From positions 1 to 48,252 of the forward strand of contig JAAXIB010000062.1 in NCBI GenBank assembly GCA_012270585.1: a stretch of DNA of 48,252 nucleotides, read 5' to 3'. A model generated the notes under the pieces. That model was not told where the DNA came from, made no database searches, and worked only from the letters and a program-made list of their open reading frames with translations. Position 1 is the first letter of the stretch. Every line of letters begins with the position of its first letter. Shown in pieces: positions 1-48,252 of the stretch. Made by a program: the position numbers and the translations under genes. The stretch comes from Nitrospirales bacterium. GTDB taxonomy: Bacteria; Nitrospirota; Nitrospiria; Nitrospirales; UBA8639.

Positions 1-92
1 AATGACTGAACATTTACAATCCTGGCCACGGCCTCTATTTCCCCGCCCCCCACCCCTCACTCCACTCCGGGCAGGCAAAGGAGGGGAATCGG

Positions 93-121
93 TTGACAGT
101 CACCGGCACTGGCTTTATATA
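93..121 (+). promoter_or_regulatory. sigma70-type promoter
   Basis: TTGACA at 93-98 and TATATA at 116-121 are separated by exactly 17 bp, a near-consensus promoter. Transcription would start near 128, a short distance before the first likely start codon at 144. This also argues against the longer reading frame that begins with TTG at 93, because that codon is the -35 box itself. Confidence 0.65.
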
Positions 122-143
122 CCACAATACGCAACAATGTCTC

Positions 144-2096
144 ATGATCATCGCCACCTTCTCTTTTTCCTCCACCCTTCTTTGGTTCTTCCTCATCAGC
201 GTCGGTTTCTGGCCGGGGACGACCCTTGCGCAATTGTCACCAACTCAACCGACTGAGGAACAGGCTCTCGCCCGCATCAAGACTGAACTCGGACAGGAAC
301 ACGCTGGCGCGGCGTTGCGTCTGATCGAACGTTTTCTCGATCAAGCCGAGCCGCCCGCCTTCATCGAACAATTCTCTTTTTTGCACGCCGTGGCCCTGGC
401 AGCCCAGGGTCAGGACAAGCAGGCCATCGTCACCCTCGAACAATTCCTGGAAGAATATCCGGGCTCTCCGCTGGTCCACGATGCCCGGTTGAGGCTGGGC
501 ACCCTCTATACCGAATCACAACAGCCCGACCGTGCCATTTCGATCCTGTCTCGGGTCCTGGACCTGGCGCCGAACGAAACGATACGCGCCGAGGCCCTGT
601 ATCGATTGTGCCTCGCGTACGAAGCGAACGGTAAGTCCCTTCTGGCGATTCAAACCGCATTGCTCCATGCCGAACAATCAGGGGAAGACACACGGCGGGA
701 TCTCCGGGACTATGTCCAAAGTCTGATCCTGCAAAGGATGAACGAACAAGCGCTCGGCGCGGTCCTGGATGCCTTTTCGAGTACGTATCCCGGCGATCTG
801 GCCTTAATTCGTTTGATTGAACTCCATACGGCACGGGAAGACGAGACGTTGGCCGAGCGGGATATCCGAGTCTTTCTTCAACACTTTCCCGATCATCCCT
901 ATGCCCGAACCGCGGGCGCGCTGCTGCGGACCTTTATTGTCAAAATCAAAGCCCATCGCCACGTGATTGCCGCGGCTTTGCCCTTCTCGGGAAAAATGAA
1001 GCCCTTCGGGACCGAAGTGTTCAATGGTATCCGGTTGGCCCTGGAAGAGGAAGAAGTCTTTGGAGGCGCCAACGCCGTTGGACTCGTGGTCAAAGACAGC
1101 GTCCTTCCATCCGCCCAATTTCGTCGCGAGCTTTCTCAACTGCTCGACGACTTTGCCCCCATTGCCCTGATCGGCCCCTTATTGGCCCGAGAGGTTCAAC
1201 TCCTGGCCGATACCCCGGACCTCGCGGCCGTGCCCTTTATCACACCCACCGCGACCCTGGCGGACGTCAAGCAGTTCGGACGGTATTGGTTCAGCACTGC
1301 CATGACGCCTTCCCTCCAGATCACCCGTTTGGTGGAATATACCATGCAGCATTTCGGGTATACCCGCTTTTGCATCCTGGCTCCTCAAACGACCCATGGC
1401 AGACACTTGCATCACATTTTTCAACAAGCCGTGGTTAAAAACGGGGGGGAGGTGATTGCCGCCGAGGGGTATCAACCGGGAACGACAGATGCGTCGGTTC
1501 AAATCACGCGCATCAAAGATAAGGATTTGAGCCTCTATGGAGAAATGTTGCCCCCGGCAACCGAGGATGCTCCTGAGAACAATCCCGTCGAGGAGGAAGA
1601 AGAATCCGAAGAGGCGCCGTTGGTGTATACTCCCGGATTCGATGCCCTGTTTCTCCCCGGCCATCCGACCGACGTGGCCTTTCTTGCCGCGCAACTGGCA
1701 TTTTTCGACGTGAACGTGCCCTTGCTGGGGACGAATACCTGGAACCACCCCAATCTCCTGAAATGGGGGCGCAGTTCCATCGAGGGGGGGCTGTTTACGG
1801 ACGCCTTGTTCCTTCAGACCACCGATCCGGATACCCGGCGTTTTATCACCGCCTATCGTGAACGGTTTCAGGCCGATCCTTCCATGTTTGCGGTCCAGGC
1901 CTACGAGGCCATGCACGTGGTCCTTGACGCGGTCCGCCGTGGAGCCACCACCGGGCCGGACGTCCGCATGCAACTCTTTGTCCGGCATGATCTTCCCACC
2001 CTGGGAGGATTGGAAAAATTCGATGAGGGTGGCATCCTCACGCGCAAAGTGTATATGATCCAAATTCAGAACGGTCGCTTCATCCAACTGAATTGA
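144..2096 (+). CDS. Periplasmic TPR + periplasmic-binding-protein (LpoA / penicillin-binding protein activator-like)
   Basis: The start at ATG 144 gives a hydrophobic signal peptide (IIATFSFSSTLLWFFLISV), consistent with export. The next ~250 residues are helical TPR-like repeats (for example SPLVHDARLRLGTLY). They are followed by a type I periplasmic-binding fold, with AAALPFSGKMKPFGTEVFNG opening the domain and GFDALFLPGHPTDVAFLAAQ near its middle. This architecture is that of the LpoA / branched-chain amino-acid ABC substrate-binding superfamily. LpoA itself activates a penicillin-binding protein in proteobacteria; here the partner is unknown, and a solute-binding role is equally possible. 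An acidic insert (EEEEESEEAP) lies in the second lobe. The site-2 protease gene follows after 12 bases, so the two are probably co-transcribed from the promoter at 93-121. Confidence 0.75.
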   Translation: MIIATFSFSSTLLWFFLISVGFWPGTTLAQLSPTQPTEEQALARIKTELGQEHAGAALRLIERFLDQAEPPAFIEQFSFLHAVALAAQGQDKQAIVTLEQFLEEYPGSPLVHDARLRLGTLYTESQQPDRAISILSRVLDLAPNETIRAEALYRLCLAYEANGKSLLAIQTALLHAEQSGEDTRRDLRDYVQSLILQRMNEQALGAVLDAFSSTYPGDLALIRLIELHTAREDETLAERDIRVFLQHFPDHPYARTAGALLRTFIVKIKAHRHVIAAALPFSGKMKPFGTEVFNGIRLALEEEEVFGGANAVGLVVKDSVLPSAQFRRELSQLLDDFAPIALIGPLLAREVQLLADTPDLAAVPFITPTATLADVKQFGRYWFSTAMTPSLQITRLVEYTMQHFGYTRFCILAPQTTHGRHLHHIFQQAVVKNGGEVIAAEGYQPGTTDASVQITRIKDKDLSLYGEMLPPATEDAPENNPVEEEEESEEAPLVYTPGFDALFLPGHPTDVAFLAAQLAFFDVNVPLLGTNTWNHPNLLKWGRSSIEGGLFTDALFLQTTDPDTRRFITAYRERFQADPSMFAVQAYEAMHVVLDAVRRGATTGPDVRMQLFVRHDLPTLGGLEKFDEGGILTRKVYMIQIQNGRFIQLN

Positions 2097-2108
2097 ATTT
2101 CTCGTAGC

Positions 2109-2822
2109 ATGGTCCAATTCTTTCATACCCTGTCCTATGTGATCCTTCCCCTGATGTTGGCCGTGGTCCTGCATGAGTACGCCCACGGCTGGGTTGCGAA
2201 TTATTACGGAGACGGCACGGCCCGGGAGCACGGCCGGTTGACGCTCAACCCGCTTGTCCACATCGACCGGTTCGGCACCATTATCGTTCCCCTGCTCTGC
2301 CTGCTGATGCCGGGCGGATTCCTGTTCGGTTGGGCGAAACCCGTTCCCGTGACGCCGGGACGATTGCGCAATCCCCGGCGCGATATGGCCCTCGTGGCAG
2401 CAGCCGGCCCGGCGATGAATTTCGTACTGGCCATTCTGAGCGGGATCCTGTTGAACGTCCTGCTCACCATCGATCCGACGCTACAGGAGAATTGGCCTCC
2501 GCAGGCGGGGATCGCCACGAGAACCGACCTGCTCGGGATGCTCCTGTTGCCGTTGGTCGCCATGGCCCTGTTTTCGATTATCATCAACACCTTGCTCTTT
2601 GCCTTCAATCTTCTTCCGATCCCCCCGCTCGACGGAGGCCGGATCCTGCTGAGCAGCCTGCCACTCAAGCCGGCCATCCTGCTCAGCCGGCTGGAACCCT
2701 ATGGCATACTGATTATTCTCGGCCTGCTCTTTTTCGATTCACGGATTTACGTGGTCAGCGGCTTTATCGGGACGATCTTCGAATTTATGACCGGATCCAT
2801 TCTCTCGAGGCTGGTGTTGTAA
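2109..2822 (+). CDS. Site-2 protease family (M50) membrane metalloprotease
   Basis: A polytopic membrane protein of 237 residues. The zinc motif HEYAH (HExxH) lies in the first transmembrane segment (VVLHEYAHGWVANYYGDGTA). The second metal ligand is in the conserved NLLPIPPLDGGRIL motif near residue 170. GWAKPVPV and the LNPL/HIDRFGTI loop are typical of the small SpoIVFB/Rip-like subgroup that lacks a PDZ domain. Members cleave membrane-embedded substrates such as anti-sigma factors, but the substrate here cannot be told from sequence. It lies between a periplasmic binding protein and trpS, with only short gaps to both, so a shared transcript is likely. Confidence 0.85.
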   Translation: MVQFFHTLSYVILPLMLAVVLHEYAHGWVANYYGDGTAREHGRLTLNPLVHIDRFGTIIVPLLCLLMPGGFLFGWAKPVPVTPGRLRNPRRDMALVAAAGPAMNFVLAILSGILLNVLLTIDPTLQENWPPQAGIATRTDLLGMLLLPLVAMALFSIIINTLLFAFNLLPIPPLDGGRILLSSLPLKPAILLSRLEPYGILIILGLLFFDSRIYVVSGFIGTIFEFMTGSILSRLVL

Positions 2823-2843
2823 CCGATTGTGAAGGAGTGAACG

Positions 2844-3824
2844 ATGCGCGTGTTAAGCGGTATGCAGCCCAGCGGGCGCCTGCACCTCGGTAATTATTTA
2901 GGAGCCCTCACGAATTGGAAGACCCTCCAGGACGACCATACGTGTTTCTTCTTTGTGGCGGATTGGCACGCGCTGTCCACCAATTACGAAGACACCGGCC
3001 ACGTCACGACCTACGTCCGGGAATTGCTGATCGATTGGCTCGCGTCGGGGATCGACCCTGAACGGTCCACGGTCTTTATTCAATCCCACGTGCCGGAACA
3101 CGCCGTGTTGAATTTGCTTCTTTCGATGCTGACCCCGGTCTCGTGGTTGGAACGCAATCCGACGTATAAGGAAAAGCAGGAACAACTCGAGGGACGCGAC
3201 CTCTCCACGCACGGGTTTTTGGGGTATCCCGTTCTGCAAGCCGCCGACATTCTGCTCTACAAGGCCGATGCCGTGCCGGTGGGCAAGGACCAACTCCCCC
3301 ACCTGGAACTGACCCGCGAAATCGCTCGACGGTTCAACAGTCTCTATACTCCCGTATTGGTGGAACCGAAGGAACTGCTCACGGAATTTCCCAAAGTCGT
3401 CGGAACCGACGGTCGCAAAATGAGCAAGAGTTACCGGAATACCATAAACCTGTCAGACACCGAACCCACGGTGCGGCAAACCATCAAGACCATGGTCACC
3501 GACCCGGCACGGGTGAGGCGAACCGACCCGGGAAACCCCGATATCTGCCCGGTGTTCGAATTCCACAAGATCTATTCCGACGCCGCGGTCATTGACCAGG
3601 TAAACGAAGAATGCCGCACGGCAAAAATCGGCTGCATCGACTGTAAGAAATTCGTGGCGGATCGCGTCGTGGCGCAACTCTCGCCTATTTGGGAAGCGCG
3701 CGGTTCGCTCGAAGCCAACCCCGCCAAGCTGGACGAAGTAGCCCGGGCCGGGTGCGAACGCGCTTCCAAGATCTCCAGCCAAACCCTTGGAGAGGTCAAG
3801 GAAGCCATGAAAATTTCGCTCTAA
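2844..3824 (+). CDS. trpS: Tryptophanyl-tRNA synthetase
   Basis: Class I aminoacyl-tRNA synthetase that charges tRNA-Trp in the cytosol. The N-terminus MRVLSGMQPSGRLHLGNYLG contains the HIGH-type signature (HLGNY). The KMSKS signature is intact as GRKMSKS. At 326 residues it has the usual length for bacterial TrpS. A Shine-Dalgarno-like GGAGTG sits about 7 bases before the ATG. It is the last gene of the short co-directional group starting at 144; the gap promoter lies downstream in the next intergenic region. Confidence 0.95.
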   Translation: MRVLSGMQPSGRLHLGNYLGALTNWKTLQDDHTCFFFVADWHALSTNYEDTGHVTTYVRELLIDWLASGIDPERSTVFIQSHVPEHAVLNLLLSMLTPVSWLERNPTYKEKQEQLEGRDLSTHGFLGYPVLQAADILLYKADAVPVGKDQLPHLELTREIARRFNSLYTPVLVEPKELLTEFPKVVGTDGRKMSKSYRNTINLSDTEPTVRQTIKTMVTDPARVRRTDPGNPDICPVFEFHKIYSDAAVIDQVNEECRTAKIGCIDCKKFVADRVVAQLSPIWEARGSLEANPAKLDEVARAGCERASKISSQTLGEVKEAMKISL

Positions 3825-3928
3825 CACCTTGTTTTGAATATAATTTTGTCAGAATTTTGGTCCACATGGTCAACTCGAAAGAAGGCGGAGAGGTTGCCTG
3901 TCTGAGCCTCATATGCCCCGCATCCTGA

Positions 3929-5020
<1,092 letters not shown>

Positions 5021-5061
5021 ACCTCCAGGCTTTTCTCCCGGGTCTGGAGCAAGGATGTTTC

Positions 5062-6255
5062 ATGCACATTACCAAACAAATCATTGATCAGATTGACCTG
5101 CAAGGAAAGCGGGTCATTATTCGCGTAGACTTCAACGTTCCACTCGACGAGTTCAGGCAAATTACGGACGATTCCCGGATTCGCGCGGCCATTCCCACCA
5201 TCAATCACGTGGTGGACGAAGGGGGGAGCGTCATTCTGTGTTCCCACTTGGGACGCCCCAACGGAACGGTCTGCCCGGAACTCAGCCTGGCCCCGGTGGC
5301 AAAACGCCTGAAACGCCTTTTGGGGAAGGACGTGACGTTCGCGCCGGACTGCGTAGGCCCGCTCGTCAAGAACCTCGCGAGTCAATTGCAACCCGGCGAG
5401 GTCCTGGTGCTGGAAAATCTCCGGTTTCATCCCGGAGAAGAAGCCAATGACCAGCAGTTCGCCTCGGAACTGGCTTCGTTGGGTGACGTCTTTATCAATG
5501 ATGCGTTCGGGACCGCGCATCGGTCTCATGCCTCCACTGCAGGCATCCCCTTATTCATCAAAACGTCCGCGGCCGGCTATTTGATGAAACGGGAAGTGGA
5601 GTACCTCGAGGGGGCCGTTGAAAATCCCATCCGCCCTTTTGTGGCCCTGTTAGGGGGCGCGAAGGTCTCGGGAAAAATCGGCGTCATCAAAAACCTCGAG
5701 AAGAAAGTCGATAAAGTCATTATCGGCGGCGGCATGGCGTTTACGTTTCTGAAAGCCATGAACCTGGAAATCGGCCGGTCCCTGGTCGAAGACGAGATGC
5801 TTGATTTCGCCAAAGGCGTTTACGAACGCGCCATCGAGCTAGGGATCAAATTTTATCTTCCGGTGGATTGCGTGGTTGCCGCCAGCATGGACCCCGGCGC
5901 CGAAACGAAAATCGTTCCCATCCAAGAGATTCCCGAAGGATGGTATGGCCTGGATATCGGCCCGGCCTCGGTCAAACTCTTTTCCGCGGCCGTTGAAAAT
6001 GCCAAAACCATCCTCTGGAACGGGCCGATGGGCCTGTTTGAACGGGACGCCTTCGCCCGGGGCACTCAAGCCATGGCCCATGCCGTCGCCAATGCCTATG
6101 CGCTGACAATCGTCGGGGGCGGCTCAACCGCCCTGGCTATCCACAGCGCCGGTGAAACCGACAGCATGTCGTTTATTTCAACTGGGGGTGGTGCGGCGCT
6201 CACCTTGTTGGAAGGGGGGAACATGCCCGGGCTGGCAGCACTGCCGGCGAGGTAA
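5062..6255 (+). CDS. pgk: Phosphoglycerate kinase
   Basis: Transfers phosphate between 1,3-bisphosphoglycerate and ADP. Family motifs include RVDFNVPLD near the N-terminus, the substrate-binding CSHLGRPNG and FINDAFGTAHRSHAST, and the nucleotide-binding C-terminal domain with GGAKVSGKIGVI and ILWNGPMGLFE. Its 397 residues match the usual length. It sits in operon order after gap; the tpiA start follows 49 bases after its stop. Confidence 0.95.
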   Translation: MHITKQIIDQIDLQGKRVIIRVDFNVPLDEFRQITDDSRIRAAIPTINHVVDEGGSVILCSHLGRPNGTVCPELSLAPVAKRLKRLLGKDVTFAPDCVGPLVKNLASQLQPGEVLVLENLRFHPGEEANDQQFASELASLGDVFINDAFGTAHRSHASTAGIPLFIKTSAAGYLMKREVEYLEGAVENPIRPFVALLGGAKVSGKIGVIKNLEKKVDKVIIGGGMAFTFLKAMNLEIGRSLVEDEMLDFAKGVYERAIELGIKFYLPVDCVVAASMDPGAETKIVPIQEIPEGWYGLDIGPASVKLFSAAVENAKTILWNGPMGLFERDAFARGTQAMAHAVANAYALTIVGGGSTALAIHSAGETDSMSFISTGGGAALTLLEGGNMPGLAALPAR

Positions 6256-6304
6256 TGGGTCCGTCGCCTCCCTGATATCCCGATCTTCTACGGTCACCGC
6301 TTTC

Positions 6305-7060
6305 GTGAACCCCCGACTCATCGCAGGCAATTGGAAAATGCACAAAACGACGGCCGAGGCTGTCGAGTTTGTCCACCGATTCCGGCATGCCCTGGCTCAT
6401 GACGTCTCCGTGGAGATCCTTCTCATTCCCCCGTTTACCGCTCTTGACGTCATCCGGCAAATGCTCCATGCCGATGATCCCTTCAGGCTGGGTGCGCAGA
6501 ATCTGTCTTGGGAAGCAGAAGGGGCGTACACGGGCGAGGTATCCGGCCACATGCTGAAAGACGTGGGGTGCCGGTCGGTCATCGTCGGGCATTCGGAACG
6601 CCGGCGACTCCTGGGAGAAACCGATGCCCTGATCAACAACAAGCTGAAAGCCGCCTTGCAGCACGGTCTCGCTCCCATTCTCTGCGTGGGGGAAACCCTG
6701 GAGGAACGACAAGCCGGTCATACTCAAGACGTGGTCAAAGAACAACTGCTCGGGGCGTTACGCGATGTTGCTCCCGAGCAGATGACGGGGCTCGCCATTG
6801 CCTATGAGCCGGTTTGGGCTATCGGCACCGGCTACGCCGCCACCGTTCGACACATTGAAGAAGTGCACGCCTTTCTTCGCTCGATCCTGAATGTGGAATG
6901 GCCGCAAATCGGACAAAGAACGAGGATCATCTATGGAGGAAGCGTTTCTCCTGAAAATGCCCGGAAATTCTTCGGGTCGGATGAAATCGACGGGGCCCTG
7001 GTAGGAAAAGCTTGTCTTGATCCTGAAGGCTTTGCTAAGATCTGCGCGATGGCCTCGTAA
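6305..7060 (+). CDS. tpiA: Triose-phosphate isomerase
   Basis: Interconverts dihydroxyacetone phosphate and glyceraldehyde 3-phosphate. The open frame extends back into pgk, but homology begins at the GTG codon at 6305 (NPRLIAGNWKMHKTTAEA), giving a normal length of 251 residues. Catalytic residues are visible: the Asn-Lys of GNWKMH, the His of VIVGHSERR and the Glu of AIAYEPVWAIGTG. The phosphate-binding end GGSVSPENA and DGALVGKA are intact. Third gene of the gap operon. Confidence 0.93.
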   Translation: MNPRLIAGNWKMHKTTAEAVEFVHRFRHALAHDVSVEILLIPPFTALDVIRQMLHADDPFRLGAQNLSWEAEGAYTGEVSGHMLKDVGCRSVIVGHSERRRLLGETDALINNKLKAALQHGLAPILCVGETLEERQAGHTQDVVKEQLLGALRDVAPEQMTGLAIAYEPVWAIGTGYAATVRHIEEVHAFLRSILNVEWPQIGQRTRIIYGGSVSPENARKFFGSDEIDGALVGKACLDPEGFAKICAMAS

Positions 7061-7093
7061 GTTCTTTGCAAAAAGGTCGTCAAAGAAACAGCC

Positions 7094-7474
7094 ATGTATA
7101 CTGCCACCGTTATTCTCCATCTCCTTGTCTGTTTCCTGATGATTGCCTCCATCCTGCTTCAGGCCGGGAAGGGTGCCGAAATCGGCGCGGCATTCGGCGG
7201 ATCCAGCCAAACGGTTTTCGGCAGTCGTGGGCCCGGTACGTTTCTCAGCAAGGTCACGGTGACGGCGGCCGTCATTTTCATGCTGACGTCGCTCAGCCTG
7301 GCGTTGCTTTCCAAACAGCAGAACGTCGCTTCTTCGGTGATTGACGTTCCCGCCAGGTCCGGCGCACCAACCCCCTTCGTTCCGGAAAGTACGGAAGCCC
7401 CTCTGGAGTCAGCTTCTCCTGAATCATCCGAAGCCCTTCCCGAATCAACGCACCCTGAAGACCCGTCACGGTAA
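7094..7474 (+). CDS. secG: Preprotein translocase subunit SecG
   Basis: Small membrane subunit of the SecYEG export channel. It has two transmembrane segments (ILHLLVCFLMIASILLQ and VTVTAAVIFMLTSLSLALL) around the conserved loop GAAFGGSSQTVFGSRGPGTF, which is diagnostic for SecG. The C-terminal ~40 residues are a low-complexity Pro/Glu/Ser tail (PESTEAPLESASPESSE) that varies among homologues. It is 33 bases after tpiA, an arrangement seen in many bacteria, and is the last gene of the operon; ilvE converges on it. Confidence 0.92.
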   Translation: MYTATVILHLLVCFLMIASILLQAGKGAEIGAAFGGSSQTVFGSRGPGTFLSKVTVTAAVIFMLTSLSLALLSKQQNVASSVIDVPARSGAPTPFVPESTEAPLESASPESSEALPESTHPEDPSR

Positions 7475-7582
7475 TTTTTCCTGCAATCCGAACAAAAAAC
7501 GAGGCAGTATGCGTCGTGCCCGCACGGCATATGACCCGATTCAGCCTGGCAGTCCGGTCGGTGTGATTCAGAAGGATGTTCA

Positions 7583-7624
7583 CGCCCCCTCACCCCGGCC
7601 CTCTTCCTCGCTGGGGAAAGGGAG
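7583..7624. repeat. CCCTCACCCC-type REP-like sequence
   Basis: The 165-bp gap between secG and ilvE holds a CCCTCACCCCGGCCCTCTTCC stretch and a short G-rich partner (GGGGAAAGGGAG). A similar sequence, with a cleaner CTCTCCC/GGGAGAG hairpin, occurs near 35795-35833, and a looser one near 40-75. These look like members of a dispersed intergenic repeat family. Confidence 0.35.
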
Positions 7625-7639
7625 TCGAAACAAGAGGGC

Positions 7640-8554
7640 TTACACGGGAGTCAGCCAATGGGCATGGGAAAGGTCTTCGCCCTTGACGATGTCGAAGAAG
7701 GCTTTCTGCAGGAGATCGGTGACTGGTCCCCGTTTGCCGGTTCCGACCTGGCGGTCGTCGATTTCCCGAACCGGCGCCACTTCGGCGGCCGTTCCCGTGA
7801 GAAAGACTTCATCGGCCACGTACAATGCATCGCGGGTAAACCGTTCTTCAACCACCGGGATATTGTTCTCTCGGGCCAACTCCAGGATGGAGTGTCGAGT
7901 GATCCCTTCCAGGATGGAGGTCAGGGGGGTCGTCCTGAGCACGCCCCTCGACACAATGAACACGTTTTCCCCGGTTCCCTCGGCCACGTAACCTTCGGTA
8001 TCCAGGAGTATGGCCTCGTCGTACCCCGCGTTTTTCGCTTCACATTTGGCTAAAATGGAATTCACGTAGTACCCGGAGACTTTTGCGCGGGTCATGGAGA
8101 CATTCACGTGATGGCGGGTAAACGATGAAACCTTGGCCCGGATTCCATGCACCAGGGCGTCCTCTCCCAGATAGGTGCCCCACGGCCAGACGGCAATCGC
8201 CAGCTTGACGGGATTATTCCCGGGATACAGCCCCATTTCGCCATACCCCACGTACAGCAAGGGACGGATGTAACAGGATTCCAGCTTGTTGATCCGAACC
8301 GTCTCCACGATGGCTTCGAAGACGTCCTTGCGACTGTAGGGGACGTTCATCATCACAATATGCGCCGACTCGAACAGCCGGTCCACGTGCTCGCGCAAGC
8401 GAAAAATCATCGACCCGCCTTTCCCCCGGTAGCAACGAATGCCTTCGAAGGCTCCCAAGCCGTAATGCAAGGAATGCGTCAACACGTGGACGGAGGCTTC
8501 GTTCCACTTCACGAAGGTTCCATCCATCCAGATTTTCTCACTCGGCGTCACCAT
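7640..8554 (-). CDS. ilvE: Branched-chain amino-acid aminotransferase
   Basis: PLP-dependent class IV aminotransferase, the last step of isoleucine, leucine and valine synthesis. The N-terminus (EKIWMDGTFVKWNEASVHVL, then SLHYGLGAFEGIRCY) is diagnostic. The PLP lysine lies in MTRAKVSGYYVNSILAK, and EGTGENVFIV, SILEGITR and FLTGTAAEV supply cofactor and substrate contacts. The length of 304 residues is standard. It is a single gene on the minus strand with its own strong promoter at 8617-8645, divergent from rplU. Confidence 0.93.
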   Translation of the reverse strand: MVTPSEKIWMDGTFVKWNEASVHVLTHSLHYGLGAFEGIRCYRGKGGSMIFRLREHVDRLFESAHIVMMNVPYSRKDVFEAIVETVRINKLESCYIRPLLYVGYGEMGLYPGNNPVKLAIAVWPWGTYLGEDALVHGIRAKVSSFTRHHVNVSMTRAKVSGYYVNSILAKCEAKNAGYDEAILLDTEGYVAEGTGENVFIVSRGVLRTTPLTSILEGITRHSILELARENNIPVVEERFTRDALYVADEVFLTGTAAEVAPVREIDDRQVGTGKRGPVTDLLQKAFFDIVKGEDLSHAHWLTPV

Positions 8555-8616
8555 GACTCCCCTTTCTACGCTTGGCGTTGGACACGTTCCCGGGAAAAAT
8601 ATCCCCGTACTGATAG

Positions 8617-8645
8617 CTTATAGCGACGGGGGCTTGGCCTGTCAA
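8617..8645 (-). promoter_or_regulatory. sigma70-type promoter of ilvE
   Basis: On the minus strand TTGACA (8645-8640) and TATAAG (8622-8617) are separated by 17 bp. The predicted start is near 8610, giving an ilvE leader of about 55 nt. I see no T-box or attenuator in that leader. Confidence 0.65.
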
Positions 8646-8730
8646 TCCGGCTGTTTCAATCTCCCATCGCGCCTTGACACTCCCTTCAGGTACATGGTAC
8701 ACGTGCTGGCAGTGAAAGGATAACGCACTC

Positions 8731-9045
8731 ATGTATGCGATTTTGGAAACCGGCGGAAAACAATATCGGGTCGAACGCGGATCGATCCTTCAGGTCGAAG
8801 TGCTTCACGCCGAAATCGGGCAGACCGTGCAATTGAAGCCCGTTCGATTCATTGCCACGGATGAAGAGCCCCTTGCGGGACAACCGGTTGTCGAAGGAGC
8901 TCACGTGCAAGCCACGGTCATCCGGAACGGCCGGACCCGATCGATCACGGTATTCAAGAAAAAACGAAGAAAAAATTACCGGAAAACCCGAGGGCATCGT
9001 CAATCATTCACCCAACTCCGAATCGATGACATCGTCACGGGGTAG
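8731..9045 (+). CDS. rplU: 50S ribosomal protein L21
   Basis: Large-subunit ribosomal protein. MYAILETGGKQYRVERGS is the canonical L21 N-terminus, and the basic KKKRRKNYRKTRGHRQ near the end binds 23S rRNA. The length of 104 residues is standard. It starts the conserved rplU-rpmA-obgE run. A TTGACA at 8674-8679 could be its -35 box, but no good -10 follows at normal spacing. Confidence 0.96.
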   Translation: MYAILETGGKQYRVERGSILQVEVLHAEIGQTVQLKPVRFIATDEEPLAGQPVVEGAHVQATVIRNGRTRSITVFKKKRRKNYRKTRGHRQSFTQLRIDDIVTG

Positions 9046-9066
9046 CGGGTAGGAAAAGGACCGGGC

Positions 9067-9321
9067 ATGGCACATAAAAAAGGTGGCGGTTCATCTCGAA
9101 ACGGACGCGACAGCAATCCTCAATATCTGGGAGTCAAGCGATACGCCGACGAACGGGTTCAACCGGGCAACATTCTCATTCGCCAACGAGGCACCAAGTT
9201 TCATCCCGGCTATAACGTCGGGATGGGCAAGGATCATACCCTCTTTGCCAAAGTTGCCGGAATCGTGAAATTCGAGGGAGGAGAAGCGCGACGCAAGATT
9301 AGCGTGTATCCCTCAACATAA
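9067..9321 (+). CDS. rpmA: 50S ribosomal protein L27
   Basis: Large-subunit ribosomal protein near the peptidyl-transferase centre. The N-terminus [19 protein letters not shown] matches the mature L27 start directly, without the cleavable extension found in Firmicutes. [20 protein letters not shown] and [19 protein letters not shown] complete the family pattern. It is 21 bases after rplU. Confidence 0.96.
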
Positions 9322-9384
9322 ACGACTCATCTTCCTCCCCGGGCTCTTTCTTTCCCCATTTTCCTATGACAATCGTGGTGCCTC

Positions 9385-10392
9385 ATGTTTATCGACCACG
9401 CAAGAATTTTTGTCCGGTCCGGCAACGGCGGGAACGGGGGTTGTAGTTTCCGGCGGGAAAAATTCGTCCCCCATGGCGGGCCGGATGGTGGTGACGGCGG
9501 GAACGGAGGCAACGTCGTGGTCACGGCTTCGACCCGCGTGACGACATTGCTGGACTTGAAGTACCGGCGTCATTATGAAGCCGAGTCTGGCGCTCACGGG
9601 CAAAAAGCCAATCGCCATGGCCGTTCCGGCTCAGACGTGACGATCACCGTGCCGGTCGGGACCATGGTCAAACGTGCGGAAACCCACGACCTCCTGGCGG
9701 ATCTGGTGACACCCGAGCAATGCGCGATCGTGGCCGTGGGCGGAAGAGGCGGGAAAGGGAACGCCCGGTTCGCCATCTCCACGAACAGGGCGCCCCGGAC
9801 GTTTGAAGAGGGGGCATCCGGCGAAGAGTTGCAGCTCGACCTGGAGTTGAAGCTCCTGGCCGACATCGGACTCGTGGGGTTTCCAAACGCCGGAAAGTCC
9901 ACGCTGATTTCCACGCTCTCGGCTGCCCGACCGGAAATTGCCGATTATCCCTTCACGACCCTGCAACCGCATTTGGGAGTCGTCCCCATGGGCGAGTACG
10001 ACAGTTTCGTCATGGCCGACATCCCCGGACTCATCCAAGGCGCCCATAAGGGCAAGGGCCTGGGGCATCAATTTCTCAAGCATATTCAACGCACGCGTTT
10101 CCTGTTGTATCTGATCGATATTTCCGAATGGACCACGGATGATCCCGTGAACACGTTACACGTGTTACAGGAAGAACTCGCCGCATTCGATCACACCCTG
10201 GGGCAACGGGCCTTTGCCATCGTCGGGACCAAAGTGGACAGTCAAGGTAACGGCCGGCATCACCGGGAGATCCGTCAATATTGCCGGGAGCGCCGGATGG
10301 ACTTTTTCCCGATTTCTTCGGCCACGCGTGAAGGGCTCGACGCTTTACTCGCGTTTGTTGCACAACACCTTCATGAAATCGAAGCAGCATGA
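9385..10392 (+). CDS. obgE: Obg-family GTPase (ribosome assembly)
   Basis: Essential GTPase acting in late 50S assembly and stress signalling. The glycine-rich Obg fold (GNGGNGGCSFRREKFVPHGG) forms residues 1-160. The G domain carries G1 GFPNAGKST, G3 DIPGLIQGAHKGKGLG and G4 TKVD, ending with ISSATREGLDALL (G5). At 335 residues it lacks the long C-terminal extension of some homologues. Its TGA stop overlaps the ATG of proB (ATGA), so the two are translationally coupled. Confidence 0.94.
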   Translation: MFIDHARIFVRSGNGGNGGCSFRREKFVPHGGPDGGDGGNGGNVVVTASTRVTTLLDLKYRRHYEAESGAHGQKANRHGRSGSDVTITVPVGTMVKRAETHDLLADLVTPEQCAIVAVGGRGGKGNARFAISTNRAPRTFEEGASGEELQLDLELKLLADIGLVGFPNAGKSTLISTLSAARPEIADYPFTTLQPHLGVVPMGEYDSFVMADIPGLIQGAHKGKGLGHQFLKHIQRTRFLLYLIDISEWTTDDPVNTLHVLQEELAAFDHTLGQRAFAIVGTKVDSQGNGRHHREIRQYCRERRMDFFPISSATREGLDALLAFVAQHLHEIEAA

Positions 10393-11513
10393 GAGATCTC
10401 ATCCTCCCGCACGCCAAGCGGCTCGCCATTAAAATCGGTAGCAGTATCCTGGCCGCCCGGTCGGCGGGATTGCGACTCGACCACGTTCAACGCCTCTCCG
10501 GTGAAATCACCCGGCTTAAGCAGGAAGACCGGGAAATCGTCCTGGTGTCGTCAGGAGCCATCGTGGCGGGCATCGGGAAACTCGGCCTCAAGTCCTATCC
10601 GCAAACTCTCCCCTTGAAACAGGCCGCGGCGTCAGCCGGACAAAGCCGTCTCATTCACGCCTATGAAACCTGTTTCCGGGAAGCCGGACAGAAGATCGCC
10701 CAGGTGTTGCTCACTCATGAAGACCTGGCCGATCGAAAGCGTTTTCTCAATGCACGACACACGCTCACGACGTTGCTCCAGTTGGGGGTGATTCCCATCA
10801 TCAATGAAAACGACGCCGTTTCGGTGGACGAAATCCGTTTCGGCGACAACGACACCCTCGCGGCACAGGTCGCGCACCTGGTCGATGCGGATTTGTTCAT
10901 TATTCTTTCGGACGTCGACGGGCTGTTCACCCGGGACCCGCGGCGTGATCCGGAGGCCACGTTGATTTCACACGTGACGGAGATCACCCCCGATATCGAA
11001 CAAGGAGCGGGCACCTCGCAGAGCCTGGAAAGCCGCGGGGGCATGGTGACGAAAATCCAAGCGGCAAAACTGGCTCGACAATTCGGGGTCCCGACGTTGT
11101 TGCTCAACGGTGAAACCCCGGGCTTGCTGCCGGGCGTTTTCGCCGGATCCGAAGGGGGCACCCTGTTCTTTTCCCAAGGCCGGAAACTGCCCAGTCGCAA
11201 GCATTGGATCGCCTATACGCTCCGACCAAAGGGACAACTCGTGCTGGATCCCGGAGCCGTCACCGCGCTCACCAGTCGAGGGAAAAGCCTGCTGCCTTCC
11301 GGGATCGTCGAAGTGAAAGGGACGTTTGCGGCCGGCGATCCCGTGTCCTGCGTGGATACGGACGGCAAAGAGTTTGCCAAAGGATTGGTGAATTTTTCAT
11401 CGGACGTCGTTTCCGGGATCAAGGGACGTCGAACCAAAGAGATCGCCCATGAGGCGGGCACTCGCGAATATGAAGAAGTCATCCACCGGGACAATCTTGC
11501 CCTGTTGGTCTGA
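10389..11513 (+). CDS. proB: Glutamate 5-kinase
   Basis: Phosphorylates glutamate in the first step of proline synthesis. The N-terminal amino-acid kinase domain starts RLAIKIGSSILAA and includes VLVSSGAIVAGIGKLG, IPIINENDAVSVDEIRFGDND and LFIILSDVDGLFT. Residues from about 280 to 370 form the C-terminal PUA domain (KGQLVLDPGAVTALTSRGKS). The length of 374 residues matches the two-domain form. Its start overlaps the obgE stop by 4 nt; proA is not in this window. Confidence 0.94.
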   Translation: MRDLILPHAKRLAIKIGSSILAARSAGLRLDHVQRLSGEITRLKQEDREIVLVSSGAIVAGIGKLGLKSYPQTLPLKQAAASAGQSRLIHAYETCFREAGQKIAQVLLTHEDLADRKRFLNARHTLTTLLQLGVIPIINENDAVSVDEIRFGDNDTLAAQVAHLVDADLFIILSDVDGLFTRDPRRDPEATLISHVTEITPDIEQGAGTSQSLESRGGMVTKIQAAKLARQFGVPTLLLNGETPGLLPGVFAGSEGGTLFFSQGRKLPSRKHWIAYTLRPKGQLVLDPGAVTALTSRGKSLLPSGIVEVKGTFAAGDPVSCVDTDGKEFAKGLVNFSSDVVSGIKGRRTKEIAHEAGTREYEEVIHRDNLALLV

Positions 11514-11545
11514 CCACTTCAACCTTGATCTTTCTTCGTGACGCG

Positions 11546-12226
11546 GTGAGCGATTCCCCTTTCACTCGGATCGGGTTACTGGGCGGCACGTTCAACCCCG
11601 TCCACAACTGCCATCTGTCGATTGCCGGGCAAGCGCAGGAAGCATTGGCATTCGACCGGGTGATCTTCATTCCTTCGGGCGCTCCACCCCACAAGTCGCG
11701 TGAATCCCTGGCCCCGGCGCACCATCGATTGCGCATGGTGCAACACGCCGTCGCGGGCCTGCCGGGCTTTACGGTTTCCGACGCGGAGGCCAACGCGCCG
11801 GATATATCCTATACCATCGACACGGTCCGGACGCTTCGGGAAACCGTGAAGGGCGAACTCTGGTTTATCATCGGGCTGGATGCGTTTCTCGATATTGCAG
11901 GGTGGAAATCGGCCGAAACCCTATTGACCTTGACGAACTTTCTCGTGCTGTCGCGGTCACACGTTCCCTTTTCGCGGGTGGCCTCGCTGGCGCTGTTCCC
12001 GTCACTGCTTCCCACGCATCTGCAACGTTTGGACGCCGGTCAACAACGCCGCCTGGATCTCCCCATCGGCCCGCGGGCCACGATCACGTTTCTGCGAATC
12101 GACCCGTGCGAAGTATCCTCGTCTGCGGTTCGAGAACGCATCCGAAAGGGCGCGGACGTCACGGACTGGTTGCCACCCCCGGTCCATTCTTATATAATCC
12201 GACATAACTTGTACGTCCCGCGTTAA
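11546..12226 (+). CDS. nadD: Nicotinate-nucleotide adenylyltransferase
   Basis: Adenylates nicotinate mononucleotide in NAD synthesis. The nucleotidyltransferase motif GGTFNPVHNCHL lies near the N-terminus and VSSSAVRERIRKG near the C-terminus. The start is uncertain: GTG 11546 places homology (RIGLLGGTF) seven residues in, as is usual; a TTG at 11525 would add seven residues. Neither has a clear ribosome-binding site. It lies between proB and rsfS, a common order. Confidence 0.9.
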   Translation: MSDSPFTRIGLLGGTFNPVHNCHLSIAGQAQEALAFDRVIFIPSGAPPHKSRESLAPAHHRLRMVQHAVAGLPGFTVSDAEANAPDISYTIDTVRTLRETVKGELWFIIGLDAFLDIAGWKSAETLLTLTNFLVLSRSHVPFSRVASLALFPSLLPTHLQRLDAGQQRRLDLPIGPRATITFLRIDPCEVSSSAVRERIRKGADVTDWLPPPVHSYIIRHNLYVPR

Positions 12227-12237
12227 GGAGCCGCCCT

Positions 12238-12657
12238 ATTTCAGACGTCAAACGCAAAGCGTTGCTCATCGGAGGAATCGCTCTCGACAAAAAAGCCTCC
12301 GACGTCATGGTCCTGCAAATAGGCCACCTCACCTCGATTGCCGATTATTTTGTCATTTGCTCCGGAAATTCAGGACGCCAGGTCAAAGCCATCGCCGAAG
12401 CCATCCGGCAGGAAATGGCGCGCCGGTTCTGTGAGCACGGCTCGATCGAGGGTGAAACCGCGGCGAACTGGATCCTTCTCGATTATCGAGACATCATCGT
12501 TCACGTTTTCCGGGAAGAGAGTCGCGCGTATTACGGCATCGAGAACATGTGGAGAGACGCCCCGCAAATCCCCCCGACGGAATATGACTCGCAAGCCCTC
12601 GGGCACCTTTTGTCACAACCTGCCGAATCCACGACCATGGTCCATCAAGCAAGCTGA
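12238..12657 (+). CDS. rsfS: Ribosomal silencing factor RsfS
   Basis: Binds L14 and blocks 30S-50S joining under starvation. IALDKKASDVMVLQIGHLTSIADYFVICSG and WILLDYRDIIVHVF are family hallmarks. No ATG is available. A TTG at 12262 is the conventional choice, but it has no ribosome-binding site and truncates the first helix. An AAGGAG at 12225-12230 sits 7 bases before an in-frame ATT (12238), giving the extra residues SDVKRKAL. I therefore propose ATT as the start; the TTG remains the alternative. The AAGGAG overlaps the last codon of nadD. Confidence 0.85.
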   Translation: MSDVKRKALLIGGIALDKKASDVMVLQIGHLTSIADYFVICSGNSGRQVKAIAEAIRQEMARRFCEHGSIEGETAANWILLDYRDIIVHVFREESRAYYGIENMWRDAPQIPPTEYDSQALGHLLSQPAESTTMVHQAS

Positions 12658-12705
12658 CACCCTATTTTTTCCAACCATCCCGTACGGCACAAAGGGAGTA
12701 AGCGC

Positions 12706-13716
12706 ATGACTCGATTCGACGTTCTCGCGGAACAGGTACTGCAAGGCCATTCGGTCACCCGTGAAGAAAGTTTGGAACTACTCCAAACCGACGACACTCG
12801 ACTCTTACCCCTTGTCAACGCCGCGTATACGATTCGCCACGCCTATTTTGGTCGAAAAATCACCATCCAAATGTTGTTCAACGCCAAGAGCGGCGCCTGT
12901 CAGGAAGATTGTCACTATTGTTCGCAGTCCAGCATCTCCACTGCTTCCATCGACCGCTATGCGTTAGTGTCACCTGAAGAAATGCTCAAGGCCGCCCGCC
13001 GGGCCCGTGAGGCCAAAGCGGAACGGTATTGCGTGGTGATCAGCGGAAGAAGTCCTCTCGAAAAAGAACTGGACGTCATCGCCTCGGCGGTGCAGCGGAT
13101 CAAACAGGAACTTCCGATGCAGGTCTGCTGTTCCCTGGGCCTTCTCACCGAACCCCAGGCCAGACGACTCAAGGCCGCCGGGGTGGATCGCATCAACCAC
13201 AATCTGAACACGAGTGAAGCCTATCACTCCTCCATCTGCACGACCCATACGTATCAGGATCGGATGACCACCCTGCAAAACGCGCGAGCCGCGGGATTGG
13301 AGTTGTGTTCGGGCGGAATCGTCGGCATGGGAGAATCCGACGAGGATCTTGTGGACCTGGCCTTTGCCCTGCGGGACGTCAACCCCGACTCGATCCCGTT
13401 AAACATGCTGCATCCGATTCCGGGAACCCCCTTAGCCGATGCCAGGAACCTGACCCCGCAACGATGCCTGAAAATCCTCTGCCTGTTTCGTTTTGTGCAT
13501 CCTCAAAGAGAATTGCGCGCCGCTGGCGGGCGAGAGTTCAATCTCCGGTCCCTGCAACCCATGGCCCTGTACGTGGCGGACTCGCTGTTCGTCAACGGCT
13601 ATCTCACGACACCGGGCGACCCTGCCCGCGAAGTTGAACGGATGCTCGCAGACATGGGTTTTGAAGTGGCGGGGAAAAAGTCTGCCGTGGCTGACTCCCC
13701 TGTCCCGGCCGGTTGA
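12706..13716 (+). CDS. bioB: Biotin synthase
   Basis: Radical-SAM enzyme that inserts sulfur into dethiobiotin. The [4Fe-4S] motif CxxxCxxC is intact in SGACQEDCHYCSQSS. Further family positions are CSLGLLTEPQARRLKAAGVD, HNLNTSEAYHSSICTTHTY, GGIVGMGES and NMLHPIPGTPL. The length of 336 residues is standard. A GGGAG ribosome-binding site precedes ATG 12706. No other bio gene is in the window. It ends the co-directional block that begins at rplU. Confidence 0.95.
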   Translation: MTRFDVLAEQVLQGHSVTREESLELLQTDDTRLLPLVNAAYTIRHAYFGRKITIQMLFNAKSGACQEDCHYCSQSSISTASIDRYALVSPEEMLKAARRAREAKAERYCVVISGRSPLEKELDVIASAVQRIKQELPMQVCCSLGLLTEPQARRLKAAGVDRINHNLNTSEAYHSSICTTHTYQDRMTTLQNARAAGLELCSGGIVGMGESDEDLVDLAFALRDVNPDSIPLNMLHPIPGTPLADARNLTPQRCLKILCLFRFVHPQRELRAAGGREFNLRSLQPMALYVADSLFVNGYLTTPGDPAREVERMLADMGFEVAGKKSAVADSPVPAG

Positions 13717-13743
13717 GGGGACAAAGCAGGCTCCATAAAACTC

Positions 13744-13764
13744 GGCTATTCTCTTTGAATAGCC
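13744..13764. terminator. Hairpin after bioB
   Basis: GGCTATTC (13744-13751) and GAATAGCC (13757-13764) form a perfect 8-bp stem with a 5-nt loop 27 bases after the bioB stop. No T-run follows, so it is at best a weak or factor-assisted terminator. Confidence 0.4.
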
Positions 13765-13899
13765 CCTCAACCCCCACCCTTGTCTCATTGACCCACGGAA
13801 ACGTTCTTAAGGACCCGTGGAACATCCGACACTTTCTTGGCAATGGCATATTTCCATTTTAGTCATTGTCACTCTTCAGGAGGTGCCTTATCCAAACAG

Positions 13900-14155
13900 A
13901 TGAAATTTACACAATATTTTCTTTATACGAGACAGAGAAAAGACAGAAAACAAATCAAGCTTGAGTGGATTGAACAAGCCGTTAACGATCCAGTGAAGAC
14001 ACATATTCAAAGTGATGGTCGCATAAAAAAGTGGGCTTATATCAATGAAACCGAAAAATGAGTCATTTTGCTCGAAGACGGCTTGACAATTCACAACGCT
14101 ATTTTCGACAGAGGGTTCAAGGAGTCGGAAGATGAAAATCAAATATTTTGAAGAT
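13900..14155 (+). pseudogene. DUF4258-like gene interrupted by an in-frame TGA
   Basis: From ATG 13900 the frame reads MKFTQYFLYTRQRKDRK and on to WAYINETEK, then meets TGA at 14059-14061. Reading through, the same frame continues VILLEDGLTIHNAIFDRGFK, which is the usual C-terminal strand pattern of small DUF4258 proteins. The stop therefore looks like a point mutation inside a single domain rather than a true end. An AGGAGG lies 16 bases before the ATG, too far to be ideal. The downstream gene (14132) is a DUF2283 protein, the common partner of DUF4258 genes; its start overlaps the end of this frame. The function of the pair is not established. Confidence 0.55.
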
Positions 14156-14338
14156 ACCGATACGGCATTGATAGAGTTTTCCGATCAATCAGCACATGAA
14201 ACGAGGGAAATTAACGAAAACATTTATATCGATCTGGATAGCAATGGAAACATGGTCGGTATGACCATAGAACACGCCAGGACCCAAGCAAATATTAGTG
14301 AACTGTTGTTTCAGCAAATGACGGCGGGTTCGGTCTGA
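14132..14338 (+). CDS. DUF2283 family protein
   Basis: A 68-residue protein whose sequence (MKIKYFEDTDTALIEFSD, ENIYIDLDSNGNMVGMTIEH) matches the DUF2283 pattern: a short beta-rich protein usually paired with a DUF4258 gene, as here. The role of DUF2283 is unknown; a toxin-antitoxin-like function has been proposed for such pairs only by context. A GGAG-like ribosome-binding site (AAGGAGTCGGAAG) precedes the ATG. Its base composition is more AT-rich than its neighbours, suggesting acquisition. Confidence 0.8.
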   Translation: MKIKYFEDTDTALIEFSDQSAHETREINENIYIDLDSNGNMVGMTIEHARTQANISELLFQQMTAGSV

Positions 14339-14369
14339 CAACGCGTTTCAATAGCTGACGATTCTCTCC

Positions 14370-16979
14370 TCACTCGTACCGTAATCCCTCGGCGATGACG
14401 CCGCGGGTGGCCCAGCGAGCCGGAAGATACCCGGCGAGCAGCCCCGTGATTCCTGCGACGAGAACGGCTTCCAGGATGGTCTTGAAGGGAACGGTCATGT
14501 GAATGGTCCAGCCGAAGGACTGTTTGTTGATCACGCTGATCAGCAAGGTGGCCAGCAGGATCCCGGCCAGCAACCCGAGGACCAACCCCAACGTTCCCAG
14601 GCAGAGCGATTCGCGTACCACCAACCCTTGCACTTGCCTGCGACTGCTGCCAATCGCGCGAAACGTCGCAAACTCCCGTTGGCGCTCGACTACGGTCGTC
14701 AGGAGCGTATTGATAATCCCCAGCAGTCCGACGATCACCGTGACGATTTCCAGCCCATAGGTCAACCGAAAGGTCCGATCAAAAATTTCAAGAATGTGCG
14801 CCCTGAGTTCCTTGTTGCTGATGATCGACACCGGCAGGAGCGGGCCGAGCGCCTTTTTCAAGTCGCCTCGCACGCGCTGGTCGCCGGCGTTCGGCTCGAG
14901 GTAAACCGCCAACACCGTGGCCGTGGGATCACCCCACCATTGTTCATAGAGCGACCGGTCCAGCACGATCTTTCCGCCATCCGTGGCGTAATCGTAAAAA
15001 ACTCCGACCACGGGGAAATCCTTTTTCCCGGCGCCGGTCGGCAAAGACAGCACGTCACCCGCGTTCACCCCAAGCCGATGGGCCAACACTTCAGAAATCA
15101 CCACACCCTTTTCTTGAATGGCTTGGCGGAGCCGGCGAGACGAATCGCCGTTTACGAACATGTACCGGCTCCGTTCAGCGTGAAGGGCGAGATCTCGTGC
15201 CGCGACGTAGGCCTGGGTGGAGCCCACTTGCATGCGTACCTGCCGGTAGGGATCAACGGCTGCCACCCCCGGCACCGCCCTGGCACGTTGAACCGTTTCC
15301 GGTGCAATGCGAAAGCCGTTCTCGTGGGGGTCGGCATCCAAGCCTTCGTCATGAGGCGTCACCACCAGGTCCGCCATGAGGGTCTGGTCGATCCATCGTT
15401 CCACGGTATCCCGGAAACTCTCGATCATCACCCCCACACCCACGACGATCGCAATGCCTACCATAAACGCTGACAGCGTGACGCTGTTTCGACCCGAAGA
15501 CCGGGCAATCTGATCCACAGCCAGACGGATCATGGACCCTGTTTTGAAACCCGGCCCGGATCTGCGACTGAAAATACCGAAGGCGGGCATTTTTGATGCC
15601 GCCAGGCTCAGCAGATGAATGCCCAGCGGAGAGAGCAGGGTGCATCCCAGCAGGACGCAAAACGCCGCGGCATATCCGAAAACGGGAAGGCCGTTGACCG
15701 GACCGGCTAAAGACAGAAGTCCGGCCAAACCCAAGACCCCCACGGCCAGAAAGGTCAATCGGCCATGATGATGGTGAGCGGTTTCATATTGCCCGGGTGC
15801 GATGGCTAGCGCCGGGGCGGTCCGGCTCGCCTCCAGGCACGGGCCCAACGCCCCGATCACGGACAGGGCCATGCCCAACAGGCATCCTCCCAACAGCACG
15901 GGCAGGGTCAATGGCAGTTCTCCCATGGCCGCTATTCCGTAGAGTTCGGAGACCGTTTCCCGTTCGAGCCCCACAAGCCAATGCGCCAACCCACTGCCGA
16001 ACACGGACCCCAGACCTCCGCCAACGGTACCGGCAATGATCGCTTCACCCAGAAACAACAGGGCAATGTGTCCCCGAACCATGCCGATCGCTCGCAGGAT
16101 GCCGATCTCCCGTCGATATTGAACCACGGAAAATCCTACGGCGTTATAGACCAGAAACGTTCCGACGAAGAGCCCGACCATACTGAGCGTGGTGAGGTTC
16201 AACTGAAAGGAGGTGAGCATCCGTTGCACCTGCGCATCACGCTGGGACGGACGATTGACCAGGACGGACGGGCCCAGACGCGCCTGCAATTCCTGAATCA
16301 CGCGATCCACGGATGTGCCGGGAGACGTCACCAGGTCCACCCCATCGAGTTGGCCGAGCCGTCTCAATTGCACCTGGGCGGCGGCAATATCCATGATGAC
16401 CATGGAATCCCATCGTTTGTCATCCTCGGAAAACGTCAACACCCGACTCACGGTTGCCTCGAATTGATGCGGCCCGACGTGGACCGTCACGGGATCACCT
16501 GAGGCCACGCCCAAGCCGGTTGCCAACTCGCGGTCCACAAAAATCGCGTCCGGGCTGAGCAGGGGATCCAGCGAGAATTCCTCCTGACCGGAGGATGGCC
16601 ATACGCCCGTCTCCTCACCGAGTACTTCCAACAGGTCCAGTCCCCACACCATACTGGCTCGGGTGCCTCCGTCACCCGTTTCGAGTGTGACGGATTGTGA
16701 AATATACGGGTGAACCCCCAGGACGTCAGGATGCAGGCGAATCCGTTCGGTGAGTGTTTCATCGATTCGACGTTCCGCCCCTGAGATATGAATCGTGGCC
16801 TCTCCAACGACCTGGACGACCGATCGCCGAAACGATTCAAAGACGGTTTGATTCGCCAGGTAGATGGCAAGGGCGGCCGCCACTCCGACACTGACCCCGG
16901 CCACGGTGAGCACGGTTCTGAACGGCCGGCTCGTCAAGTGTTTGAAGGCCAGCGTTCCAAGTAAGAATAGACGGTCCAA
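14370..16979 (-). CDS. FtsX/MacB-type ABC transporter permease (large, two FtsX domains)
   Basis: An 869-residue membrane protein with two permease halves. The N-terminus (LAFKHLTSRPFRTVLTVAGVSVGVAAAL) is the typical first helix before a large extracytoplasmic MacB-like domain. Three helices near residues 270-380 follow (SMVGLFVGTFLVYNAVGFSV). A second copy begins near residue 500 (SSGRNSVTLSAFMVGIAIVVG) and ends with three more helices (IVGLLGIINTLLTTVVERQR). Proteins of this type work with a LolD-like ATPase; one is encoded at 19258-19971, on the same strand but separated by other genes. Export or lipoprotein handling are possible roles; the substrate is unknown. It is divergent from the LuxR-type gene. 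Confidence 0.85.
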   Translation of the reverse strand: MDRLFLLGTLAFKHLTSRPFRTVLTVAGVSVGVAAALAIYLANQTVFESFRRSVVQVVGEATIHISGAERRIDETLTERIRLHPDVLGVHPYISQSVTLETGDGGTRASMVWGLDLLEVLGEETGVWPSSGQEEFSLDPLLSPDAIFVDRELATGLGVASGDPVTVHVGPHQFEATVSRVLTFSEDDKRWDSMVIMDIAAAQVQLRRLGQLDGVDLVTSPGTSVDRVIQELQARLGPSVLVNRPSQRDAQVQRMLTSFQLNLTTLSMVGLFVGTFLVYNAVGFSVVQYRREIGILRAIGMVRGHIALLFLGEAIIAGTVGGGLGSVFGSGLAHWLVGLERETVSELYGIAAMGELPLTLPVLLGGCLLGMALSVIGALGPCLEASRTAPALAIAPGQYETAHHHHGRLTFLAVGVLGLAGLLSLAGPVNGLPVFGYAAAFCVLLGCTLLSPLGIHLLSLAASKMPAFGIFSRRSGPGFKTGSMIRLAVDQIARSSGRNSVTLSAFMVGIAIVVGVGVMIESFRDTVERWIDQTLMADLVVTPHDEGLDADPHENGFRIAPETVQRARAVPGVAAVDPYRQVRMQVGSTQAYVAARDLALHAERSRYMFVNGDSSRRLRQAIQEKGVVISEVLAHRLGVNAGDVLSLPTGAGKKDFPVVGVFYDYATDGGKIVLDRSLYEQWWGDPTATVLAVYLEPNAGDQRVRGDLKKALGPLLPVSIISNKELRAHILEIFDRTFRLTYGLEIVTVIVGLLGIINTLLTTVVERQREFATFRAIGSSRRQVQGLVVRESLCLGTLGLVLGLLAGILLATLLISVINKQSFGWTIHMTVPFKTILEAVLVAGITGLLAGYLPARWATRGVIAEGLRYE

Positions 16980-17066
16980 AAGCTATTGTCCCTGAAAACC
17001 AGTTATGGTAGTTTACAACCACTTCAATTGACGAATGCAGTGCTGAAAAACGCGCCGGGGTTACTT

Positions 17067-17357
17067 ATGGCCAAAGTCAAATCGGCTTCTCGAGAGAGCA
17101 AAGGCAATTCGAAAGAAAAATCCGGAGAAGTTCTCTCGCTGACCGTCCGTCAAAAGGAAATTCTTCGCCTCGTGGCCCAAGGTCACACGAATCGAGAAAT
17201 CGGCGAACAACTGAATATCAGCGTCCGTACGGTGGAAGTCCACCGGTTTAATCTCATGCGACGACTCCGCGTGAGAAACGTGGCCCACCTTCTCCGGCAA
17301 GCGATACTCTTACGGCTCATCCCGAAAAATACCATCTCCACCAGTAAAGCCCACTGA
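17067..17357 (+). CDS. LuxR-type HTH transcriptional regulator
   Basis: From ATG 17067 (MAKVKSASRESKGNSK) the protein has 96 residues. The C-terminal LuxR/GerE helix-turn-helix is complete: LTVRQKEILRLVAQGHTNREIGEQLNISVRTVEVHRFNLMRRLRV. There is no receiver or ligand-binding domain, only a short basic N-terminus, so it is a stand-alone DNA-binding protein. An upstream in-frame ATG at 16986 would add 27 residues without a recognisable domain. It diverges from the ABC permease, a possible target, and its last 48 bases overlap the 3' end of the DmeF-like gene on the other strand. Confidence 0.8.
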   Translation: MAKVKSASRESKGNSKEKSGEVLSLTVRQKEILRLVAQGHTNREIGEQLNISVRTVEVHRFNLMRRLRVRNVAHLLRQAILLRLIPKNTISTSKAH

Positions 17358-18305
17358 ACCGGCTTTTCCTCCATCCGACGTGCTTGTCGGGCACATATGA
17401 ACCTCGACGGCTATATGGACAAGCCCCAGGTTCTTGGGAATGCGCTCCTTGTATTGCACGGGCGTTGCGGGCTCGCGAGCCACAACGACGATGACCACGG
17501 AATAGATATTCGGACCGATAGACCACAGATGGAGGTCGGTGACTTGACTGTCCTCATCCTGTTCAATGCTGTTCCTGATCCTGTCCCGTATGCTTTCCGG
17601 CCCTTGCTTGTCGAGCAAAATTCCGCTGGTGCTTCGCAGTAAGCCAAGTGACCAACTGGAAACAAGGATGGCACCAATAATTCCAACCACCGGATCCATC
17701 CACGTCGAACCCAGGTATTTCGCGCAGAGCAAGGCCACGATGGCCAGGAAGGACGTGAGCGCATCCGCCAGCACGTGCAAATAGGCGGCTTTCAGGTTGT
17801 GGTCATGGTGGTACGTGTGATGGTAACTGTCCAGGTCACGGTGATGGTCGTCCACCCGCAGGATAAGGACGCTGGCTCCGTTGACCACCAACCCGAGAAC
17901 GGCCACGAGAATGGCCTGATCGACGATGATAGCCACCGGGTGCAGAAGCCGGTCGACACTCTCCCAGGCCATCAGGAGGGCGAACAAGGCCAACAGGACC
18001 GCCCCGGTGAACCCTCCCAGGGCGTTGACCTTGCCGGCGCCGAAGCTGAAATCCTCGTCGTGTGCGTGGCGGCGCGCATAGACGTACGCGAAGGCATTGA
18101 GGCTGAGGGCCCCGGCGTGCGACGCCATGTGCAGGCCATCGGCTAACAACGCCATGGAGCCCGTCAGGACTCCCGCGATGATCTCCACGACCATCATGGT
18201 GCCGGTGACGGCAATGACGATCAGCGTCCGTCGCTCACCCGGACGTTTCAGCTCTTGTCCGAACGTATGGCTGTGTTGCCAGGCATGAAGGTCGTCGGCA
18301 TGCAT
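17310..18305 (-). CDS. dmeF: Cation diffusion facilitator, DmeF-like Co/Ni efflux transporter
   Basis: Six-helix CDF-family antiporter exporting divalent metal. The N-terminus is His-rich and starts as in DmeF (MHADDLHAWQHSHTFGQELK). Helix 2 carries the metal-site motif ALLADGLHMASHAGAL (D, H and H in place of the HxxxD seen in zinc CDFs) and helix 5 HVLADALTSFLAIVA. The inter-helix loop is His-rich (DDHHRDLDSYHHTYHHDHN). The metal is inferred from the subfamily (cobalt or nickel) and not proven. It starts 24 bases after the dihydroorotate dehydrogenase stop, so it is probably co-transcribed with it. Confidence 0.85.
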   Translation of the reverse strand: MHADDLHAWQHSHTFGQELKRPGERRTLIVIAVTGTMMVVEIIAGVLTGSMALLADGLHMASHAGALSLNAFAYVYARRHAHDEDFSFGAGKVNALGGFTGAVLLALFALLMAWESVDRLLHPVAIIVDQAILVAVLGLVVNGASVLILRVDDHHRDLDSYHHTYHHDHNLKAAYLHVLADALTSFLAIVALLCAKYLGSTWMDPVVGIIGAILVSSWSLGLLRSTSGILLDKQGPESIRDRIRNSIEQDEDSQVTDLHLWSIGPNIYSVVIVVVAREPATPVQYKERIPKNLGLVHIAVEVHMCPTSTSDGGKAGSVGFTGGDGIFRDEP

Positions 18306-18329
18306 GCTTCCGTCTTTCTCGATGCCGCC

Positions 18330-19256
18330 TCAGAGTTCCTGCAACGTGCCGCGACATTCCAGGAGAGAGGCGTAGCCTTTCCGTTGTAAGAGTTCGCTGA
18401 GTTCCTTTTCCAGCCGTTGAAACACTCCGACCCCTTCGTCAACGAGGGCCGTTCCGATTTGCACGGCGGACGCCCCGCATAAAATATGTTCGAACACGTC
18501 CGTGCCCGAGACGATCCCTCCTGTCCCGATGATGGGCATCCGGCCGTCAAACAACTTCCAGAATGCTCGCACGTTGGCCAGGGCCACGGGCTTGATCATG
18601 GTTCCTCCGAGGCCGCCGAATCCACCTTTCGGCTTGATCACCACGCGTTCCTCGTTCGGATCGACCACCAACCCGTTGCCCACGGAATTAATGACCGACA
18701 AAAAATCGACTTCAACGTCCTGTAACATCCGGGCCGTGGCCTCATGGTGCACCGGATCGAAATACGGAGGAAGCTTGACGCCCATCGGCACGGTGACGAT
18801 GTCCTTCAACTCCAGGAGTAACGAACGCGAGGACTCCACGTCATAGCCGATTTGCGGTTTTCCCGGGATATTCGGGCAGGAAAGATTGACTTCGATGAAA
18901 TCAGGCGAAACGGCCGTGATCGCTCGAGCCGCTTCGAGAAAATCCGGAGGACTGAGCCCGGCAATGCTCACCATAACGGGTTTGCCGAACCTTCGAAGAG
19001 TTGGAATGATGGTGACGTAGGCAGGATAGCCGAGATTGGGAAGCCCCATGGAATTGATGGAGCCGCCGGGAAAGCTGTAATACCGGGGCTCCGGGTTCCC
19101 TTGCCGGAAAGCCGGCGTCATGGACTTGGTGACGATCGCCCCGCTCCGGCACTTGCCCAAGGCCTCCAGTTCTTCCCGGGTCACGCACAAGGCCCCCGCG
19201 GCATTCATCAGGCAGGATGAGAAACGTACGTTGGCAATCGTGGTCGAAAGATCCAT
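18330..19256 (-). CDS. pyrD: Dihydroorotate dehydrogenase, class 1-type
   Basis: FMN enzyme oxidising dihydroorotate in pyrimidine synthesis. The frame is open further upstream, but homology starts at ATG 19256 (MDLSTTIANVRFSSCLMNAAG), giving 308 residues. EVNLSCPNIPGKPQIGYD carries the active-site region, followed by MGVKLPPYFD, INSVGNGLVVD and the FMN phosphate site IIGTGGIVSGTD. The pattern is closest to class 1A (cytosolic), although electron-acceptor type is not certain. The ATG lies one base past the stop of the ABC ATPase gene, consistent with coupling. Confidence 0.88.
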   Translation of the reverse strand: MDLSTTIANVRFSSCLMNAAGALCVTREELEALGKCRSGAIVTKSMTPAFRQGNPEPRYYSFPGGSINSMGLPNLGYPAYVTIIPTLRRFGKPVMVSIAGLSPPDFLEAARAITAVSPDFIEVNLSCPNIPGKPQIGYDVESSRSLLLELKDIVTVPMGVKLPPYFDPVHHEATARMLQDVEVDFLSVINSVGNGLVVDPNEERVVIKPKGGFGGLGGTMIKPVALANVRAFWKLFDGRMPIIGTGGIVSGTDVFEHILCGASAVQIGTALVDEGVGVFQRLEKELSELLQRKGYASLLECRGTLQEL

Positions 19257-19257
19257 C

Positions 19258-19971
19258 TCACGTCGTTCCCGGGGTACGGGCAACCGGATGCAGTTGACCG
19301 CCGTCCAGTTCGTACACGTGATCACCGACGCGCGCGGCCGATTCCGAATGGGTGACGAAGATGACGGTTTGGGATGCTTCCTTGGATACGCGCCGGATCA
19401 GTGCCACGATCTCTTTGGCGGTTTGCGAGTCGAGATTACCCGTGGGTTCATCCGCCAACAGGATGCGAGGTCGATGGACGAGGGCACGAGCCAGGGCCAC
19501 GCGTTGTTGTTCTCCCCCGGATAATTCCCAGGGCCGATGCCCGGCCCGATGTTGGACCCCCACCCGCTCAAGCGTCTCCCCGACGCGTTGCCGGATGAAG
19601 GCCGAAGACATCTTCTGAAGCCGTAAAGGCAACCCGATGTTTTCGGCAGCCGTCAACCCGGGCACCAAATGAAAAGCCTGAAAGACCATGCCGATCGCCT
19701 CCCGTCGATATCTGGTCCACTCCGCGTCGGAAAACCGGTGAGCCGGTTGGTCATCGAGACGAATGGCACCGGAGGTCACGGTGTCGAGACCCGCGACCAG
19801 ATTCAGAAGCGTGCTTTTCCCGCTCCCACTCGGGCCCATGATCACACAAAATTCTCCGGAGGCAACGTGGAGGTCCGCGTCCTGAAGGACAGACACCGTG
19901 ACGCTTCCCCGTTCATAGACTTTGCAGACGCGATCCAAGGTTACCGTAGACACCGATACCCCTCTCGACAC
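19258..19971 (-). CDS. LolD/MacB-like ABC transporter ATP-binding protein
   Basis: A 237-residue ATPase. Walker A is GPSGSGKST, the signature motif LSGGEQQRVALARAL, Walker B RILLADEPTGNLD and the H-loop VTHSESAA. The family powers FtsX-type permeases; the large permease at 14370-16979 on the same strand is the obvious partner, although pyrD, dmeF and a plus-strand gene lie between them. A likely promoter is at 20008-20037. Confidence 0.9.
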   Translation of the reverse strand: MSRGVSVSTVTLDRVCKVYERGSVTVSVLQDADLHVASGEFCVIMGPSGSGKSTLLNLVAGLDTVTSGAIRLDDQPAHRFSDAEWTRYRREAIGMVFQAFHLVPGLTAAENIGLPLRLQKMSSAFIRQRVGETLERVGVQHRAGHRPWELSGGEQQRVALARALVHRPRILLADEPTGNLDSQTAKEIVALIRRVSKEASQTVIFVTHSESAARVGDHVYELDGGQLHPVARTPGTT

Positions 19972-20007
19972 GTCGAGCGTGTGCAGGCGGCCTTGTCATG
20001 ACGACTC

Positions 20008-20037
20008 CCTATAGCACATGATGGAAACATCCAACAA
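20008..20037 (-). promoter_or_regulatory. Possible promoter for the ABC ATPase-pyrD-dmeF operon
   Basis: On the minus strand TTGTTG (20037-20032) is followed after 18 bp by TATAGG (20013-20008). The spacing is slightly long and the -10 imperfect. It lies about 37 bases upstream of the ATPase start. Confidence 0.35.
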
Positions 20038-20119
20038 CGCGACGGTCGCGCTTGACAGGATATGAAAAGTCTCCCGGTGTTTTCCTGAGTTTGTCGCTCA
20101 CTTCCCGTGCAGGAAAAAC

Positions 20120-20860
20120 ATGACCGCTCGATTGCTTCGCCGACTTCTCCACACGGTGTTTCCCATGAATTGTCGGACGTGCGACAATTCCCTGGACGAC
20201 GATCCCATTCCCTTTTTTTGCCAACGTTGCTGGAACCATATTACGCCGATCCTTTCGCCGAGTTGCCCGCGCTGCGCTCATCCCTTTCCTTCTCCGCACG
20301 CGTTATCTCATAGTCCCGAACACGTGTGCGGCTCCTGCCGAAAACACCCGCCGGCCTATAACCGGGCCTGGACGCCTTATGCCTATCAATCCCCATTGAA
20401 GGAGGCCATCGGGTTAGTGAAATACCGCGGCAAAACTCAATTGGCGCCGGCGCTCGCTCGATTGATCGCCCAAACTACCCCTGCGCCAACGAACGTCGAT
20501 GTGATGATCGCCGTCCCGTTGCACCCCGACCGGTTGCGGGAACGGGAATTCAATCAGGCCCTCCTCTTGGCCTATCATCTGGGCAAACAATGGAACCTTC
20601 CCGTTCTCACCGATGTACTCAGGCGGACGAAACCCACCCCTCCCCAAACGTCCCTCACTCGACGCGAGCGTTTAAAAAATCTTCGAAAATGCTTTGTCGT
20701 AGAAACCTCTCCCGCCATTGAGGGGAAAAACACGCTGCTCGTGGATGACGTGTTCACCACGGGAACCACGGTCAATGAATGTGCCAAAGCACTGAGAAAG
20801 GCCGGCGCCCAAGCCGTTTACGTACAGACCCTGGCCAGGATGATAGCCCATGAACATTGA
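20120..20860 (+). CDS. comF: ComF family protein (phosphoribosyltransferase-like)
   Basis: A 246-residue cytosolic protein. The N-terminal zinc region has paired cysteines (CRTCDN, CQRCW, CPRC, CGSCRKH). The C-terminal phosphoribosyltransferase fold carries the PRPP loop NTLLVDDVFTTGTTVNEC. ComF is needed for DNA uptake in competent bacteria, but in most lineages its role is unproven and could involve nucleotide salvage. LHPDRLREREFNQALLLA is a family signature. It stands alone between a divergent ABC operon and mraZ. Confidence 0.88.
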   Translation: MTARLLRRLLHTVFPMNCRTCDNSLDDDPIPFFCQRCWNHITPILSPSCPRCAHPFPSPHALSHSPEHVCGSCRKHPPAYNRAWTPYAYQSPLKEAIGLVKYRGKTQLAPALARLIAQTTPAPTNVDVMIAVPLHPDRLREREFNQALLLAYHLGKQWNLPVLTDVLRRTKPTPPQTSLTRRERLKNLRKCFVVETSPAIEGKNTLLVDDVFTTGTTVNECAKALRKAGAQAVYVQTLARMIAHEH

Positions 20861-20880
20861 GCCGGGACGAAAAGAACTTC

Positions 20881-20909
20881 TTGACTTCATAGATGGTTTT
20901 CTCTAGTCT
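20881..20909 (+). promoter_or_regulatory. Possible promoter of mraZ
   Basis: TTGACT at 20881-20886 and TAGTCT at 20904-20909 have 17-bp spacing; the -10 is poor. Repeated TGGG motifs, to which MraZ binds in Escherichia coli and Mycoplasma, are not obvious here. Confidence 0.4.
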
Positions 20910-20958
20910 AAACACCTGAGAGTCGTGTCCGTATCGGGGCTCTCAAAAGGAGAACGTC

Positions 20959-21393
20959 ATGTTTGCCGGACAATATCACTGTAAACTCGACGAAAAGGGT
21001 CGCTTCATCGTCCCCACCCCCTTGCGCGACCAGATCGAGGGAGACCGCGTGATTTTCGTCAAGGGGCAGGACCTTCCGTTGTCAGCCTACTCGGTGCAAG
21101 AATGGGAAAGCGTCCTCGCGCGCGTCAAAGACACGTTCAATGAAGATCAAAGCCGGCTTTTCATGCACTTCGTCGTGGCTGAAGCCGCGTCTTCTGAAAT
21201 CGACAAGACGGGCAGAGTCCTCATTCCCGGACGGCTGAGAAAAGCCATCCCGCTGGAAGACGACCTGGAAATCGTGGTTGTGGGCATGTTTCACCGGCTG
21301 GAAATCTGGAATCCTTCCGAATGGCGACGCTATCTCATGAAGCAAGATGAGCAATTGGAAGAAAACCTTGGGAAAATGCATGACCTGCTTTAA
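20959..21393 (+). CDS. mraZ: Transcriptional regulator MraZ
   Basis: A 144-residue protein with two AbrB-like SpoVT domains. The start MFAGQYHCKLDEKGRFIVP and the second repeat SSEIDKTGRVLIPGRLRKA are diagnostic. In most bacteria mraZ opens the division and cell-wall cluster and represses it, followed directly by rsmH (mraW). Here it is alone: downstream are a small minus-strand frame and a RusA gene. AAAAGGAG provides a good ribosome-binding site 7 bases before ATG. Confidence 0.93.
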   Translation: MFAGQYHCKLDEKGRFIVPTPLRDQIEGDRVIFVKGQDLPLSAYSVQEWESVLARVKDTFNEDQSRLFMHFVVAEAASSEIDKTGRVLIPGRLRKAIPLEDDLEIVVVGMFHRLEIWNPSEWRRYLMKQDEQLEENLGKMHDLL

Positions 21394-21620
21394 ATCTCCG
21401 GTGACCACACGTTCCAAGCACCCGGACGAATTTCTTTAAATACCCTGCGAACCTTACCCGTGCCATCATCGGATAGACCGGGAAGCCTTCCCCAATACGT
21501 TTTGAAAAACAGTCGCGGGGGATCAGCCCGGGTGACCAGCGGCTCCATCGTGCAACGTTCACGGAACACCGCCATTAACGCTTCATCGGGATCTCGCAAG
21601 AAACACAATCGCCTTTCCAC
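21390..21620 (-). CDS. Small hypothetical protein
   Basis: A 76-residue frame starting at GTG 21620 with GGAGG five bases upstream. The protein (ERRLCFLRDPDEALMAVFRE, then PRLFFKTYWGRLPGLSDDG) is compositionally normal and ends at a TAA that interlocks with the mraZ stop. The opposite-strand frame in this stretch is low-complexity, so the minus frame is the more protein-like of the two. I do not recognise a family. It would be convergent with mraZ and divergent from the RusA-family gene. Confidence 0.45.
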   Translation of the reverse strand: MERRLCFLRDPDEALMAVFRERCTMEPLVTRADPPRLFFKTYWGRLPGLSDDGTGKVRRVFKEIRPGAWNVWSPEI

Positions 21621-21630
21621 CGAAGCCTCC

Positions 21631-22128
21631 TTGCATGCAACGCGTTTCTCCCTGACTAACAACGCCCTTTCGATAACCCTGCCCATTCCGCCCAGCATCA
21701 ACCGGCAATATGCCACGGTCAACGGACGCCGGGTGTTGTCGGCAACGGGGCGCCGCTACAAGGGGACCATCGGCCAATTGCTCATGATCGCCGGCTCCTC
21801 CTCCAAATGGCACGCTTTTTTGCGGAAAACCCAGGAACATTTTTTGTCGCTGACAATCCATTTTTACTTTCCGACGCTGTTACGGCGGGATCTTGACGGT
21901 GGGCTTAAAATCGCTCAAGACGCCTTATGTGAAGCCATGAGCCTCAATGACAATCGCATTTTGGAAATCCACCTGTATAAAACCCTGGACCGCGACAATC
22001 CCCGACTCGAATGCACCCTGGCCCTGACAAGTCCTCTGAGCCCGGGGATTCGCAAATTTTCCCGGCGCTCGAACCGATCCTTCGCCGCCCCCCTTCGCGA
22101 AACTCAATCTCGAAACCGTCCGCGTTAA
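21631..22128 (+). CDS. RusA family crossover-junction endodeoxyribonuclease
   Basis: Holliday-junction resolvase family, often of phage origin. The sequence SITLPIPPSINRQYATVNGR is the typical opening strand and loop. YFPTLLRRDLDGGLKIAQDALCEA carries the conserved acidic D-x-D-x4-K-type active-site region, and MSLNDNRILEIHLYK follows. The start is unsure: the frame is open from 21460, but the first ~55 residues are Ser/Arg-rich without homology; TTG 21631 is my choice. The C-terminal tail after residue 130 is basic and unmatched. No other phage genes lie nearby. Confidence 0.75.
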   Translation: MHATRFSLTNNALSITLPIPPSINRQYATVNGRRVLSATGRRYKGTIGQLLMIAGSSSKWHAFLRKTQEHFLSLTIHFYFPTLLRRDLDGGLKIAQDALCEAMSLNDNRILEIHLYKTLDRDNPRLECTLALTSPLSPGIRKFSRRSNRSFAAPLRETQSRNRPR

Positions 22129-22259
22129 TCCTGAAGATCGTCATCGACCGATTTTTCATTCCCGATTCCTGATTCGGATTGACCGGATACGATGAAAAGG
22201 CTAGAATTTATTACTCTTTGTTATCTTTTGACGTGAATCGTCTTGGGTAAACGATACGG

Positions 22260-22502
22260 ATGGATACCATTACACTATCAGAAGAGCTACAAAACGCCGG
22301 GTTGCCGGAACAGCCGGCCAAGCGTATCGCCAGGGCGTTTCAGGAGCAGCAATCCGAACGTCTTGAACAGTTTGCGACAAAAGCCGATTTGCAGACCACT
22401 GAAGCGAATTTAAAAGCCGAGATGAAATCCATGGAAGTTCGGCTCATGATTTGGGGAGCCGTTCTTGCTGGCGTTATCCTTGCTATTCTGAAAATTTCCT
22501 GA
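22260..22502 (+). CDS. Small coiled-coil membrane protein (DUF1640/CCDC90-like)
   Basis: An 80-residue protein. Residues 1-55 are helical with heptad character (ERLEQFATKADLQTTEANLK), followed by one C-terminal transmembrane helix (LMIWGAVLAGVILAILKI). This layout matches the short bacterial DUF1640-type proteins, whose function is unknown; several occur near mobile or toxin-antitoxin genes. It stands alone, with about 130 bases free on the left and 170 on the right. Confidence 0.7.
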   Translation: MDTITLSEELQNAGLPEQPAKRIARAFQEQQSERLEQFATKADLQTTEANLKAEMKSMEVRLMIWGAVLAGVILAILKIS

Positions 22503-22676
22503 TTCCTCCTTGAGTCTTGTTCAAGTCCTCATGGGTGTGTTCCCTCCTCCGAGAGTATCTTGACGACCATCACAGTCAGGACCCACGACAGTTGATGAAT
22601 CGGCCACGAGGTATCTAGGACACATTTTACAAATTGTAAGGAGCCATCCAGAATTTCAGAATGGAGCACACCAGGC

Positions 22677-23756
22677 ATGCGTACCTCATTATCATGGTTT
22701 ATCGGTCTTGTACTCATAGGAACCTGCTACGTTCCGGATCCCGTCTCCGCCAACCGGATCCTCTTCAACCCGCAACAGAAGTTGCAGCTTCAACGGGTCA
22801 AGAAAATCTTCATCAAGGCGGTTGCGCTGACCGAAAAGGGATTGGTGGATCCAACCCCTATCGAAAAAGCGGCGACGGATCGACTGGCGGCAATCGGATT
22901 CACGGCCATTGCGACGGAGAACGAGCCGCATGCCGTCATGCTGAAGGTGAAATGTGAGGAGCGAAAATCCTGGAAGGGCGTCAGGAAATCCGATGGAGCG
23001 CTCCAGCAACCGGGAGCGCCTTCTCGAAATTGGAAAGGACCGGCCTGCCAGCTAGGCTACTTTTTCGACGGCCAGAAAGGGCCTTGGCAATATGAGGTAC
23101 GGACCACGTTTGAAAACGCGTGGGAGGCCGCCCGAGCCGAAGGGCACAACGATGCGGGCCAATTCGCGTTGCAGCACCTCAGCCAGGCGTTGCGGGACAG
23201 TGACTTCCCGCTTGATCTTGCAGCGGAATGGAAACAGGCCAGGCTACTCTCTTCCCTTTTGACCGATCCCCAAACCGGCAAGGCCACAAAACTCAAAATT
23301 CTCTCGCTCGCCGGCCACATGCCGGGAGACACCATGCTGCAAGCCCTTCAACGGATCAGAACCCAGGCCGAGTTCGCCGCCCCCGCCACGGTCGCCTTGG
23401 GGTTCATGGGCGAACCTGCCATTCCAACCCTCCTGGGTCTCTTATCCGATCCGTCGGTGGACATCCAAGCCGCCGCAGCGGAAGCGCTTGGGGAAATCGG
23501 CGCCCACAGCGGCAACATCGAAATCCTGCCGCCGCTCCTGGCCAAGATGGAGGCGCCCGACGTTCACCTTCGCGTTCAGACCGAAATCGTGAGGGCCATC
23601 GGGAAGACGCCGGACCTGCGGTCGCTCGAACCGCTTGAACAGTTCGCCCTGAAGGTGTGGACCGCCCGTTCAAACGATCCACTCATGCAGGAACTCAGAG
23701 AAGCCGTGGATTGGAGCCTCTGGCAGATCAACCCCACCGCGCATACCGACGAGTAG
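22677..23756 (+). CDS. Secreted HEAT-repeat protein
   Basis: A 359-residue protein with an N-terminal signal peptide (MRTSLSWFIGLVLIGTCYV ... VSAN). Residues ~25-130 form a mixed alpha/beta domain I cannot name. From ~200 there are HEAT-like helical pairs (FAAPATVALGFMGEPAIPTLLG, DIQAAAAEALGEIGAHSGN, VQTEIVRAIGKT). HEAT arrays serve as protein-binding scaffolds; the partner is unknown. Codon use is like the core genome. It is the last core gene before the accessory island, tail to tail with the unrelated HEAT gene at 23800. Confidence 0.75.
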   Translation: MRTSLSWFIGLVLIGTCYVPDPVSANRILFNPQQKLQLQRVKKIFIKAVALTEKGLVDPTPIEKAATDRLAAIGFTAIATENEPHAVMLKVKCEERKSWKGVRKSDGALQQPGAPSRNWKGPACQLGYFFDGQKGPWQYEVRTTFENAWEAARAEGHNDAGQFALQHLSQALRDSDFPLDLAAEWKQARLLSSLLTDPQTGKATKLKILSLAGHMPGDTMLQALQRIRTQAEFAAPATVALGFMGEPAIPTLLGLLSDPSVDIQAAAAEALGEIGAHSGNIEILPPLLAKMEAPDVHLRVQTEIVRAIGKTPDLRSLEPLEQFALKVWTARSNDPLMQELREAVDWSLWQINPTAHTDE

Positions 23757-23799
23757 GCACATGCTTCATTGTGTTTTAGGTACACCTTGAAAATATCTC

Positions 23800-25281
23800 T
23801 CATAGATTTTGCTTGATTAGAAACGAAATATCACTAGCAACCTTTTCAGAAGCGAGCCAGTTTGCTCCTTCACTCATCAACAACATAGGTGCAATGCGAT
23901 TAAGAAGAGGAGTGCCTTGAAGACGCTCGCGAACCAAATTAGGCGGAAGGCGGCCAAGGGTGGTAAGAATCCATGCGGGAATATTCCTATCAGAATATGA
24001 TTCCTGGACAAGAGCATCCAATACATCATTATTTCCAATAATTCGCAGAGCTTCTGATGCCGCAGGGGGTCGGCGGGTATCATCTGTTAGGAGATCTTTA
24101 ACGAGCTTGTCAATCACTGGCCGCGGCGTGTCTGTTCCAAAAGCAGCGATAGCATGCATAGCAACGTTTTCTTCGATATCGTCGATGAATGGAAGAAGGT
24201 CAGCGTAAGCTTTAAGCCCAGTCTTCCCAAGTCCCCAAACAGCAGCTTGACGGATTTCATCTCCTTGAAAAAGAGGTTCGCCTGCGATACGGATGAGCTG
24301 TCCATGCGTAAATCGCGTTTCCCCTAATTCTGTGAGGATCAGCACTGCTTCCATCCGCATCACTGGATCGGCATCTTTGTCCCAAATGAAGTGAACCATG
24401 CGTTCTTGACCTAGAGTAGAACCAAGAGAGGCTGCCGAACCGGCTGCTTCCAAGGCAACGCGGGGTTCCGGTTCTTTAGATATGTGTTCTTCAAGAGCAG
24501 AAACTGCTTGTTTCTTCAAATCCTCTCTGTGTGGAAGCGCCTTAATGGCCGCATAACGGTCAACCACGTTTGGTGAATACAAGTCATCCAGTGGTTTGAA
24601 TTTACGATTTAGATAAGAGAGAAAATCTGCCAAGCTAGATGGTGCACCTGCAAGAAAAGTGACGCCACCTTTAAAAGCATCCCCGGTTGAGAAATAAGGT
24701 GTCTTGCCTCTTAGTGTGTAGATCTGTCTCCTTGATGGGCGGTCGGGTGTCGCATACATTTCAACAATAATCTTTTCTGCATCGACTTCAAGGATGGTTC
24801 CATCACGGGAAGGAACTATAGCTGGCCAATTTCTATCTTGTTCAGCACCCTCTGCTGCAGATTTCGGATGGCCTAATTTGGACAAAACTACAGACTCTCG
24901 TAACGCCTTTACGGTAAAAAACATTGCTTCCTGAGCAAGATTGTGACCACCTTCCGAATCAAAAGATGTAATGAAAGCCACTAGATCCTCATCCCGCAAG
25001 CCCGCATCCCAAACCCGGTCAGGATTCTTGGGAGCGTCGCTCATTTTGATTTCGAGTTTGGACTTTGTACGTACCTCAACACGAAGGCCCGTTTTGACAC
25101 ATAGAACATCTGGTAAGCGTAATCGCTTAATCTTAGTCGACCAGATCTTGTTGGATCCGCAGTAGCGTTCGAGTTCAATAGGTTCAAAGCCTATATCGGC
25201 AAGCTGCTCAATTGTCCGACGAACACCCATGGCACCCATTGTCAGAAAACGGAGAAAACTCGTGTCAGTTTTGAATCCCAT
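23800..25281 (-). CDS. HEAT-repeat protein with PD-(D/E)xK-like N-terminal motif (candidate restriction nuclease)
   Basis: A 493-residue protein. Residues 50-85 read RLPDVLCVKTGLRVEVRTKS followed by KLEIK. P57-D58 with E69-V-R71 or E77-I-K79 would fit a PD-(D/E)xK nuclease core, and the segment is followed by a conserved-looking WDAGLRDEDLVAFI. From about residue 235 to the end there are HEAT-like pairs (RYAAIKALPHREDLKKQAVS, RMEAVLILTELGE, RQAAVWGLGKTG, HAIAAFGTDTPRP). The downstream-facing small HTH gene (25281-25508) shares its boundary (stop/ATG adjacent), and a DNA methylase is divergent. This is the layout of controller-regulated restriction-modification units, so a nuclease role is inferred from motif and context only; the motif is not proven. 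Confidence 0.6.
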   Translation of the reverse strand: MGFKTDTSFLRFLTMGAMGVRRTIEQLADIGFEPIELERYCGSNKIWSTKIKRLRLPDVLCVKTGLRVEVRTKSKLEIKMSDAPKNPDRVWDAGLRDEDLVAFITSFDSEGGHNLAQEAMFFTVKALRESVVLSKLGHPKSAAEGAEQDRNWPAIVPSRDGTILEVDAEKIIVEMYATPDRPSRRQIYTLRGKTPYFSTGDAFKGGVTFLAGAPSSLADFLSYLNRKFKPLDDLYSPNVVDRYAAIKALPHREDLKKQAVSALEEHISKEPEPRVALEAAGSAASLGSTLGQERMVHFIWDKDADPVMRMEAVLILTELGETRFTHGQLIRIAGEPLFQGDEIRQAAVWGLGKTGLKAYADLLPFIDDIEENVAMHAIAAFGTDTPRPVIDKLVKDLLTDDTRRPPAASEALRIIGNNDVLDALVQESYSDRNIPAWILTTLGRLPPNLVRERLQGTPLLNRIAPMLLMSEGANWLASEKVASDISFLIKQNL

Positions 25282-25508
25282 TAGGCTTTTTCCTTTGGAA
25301 TGGGCTTCAAAAGCTCGGTCGGTTCAGCCACCAAAGCTCTTGCTAGAGCATAAATATTCTCTAGAGAAACATTGCGTTGGGCACGTTCCACGGAACTTAT
25401 ATAGGTACGATGAAGTTCTGCGCGACTCGCTAGCTCTTCTTGGGAAAGGCCAGTAGAGGTTCTCAAGCGCCGAAGGTTATAGGCCAATATTTTCTTGGGA
25501 CTAGGCAT
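25281..25508 (-). CDS. Small XRE-family HTH protein (restriction-modification controller-like)
   Basis: A 75-residue protein made of one HTH-Xre domain: LAYNLRRLRTSTGLSQEELASRAELHRTYISSVERAQRN, then LENIYALARALVAEP. Length and sequence style are those of C proteins that control restriction-modification systems (short, single domain, R-T-Y-I-S-x-V-E-R recognition helix). Its final codon overlaps the HEAT-nuclease start by a single base, so both are translated from one message. The divergent DNA methylase begins 105 bases away, and an AAGTCT-AC-AGACTT palindrome lies in between. Confidence 0.82.
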   Translation of the reverse strand: MPSPKKILAYNLRRLRTSTGLSQEELASRAELHRTYISSVERAQRNVSLENIYALARALVAEPTELLKPIPKEKA

Positions 25509-25568
25509 TAGACTTGCCTCTAATTTAGAAATTATTGTTGTAAGCTAGGGTATAATTTTGTACACTTT

Positions 25569-25582
25569 AAGTCTACAGACTT
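25569..25582. promoter_or_regulatory. Candidate operator palindrome (C-box-like)
   Basis: AAGTCT, two bases, AGACTT is a perfect 6+6 dyad in the 105-bp divergent region between the controller-like HTH gene and the methylase. Controller proteins of type II systems bind GACT/AGTC-style dyads, and this matches in form. A TATAAT at about 25549-25554, just upstream, could be the -10 box of the methylase; I see no good -35 box. Confidence 0.4.
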
Positions 25583-25613
25583 CGAGTTACCCATCTGAAA
25601 GAAAACAAGTTAC

Positions 25614-27377
25614 ATGGGAGAGAATTTCTTGAAGATTGATTTGAATAAACTTTCCGAAACCATAACTGCCCCAAGAACAGACGCCGTTTACAACTGTCAT
25701 TCGTATCTGACAAAAGTTCCGTTGGCAGCCATAGAACCTCTTATTGAAGCCTATACCGAACCAGGTGATCTCGTCGTCGACTTCTTTGCTGGGTCAGGAA
25801 TGACCGGACTAGCGGCTTTGCGTTTAAACCGGCGAGCACGGTTGAGTGACATCTCTATTCTAGGCAAGCACATAGCTACGGGATACCTGACAAACGTTTC
25901 GACAGTAGAACTGACAAAAGTGGCTCAAAAAGTGATAAATGAGGCCAAAAACGCGATTGGAGGGCTGTATTTGAGCAAACGGATCTCAGATGGAGCGAAG
26001 GTCGAAGTTATAAGAACGGTTTGGTCATTTACGTATGTTTGTCCGAAGTGCAAATTAGAAATGGTTTATTTCGAGTATTTGGATAAGAAGGGGAACCCAC
26101 CAAAAGAATGTGTATCCTGTAGTGAACCTTTTGTACGTCGCAACTGGGGAAGAGGGGAAGATGTGCCTGTGGAAGTCGTCGTTCTTGGGGAGAATAACAG
26201 GCATATTGAACAGTCAGTTACAGATTATGATCGGAGAAATATTAGGGCTGCCAGTAGAGATCCACGGAAGAATGATGTCCCATCGTTGCCTATCACCGCC
26301 GACAGAGAGATGTACAGCAGGTCGGCTCTTGGAAAGTGGGGTATGGCAGAAACTGGAAAATTTTTTTCTGCCAGAAATTCGATTGCCCTTGTAGAACTTT
26401 GGAAAGCTATCAATAGACTAAAAGGCAATGACATTCGCAAAAAGTTACGGTTTGCCTTTACAGCGATTTTGCCTCGGGCATCTATGCGGTATCAGTGGAG
26501 TCCAAAGCGCCCTTTGAATGCACAAAATCAGACCTACTATGTCGCTCCGGTCTACTATGAATGGAATGTTTTTGCTTTGTTTGGAAGAAAAGTCGAAGCC
26601 GTCATCCGCGCGCAAGATGAGATATTTGGAAGGCGAACGCTGTTTGATGCTAAGAACGAAGATGACATAGTCTATGAGATAATGTCTGCTGAGAAATTAT
26701 GCCATTTGACCAATGAGTCTGCTGATTACGTATTTACCGATCCGCCTTTTGGCAGCAACATTTTTTACAGTGACATGAATCTGTTTCATGAAGCATGGCT
26801 TGGGGAGGTAACAGATCATGGAGCAGAAGCCGTCGTACATACGACCGGAAAAAGGAAGAATGGTGCGGAAGAAAAGTACGAACATCTGCTAAGAAAAGCA
26901 TTTAGTGAAGCGTGGCGAGTTTTGAAACCTGGCCGATACATGTCGGTAATTTTCGGGAACAGTAGCGGACGTATTTGGGGGCTCGTACAAAGAGCTTTAA
27001 GGGATGCAGGGTTTAAGTCAGTTCCAGTCCATGTAGGGATTTTGGATAAAGGCCAGCGATCAGTTAAGGGACTGAATTCTGGATCGGAGGGTGTTGTAAC
27101 GCTCGATTTAATTCTTACAGTGCAGAAGCCGGGGCAGGAAGAGCAGGCTGGTGAACCGCGTAGCTTAACCAACGGAGATTCAACTGCGCTAATTCAATCA
27201 GCAATTAAAGATTTGCCTGCAAAAGGGGCTCTTAATCCAAGTCATGTGTACGCTAGGGTTTTAAAGAAAGCAATTGAAAAGCATCTTGCTCTGGATGATC
27301 TTCATTTAAGTAATGTCCTGATTGCCTTAAGAAACGCAGGCTATTCTGTAGATCGGAAGACGGGTTTGCTTTTTTAG
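25614..27377 (+). CDS. DNA methyltransferase with Zn-ribbon (COG1743-type)
   Basis: A 587-residue amino-methyltransferase. The AdoMet-binding motif I is VDFFAGSGMTG (D56-G62) and the catalytic motif IV is TDPPFGSN (D376-F379), with ~320 residues between. In that interval C143-x2-C146 and C166-x2-C169 form a zinc ribbon, as in the COG1743 adenine-specific methylases. DPPF is compatible with N6-adenine or N4-cytosine methylation. The gene is divergent from the HTH and HEAT-nuclease genes, so it is likely the modification arm of a restriction-like unit. It is AT-rich compared with the core. Confidence 0.85.
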   Translation: MGENFLKIDLNKLSETITAPRTDAVYNCHSYLTKVPLAAIEPLIEAYTEPGDLVVDFFAGSGMTGLAALRLNRRARLSDISILGKHIATGYLTNVSTVELTKVAQKVINEAKNAIGGLYLSKRISDGAKVEVIRTVWSFTYVCPKCKLEMVYFEYLDKKGNPPKECVSCSEPFVRRNWGRGEDVPVEVVVLGENNRHIEQSVTDYDRRNIRAASRDPRKNDVPSLPITADREMYSRSALGKWGMAETGKFFSARNSIALVELWKAINRLKGNDIRKKLRFAFTAILPRASMRYQWSPKRPLNAQNQTYYVAPVYYEWNVFALFGRKVEAVIRAQDEIFGRRTLFDAKNEDDIVYEIMSAEKLCHLTNESADYVFTDPPFGSNIFYSDMNLFHEAWLGEVTDHGAEAVVHTTGKRKNGAEEKYEHLLRKAFSEAWRVLKPGRYMSVIFGNSSGRIWGLVQRALRDAGFKSVPVHVGILDKGQRSVKGLNSGSEGVVTLDLILTVQKPGQEEQAGEPRSLTNGDSTALIQSAIKDLPAKGALNPSHVYARVLKKAIEKHLALDDLHLSNVLIALRNAGYSVDRKTGLLF

Positions 27378-27602
27378 GCTCAGAACAAAAACAACTTAAA
27401 GAGTGAACTCCCCCTCCTCTAATAGAAGAGAATCCCGGCTACTGTGACACCCTCGATATCTAAGGACTGTGCTGGCAAGTAACAGGTTTTTACGCCAATT
27501 GATTTCTTGCTTGAGGCATTCTGTATCGCAGGATATTTCACGCTGGCGTTTTCGCTCTTTATGATTGAACTACTTAGTTGTGATCTGTTTGGCAAACGTG
27601 TC
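27378..27602. other. Gene-free gap between methylase and HTH gene
   Basis: About 225 AT-rich bases. On the minus strand a ~45-codon open stretch ending at 27419 reads SIGVKTCYLPAQSLDIEGV but has no plausible start, and may be a gene fragment. No toxin gene is present at the place where a COG5606-type antitoxin would normally have one. Confidence 0.4.
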
Positions 27603-27932
27603 ATGAAGAAGAACTGTAAAATCGAATTAGAAGATAGTTCGGGGAATGTCTTTGCCGATCTGGATCTGGACCATCCCGAAGGACTGCTCACCCGAGTCCA
27701 GCTTGGGCATTCGATAGGGATGATCCTGAAAAAACGGAACCTGAAGCAACGGGAAATAGGACAACTTCTGAGGATCAAACAACCCAAAGTTTCTAACCTG
27801 ATAAATGGACGCTACACCCTCTTTTCCCAAAAACGGTTGCTTGGCTTTCTCAATAAGTTGAACCACAAAGTCGTGGTCAAAAGCCCTTCTCGCCGCAGAG
27901 GAGAAAAACCTCAAGAGGTCGTTCTTGCCTGA
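27603..27932 (+). CDS. COG5606-type XRE/HTH protein (HigA-like), copy 1
   Basis: A 109-residue protein (MKKNCKIELEDSSGNVFADL). The HTH spans residues ~38-75 (GMILKKRNLKQREIGQLLRI ... VSNLINGRYTLFSQ) and the C-terminus is basic (SPSRRRGEKPQEVV). This is the family of antitoxins that usually follow a small RelE-like toxin gene, but no toxin is upstream. A close paralogue lies at 33353. The last bases overlap the TTG start of the TIR-APAZ gene by 8 nt (TTGCCTGA), so the two are likely translated in a coupled way and this protein may regulate the SPARTA operon. It could also simply be an orphan antitoxin whose 3' end supplies a start for the next gene. Confidence 0.75.
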   Translation: MKKNCKIELEDSSGNVFADLDLDHPEGLLTRVQLGHSIGMILKKRNLKQREIGQLLRIKQPKVSNLINGRYTLFSQKRLLGFLNKLNHKVVVKSPSRRRGEKPQEVVLA

Positions 27933-29430
27933 AACCTGTCCGCCAATTGATGAAGACAAGGAAGATGCTTCCTGCGTGCCAGCACCTGCGCAAAGGCAGG
28001 CCTTATTCATCAGTCACGCAAATCCGGAAGATAACGAATTTACCATTTGGCTCGGATCCCATCTCAGTGGAGCGGGATATGAAGTATGGGCAGATGTTTT
28101 GAAGGTGCGTGGGGGTGAAGATTGGGCAAGAAAGCTGGAGCACACACTTCGCGAACGAGCTTGTAAAGTTTTGTTGGTCGGAACGCCACGGGGGGTCGAG
28201 AAACAAGGAGTTCGAAATGAAATTCAAATTGCATCCGAAGTAGCCCAAAAGATCAACGACAAGGAATTTATTATTCCACTTCGACTACAGCATTATGACT
28301 CGCCTTTCCAAATTGTTCAGGCGCAGTATATCGATTTTCTGAATGGATGGAGCCAAGGTCTTGCCGAATTGCTAGAGACCTTAGCGGAATATGAACTTCC
28401 CCGACTCCAACTATTTCATGACGAAAGCATTCAAAATTGGCGGGCTGCCCAGTTGGTTAAAGCCCACGTGGTCCAACCGAAACCCGAGAAACTGGTTTCC
28501 AACTGGCTTCGGATTATTGAGTGGCCAAATTCCATAAAATATTTTGAGTTTAGAGTTGGAGTTTCGGAGGACCGAGTCAAGGCGATAGTGAATAGTTGTA
28601 AGTGGCCAGTCTACCCTATTGCTCGTGGATTTTGGACATGCGCAGAGAAAAGTGATTTCCATACGGACCAAGGTGAATCTTTTCCGATTCTACCTCAGAC
28701 TGAATTAGATTTTTCGCACTTTCTTGAGAATGGAAGGCGTGATTGCTCAATTAATCCCCAGGAGGCTAGAAACATCATTAGTCATTTAACAAAGTGCGCC
28801 TTAGAGAACAAGTTTCGCGATTGTAATTTATCTCCCTATGATTACGCCAATGGGGTCTTGGGGTGGTGGATCCAATCAAAGTTAATCCCAGGTGATAAAG
28901 TAACCTTCAAATGGAAAGAACGGGCATCTGGAAGGAGGCAGTTAGTTGGAGAAACGACTTCTGGACAAACAAGCATTAAATGGCATTTTGGAGTATCCTG
29001 CAAACCTTGGATTTCACCCGAATCTCATATTCGAATTCTGCCACGCATTCTTTTCACAAAAGATGGCTTGCATGCTATCGAAGATGCCAAACGCATGCAT
29101 CGTTTGCGACGATCTGTGCCCAAGTCATGGAGAAATGAACGTTGGAGAGACATGTTGCTCGCGTTTTTATTCTGGCTTTCGAAGGGAGAAGACCATGTTT
29201 TCCTCAAAACAGGATCATCTTCAGGAATAAAGATCGAAGTACCCCCTATCACGATGATTTCACCGGTCTCGGTCATTCATGACAAAAGCGAAGAGCCAGA
29301 AAAGATTGAGATTGATGATCCTGTTTTTGAAGGAAACTTTGACGAGTTTGCCGAAGAAGATTATGAAGAGGGCAACGAATCCCAACCTGACGAAGAAGAA
29401 CCATCTATACAAAGGCAAAAGAAAGATTAA
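27925..29430 (+). CDS. SPARTA TIR-APAZ protein
   Basis: A 501-residue effector. Residues ~25-165 form a TIR domain: ALFISHANPEDNEFTIWLGS, GYEVWADVLKVRGGEDWARK, VLLVGTPRG and VRNEIQIASE, with E99 as the probable NADase catalytic glutamate, then FIIPLRL. The rest (from ~185, WLRIIEWPNSIKYFEFRV to ~455) is consistent with the APAZ domain that binds short Argonaute. The final ~45 residues are strongly acidic (DEFAEEDYEEGNESQPDEEE), like the tail known to occupy the Argonaute channel in studied SPARTA complexes. SPARTA complexes hydrolyse NAD(P)+ after guide-directed detection of invading DNA. Start is TTG 27925, with AGAGGT five bases upstream; GTG 27976 is an alternative. The pAgo gene follows after 5 bases. 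Confidence 0.88.
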   Translation: MPETCPPIDEDKEDASCVPAPAQRQALFISHANPEDNEFTIWLGSHLSGAGYEVWADVLKVRGGEDWARKLEHTLRERACKVLLVGTPRGVEKQGVRNEIQIASEVAQKINDKEFIIPLRLQHYDSPFQIVQAQYIDFLNGWSQGLAELLETLAEYELPRLQLFHDESIQNWRAAQLVKAHVVQPKPEKLVSNWLRIIEWPNSIKYFEFRVGVSEDRVKAIVNSCKWPVYPIARGFWTCAEKSDFHTDQGESFPILPQTELDFSHFLENGRRDCSINPQEARNIISHLTKCALENKFRDCNLSPYDYANGVLGWWIQSKLIPGDKVTFKWKERASGRRQLVGETTSGQTSIKWHFGVSCKPWISPESHIRILPRILFTKDGLHAIEDAKRMHRLRRSVPKSWRNERWRDMLLAFLFWLSKGEDHVFLKTGSSSGIKIEVPPITMISPVSVIHDKSEEPEKIEIDDPVFEGNFDEFAEEDYEEGNESQPDEEEPSIQRQKKD

Positions 29431-29435
29431 ACATC

Positions 29436-30749
29436 GTGGAATTGGATTTTGTTGAAGAACCCAAGCTGGAATTTGCATTCGAGCAAAACGAAGAATATCC
29501 CCGTGACGGGCTTTTTCTTTTTGGCCCTATAAAAGATGAGACAGCACCAGGAGCCCTACGGTATGGGATTATTGGAACATCCGATGGGATTAACCGCTTT
29601 AAGCGGTGGGCTCAAACAATTGGAGGTTATATCAAACGATTCGAACCTCGTTTAAACCCAGAAGCCCAACACCATACTTCGTTTCCAGGATTTGAGAGCG
29701 TGTTTCGGTCCAAATGGCCCGCAGAACCCCTGACCACGATAAAAGTTTCCGAAACGGACTTGAAGAAAGCCCTTAGAATAGATAATCGTTTTGAGGCAAT
29801 CAAAAGTGCTGTTGACCTATACGTTGATCCTCTTATTAATTTTTCAAAGAGGGAAGAAGCAGAACCTGCCTTTTGGTTTGTGGTGATTCCCGAGTTTGTG
29901 TATCTACTTGGTAGACCGACCTCCAAGGTCCCCAAGAATGAAAGAACGCCAGGCAAAGTCAGCATATCACGAGCCAGAGCTCGACATATAAAAACGTCAC
30001 CCACCTTATTCGGGTATGAGGAAGAAGAAGCTGAAGTTTATAGATACTCAAAGCATTTTCGCAGGCAACTTAAAGCACGACTACTTAAAGATAAAATTGT
30101 GACACAGATTGTTCGGGAAACAACATTAACTCCTGATGACTTCAAAACAAGTTTTAGAAGTCCTATTCGTAAGATAGAAGACCCGGCCACAATTGCATGG
30201 AAACTTTGTACAACCGCTTATTATAAAGCAGGGGGCAAACCCTGGAGACTGTCTGGAGTACGACCTGGTGTGTGTTATGTGGGATTGGTCTATAAACAGA
30301 CTGAGCCCAATTCAGATGACCCCAATGCCTGCTGTGCCGCACAGATGTTTCTATCCTCTGGTGATGGCCTCGTATTCAGAGGGGCAGCCGGTCCTTGGTA
30401 TACCCCATCAAACAAAGAATATCATCTTGAAAAGAAACCTGCCGCAGAACTGATGTCATTGGTAGTATCGGAATATAAGATACTGCATGATAACCAAGAC
30501 CCGGCCGAGCTTTTTATTCATGGCCGCGCGAAATTCGATGACCAAGAGTGGGAGGGGTTTCAGTCCGCTGTCCCATCTTCAACAAATTTGGTTGGTGTTC
30601 AAATTCGGGATGCCAAATCAGAACTAAAGCTTTTTAGTCCTGGGAAATACCCAGTCATAAGAAGGAACTACACTAAAATTATCAGAACGGACCGCTTATT
30701 TATGGACAAGTGGTTATATACCCAGATTAAACACCTACCTAGGTCCTGA
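29436..30749 (+). CDS. Short prokaryotic Argonaute (SPARTA pAgo), truncated by frameshift
   Basis: Guide-binding partner of the TIR-APAZ protein, starting at GTG 29436. The MID region is present (ALRYGIIGTSDGINRFKRWA, FWFVVIPEFVYLLGR, HFRRQLKARLLKDKIVTQIV for the 5'-phosphate pocket), and the PIWI domain begins near residue 250 (CYVGLVYKQTEPNSDDPN). As in other short pAgos, the slicing tetrad is absent. This frame ends at 30749 after FMDKWLYTQIKHLPRS, 437 residues, while the proper PIWI end (LWTSGYIPRLNTYLGPETPN) continues in another frame. The shift lies at about 30687-30691, where one missing base in ACGG would restore RTGTAYLWTSGY. As it stands the protein lacks about 90 C-terminal residues that help hold the guide 5' end, so the system is probably inactive unless the shift is an assembly error or is bypassed. 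Confidence 0.85.
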   Translation: MELDFVEEPKLEFAFEQNEEYPRDGLFLFGPIKDETAPGALRYGIIGTSDGINRFKRWAQTIGGYIKRFEPRLNPEAQHHTSFPGFESVFRSKWPAEPLTTIKVSETDLKKALRIDNRFEAIKSAVDLYVDPLINFSKREEAEPAFWFVVIPEFVYLLGRPTSKVPKNERTPGKVSISRARARHIKTSPTLFGYEEEEAEVYRYSKHFRRQLKARLLKDKIVTQIVRETTLTPDDFKTSFRSPIRKIEDPATIAWKLCTTAYYKAGGKPWRLSGVRPGVCYVGLVYKQTEPNSDDPNACCAAQMFLSSGDGLVFRGAAGPWYTPSNKEYHLEKKPAAELMSLVVSEYKILHDNQDPAELFIHGRAKFDDQEWEGFQSAVPSSTNLVGVQIRDAKSELKLFSPGKYPVIRRNYTKIIRTDRLFMDKWLYTQIKHLPRS

Positions 30750-30966
30750 AACACCAAATCCTATTTTCGTTCATGTCCAAAAAGGAGATTGTCCCCTGGA
30801 TACGGTCTTAGCGGATGTAATGCGCCTGACTAAACTTAATTACAATACATGCTTGTTTAATGACCGGCTCCCCGTAACTATCAAATTCGCCAATGCCGTG
30901 GGAGAAGTCCTTATATCTGCCCCCCAGACTGAGGAGCCGAAACTTCCTTTCAAATTTTACATTTAA
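30691..30966 (+). pseudogene. Out-of-frame C-terminal part of the short pAgo gene
   Basis: In the frame starting with ACC at 30691 the translation reads TAYLWTSGYIPRLNTYLGPE, then PNPIFVHVQ, MRLTKLNYNTCLFNDRLPVT and KFANAVGEVLISAP, ending with stop TAA at 30964-30966. This is a complete Argonaute PIWI C-terminus. Joined to the preceding frame, the pAgo would be about 510 residues, the usual length for SPARTA. Confidence 0.85.
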
Positions 30967-31075
30967 CTGAAGCAAAAGAAAGTATCGCTGAGAGGTAGCT
31001 TGAGAAATCTGAACAGGGGGGATAAGTAATATTTCTGCTCGCAATCGGCATTTTTGCCGTGAACGAGGAGGGATC

Positions 31076-31345
31076 ATGATGAGACGAACACGCCGGAACC
31101 ATAGTCCGACTTTTAAGGCTAAGGTGGCGCTGGCCACCATGCGTGGAGAAAAGACGTTGTCGGAACTCGCCCAACAGTCGACGTGCATCCGAACCAGAGC
31201 AAGCAGTGGAAAGAGCAACTGCTGGTAGGCGTACCTGAGATCTTCGACAGTGGGGTGAAGAAGGCGGCTGCAACGGAGAGCGACGTTGAGCTATGTGGAG
31301 CAGCGGTCGATAGGTCAACAGCGCCGTTCACTGGGCTGGAATAAT
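31076..31345 (+). mobile_element. Remnant of an IS3-family orfA
   Basis: From ATG 31076 the translation MMRRTRRNHSPTFKAKVALA, then RGEKTLSELAQQ, is the start of an IS3-family OrfA. After a 2-base deletion near 31178 the proper frame continues DVHPNQSKQWKEQLL and EIFDSGVKKAAATESDVE, then decays. Nothing of orfB remains; the 3' end of a DUF2971 gene on the other strand begins at 31328. A GAGGAGG ribosome-binding site precedes the ATG. The terminal inverted repeats cannot be recognised. Confidence 0.75.
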
Positions 31346-32116
31346 TTTGAGAGAATAGCTATCGTCGCTCAATTGTGCTTCATAATATTCCACGGTCGTC
31401 TCCCGATCCTTGCACCAATCGCGAATCATCTTCTTGTGATTTTCCGGCATCCTGCAGCCGAAGATGACTCCCGTTAAGAGTCTAGACGAAAACTGATGCG
31501 GCCCTGGGCCGTTTGGATCCACCATCCGCCATTCCTCCTCATATTTCCACTGATTCGCTTTTGTAAGAATCGTTTTTTCTGCCAATACTTTGTCCGTGTC
31601 GTGAAGCCGATTGACGACTGGATATTTGTCGGAGTACTTGACCCGATGTGGTTCGAGGATCTCGTACTCTCTGCGTGGCTTCGGTTCCACTAAAAACTCA
31701 AGACAAAACCCACGGTGTGCATTTGCATAGTGTGCCCACATGAGAATGTTATCTCGGACTTTGGAGAAACAGCATATTCCATACGTTCCGACTTCTTGTA
31801 TGGCGGCCTCTTGCACCATTTTTTTAGAATCGTGACTATTTAAATACGCGCTGAATTGAATAGCTTTCGCGCGAAGCTGTTGCCCGTTAAGAGATGAGTC
31901 TTGTCCTTTTAATAACTTCTCGCAGAATTTAAGTTTCTCATCGTCAGAACCGATAAGTTCGACTCTGAACCTGCAATCGAATGGATCGTTGAAATCATCG
32001 GCTGTACAAAAATGCAGCTCATTATGAGTGAATATACGGCTGGAATGTTCTGGAGCAGCTTGATCGATATATTTGTATTTGTAGAAATACACCGGACGAT
32101 CAGGTGATTGGATCAT
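31328..32116 (-). CDS. DUF2971 family protein
   Basis: A 262-residue protein with the DUF2971 signatures YKYIDQAAPEHSSRIFTHNE, LHFCTADDFNDPFDCRF, GICCFSKVRDNILMWAHYA, HRGFCLEF and KANQWKYEEEWRMV. This family is widespread in defence and mobile regions, but its function is unproven; it has been suggested to have abortive-infection roles only by context. It lies downstream of the DUF4258/MqsA-like pair on the same strand and could share its promoter. Its ATG overlaps the stop of a 10-codon reading frame that carries the ribosome-binding site. Confidence 0.8.
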   Translation of the reverse strand: MIQSPDRPVYFYKYKYIDQAAPEHSSRIFTHNELHFCTADDFNDPFDCRFRVELIGSDDEKLKFCEKLLKGQDSSLNGQQLRAKAIQFSAYLNSHDSKKMVQEAAIQEVGTYGICCFSKVRDNILMWAHYANAHRGFCLEFLVEPKPRREYEILEPHRVKYSDKYPVVNRLHDTDKVLAEKTILTKANQWKYEEEWRMVDPNGPGPHQFSSRLLTGVIFGCRMPENHKKMIRDWCKDRETTVEYYEAQLSDDSYSLKIIPAQ

Positions 32117-32145
32117 GGTCTGGACCGATCTTTAGCCTTTTTCAT
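32113..32145 (-). CDS. 10-codon leader reading frame upstream of DUF2971
   Basis: ATG 32145 reads MKKAKDRSRP then TGA. GGAGG lies 7 bases before it, and the stop overlaps the DUF2971 start (ATGA). DUF2971 has no ribosome-binding site of its own, so this frame may start its translation by coupling. It could also be a relic of a longer N-terminus. Confidence 0.35.
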   Translation of the reverse strand: MKKAKDRSRP

Positions 32146-32167
32146 AATGCTTCCTCCTTCTCTTCGT

Positions 32168-32680
32168 CTATGCCGCCACACGCCATTGATTTTTGATGAG
32201 TTGAAAGGTGGGCTTCCTCTTCCCTTTAGGCTGCTTCGCCATCATGAGTCGCTTCGCAAAGTCGAGCAGGGCTTCCTTGCCAGGCTCACCTGCACTTGCT
32301 TCTCGAATGAACACACGAGCTAAGGTATCGCCGGTTTCACCAAGATTTTTATATTTCCCATTTTCAACCCGCGAGAGATGAGCGGGGTTAATCCGCAAAA
32401 GTGCCGCTAACTCCTGCGCCCGGAAGCCGGCATGCTTGCGGAGATAGCGCAATTCTTGACCAGTTAAGAGCCCTGGTTTGCACAACAAGTTCCCGGCAAT
32501 GAGATCCATCAAAGGCCCAAGCATGGGAATCTCCACGTCATACTCACGGCAAGACGCACAATGATGTAACGTGACACCGGACAGGTAGATATTGCTCAAC
32601 CCACTTTCCACGAAGCGGTAAGGCTTCTCAATCGTTGTGCGTTCTGGCACCAAGGCGCCTCCGCATTTTAGACATTTCAT
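32168..32680 (-). CDS. MqsA-like antitoxin (Zn-finger + HTH)
   Basis: A 170-residue protein. The N-terminus has two CxxC pairs (MKCLKCGGALVPERTT, then HHCASCREYD), a zinc-binding fold as in MqsA and YgiT. Residues ~75-125 hold an XRE-type HTH: LTGQELRYLRKHAGFRAQEL, ALLRINPAHLSRVENGKYKN. The gene overlaps the DUF4258 gene by 4 nt, in the toxin-first order usual for this type. DNA binding and autoregulation of the pair are inferred from family. Confidence 0.82.
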   Translation of the reverse strand: MKCLKCGGALVPERTTIEKPYRFVESGLSNIYLSGVTLHHCASCREYDVEIPMLGPLMDLIAGNLLCKPGLLTGQELRYLRKHAGFRAQELAALLRINPAHLSRVENGKYKNLGETGDTLARVFIREASAGEPGKEALLDFAKRLMMAKQPKGKRKPTFQLIKNQWRVAA

Positions 32681-32985
32681 GAGATCCTCCTTTCACCAAT
32701 GACCGTAACGATGATGAGTGCGTCTTCGATTTCAACTACACAAGACCCTTGTTTATTATTCAGGGTGTGCCCCTCGATTTTATAACGCCAAGTCCCTTCT
32801 GGCATGGAGTGATCCATTAACTGGCCATACCATAAAATGTTTTTCACATCTTGGATTGTGATGTTCCGTTCGGCCATACGCTTGCGGGCATGGTGCCGAA
32901 TGATGACAGCGTTGTTATTCCAGCGTTCCTTGATCGCCGCCTTAAGTCGTCGTTCTCCCAGTGGCTTAGCATGATAAATCGTCAA
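32677..32985 (-). CDS. DUF4258 domain protein (candidate toxin)
   Basis: A 102-residue protein with the typical DUF4258 pattern: IRHHARKRMAERNITIQDVK, NILWYGQLMDHS, GTWRYKIEGHTLNNKQG and VVEIEDALIIVTVIGERR. DUF4258 is related in fold to RelE/ParE-like toxins and is paired here with an MqsA-like antitoxin, so a ribonuclease-like toxin role is likely but unproven. Its stop overlaps the antitoxin start. Confidence 0.75.
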   Translation of the reverse strand: MTIYHAKPLGERRLKAAIKERWNNNAVIIRHHARKRMAERNITIQDVKNILWYGQLMDHSMPEGTWRYKIEGHTLNNKQGSCVVEIEDALIIVTVIGERRIS

Positions 32986-33029
32986 TTTTAGAATTATAGA
33001 AAAAATATTGATAATTTATCAAGAAACGT

Positions 33030-33275
33030 CTACTCTTGGTAGTGTCTCAGTTTGAATTTCCCTTTCCGCAGCAATGTCCTTCTTTGTCATCCTCGACGCT
33101 TGTCCCCGACTTGATCGGGGATCCAGGCAATCTACAAGGATCCAGGGTCTTTGCTTTTTCCTTCGAGTGGAAAGACAAAAAACTCTGGATCCCCGATCGG
33201 GGTCGGGGATGACAGAAAGGAGCCCCCGGCCTCGGAGAGAGAGCGGAATTCAAACTGAGACACTACCCTACTCTT
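33030..33275. repeat. 8-bp target-site duplication flanking a MITE
   Basis: CTACTCTT occurs at 33030-33037 immediately before the left inverted repeat and again at 33268-33275 immediately after the right one. This is a direct duplication of the insertion target. Confidence 0.75.
33038..33267. mobile_element. MITE-like element, 230 bp
   Basis: The ends are 21-bp perfect inverted repeats (GGTAGTGTCTCAGTTTGAATT at 33038-33058 and its complement at 33247-33267), flanked by an 8-bp direct duplication. The interior contains a second imperfect palindrome (GTCATCC-type arms around 33087-33127 and 33185-33213, each with GATCGGGGATCCAG-like parts). There is no coding capacity, so movement would need a transposase in trans. 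An 8-bp duplication is typical for families such as IS1595, but the source family is not identified. Confidence 0.75.
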
Positions 33276-33352
33276 TTCTTGACTATATAAGCATTTACTT
33301 ATAGCCTCGTAAGAGGCTATGAAATACAAAGAACGGAAGCCTGTTATTTGTC

Positions 33353-33682
33353 ATGAAGGAGAGCCCCCAAATCGAATTTGAAGAAAGTTCGGGCAATGTC
33401 TTTGCCGACCTGGGCCTGGACCATCCCGAAGAACTGCTCACCCGAGCGCAGCTAGGACATTCGGTGAGGATGATCCTTGAAAAACGAAACCTGAAACAAC
33501 GGGAAATAGGAAAACTTCTCGGGATCAAACAACCTGAAGTATCCAACCTGATGAATGGACGCTACACGCTCTTTTCCCAGGAACGGTTGTTTGGCTTTCT
33601 CAACCAGTTGGACCACAAAGTCACGGTCAAAGTCACACCCCGCCGCAGGGGAGAAAAACCACAAGAGGTCGTTTTTGCCTGA
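33353..33682 (+). CDS. COG5606-type XRE/HTH protein, copy 2
   Basis: A 109-residue paralogue of the protein at 27603 (MKESPQIEFEESSGNVFADL; HTH RMILEKRNLKQREIGKLLGI ... VSNLMNGRYTLFSQ; C-terminus TPRRRGEKPQEVVFA). At DNA level the two genes look roughly 85% alike by eye, including the last bases and stop. No toxin gene is upstream; the preceding element is the MITE. Its function would be autoregulation or antitoxin action, but it is orphaned. The two copies form direct repeats around ~5.4 kb of SPARTA and other defence genes. Confidence 0.75.
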   Translation: MKESPQIEFEESSGNVFADLGLDHPEELLTRAQLGHSVRMILEKRNLKQREIGKLLGIKQPEVSNLMNGRYTLFSQERLFGFLNQLDHKVTVKVTPRRRGEKPQEVVFA

Positions 33683-33692
33683 AACACGAATG

Positions 33693-33711
33693 AAATGGCG
33701 CGCCCGAGAGG
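33693..33711. repeat. attachment-like direct repeat, distal copy
   Basis: AAATGGCGCGCCCGAGAGG is a 19-bp perfect copy of bases 34472-34490, which are the 3' end of tRNA-Arg plus three bases. It lies 779 bp away and brackets the higBA module. This is the form left by site-specific integration at a tRNA 3' end. Confidence 0.6.
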
Positions 33712-33751
33712 GAAAAAGTTCAAATCAATTCATCTCTTAAAAGAAAAAAAC

Positions 33752-33780
33752 TTGTTATCCGTACGGCTTGACCGTATAAT
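33752..33780 (+). promoter_or_regulatory. higBA promoter: Promoter of higBA
   Basis: TTGTTA at 33752-33757 and TATAAT at 33775-33780 are separated by 17 bp, and the toxin gene starts 9 bases later. The region between includes a CGTACG dyad (about 33760-33765) that could be part of a HigA operator. Confidence 0.65.
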
Positions 33781-33788
33781 CAGGGCAG

Positions 33789-34079
33789 ATGTTTATTCGT
33801 TCCGTGCGTCATCGAGGGTTGAGACGCCTTATTGAAGACAATCAAACCAGAGGCCTCCGGCCCGATCTGGTGAGCCGGATACGCAACATTTTCACGACAC
33901 TTATTTTGGCCGACAATATGGGGATGTTTCTAGAGTCAGCCCCTCCAGGATGGCGCGTGCATCGGCTTTCGGGGGAACGGAAAGACACTTGGAGCGTGTC
34001 CACTTCGGGAAACTGGCGGATCACTTTTGAGGAAGATGACGGATATTTGGATGTGTTAGATTTGGAGGATTACCACTGA
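33789..34079 (+). CDS. higB: HigB-type toxin (RelE/ParE superfamily)
   Basis: A 96-residue protein. GLRRLIEDNQTRGLRPDLVS, then PPGWRVHRLSGERKDTWSVS and GNWRITFEEDDGYLDVLDLE match the HigB/YoeB-like ribonuclease fold that cleaves mRNA at the ribosome. The toxin-first order and its 1-nt overlap with higA (TGATG) fit the type II HigBA arrangement. It sits in a 779-bp interval between two tRNA-Arg-derived direct repeats. Confidence 0.88.
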   Translation: MFIRSVRHRGLRRLIEDNQTRGLRPDLVSRIRNIFTTLILADNMGMFLESAPPGWRVHRLSGERKDTWSVSTSGNWRITFEEDDGYLDVLDLEDYH

Positions 34080-34384
34080 TGAAAGAGAAAGGGATGAAAA
34101 TAGGGATGAAGCCGTCCCATCCCGGGGCCTTCATCAAGACCGAAGTGCTCGACAAACTTGGTCTAAGTGTCACGAGAGCAGCAGAGGTTTTAGGGGTGCG
34201 CCGCGCCACCCTGTCAGATTTGCTGAACGAAAAGGCGGCATTGTCGCCGGAGATGGCCTTACGACTGGAAAAAGCTTTTCAGCTCAACATGGATATGCTG
34301 TTAAGAATGCAAGCATGGTATGACGCAACGGAGATGCGAAAGCAGGCAGGAACAATCAAGATTGCGCCCTATGTACCTGCATAG
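34079..34384 (+). CDS. higA: HigA-type antitoxin
   Basis: A 101-residue protein with an XRE HTH: HPGAFIKTEVLDKLGLSVTR, AAEVLGVRRATLSDLLNEKA, LSPEMALRLEKAFQLNMDML, the classical HigA motif. It neutralises HigB and represses its own promoter. GGAGGA at 34064-34069 within the higB 3' end supplies its ribosome-binding site, 9 bases before ATG. Confidence 0.9.
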   Translation: MKEKGMKIGMKPSHPGAFIKTEVLDKLGLSVTRAAEVLGVRRATLSDLLNEKAALSPEMALRLEKAFQLNMDMLLRMQAWYDATEMRKQAGTIKIAPYVPA

Positions 34385-34471
34385 CCGACCAGAACATTAC
34401 GGATGATAAGACTAATGTAATGAGGTTTACTCTTGAGACTGCGGTGACAGCCTGTGAGGAAACAAGCAGAA

Positions 34472-34490
34472 AAATGGCGCGCCCGAGAGG
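34472..34490. repeat. attachment-like direct repeat, tRNA-Arg proximal copy
   Basis: AAATGGCGCGCCCGAGAGG covers the CCA end and acceptor/T-arm part of tRNA-Arg(ACG), and matches 33693-33711 exactly. Outside the 19 bases the flanks differ. Confidence 0.6.
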
Positions 34491-34550
34491 AGTCGAACCT
34501 CTAACCTTTTGATCCGTAGTCAAATGCTCTATCCATTGAGCTACGGGCGC
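34475..34550 (-). tRNA. tRNA-Arg (ACG)
   Basis: A 76-nt cloverleaf on the minus strand with encoded CCA. Acceptor GCGCCCG/CGGGCGC, D-arm AGCTCAATGGATAGAGC, anticodon loop CTACGGA (anticodon ACG, bases 34515-34517), T-loop GGTTCGACTCC. Arg-ACG reads CGN codons after conversion of A34 to inosine. The 3' 16 nt lie within a direct repeat. Confidence 0.95.
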
Positions 34551-34662
34551 GGTTGGCAATTTATCAATGACTTAGGCGATTGGATCTTTTTTGTAGGACT
34601 GGCCTACTGTTAAAAACGTTTGAATATTTTCAATGATGGCCACATCACGCAGGAGCTTTTCC

Positions 34663-35493
34663 CTATTCTTTTAAGCTTGCCCAAGGGAAACGCATAATAC
34701 GGCGACGCGCTTCCTGATGTTGCTTCCTTAAGGTGTTCCAAACTTCGAAGCCATCAACGAGCCGAATTTTCATAATGGAATGTTGGATGAAAGCACACGA
34801 TCCATCACGGCGAGTTTGAAGGCGTAGTCCTGTCACTGATTTTTGAAAACGGTCAATTCTTAGGGTGTACCGAACGCACTCTTTGTCGTTCGGTTTTGTG
34901 GTAATTTCAAATTCGTCCCACCTTTCAACTTCATAATAATTTACCTCCTGAGTTAACCTCTTATCATCAACTCCGTATCCGATAAAGGCGTTGGCTTCGA
35001 TGCAGAGGGACAGTTCTCGATAGCACTGGAGGGTGGTTGTTTGTATCGGAATTCCCTGCTTAATACCTTCAATTTCCCATGTTCCTCGGACTCTAACATA
35101 ACTATCCCAAAGATCTCCAAAAAAGAAAAAATGTGGCAACGGATTGGGCTCGGCATCTAATGTTTTTAGATCATCGGCAATCTGATCAGTCAACTCCATT
35201 TCGAGATCACCGGTTACCTTGAGTTGGTTGTACTGTTGATATTCACGTATAGCCTTTCGGGTTTTTTCCGTTAAATCGAATGAAAAAGGGCCGGGATCAT
35301 ATCCAAAGCGAGCTAGAGCCATTTGCACAACAAAACTGAGCATCTTGTAGTTTTGGGAATCTGCCTTCAATTCCTGGAAGTTACGGTTGAGTTCTTTGGC
35401 CTCCAAGCGTGTGTCATCTCCTGGAAGGGAGGTCGAGGGGGTTGCACTTTGATCGAACGGAACACTATTTGCTGGTTGATCTTCGCTTGGCAA
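34663..35493 (-). CDS. Hypothetical protein with peptidoglycan-binding-like segment; 5' end damaged
   Basis: The frame codes 276 residues from TTG 35493. Residues ~55-110 (FVVQMALARFGYDPGPFSFD, LTEKTRKAIREYQQY, NQLKVTGDLEMEL) resemble a PG_binding_1 domain, usually an exported wall-binding module. The rest, about 150 residues of mixed strands (CYRELSLCIEANAFIGYG; VRYTLRIDRFQKSVTGLRL), is not recognised. No signal peptide is in this frame, and the TTG is directly preceded by an in-frame stop. A +1-shifted frame from TTG 35626 carries a good signal-peptide-like stretch (QFKISLAMLFLLEGVVVSG), so a frameshift near 35490 is likely. It is AT-rich like the rest of the island. Confidence 0.6.
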   Translation of the reverse strand: MPSEDQPANSVPFDQSATPSTSLPGDDTRLEAKELNRNFQELKADSQNYKMLSFVVQMALARFGYDPGPFSFDLTEKTRKAIREYQQYNQLKVTGDLEMELTDQIADDLKTLDAEPNPLPHFFFFGDLWDSYVRVRGTWEIEGIKQGIPIQTTTLQCYRELSLCIEANAFIGYGVDDKRLTQEVNYYEVERWDEFEITTKPNDKECVRYTLRIDRFQKSVTGLRLQTRRDGSCAFIQHSIMKIRLVDGFEVWNTLRKQHQEARRRIMRFPWASLKE

Positions 35494-35497
35494 CTAA

Positions 35498-35638
35498 CTG
35501 GGGGAACACTTTTGAAGATTCGGGAAAAGCATATTGCGGCAAAACACCGCTCACAACAACCCCCTCTAATAAAAACAACATGGCAAGCGAAATCTTGAAT
35601 TGGAAAATATAACGTGCGTGTTTCAAGTGTTCCCCCAG
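35498..35638. repeat. 14-bp inverted repeat pair around the damaged 5' end
   Basis: CTGGGGGAACACTT (35498-35511) is inverted perfectly at 35625-35638, with 113 bp between. No flanking duplication is visible, so insertion-element origin is not shown; the right arm would contain the ribosome-binding site of the signal-peptide frame. Confidence 0.5.
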
Positions 35639-35914
35639 CGAATTTGAAATGGGCAGATCGTCCTTTATCGAGAAAAACTCGGTCCCGGGCAGCCCGTTTT
35701 ATACAAGTCCCTGAAGAGCCCGGTCAACTCGGCCGTCCGCGTGAGAAAACAACCGGGCTTCAAGAGCCGCCTTTCATGCGGCCTGAGTTTCACCCCCACC
35801 CTCGCGCCTTAATCCTCTCCCGTCAAGGGAGAGGAAACGAAGAGATAGAAGAGGAGACTGGGATCTGCCTTATGTGCAAGCAGAAAGAGAACGCCATAAA
35901 TTTTCGGCATGATT
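35639..35914. other. Gene-free stretch before miaB
   Basis: No gene seen. It holds a REP-like block near 35791-35833 (CACCCCCACCCTCGCGCC then a CTCTCCC/GGGAGAG hairpin), related to the block near 7583. The right edge is the end of miaB, where core base composition resumes. Confidence 0.45.
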
Positions 35915-37243
35915 TCAGACCACGGACGCGAGTGTGGGAACAGGTGAACCGAAGAGCGTGGAGGCCGAGGCGTCCTCTACCTTGATCGTGACCGGATCTC
36001 CGAGAGCGAGAGGGATTGCGCCTTTGTCCCAGACCACGGTGACGTTGCTTTCCGTGTGGCCCATCCATTGATGAGAAGATTTTTTCGCGTTGCCTTCCAC
36101 CAGCACGTCCACCTTCGTTCCGATCAACTGCCGGTTTTTCCCGGCGGAAATCGTTCGCTGGAGTTCGACCAGCCGCGTGACCCGCTCCGACTTGACGGCG
36201 TCGGGAACGTCATCGGGAAATTTCCGATAGGCAATGGTGTTCTTTCGTTCCGAATATTTGAATATATAGGCCGATTGAAATTCGATCTCCCGCACCAAAT
36301 CATAGGTTTCAAGGAATTCCTGGTGTGTCTCGGTGCAAAAACCCGCAATGATGTCCGTGCTGAGAGCAATGTCTGCCTGCTTTCGGATTTCGGCTACCAA
36401 TGCCCGATAGTCGGCCCGCGTATACGACCGTCCCATCAGGTCCAGGATGCGATCGTTTCCCGCTTGAAGGGGAAGATGAACGTGCCGGCACACGTTCGGA
36501 TGATGCGCCACCACTTCAATGAGGGCAGGCGGAAAGTCCTTGGGATGTGGAGACGTGAAGCGGACACGTTCGATTCCGGGCACGTCGGCCACGTCCGACA
36601 GGAGCCTGGCAAACGTGACGTCGTCACTCTGATACGAATTGACGTTCTGCCCCAACAGCGTGACCTGTTTGTACCCTTGAGCCGCAAGGGCGCGTGCTTC
36701 TTCGAGAATCCCTTGCGCCGGGCGTGACCGTTCCCGTCCGCGGGTGTAGGGCACCACGCAGAAACTGCAAAAATTATCACAGCCCCGCATGATCGCAATC
36801 CAGGCGTTGACTCCGGGCGCGCGCTCCGGAAGAATCGATTCGTAGGTTTCGTATTCCGACAAATCCACGGCCATCGACGGCTCACGGCGTTCCAGGGCCT
36901 TCGCCAGCAAACCCGGCAATTGTCGATAGGAATCAGGCCCCGCGAGCACGTCGATGGCGGGTTGCGACTCCATCAATTCTTTTTTGAGATTCTGAGCCAT
37001 ACACCCCAGGACGCCGATCACCAGGTCCCGTGATTGCTTCATCGCTTTCCATTCGGCCAAATGGCCGTAGACCCGATTATGGGCGTTTTCCCGAATCGCG
37101 CAGGTATTCATCAGCACCACGTCGGCCTGCTCGGGGAACGGCGTCAACACAAACCCACGGTCTTTTAACAGCGACCGCACCAATTCGGTATCATACTCAT
37201 TCATCTGACAGCCGAACGTTTGAATGTAGACGCGATGGGACAC
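35915..37243 (-). CDS. miaB: tRNA-2-methylthio-N6-dimethylallyladenosine synthase
   Basis: Radical-SAM methylthiotransferase modifying A37 of tRNAs reading UNN codons. The N-terminal UPF0004 domain has three cluster cysteines (TFGCQMNEYD, MNTCAIRENA, VLGCMAQN); the radical-SAM motif is RGCDNFCSFCVVPYTRGRER; a C-terminal TRAM domain follows (KVDVLVEGNAKKSSHQWMGH). The frame is open upstream, but GTG 37243, with GAGAGG 7 bases before, places homology (SHRVYIQTFGCQ) at the start, 442 residues. mtaB is upstream on the same strand, 40 bases away. Confidence 0.93.
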   Translation of the reverse strand: MSHRVYIQTFGCQMNEYDTELVRSLLKDRGFVLTPFPEQADVVLMNTCAIRENAHNRVYGHLAEWKAMKQSRDLVIGVLGCMAQNLKKELMESQPAIDVLAGPDSYRQLPGLLAKALERREPSMAVDLSEYETYESILPERAPGVNAWIAIMRGCDNFCSFCVVPYTRGRERSRPAQGILEEARALAAQGYKQVTLLGQNVNSYQSDDVTFARLLSDVADVPGIERVRFTSPHPKDFPPALIEVVAHHPNVCRHVHLPLQAGNDRILDLMGRSYTRADYRALVAEIRKQADIALSTDIIAGFCTETHQEFLETYDLVREIEFQSAYIFKYSERKNTIAYRKFPDDVPDAVKSERVTRLVELQRTISAGKNRQLIGTKVDVLVEGNAKKSSHQWMGHTESNVTVVWDKGAIPLALGDPVTIKVEDASASTLFGSPVPTLASVV

Positions 37244-37283
37244 CTGAGAACCTCTCAATCCGCTACTTCCCCGCGGGCCTTCG

Positions 37284-38666
37284 CTACGCGGGCGGTAGCC
37301 CCACGGATTCCTTTTCAAAAGACTGAAATACGGGAATCGGGAATTTCCTGGACCGGGGCGGATCCTCATCCAGCAATTTCCCCAAGGCCGAATGTTCCAT
37401 GACCCCGGTCAGCCTGACCCGCCGGAGTTGATTGGCCAACGAGCCGGAACAGGCGACGCTCACCCGGATAAAATTATCCGTCAGGCCGATCCATAATCCA
37501 TCTTTGCCGATTGATTCAAACAGCACCGGACAATCCCGGTCCAGAAACTGTTGATAGAACTGCGCCCGCTTGATTCGGGATAGCTCCGACAGCCGTTGGT
37601 TCCGAATTTTAATGACCGCCGGCGGCACGGGATTGCCCAACCGGATGGCCGGCGTCCCCGGTCGCGCGGAATAGCTGAAGACATGGGCATAGGCCAACGG
37701 CAGATCCCGAACCAGTTCACAGGTCGCGGAAAACCGGCGATCCGTTTCCCCGGGAAAGCCTACGAGCACGTCGGTTCCCACGCACACGTCCGGAATCATT
37801 TGCACGACGTGTTCCACCCATGCCCGGTACTCTTTCACGGAGTAGCGACGATTCATCGCCGACAGAATATCGTCGTGCCCGCTCTGCAAAGGCACGTGCA
37901 GGAACCGGCACAGCTTCCGGGAGGTGCTCATATACTCGAGCAGCGCGGGCGGGATGGTCGTCGGCTCGATGGAAGAAATGCGGATGCGGGCCAACCCGGG
38001 GATACGTTCCAACCGTTGGATCAGATCGAGAAGCCCCCCCGAACCATTCGTGAACCGCCCGATATTCACCCCGGTCAACACCAGTTCCCGATGGCCTCGT
38101 TCCACCAGTTGTTCCGCTTCTCGCACCGCGTCGTCCGGCAACCGGCTTCGCTCACGTCCCCTGGCAAACGGGATCAGACAAAAGGAACACATGAAATTGC
38201 AGCCGTCCTGGATCTTCAAATTGGCTCGCGTCGTTGCATATTCCCCTACTCCATCCTGAACAAAATCCTCCCTGCCCATTGATCCTGAATGCCGGACGAA
38301 CGTCGATGAGAGTTTTTGGACGTGAGGCATCTCTTCCAGATAGTCCGGCAGCAACATTTTGTATTGGTTTCCCAACACGAGATCCACTCCCGGAAGGTGC
38401 TGCAAGGTGTTAAGCCCGGTTTGCGCATAACATCCCGTCACCGCGACGAACGCCTGCGGAGAATGGCGCAACGTCCGGCGAATGACCCTCCGGCAATCGG
38501 CCTCGGCGTTCTCCGTCACGCTACAGGTATTCAGGACGAGCAGGTCGGTCGGCTCTCCATAGGCCACCTTTTGGTAACCCATTCTCGTGAACCGGTCGGT
38601 CAGGACGGCGGTCTCCGATTGATTGAGACGACATCCGGCTGTGTAAAAGGCGACTTTTTTCTTCAT
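37284..38666 (-). CDS. mtaB: tRNA t6A37 methylthiotransferase MtaB
   Basis: Radical-SAM enzyme adding a methylthio group to t6A37 of tRNAs that read ANN codons. The N-terminal cysteines are in YTAGCRLNQSE, LNTCSVTENAEAD and VTGCYAQTG; the SAM motif is IQDGCNFMCSFCLIPFARGR. A TRAM-like C-terminus follows after ~375. Start ATG 38666 (MKKKVAFYTAGC) is chosen by homology; an in-frame ATG at 38696 would add 10 residues. It is transcribed with miaB. Presence of both paralogues is normal. Confidence 0.92.
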   Translation of the reverse strand: MKKKVAFYTAGCRLNQSETAVLTDRFTRMGYQKVAYGEPTDLLVLNTCSVTENAEADCRRVIRRTLRHSPQAFVAVTGCYAQTGLNTLQHLPGVDLVLGNQYKMLLPDYLEEMPHVQKLSSTFVRHSGSMGREDFVQDGVGEYATTRANLKIQDGCNFMCSFCLIPFARGRERSRLPDDAVREAEQLVERGHRELVLTGVNIGRFTNGSGGLLDLIQRLERIPGLARIRISSIEPTTIPPALLEYMSTSRKLCRFLHVPLQSGHDDILSAMNRRYSVKEYRAWVEHVVQMIPDVCVGTDVLVGFPGETDRRFSATCELVRDLPLAYAHVFSYSARPGTPAIRLGNPVPPAVIKIRNQRLSELSRIKRAQFYQQFLDRDCPVLFESIGKDGLWIGLTDNFIRVSVACSGSLANQLRRVRLTGVMEHSALGKLLDEDPPRSRKFPIPVFQSFEKESVGLPPA

Positions 38667-38927
38667 GAGTCCCGGACCCCGGCTAAGAAATTTCATTATA
38701 GAGAACCCGCCCTCCCGCCCACAACCGTTGACCGTTTCTGCGTCGCTACCCCGTCAGAGTGCCATTCCTTCGGGACGGCACGGGGGCCGTCCCCTACTGG
38801 CAGAAACAGGCTTCCTGCGTTTCGAGAAACGCAAAAGATTTCCAGACGTTGACCTGCGTGCCACAAAAAGGACACATTCCACGTCAATCACAAAAACAAA
38901 TTGCCGAAGGGACCAGCGAGGAGTACA
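38667..38927. other. Intergenic region with hairpins
   Basis: No convincing gene. It includes a strong GGGACGGC / GCCGTCCC hairpin near 38772-38793 and a shorter GCGTTTC/GAAACGC one near 38817-38832. A 27-codon minus frame (MCPFCGTQVNVWK...) is noted among the rejected items. Confidence 0.4.
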
Positions 38928-39392
38928 ATGAACATGAGTGGCCACATGAACGGTTGCTCGATGTGTCTTCTGAGGTGCCGCATGACCCATCCTTTTCCGA
39001 TTGCACTGATTTTCCTTTCATTGTTGCCGGGTCTTTTCCTTTCCGGCCTGAGCGGAGCGCAGGCCACCCTGCCCATCGAGCCAGATGAAGAAACCCGGCT
39101 GGAGGAAATTTATGACCACGAGACGAGCATGGTCATGTTTTTGTATTCATTGAAAGGGACGGAAGAAGTCGATTACGTGGTCGGCAGAAAAGTATGGGAG
39201 CACCAGAGAAGCGTGTACGGGAATCCCGTGTACTATCTTGAGCCCTATCCCCTGTTTTACTGGTGGAACCACACGATGTGGAATGACCCCGAACAGGATG
39301 GAGTCAACGGCAACGAACTCGTCTATAAAGAAGACGTTGATTTTGATGCCACCCGCTATAAACCCTGCCTGTTTAACGGGCAACCCTGCTGA
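38928..39392 (+). CDS. Small secreted hypothetical protein
   Basis: From ATG 38928 (GAGGAG just upstream) the protein has 154 residues with a hydrophobic export segment at ~22-44 (PIALIFLSLLPGLFLSGLSG). The mature part is acidic and aromatic-rich (DEETRLEEIYDHETSMVMF; VYYLEPYPLFYWWNHTMWND) and ends with two cysteines (KPCLFNGQPC). I recognise no family. An internal ATG at 38982 (MTHPFPIALIF) would give a more typical signal peptide and is a possible real start. It precedes a potassium transporter gene after 98 bases, possibly unrelated. Confidence 0.65.
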   Translation: MNMSGHMNGCSMCLLRCRMTHPFPIALIFLSLLPGLFLSGLSGAQATLPIEPDEETRLEEIYDHETSMVMFLYSLKGTEEVDYVVGRKVWEHQRSVYGNPVYYLEPYPLFYWWNHTMWNDPEQDGVNGNELVYKEDVDFDATRYKPCLFNGQPC

Positions 39393-39490
39393 GCTCTTCC
39401 GTCCTCCGCTTGCCCTTCAGGGGATTGCGGCACGCTCTCGGATGCGAATAGGCACAAACCCATTTATCAGAATCACGCGATGCCGGCCCC

Positions 39491-40885
39491 ATGCCAGTTC
39501 TTGAACGGTCCCAAACGGCAAAATCCTCTCTTCTCAACCGCCTGATATCCATTCGATTGTTACCCGGTCAGGTCGTTGCGTTGGCCGCCGCGGCCCTGAT
39601 TTTCATCGGCGCGGCCTTCCTCATGCTCCCATTCGCAACCCCGGAAGGCGTGGAATTACGGTTTCTCGACGCCTTGTTTACCGCGACCTCGGCCGTTTGC
39701 GTGACCGGGTTGATCGTGTTGGATACCCCGCATGAATTCACCACCTTCGGACAAATCATCATCCTGCTGCTCATTCAAATCGGCGGACTGGGCTACGCCT
39801 TGCTGGCAACCATCATCCTGCTGGCCTTGGGGCATCGCATCGGATTACGCGACCGGATGATGCTGGCCGAAACATTGAGTACGTTTGATATGGCCGGATC
39901 GATTCGCTACGTCAAGATCGTGGCCATCGCTACCGTAACCTTGGAAGGATTGGGGTTTCTCTTTCTCGCCTTACGCTTTTCACGGGACATGTCGTGGGGG
40001 GAAGCCCTCTATTCAGGGCTCTTCCATTCCATCTCCGCCTTTAACAACGCGGGATTCTCCCTTTTCTCCGACAGCCTGATGTCCTATCGAACCGACCTGT
40101 CCATCAATCTGATCGTGACGATCCTGGTCATTCTGGGAAGCATCGGTTTTATTCTCTTTCAAGACGCGTGGGACAATCTCAAAGGCCACCGCTTTCGGCT
40201 CCAGACGCATACCAAACTCGTGGTCGTGGTCACCCTGATTATTCTTGTGTCCGGCACCCTGGGCATCACCATTCTCGAATGGAATAATCCGCAAACGTTT
40301 CAACCCTTAAGCATCGGAGAACGACTCGCCGCGGCGCATTTCCACGCGATGTCCCGTACCGCGGGCTTTACGACCATTGATATCAGTGCGATGAACGACG
40401 CCACCCTGTATTTTCTGCTGCTCTTGATGACCATCGGCGGATCACCCGGCAGCATGTCCGGAGGAATCAAAACCACGACGTTTGCCATCATATGGCTGAC
40501 GATCTGGGCGGTACTTCGACGCCGGCACGACGTTGAAATCTTTCACCGGAGAATACCGAGAGAATTGGTGATCCGCGCTTTTTGTCTTTGTATCCTGGCA
40601 TTCACGGCCATCACCCTGTTCACCCTGGTCCTCGCCTTTACGGAGGAGCGCCCGTTTTTGAGCATCATGTTCGAAGTCACGTCGGCTATGGGAATCGTCG
40701 GCATGTCTCTCGGAGACGGGGATGGACGAAGCTTCTCCGCCCTGTTCACCGACTTTGGCAAGCTGGTGATCATCGCCTCGATGCTGATTGGCCGTTTCGG
40801 GCCGCTCCTCATCGGCCTGTTTGCCATTTACACCACGACCACGCCCCGGTATCGCTTTCCGGAATCCCGAGTCATGATCGGATAA
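39491..40885 (+). CDS. TrkH/KtrB-type potassium uptake protein
   Basis: A 464-residue polytopic membrane protein of the potassium transporter superfamily. The four selectivity loops are seen: ATSAVCVTGL, SISAFNNAGFSLF, AMSRTAGFTT and TSAMGIVGMSLGD. Each supplies a filter glycine, the mark of KtrB/TrkH rather than a simple channel. IGGSPGSMSGGIKTTTFAI between loops 3 and 4 is a strong family motif. KtrB/TrkH needs a cytosolic nucleotide-binding KtrA/TrkA, absent from this window. The start MPVLERSQ could be a few residues off. Confidence 0.9.
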   Translation: MPVLERSQTAKSSLLNRLISIRLLPGQVVALAAAALIFIGAAFLMLPFATPEGVELRFLDALFTATSAVCVTGLIVLDTPHEFTTFGQIIILLLIQIGGLGYALLATIILLALGHRIGLRDRMMLAETLSTFDMAGSIRYVKIVAIATVTLEGLGFLFLALRFSRDMSWGEALYSGLFHSISAFNNAGFSLFSDSLMSYRTDLSINLIVTILVILGSIGFILFQDAWDNLKGHRFRLQTHTKLVVVVTLIILVSGTLGITILEWNNPQTFQPLSIGERLAAAHFHAMSRTAGFTTIDISAMNDATLYFLLLLMTIGGSPGSMSGGIKTTTFAIIWLTIWAVLRRRHDVEIFHRRIPRELVIRAFCLCILAFTAITLFTLVLAFTEERPFLSIMFEVTSAMGIVGMSLGDGDGRSFSALFTDFGKLVIIASMLIGRFGPLLIGLFAIYTTTTPRYRFPESRVMIG

Positions 40886-40905
40886 GAGAGACCGTGGGGT
40901 ACCCC

Positions 40906-41196
40906 TTACTTCAGCCGCCGCTGCAGGATCAACACAAACGCCACCAGCGTGGGCAGCGGGGCAATCAGAAGAGGGAGCAACCAGACCCACGCGTTTTTCC
41001 CACGGACGCGTGCCTGGTCAAACATCCAGACAAACACCCACACCACCAGCAAGAAATAGTTGACTCCCAACCAGTGCGTGGTGCGCGTGGCGAGTTCACT
41101 GGTGCTCTCACCCGTCGCGGTACTCCAAAATACAATTTGCAAGACGCCGAACGTCACCAATAAGGTGATGACAAGCCATTTACTCCACACGTACAT
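40906..41196 (-). CDS. Small membrane protein
   Basis: A 96-residue protein with three hydrophobic segments (LVITLLVTFGVLQIVFW, WLGVNYFLLVVWVFVWMF, WVWLLPLLIAPLPTLVAFVL) and a basic C-terminus (LQRRLK). No family recognised. AGGAGGCG lies 7 bases before the ATG, a strong ribosome-binding site. It converges on the potassium transporter gene. Confidence 0.7.
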   Translation of the reverse strand: MYVWSKWLVITLLVTFGVLQIVFWSTATGESTSELATRTTHWLGVNYFLLVVWVFVWMFDQARVRGKNAWVWLLPLLIAPLPTLVAFVLILQRRLK

Positions 41197-41492
41197 GATT
41201 CACGCCTCCTTTGTGAGAGAGATCATGTTGCGAATGTGAGCCTCTCCTTTTTGGGGAACCAACAGAATAGTATGAATCTCGGTAAAAATCGAGATTCATA
41301 CGCAACAAGAGCTCACGTGTTCCCTTTTCCCACCTCCCCCGGCATGGATTCCGGAACCATCCTGTTGATGAGTGGAAAGATCCTCCTTTCATCCTGGGGA
41401 TAACACACAAACCATCGTTATAACGTTTTGAATTACAATGGTTTTGTTTGTTCCCAGGCTATCCACGTGTATCCCCAGTTATGAGATAAAAA
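41197..41492. other. Gene-free region with a 12-bp perfect hairpin
   Basis: About 300 bases upstream of the nrdJ promoter without a gene. GTATGAATCTCG (41270-41281) and CGAGATTCATAC (41290-41301) form a perfect 12-bp stem with an 8-nt loop, not followed by a T-run in either direction. It could be an operator dyad or an RNA hairpin; purpose unknown. Confidence 0.45.
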
Positions 41493-41508
41493 ACACAATA
41501 TTTAGTAT
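41493..41508 (+). promoter_or_regulatory. NrdR box 1
   Basis: ACACAATATTTAGTAT fits the NrdR consensus (acaCwAtATaTwGtgt) at most positions, and ends directly before the -35 box. Its start is 32 bp from the start of the second box, the usual helical spacing for this repressor. Confidence 0.65.
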
Positions 41509-41534
41509 TGACAATTCCTCTTCGACTCTATAAA
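41509..41534 (+). promoter_or_regulatory. Promoter of nrdJ
   Basis: TTGACA at 41509-41514 and TATAAA at 41529-41534 with a short 14-bp spacer, slightly below ideal. The -10 box lies within NrdR box 2. The likely start near 41541 leaves a leader of about 320 nt. Confidence 0.55.
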
Positions 41535-41540
41535 TTGTGT
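41525..41540 (+). promoter_or_regulatory. NrdR box 2
   Basis: ACTCTATAAATTGTGT covers the -10 box. Together with box 1 it would let an NrdR dimer pair block RNA polymerase when dATP is plentiful. nrdR itself is outside this window. Confidence 0.6.
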
Positions 41541-41858
41541 CATCTTAAGAATCACTCTCCAGAGTCAAAATCCTTGGGTTTTCCTCTCTAGGCGCAGAAA
41601 TGGATCAGTCACGTGTCAGATTACGGTTTGACCACGAGAGGCTGATCGTACACTCAAATCGCCTGAGGCAAATCCGGATCTCGTGCGTTGTCCTGGCAGT
41701 GACTGCAGGTGTCACTCCCGCCCAGGGCGGCAGACAGCCAAGGAAACCAAGTCGGCTGCCGAAGGCAGCTATGAGGGAAGAGGCGTGCCGCCCGATCCCG
41801 GGAACCACATGAACCCGGCCTCCGGGCTTCATACCGGTCGGGCTTAGGGAGAATTGTT
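41541..41858 (+). promoter_or_regulatory. Long structured leader of nrdJ
   Basis: About 318 nt between the promoter and nrdJ. Visible pairings are CACGAGA (41633-41639) with TCTCGTG (41679-41685), AGTGAC (41699) with GTCACT (41711), and a CTGCCG at 41756 that can pair either back to CGGCAG (41728-41733) or forward with GGCAGC (41764-41769); these last two exclude each other. A GC-rich hairpin (CCCGGCCTCCGGG) lies at about 41814-41826. It has no recognisable B12-box, so a classical cobalamin riboswitch is not supported, but an RNA element is likely. Confidence 0.45.
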
Positions 41859-44800
41859 GTGAAAATCGACCGCCGTTTTACCCGAGCCGAAGCATCTCCC
41901 TACGAAAACGTTCCTTTTTCCACGCGGTCTTCGGAAATCAGGAATCCGGACGGCTCCGTCGTGTTCAAACTCGATGACATTCAGGTTCCCGATCAATGGT
42001 CCCAACTGGCCGTGGACATTCTGGCGCAAAAATATTTCCGAAAAGCCGGTGTGCCGCAACTCGATGCCGATGGGAAGCCCGTCAAGGATGATCAGGGGGA
42101 CCCCGTTACGGGCGGCGAACGTGATGCACGGCAAGTGTTTCATCGCCTGGCCGGATGCTGGACTCAGTGGGGCGAGGCCCATGGGTATTTCGATACCAAC
42201 CAGGACGCCCAAGCCTTTTATGCCGAACTGTGTTTCATGCTGGCCAAACAAATGGCCGCCCCCAATTCACCGCAGTGGTTCAATACGGGCCTGCACTATG
42301 CATATGACATCAGCGGCCCCTCTCAAGGTCATTATTTCGTCGATCCCCACACCCAAAAACTCAACCGGTCCGGGAACGCCTACGAACGTCCCCAAGTGCA
42401 CGCCTGTTTCATCCAATCCGTCGATGACGACCTCGTCAACGATGGAGGGATTATGGACTTGTGGGTCAGGGAAGCCCGATTATTCAAATACGGGTCAGGG
42501 ACCGGGACCAATTTTTCCAGGCTTCGAGGAGAAAACGAGCCGTTGTCGGGTGGGGGAAAATCTTCCGGGCTGATGTCCTTCCTCAAAATCGGAGATCGTG
42601 CAGCGGGCGCGATCAAATCGGGAGGCACCACCCGACGGGCCGCCAAAATGGTGTGCCTTGATTTGGATCATCCCGATATCGAAGAGTTCATTGACTGGAA
42701 GGTGATCGAGGAACAAAAGGTGGCCGCCATGGTGACCGGATCCAGGATATGCGCCAGTCAGTTGAACGCCGTCCTGAAAGCCTGTCGTCAAAAAAATGCC
42801 AAAGGTCTCGAGACGGTCGAAATCGACCCCGAACGAAACCGCCAACTCAAGGAGGCCATCCGCTCGGCTCGTCAAGCAGGCGCGCCCGAAGCCTATATCC
42901 AACGGATCTTTGCCTATGCTCAAGCAGGCTATACCCATTTCGTATTTCATGAATATGACACGAACTGGGACAGCAAAGCGTATCAAACGGTGTCCGGGCA
43001 AAACTCTAATAACAGCATTCGCGTGCCCAACGGATTTTTTCATGCGTTACGGGAAAACGGCGAGTGGCATCTCACCCGTCGGACGGACGGAGCCGTGGCC
43101 AGGACGCTCAAAGCCAAGGATCTGTGGGATCGAATCTGTTGGGCGGCCTGGATGTGTGCCGACCCGGGCATTCAATACGATACGACGATCAACGAATGGC
43201 ATACCTGCCCGGACGACGGGCGCATCAACGCCTCCAACCCGTGCAGTGAATACATGTTCCTGGATGATACCGCGTGTAATCTGGCCTCCCTGAACCTGGG
43301 TGCCTTCATCACACCGGAAGTTGAATTCGACGTCCCGGCGTATCGACACGCCATCAGACTCTGGACCATCGTCCTGGAAATCAGCGTGCTCATGGCCGGG
43401 TTCCCGAGTCAGCCCATTGCCGAGAAAAGTTTCCTCTTTCGAACGTTGGGGCTGGGGTATGCCAACCTCGGGTCCCTGCTCATGCGGATGGGCATTGCCT
43501 ACGATTCTCCGAAGGCGCTGGCTATCTGCGGGACCCTGACCGCCATTCTGACCGGCGAAGCCTATGCCACCTCGGCAGAAATGGCGGCGGAACTCGGCCC
43601 GTTCCCCGGGTTTGCGAAAAACCGCGATCACATGCTGCGGGTCATGCGAAACCATCGAAGGGCGGCGTATCAGGCCACGCTTCACGAATATGAAAGCCTG
43701 ACGATGACGCCGAAGGGCATTGACCCGGCTTCCGCCCCTGCTGCGCTCTTGCGTGCCGCGCAAGAGACCTGGGACCGCGCCATCGAATTGGGAGAAGTCC
43801 ACGGATTCAGAAACGCTCAGGCCACGGTGATTGCCCCCACGGGCACCATCGGATTGGTCATGGACTGTGATACCACGGGGATCGAGCCCGACTTCGCCCT
43901 CGTCAAATTCAAGAAACTGGCCGGAGGAGGCTACTTCAAGATCATCAATCAAAGCCTGCCGCCGGCGTTAAAGAAATTGGGATATTCCCAGGAACAGATC
44001 CACGACATCATCACCTATGCCACGGGAACCCGAACCCTGAAACAGGCTCCGTTCCTGAATCACGAATCGCTCCGCGCCAAGGGGTTTACGCCGGAAGTGC
44101 TCGATTGTCTGGAATCGACGTTGGATGAGGTCTTTGAAATTCAATTCGCCTTTAATAAATGGACGTTGGGTGAGGATTTCTGCCGGGACATCCTCGGCTT
44201 CTCCGACGCCCAACTCAACGATCCCCAGTTCAACATTCTCAACGCGTTGGGCTTTACCCAGGAAGAAATTCTCGCGGCCAATGATTTTTGCTGCGGGACC
44301 ATGACGGTGGAAAAGGCGCCTCATCTCAAAGACGAACACCTTCCGATTTTCGACTGCGCCAACCGATGCGGTCGCATCGGGAAACGGTACATTTCGACTC
44401 AGGCGCACATTCGGATGATGGCCGCGGCACAGCCTTTCATCAGTGGCGCAATCAGCAAGACCATTAACATGCCTTCGGATTCCACCATCAGGGACGTGGA
44501 AGACGCCTACCTGATGGGGTGGCAGCATATGCTCAAGGCCGTGGCCTTGTATCGGGACGGTTCTAAACTGAGCCAGCCCCTCAATGCCTCGGTTGACTTG
44601 AAATCCGAACGGCACGACGACGTCATGAAGATGGCCCAGCAAGTGACGGAACGGGTGATGGTTCGGTATCTCGCCAAACGTCGCCCGCTTCCCTCACGAC
44701 GCGGGGGGTATACGCAAAAGGCCATGATCGGCGGTCACAAAATCTATCTCCGAACCGGTGAATACGAGGATGGGACACTCGGAGAAATCTTTCTCGACAT

Positions 44801-45386
44801 GCACAAGGAAGGGGCGGCGTTTCGCAGCCTCATGAACTGTTTTGCCATTGCCATTTCTTTGGGGCTCCAGCACGGCGTCCCTCTCGAAGAATTCGTCGAG
44901 GCCTTCCTGTTCACTCGCTTTGAGCCCAACGGCCCGGTCAACCTCAATGACCACATTAAGATGTCGACGTCGATCATCGACTATATCTTCCGTGAGTTGG
45001 CCATTACCTATCTCGACAAGAAAGAACTCGCACAGGTGAACCAGGACGACCTGCGTGGGGATTCCGTCAAACAGGATCCCGAATGCACGGATGATGAACC
45101 GGCCGACCCGAGAACCATCACGACGACGACCATCAACCCGGAACTGTTTCCCGCTCGACAGCGAATTCAAAGCGATACCGCGACCGGAAACGGCCAGGGA
45201 AACGGGAAAGTCGCACACAAACTCGAGATGAAGCGGGAAACCCTCACCTATGCCCTTGAAATAGAGGCGGCATATCAAAAAGGATTTGAAGGCGACCCCT
45301 GTCCCAATTGCAAACAGTTCAAATTAGTCCGCAACGGGATGTGTCTGGTCTGCAGAAACTGCGGTGAAACCACGGGGTGTTCGTAG
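41859..45386 (+). CDS. nrdJ: Adenosylcobalamin-dependent (class II) ribonucleotide reductase
   Basis: Converts ribonucleotides to deoxyribonucleotides using coenzyme B12, without oxygen dependence. At 1175 residues it has the long class II form. Hallmarks are [27 protein letters not shown] (active-site Cys), [20 protein letters not shown], the radical-site [20 protein letters not shown] with active-site cysteines, and [21 protein letters not shown]. The C-terminus carries a zinc-ribbon-like tail ([28 protein letters not shown]), typical of the B12-dependent form. The start is GTG 41859, with AGGGAGA 6 bases upstream. It converges on the SUMF1 gene after 2 bases. The promoter carries NrdR boxes. 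Confidence 0.95.
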
Positions 45387-45388
45387 TT

Positions 45389-46288
45389 TTATTTCTTTAC
45401 GTCCATCGCACAACGGAACCCGATAGTCAGATCATTCGCGTCAATGGGGAAATTCGTCTCGGCGCTTCGCCGAGACGTCACCGTCAGCCATCGCGGTGGA
45501 TCTTCCCAAGACCCGCCTCGATAGACTTTCCGATCTCCTTCTTCGGGTCCTGGTGGATTTTTCTCCGGACTCGCTTCGTAATACGTTCGATCATACCAAT
45601 CCGCCACCCATTCCGAAGCGTTCCCGGCCATGTGATATAAGCCATAGGGACTTTTCGTCCCCTCCTTTAATCCATGGCGGATACTCATTCCGGTCACTCC
45701 GCTTTTCACGGGAGCCAAAGTCACTTCGTAGCTGACCCATCCGGTCGTTCCGAAGTTGTACCGTGCAATATCGACAAACGGCTGCATGTGCCCCCAGGGA
45801 TACCGGCGCCCATCGGTCCCCCGGGCACCCTTCTCCCATTCGGCTTCAGTCGGCAGCCGCTTGCCCGTCCATTGACAATAGGCTTTCGCGCTGTCCCACG
45901 CCATGCCGACGGCCGGACGGTCTTTCGCCTCTTCGAGAGCCGCATAATCATCCCACAACGGAGGCAACTCGTGATTGGTCTCATCGAGAAACTTCTGATA
46001 CCGCTCCATCGTTACTTCAAATTGATCGATATAATAACTGTCCAACCAAACCGTATGTTCCGGACGTTCATTCCTCGACCCGTCATTGGCTCCCATCAGA
46101 AATTCCCCTTCGGGGATCCTGATCATCGGAGCCCCATCCTTCCCCTCAATCATTTCAAATTGGGATTCGATTGGAGGTTCGGTTGACTCATACTTCCATT
46201 CAGCCGCCGCGGGGTGCCATCCCAGGACCATCCCCGCCATTCCAATGACAAGGGTCAACCACGCTCCACGCTCTTTGTGCCGATTCAT
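45389..46288 (-). CDS. SUMF1/formylglycine-generating-enzyme family protein
   Basis: A 299-residue exported protein. Signal peptide GAWLTLVIGMAGMVLGWHPAAA, then the FGE-sulfatase fold: MIRIPEGEFLMGANDGSRNE, HTVWLDSYYIDQFEVTMERY, RLPTEAEWEKGARGTDGRRY, GNASEWVADWYDRTYY and RGGSWEDPPRWLTVTSRR with IGFRCAMDV at the end. The true catalytic cysteines of FGE are not visible, so it may be a non-catalytic or differently acting family member. Such proteins are frequent in Nitrospira, but that is recall. Stop-to-stop with nrdJ. Confidence 0.88.
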   Translation of the reverse strand: MNRHKERGAWLTLVIGMAGMVLGWHPAAAEWKYESTEPPIESQFEMIEGKDGAPMIRIPEGEFLMGANDGSRNERPEHTVWLDSYYIDQFEVTMERYQKFLDETNHELPPLWDDYAALEEAKDRPAVGMAWDSAKAYCQWTGKRLPTEAEWEKGARGTDGRRYPWGHMQPFVDIARYNFGTTGWVSYEVTLAPVKSGVTGMSIRHGLKEGTKSPYGLYHMAGNASEWVADWYDRTYYEASPEKNPPGPEEGDRKVYRGGSWEDPPRWLTVTSRRSAETNFPIDANDLTIGFRCAMDVKK

Positions 46289-46371
46289 GATTCTCCTCCG
46301 TCCACAACTCCATGTCGTTATGGTGTTGAATTCCGTTGGCAGACTTCTCCGCCACTTCAGGGCTGTTCCTC

Positions 46372-46400
46372 ATTGTACAAAGTGAAATTGGGGATCACAA
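46372..46400 (-). promoter_or_regulatory. Promoter of the SUMF1 gene
   Basis: On the minus strand TTGTGA (46400-46395) and TACAAT (46377-46372) have 17-bp spacing. It lies about 85 bases before the start. Confidence 0.5.
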
Positions 46401-46449
46401 CCGGAAAAACCCCGAGATATCGACAAGGCTCTCACGACTGAATCACGAC

Positions 46450-46493
46450 ACCATCAAAAAAAGAGCCGCTGAACCCGGGTTCAGCGGCTGCTT
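46450..46493 (-). terminator. Terminator after tRNA-Glu
   Basis: AGCCGCTGAACCC / GGGTTCAGCGGCT forms a perfect 13-bp stem with essentially no loop, followed on the minus strand by a run of seven T. It sits right downstream of tRNA-Glu in the transcription direction, a classic intrinsic terminator. Confidence 0.8.
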
Positions 46494-46498
46494 TATGG

Positions 46499-46576
46499 TG
46501 GCGTCCCCAACGGGATTTGAACCCGTGTTGCCGGCTTGAAAGGCCGGCGTCCTAGGCCTGGCTAGACGATGGGGAC
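46499..46576 (-). tRNA. tRNA-Glu (TTC)
   Basis: A 78-nt cloverleaf on the minus strand with encoded CCA. Acceptor GTCCCCA/TGGGGAC, anticodon stem GCCGGC/GCCGGC with loop CTTTCAA giving anticodon TTC (46538-46540), T-loop GGTTCAAATCC. Followed by a strong terminator. Confidence 0.95.
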
Positions 46577-46725
46577 ACGAATTCTTAGAAAGAATGCATG
46601 GTAACAAGGGGCATCGGACCGAGTCAAACGTCGCCCTCGTTTCCGAACGGTTGCATGCACCGCAATACGTTCAGGACAAGTGAGGATACCATACGGGCAG
46701 CTTACGTGCAGGCTGACGTGAAAAA

Positions 46726-47180
46726 GGTATGGGGGTGGGTCGATAAGCCGGATTCTGTTCCGTATCGATCGTGCATACGGCGGTGACCATGTCTCTACGG
46801 CTTATGTTACCATAAGCTTCCAGCGACCTACCCGAGAACCTTGGCCGGGCCGACCTTTCCCGAACGTCACCGATGCATCCCCGCAAACGGCTGTCGCCGT
46901 GCGAAGCCGATCAGGCCGTTCGGAGCGTCCTCCTATTTGGTCTTGCTCCGGGTGATGCTTACCCTGCCATCCACGTCGCCGTGGACGCGGTGGGCTCTTA
47001 CCCCACCGTTTCACCCTTACCCCGGCAAACCATCGAAGGCTCGCCAGGGGCGGTTTGTTTTCTGTGGCGCTCATGTCGGATTGCTCCGCCTGGGCGTTAC
47101 CCAGCACCCTGCCCTTTGGAGTCCGGACTTTCCTCTCATCTGCGACCAGATGAGCGGCCACCTGACCCACGCCTCATACC
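46726..47180 (-). ncRNA. rnpB: RNase P RNA
   Basis: Catalytic RNA that matures tRNA 5' ends. On the minus strand the 5' conserved region GAGGAAAGTCCGGACTCC lies at 47118-47135 and the 3' end ACAGAATCCGGCTTATCG at 46742-46759. P1 is formed by GGTATG...GTGGGTC at the 5' end (from 47180) and GACCCAC...CATACC at the 3' end (to 46726), which sets the ends; a T-run follows at once. The size of about 455 nt is on the long side for type A RNA. Confidence 0.92.
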
Positions 47181-47187
47181 GAGGACT

Positions 47188-47216
47188 ATGATACGCAATG
47201 CCTGTCCTGGAAACAA
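47188..47216 (-). promoter_or_regulatory. Promoter of rnpB
   Basis: On the minus strand TTGTTT (47216-47211), 17-bp spacer and TATCAT (47193-47188) precede the P1 start by 7 bases, which puts the transcription start at G 47180. Confidence 0.6.
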
Positions 47217-47249
47217 GAGACTTACAGAAAGGGAGCGTTGCGGATACGT

Positions 47250-48083
47250 TTATCCATCTATCTGTTCCTGCGCCACGGGTTCCTCGGCGCTCACGCATGC
47301 CTCATTGAGCGCGGCCTCATAATACAAAATGCGATGGCAGTAGGGACAGGGCAACAGTTCATCGGCCCGCTTCACACTGGCGACCAACTGGGGAGGAATT
47401 TGCAATTGACAACCCTGGCAGGTTTCGCCCTGAACGGTTGCCACCACCACGAGTTTCAAGGAGGACTTGAGCGTCGAGTATCGATGATAGACTCGTTTTT
47501 CCAATGAGGCCAACAGGGTTTGCCTCTCTTGCTCGATCCGCGCGAGTTCATCCGCCAGTTTCGCCGATAAGGCCTCCAACTCAACCTTTTCCCTCTCCAA
47601 GGTTTTCGTCACGTCCTGAAGAAGTTGCTCGACTTCATCCAATTCCTTCCGTTTCTCTTCCCCCTGCTCCATGGCCAGAAGGACTCGTTCTTCCAGGCCA
47701 TCCTTTTTCTTATTGGCCAGTTCAATTTCAAACAAATGGGCTTGATACTCTTTATTCGTTTTCAATTCGTTCAACCGCCCGCGCATTTTCTGTACGTGAC
47801 TCTCATGCGCACTCAAGTCCTGTTCGCCGCTGCGCCGCTCCGCCGCAATGGTCTCCAGCACGGTCTTCAGGTCTTCCGAGCGCTTGCGAGCCTGTTCAAC
47901 CGGCAACTGCGCCGCGTGAAGACGTTGGGGAATCTGTTGTTGCTGTTTTTCGAGATCGTGCAGCTTCAAATCAAGCTGCTGGAGTCGCACCAGGAGGGAA
48001 AGTTGAAAATTCAAAAACGCCTCTGCGCAATAGAAATGAGTGAGCCATTCATGATCGAATACCTTACCCCACCTGCCGTACAA
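47250..48083 (-). CDS. Coiled-coil protein with C4 zinc ribbon (COG1579-type)
   Basis: The open frame encodes up to 277 residues. Most is coiled coil (QLDLKLHDLEKQQQQIPQR, LNELKTNKEYQAHLFEIELA, LEALSAKLADELARIEQER). The C-terminal zinc ribbon is TCQGCQLQIPPQLVASVKRA and CPYCHRILYYE, the mark of the COG1579 family. Its function is uncertain (nucleic-acid binding and RNA or DNA handling have been suggested). The first ~26 residues look non-homologous; a start near residue 27 (NFQLSLLVRLQQ, TTG at about 48008) is likelier. It is transcribed toward rnpB. Confidence 0.8.
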   Translation of the reverse strand: MYGRWGKVFDHEWLTHFYCAEAFLNFQLSLLVRLQQLDLKLHDLEKQQQQIPQRLHAAQLPVEQARKRSEDLKTVLETIAAERRSGEQDLSAHESHVQKMRGRLNELKTNKEYQAHLFEIELANKKKDGLEERVLLAMEQGEEKRKELDEVEQLLQDVTKTLEREKVELEALSAKLADELARIEQERQTLLASLEKRVYHRYSTLKSSLKLVVVATVQGETCQGCQLQIPPQLVASVKRADELLPCPYCHRILYYEAALNEACVSAEEPVAQEQIDG

Positions 48084-48093
48084 ATAGCAAAGT

Positions 48094-48170
48094 TGGTGGG
48101 CCCACCAGGACTTGAACCTGGGACCAACTGATTATGAGTCAGCCGCTCTGACCAACTGAGCTATGGGCCC
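48094..48170 (-). tRNA. tRNA-Ile2 or tRNA-Met (CAT)
   Basis: A 77-nt cloverleaf on the minus strand with encoded CCA. Acceptor GGGCCCA/TGGGCCC, loop CTCATAA with anticodon CAT, T-loop GGTTCAAGTCC. The anticodon-stem context GACTCATAATC and the overall sequence resemble the lysidine-modified tRNA-Ile2 that reads AUA more than elongator Met; TilS recognition cannot be checked here. Confidence 0.9.
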
Positions 48171-48252
48171 GCGTTCAGTCACGCGTTAAAATCCTTCGGC
48201 AAAACTGCGCAGTTTTCGGCTCTGACTCGGGTGGCGGAGTTTGCGCAAGGCC

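Follow-up and report, generated by a model that had tools for sequence, protein, structure and literature searches.

A candidate C-regulated type II-like restriction–modification system whose predicted endonuclease joins a PD-(D/E)xK-like motif to an RNA-polymerase-beta-like domain and a HEAT array

The window analysed here is the whole of a 48,252 nt stretch of contig JAAXIB010000062.1 (GCA_012270585.1, Nitrospirales bacterium, UBA8639). Three genes, referred to as R, C and M, lie side by side within it. R (23800-25281, reverse strand) encodes a predicted restriction endonuclease of 493 residues, assigned from its open reading frame, a HEAT_2 match, structure models and conservation. C (25281-25508, reverse strand) encodes a controller-type helix–turn–helix (HTH) regulator of 75 residues, assigned from its open reading frame, PADLOC and synteny; its stop codon overlaps the start of R by one base. 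M (25614-27377, forward strand) is divergent and encodes a Zn-ribbon DNA amino-methyltransferase of 587 residues, assigned from Pfam, PADLOC and synteny. An earlier note on this DNA had listed the same three reading frames, and its positions and lengths were exact, as were the contact between C and R and the divergence of M. C was matched by HTH_3 in Pfam (4.9e-13) and by Control_protein in PADLOC (6.5e-22), in line with the controller-type HTH that had been read upstream of R. M was matched by N6_N4_Mtase in Pfam (3.3e-19) and by MTase_II in PADLOC (5e-100). It is an N4/N6 amino-methyltransferase with a CxxC...CxxC ribbon between motif I (DFFAGSGMTGLAAL) and DPPF, so the description of a Zn-ribbon methylase facing R was also correct. 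In R, Pfam HEAT_2 was matched in four stretches from about residue 236 (2.2e-10), and no ATPase or helicase family was found by Pfam.

Relatives of R were found at 16 loci elsewhere. With the window copy included, a DNA methyltransferase adjoins R at 17/17 loci, a count that includes a partial M at a contig end (L022) and one decayed locus (L057); the two predicted activities of a type II system are thereby assigned to separate, adjacent genes throughout. Homologues unlinked to methylases, which the earlier note would have held against its own reading, were not among these copies. Full-length relatives are rare and widely spread: among 236 genomes of the window's order, R was found only in the window and at locus L002. 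Across some 80 genomes of the phylum, low-scoring matches covered only residues of about 230-470 and were rejected as other HEAT proteins.

The loci fall into two clades. Clade A comprises ten loci including the window, with R proteins 54-63% identical to that of the window. In 10/10 of these, C lies directly upstream of R and a Zn-ribbon M is divergent (M proteins 57-69% identical, that of L022 being truncated at the contig end). Besides L002, from the window's own order, clade A includes six contigs titled Gammaproteobacteria, Eggerthellaceae, Acidobacteria, Proteobacteria, Kiloniellaceae and Phormidium, one alphaproteobacterial contig and one viral contig; these taxa were taken from the contig titles of binned genomes, in which single contigs may be mislabelled. 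No match to R was obtained in the plasmid and phage collections, and further viral scans returned the same contig only. The search for the three-gene set that had been suggested earlier thus recovered it at ten loci of unrelated taxa from several phyla, and this recurrence is more than chance. The spread over so many records argues for horizontal transfer, and C-R-M is a genuine, horizontally mobile restriction–modification system.

Clade B comprises seven loci, with R proteins 24-30% identical to that of the window. L003, L004 and L005 are from the window's phylum, L029 is a viral contig, and L055, L056 and L057 are from the phylum of the Acidobacteria locus. These loci lack C, and R precedes a methyltransferase gene of the same orientation, whose product of 337-397 residues resembles M.PvuII. 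L057 (275-4510) is a decaying copy in which R is frameshifted and M is interrupted near genes resembling those of an IS607-type transposon. At L003, a second, unrelated methyltransferase (480-1424; PADLOC MTase_II, 1.6e-75) lies directly upstream of R.

The intergenic DNA between M and C of the clade A loci is poorly conserved apart from one block. Its core, AGTCTGTAGAC (11 bp; 25571-25581, reverse strand), is invariant in 10/10 loci, and CAGA precedes it by a fixed 12 bp in all ten intergenic regions. In the window, the core is surrounded on the same strand by a 14 bp imperfect palindrome, AAGTCTGTAGACTT, of the form AAGTCT-GT-AGACTT. Alignment of the ten regions gave an extended conserved block, CAGATGGGTAACTCGAAGTCTGTAGACTTAAAGTGTACA (25560-25597, reverse strand), which probably overlaps the divergent promoters. 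The core has one exact copy in the 2.5 Mb genome, at this locus, and even with one mismatch allowed it is single-copy in the window. The extended pattern was found in the viral collection only on the clade A contig. Judged by its position and conservation, AGTCTGTAGAC is the natural putative operator for C; a small HTH gene upstream of R and a putative operator between divergent genes make up the layout of a C-protein-controlled restriction–modification system.

The surrounding DNA points to a mobile cassette. From about 23.8 to 36 kb the GC content is 44-48%, down from about 55%, with an adjoining tRNA-Arg at 34475-34550. In a complete genome of the same genus (G081, locus L088), the flanks are joined and window positions 23759-33268 are missing. 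Another genome (G065, locus L089) has the SPARTA part, 92% identical, but no C-R-M, and its parts occur in another order. The empty site in the first genome and the presence of SPARTA without C-R-M in the second indicate that C-R-M is a separate cassette within a defence island. Neighbours of other clade A loci include Gabija genes (L025), GajA (L026) and a Ppl-like gene (L023). The island of the window contains a SPARTA-type pair (27925-30749) of a TIR-APAZ protein (501 residues) and a short prokaryotic Argonaute (437 residues), matched in PADLOC at 2e-148 and 2.1e-153, and a DUF2971 protein (31328-32116) that matches the PADLOC candidate PDC-S31 (2.9e-58). Two similar HTH genes, at 27579-27932 and 33353-33682, flank SPARTA; both are about 85-91% alike in DNA to one sister-genome gene, and the two may be recombination points for the island. 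Two toxin–antitoxin-like pairs, each a small partner with an HTH protein, lie at 32168-32985 and 33789-34384 beside the tRNA-Arg. On the other side of R, a HEAT-repeat protein with a signal-like N-terminus (22677-23756), unrelated to R, is kept in 14/14 genomes of the genus and is probably a housekeeping flank.

R was modelled with AlphaFold2 (mean pLDDT 85-86) and divided into a nuclease-like part (residues 1-147), a barrel-sandwich-hybrid (BSH) domain resembling that of RNA polymerase beta (148-218) and a HEAT array (219-493). The model of the first part has a helix at 7-29, strands at 34-36, 59-61, 66-73, 78-82 and 100-109, and some smaller elements. D58 stands at the start of strand 59-61, and R67, E69, R71 and K73 alternate along one side of strand 66-73. 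In an alignment of 16 full-length relatives, Lys4, Asp6, Glu36, Glu38, Trp47, Lys50, Lys52, Arg53, Arg55, D58, R67, E69, K73, Ser81, Arg89, Trp91 and Asp99 are invariant and P57 and R71 are nearly so; the loop at 40-54 is strongly conserved, although the confidence of the model is low there. The putative active site, as placed on the model, is D58 with E69-x-R71-x-K73. Of the two candidate sites named in the earlier note, that of D58, E69 and R71 therefore stands, with D58 and E69 invariant. The alternative, E77-I-K79, was discarded, since E77 is lysine in 9/10 clade A members and K79 is replaced by arginine or serine.

The likeness to PD-(D/E)xK nucleases lies in an aspartate that starts one strand and an E-x-R/K on the adjacent one; the difference lies in the residue at E+2, usually lysine in these enzymes but arginine in 15/16 relatives and lysine (K71) in one. 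Of the alpha-beta-beta-beta-alpha-beta core, the helix and strands are present in the model, whereas the helix between strands three and four is short and nearly absent. With the N-terminal model, Foldseek returned archaeal Hjc resolvases as the nearest nuclease folds (2wiz and 2wcw, E 0.03-0.04, probability 0.84-0.90) and a viral PD(D/E)XK protein (probability 0.66). These are second-tier matches; no nuclease-domain match at E <= 0.001 was found in this search, whose matches were swamped by the RNA polymerase domain. The domain has no Pfam family, and its profile gave nothing significant against the sequences of solved structures. A search for the Hjc family in the window's own genome gave one borderline match, elsewhere. 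The structure prediction that had been proposed as a check on a PD-(D/E)xK fold thus placed the motif on the expected strands and gave no confident fold match, and the assignment draws on motif, topology and second-tier matches. R could instead be a restriction endonuclease of another kind, with D58, E69 and K73 in a different metal-dependent site; the second-tier matches, the exchange of lysine for arginine and the nearly absent helix would suit such an enzyme. We consider this unlikely, as D-x10-E-x-R/K-x-K is invariant on the two expected strands and Hjc and the viral PD(D/E)XK protein are the best named matches outside the BSH.

The second domain is absent from the earlier reading of R. 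Residues 148-218 superimpose on the BSH domain of RNA polymerase beta with a VIA-align Z of 9.7 and an r.m.s.d. of 1.0 over 55 residues (31% identical). With the BSH profile, beta subunits ranked first among solved chains (E 0.03), and a comparison with an rpoB fragment in hhalign gave a probability of 95.7% (E 8.9e-9). By model and profile, then, this segment is related to the BSH domain of RNA polymerase beta. A longer N-terminal profile also matched rpoB frames in genomes; these long-frame matches at 148-215 are rpoB and were not counted as relatives of R. R itself is not an RNA polymerase: it has this single domain, which lacks the long loop seen in rpoB and is set within a restriction protein.

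In the model, helical HEAT repeats occupy about residues 221-490 which, together with the HEAT_2 match, bears out the long array described earlier. When the whole of R was used for a fold search, designed armadillo and alphaRep proteins crowded out other matches. The pI calculated for the HEAT part of six members is acidic, at 4.6-5.4; for the most part, the nuclease domain and the BSH range from neutral to basic. From clade A to clade B, identity is 43% in the nuclease part, 19% in the BSH and 21% in the HEAT array. An acidic array would make a poor DNA clamp; diverged and acidic as it is, the array is more likely a scaffold, and we infer a scaffolding or dimerization role. Since the target must differ between the two clades, we suspect that the BSH, or loops near it, takes part in target reading.

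A different use of the array had been proposed, namely that it senses DNA or a phage protein; for this we found no support, the array being acidic. In the fuller form of that idea, R would be a methylation-dependent or sensor nuclease acting with M, unleashed when its HEAT array recognizes either a phage protein or altered DNA, instead of an enzyme that cuts at fixed sites lacking methylation. HEAT arrays are common protein-binding scaffolds, this one is by charge not DNA-binding, and R lies in a defence island with SPARTA, all of which would fit. Yet R accompanies methyltransferases of entirely different families (Zn-ribbon in clade A, M.PvuII-like in clade B), clade A keeps the C gene and operator that go with an endonuclease both toxic and site-specific, and the small BSH varies at least as much as the HEAT array, so that a sensor appears improbable. 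AlkD is a HEAT-like glycosylase, and R might on that likeness be an AlkD-like HEAT-repeat DNA glycosylase, removing a base from sites that are unmethylated, in the manner of restriction glycosylases. Base-excision restriction enzymes do exist (PMC10273834). The conserved catalytic-looking residues of R, however, are in the N-terminal domain and not in the HEAT region, which is acidic, and among the matches listed generic HEAT_2, designed alphaRep or repeat proteins and importins appear instead of AlkD; we regard a glycosylase as very improbable. R is very probably a restriction endonuclease.

The clade B methylases bear on its target. Those of L003, L004 and L005 share 62-67% identity with M.PvuII from plasmid pPvu1 over 286-307 residues, a high identity across the whole enzyme, and carry the SPPF motif. 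M.PvuII modifies CAGCTG. By analogy, clade B R should cut CAGCTG, and it stands in the slot of R.PvuII. The R.PvuII family itself was rejected for R, since hhalign gave no sign of a relation (probability 0.1). Elsewhere, M.PvuII-like genes adjoin PvuII or other unrelated endonucleases, one of them annotated as HNH, which shows that exchange of the R gene beside this methylase happens.

Among known systems, clade A most resembles the C-regulated type II systems of the PvuII (pPvu1) and Esp1396I kind, in which M is divergent, C touches R from upstream and a palindromic operator lies between M and C. M.PvuII resembles the clade B enzymes; the clade A methylase is an unrelated Zn-ribbon protein, and the C gene of the PvuII and Esp1396I kind is missing from clade B. 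R.PvuII has 157 residues and no extra domains, in contrast to the BSH and HEAT parts of the 493-residue R. HEAT, CxxC and PD-(D/E)xK are named together in one defence protein, PADLOC HEAT_CxxC_PDDEXK (PDLC01150). This profile gave a weak match over the nuclease motif in two members of clade B (E 0.007 and 0.013) and none to the window R, and its HEAT part is N-terminal (profile positions 1-110), that of R being C-terminal. With a weak match and a reversed domain order, the profile was rejected as a family assignment for R. The R family is named by none of the Pfam, NCBIfam, PADLOC or PHROG models, and no description of HEAT-repeat restriction enzymes was found in the literature (REBASE was outside the scope); within these bounds, the earlier suggestion of an undescribed restriction–modification variant holds.

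Synteny, the operator and the pairing of clade B with M.PvuII-like enzymes all favour the C-controlled unit proposed earlier, in which R combines a PD-(D/E)xK-like motif with HEAT repeats. We put the probability of a type II-like restriction–modification system with a controller gene and a PD-(D/E)xK-type endonuclease at roughly 0.84. In such a system, M would methylate the target sites of the host and R, with D58, E69, R71 and K73 as catalytic residues, would cut the sites of M wherever methylation is absent. C, co-translated with R, would bind AGTCTGTAGAC between M and C and would delay R until the chromosome is protected by M. The HEAT array would most likely join two R subunits, or position the nuclease and the small basic BSH on DNA. 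We further lean towards an undescribed endonuclease family, with nuclease, BSH and HEAT array in that order, that has been brought together by recombination with two or more unrelated families of methyltransferase and with two modes of regulation, so that an exchangeable or rapidly changing part of R would carry the reading of the target.

Large helical-repeat arrays in type II endonucleases are not described in the libraries and literature covered, and an RNA-polymerase-beta-like domain is unexpected in a restriction enzyme. The CAGCTG predicted from the clade B methylase makes R testable on a known site, where it could be compared with the unrelated R.PvuII, which is expected to read that sequence too and is a third as long. 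If R cuts, it would represent a new architecture in a well studied enzyme class and would raise the question of what use a HEAT array is to a site-specific nuclease.
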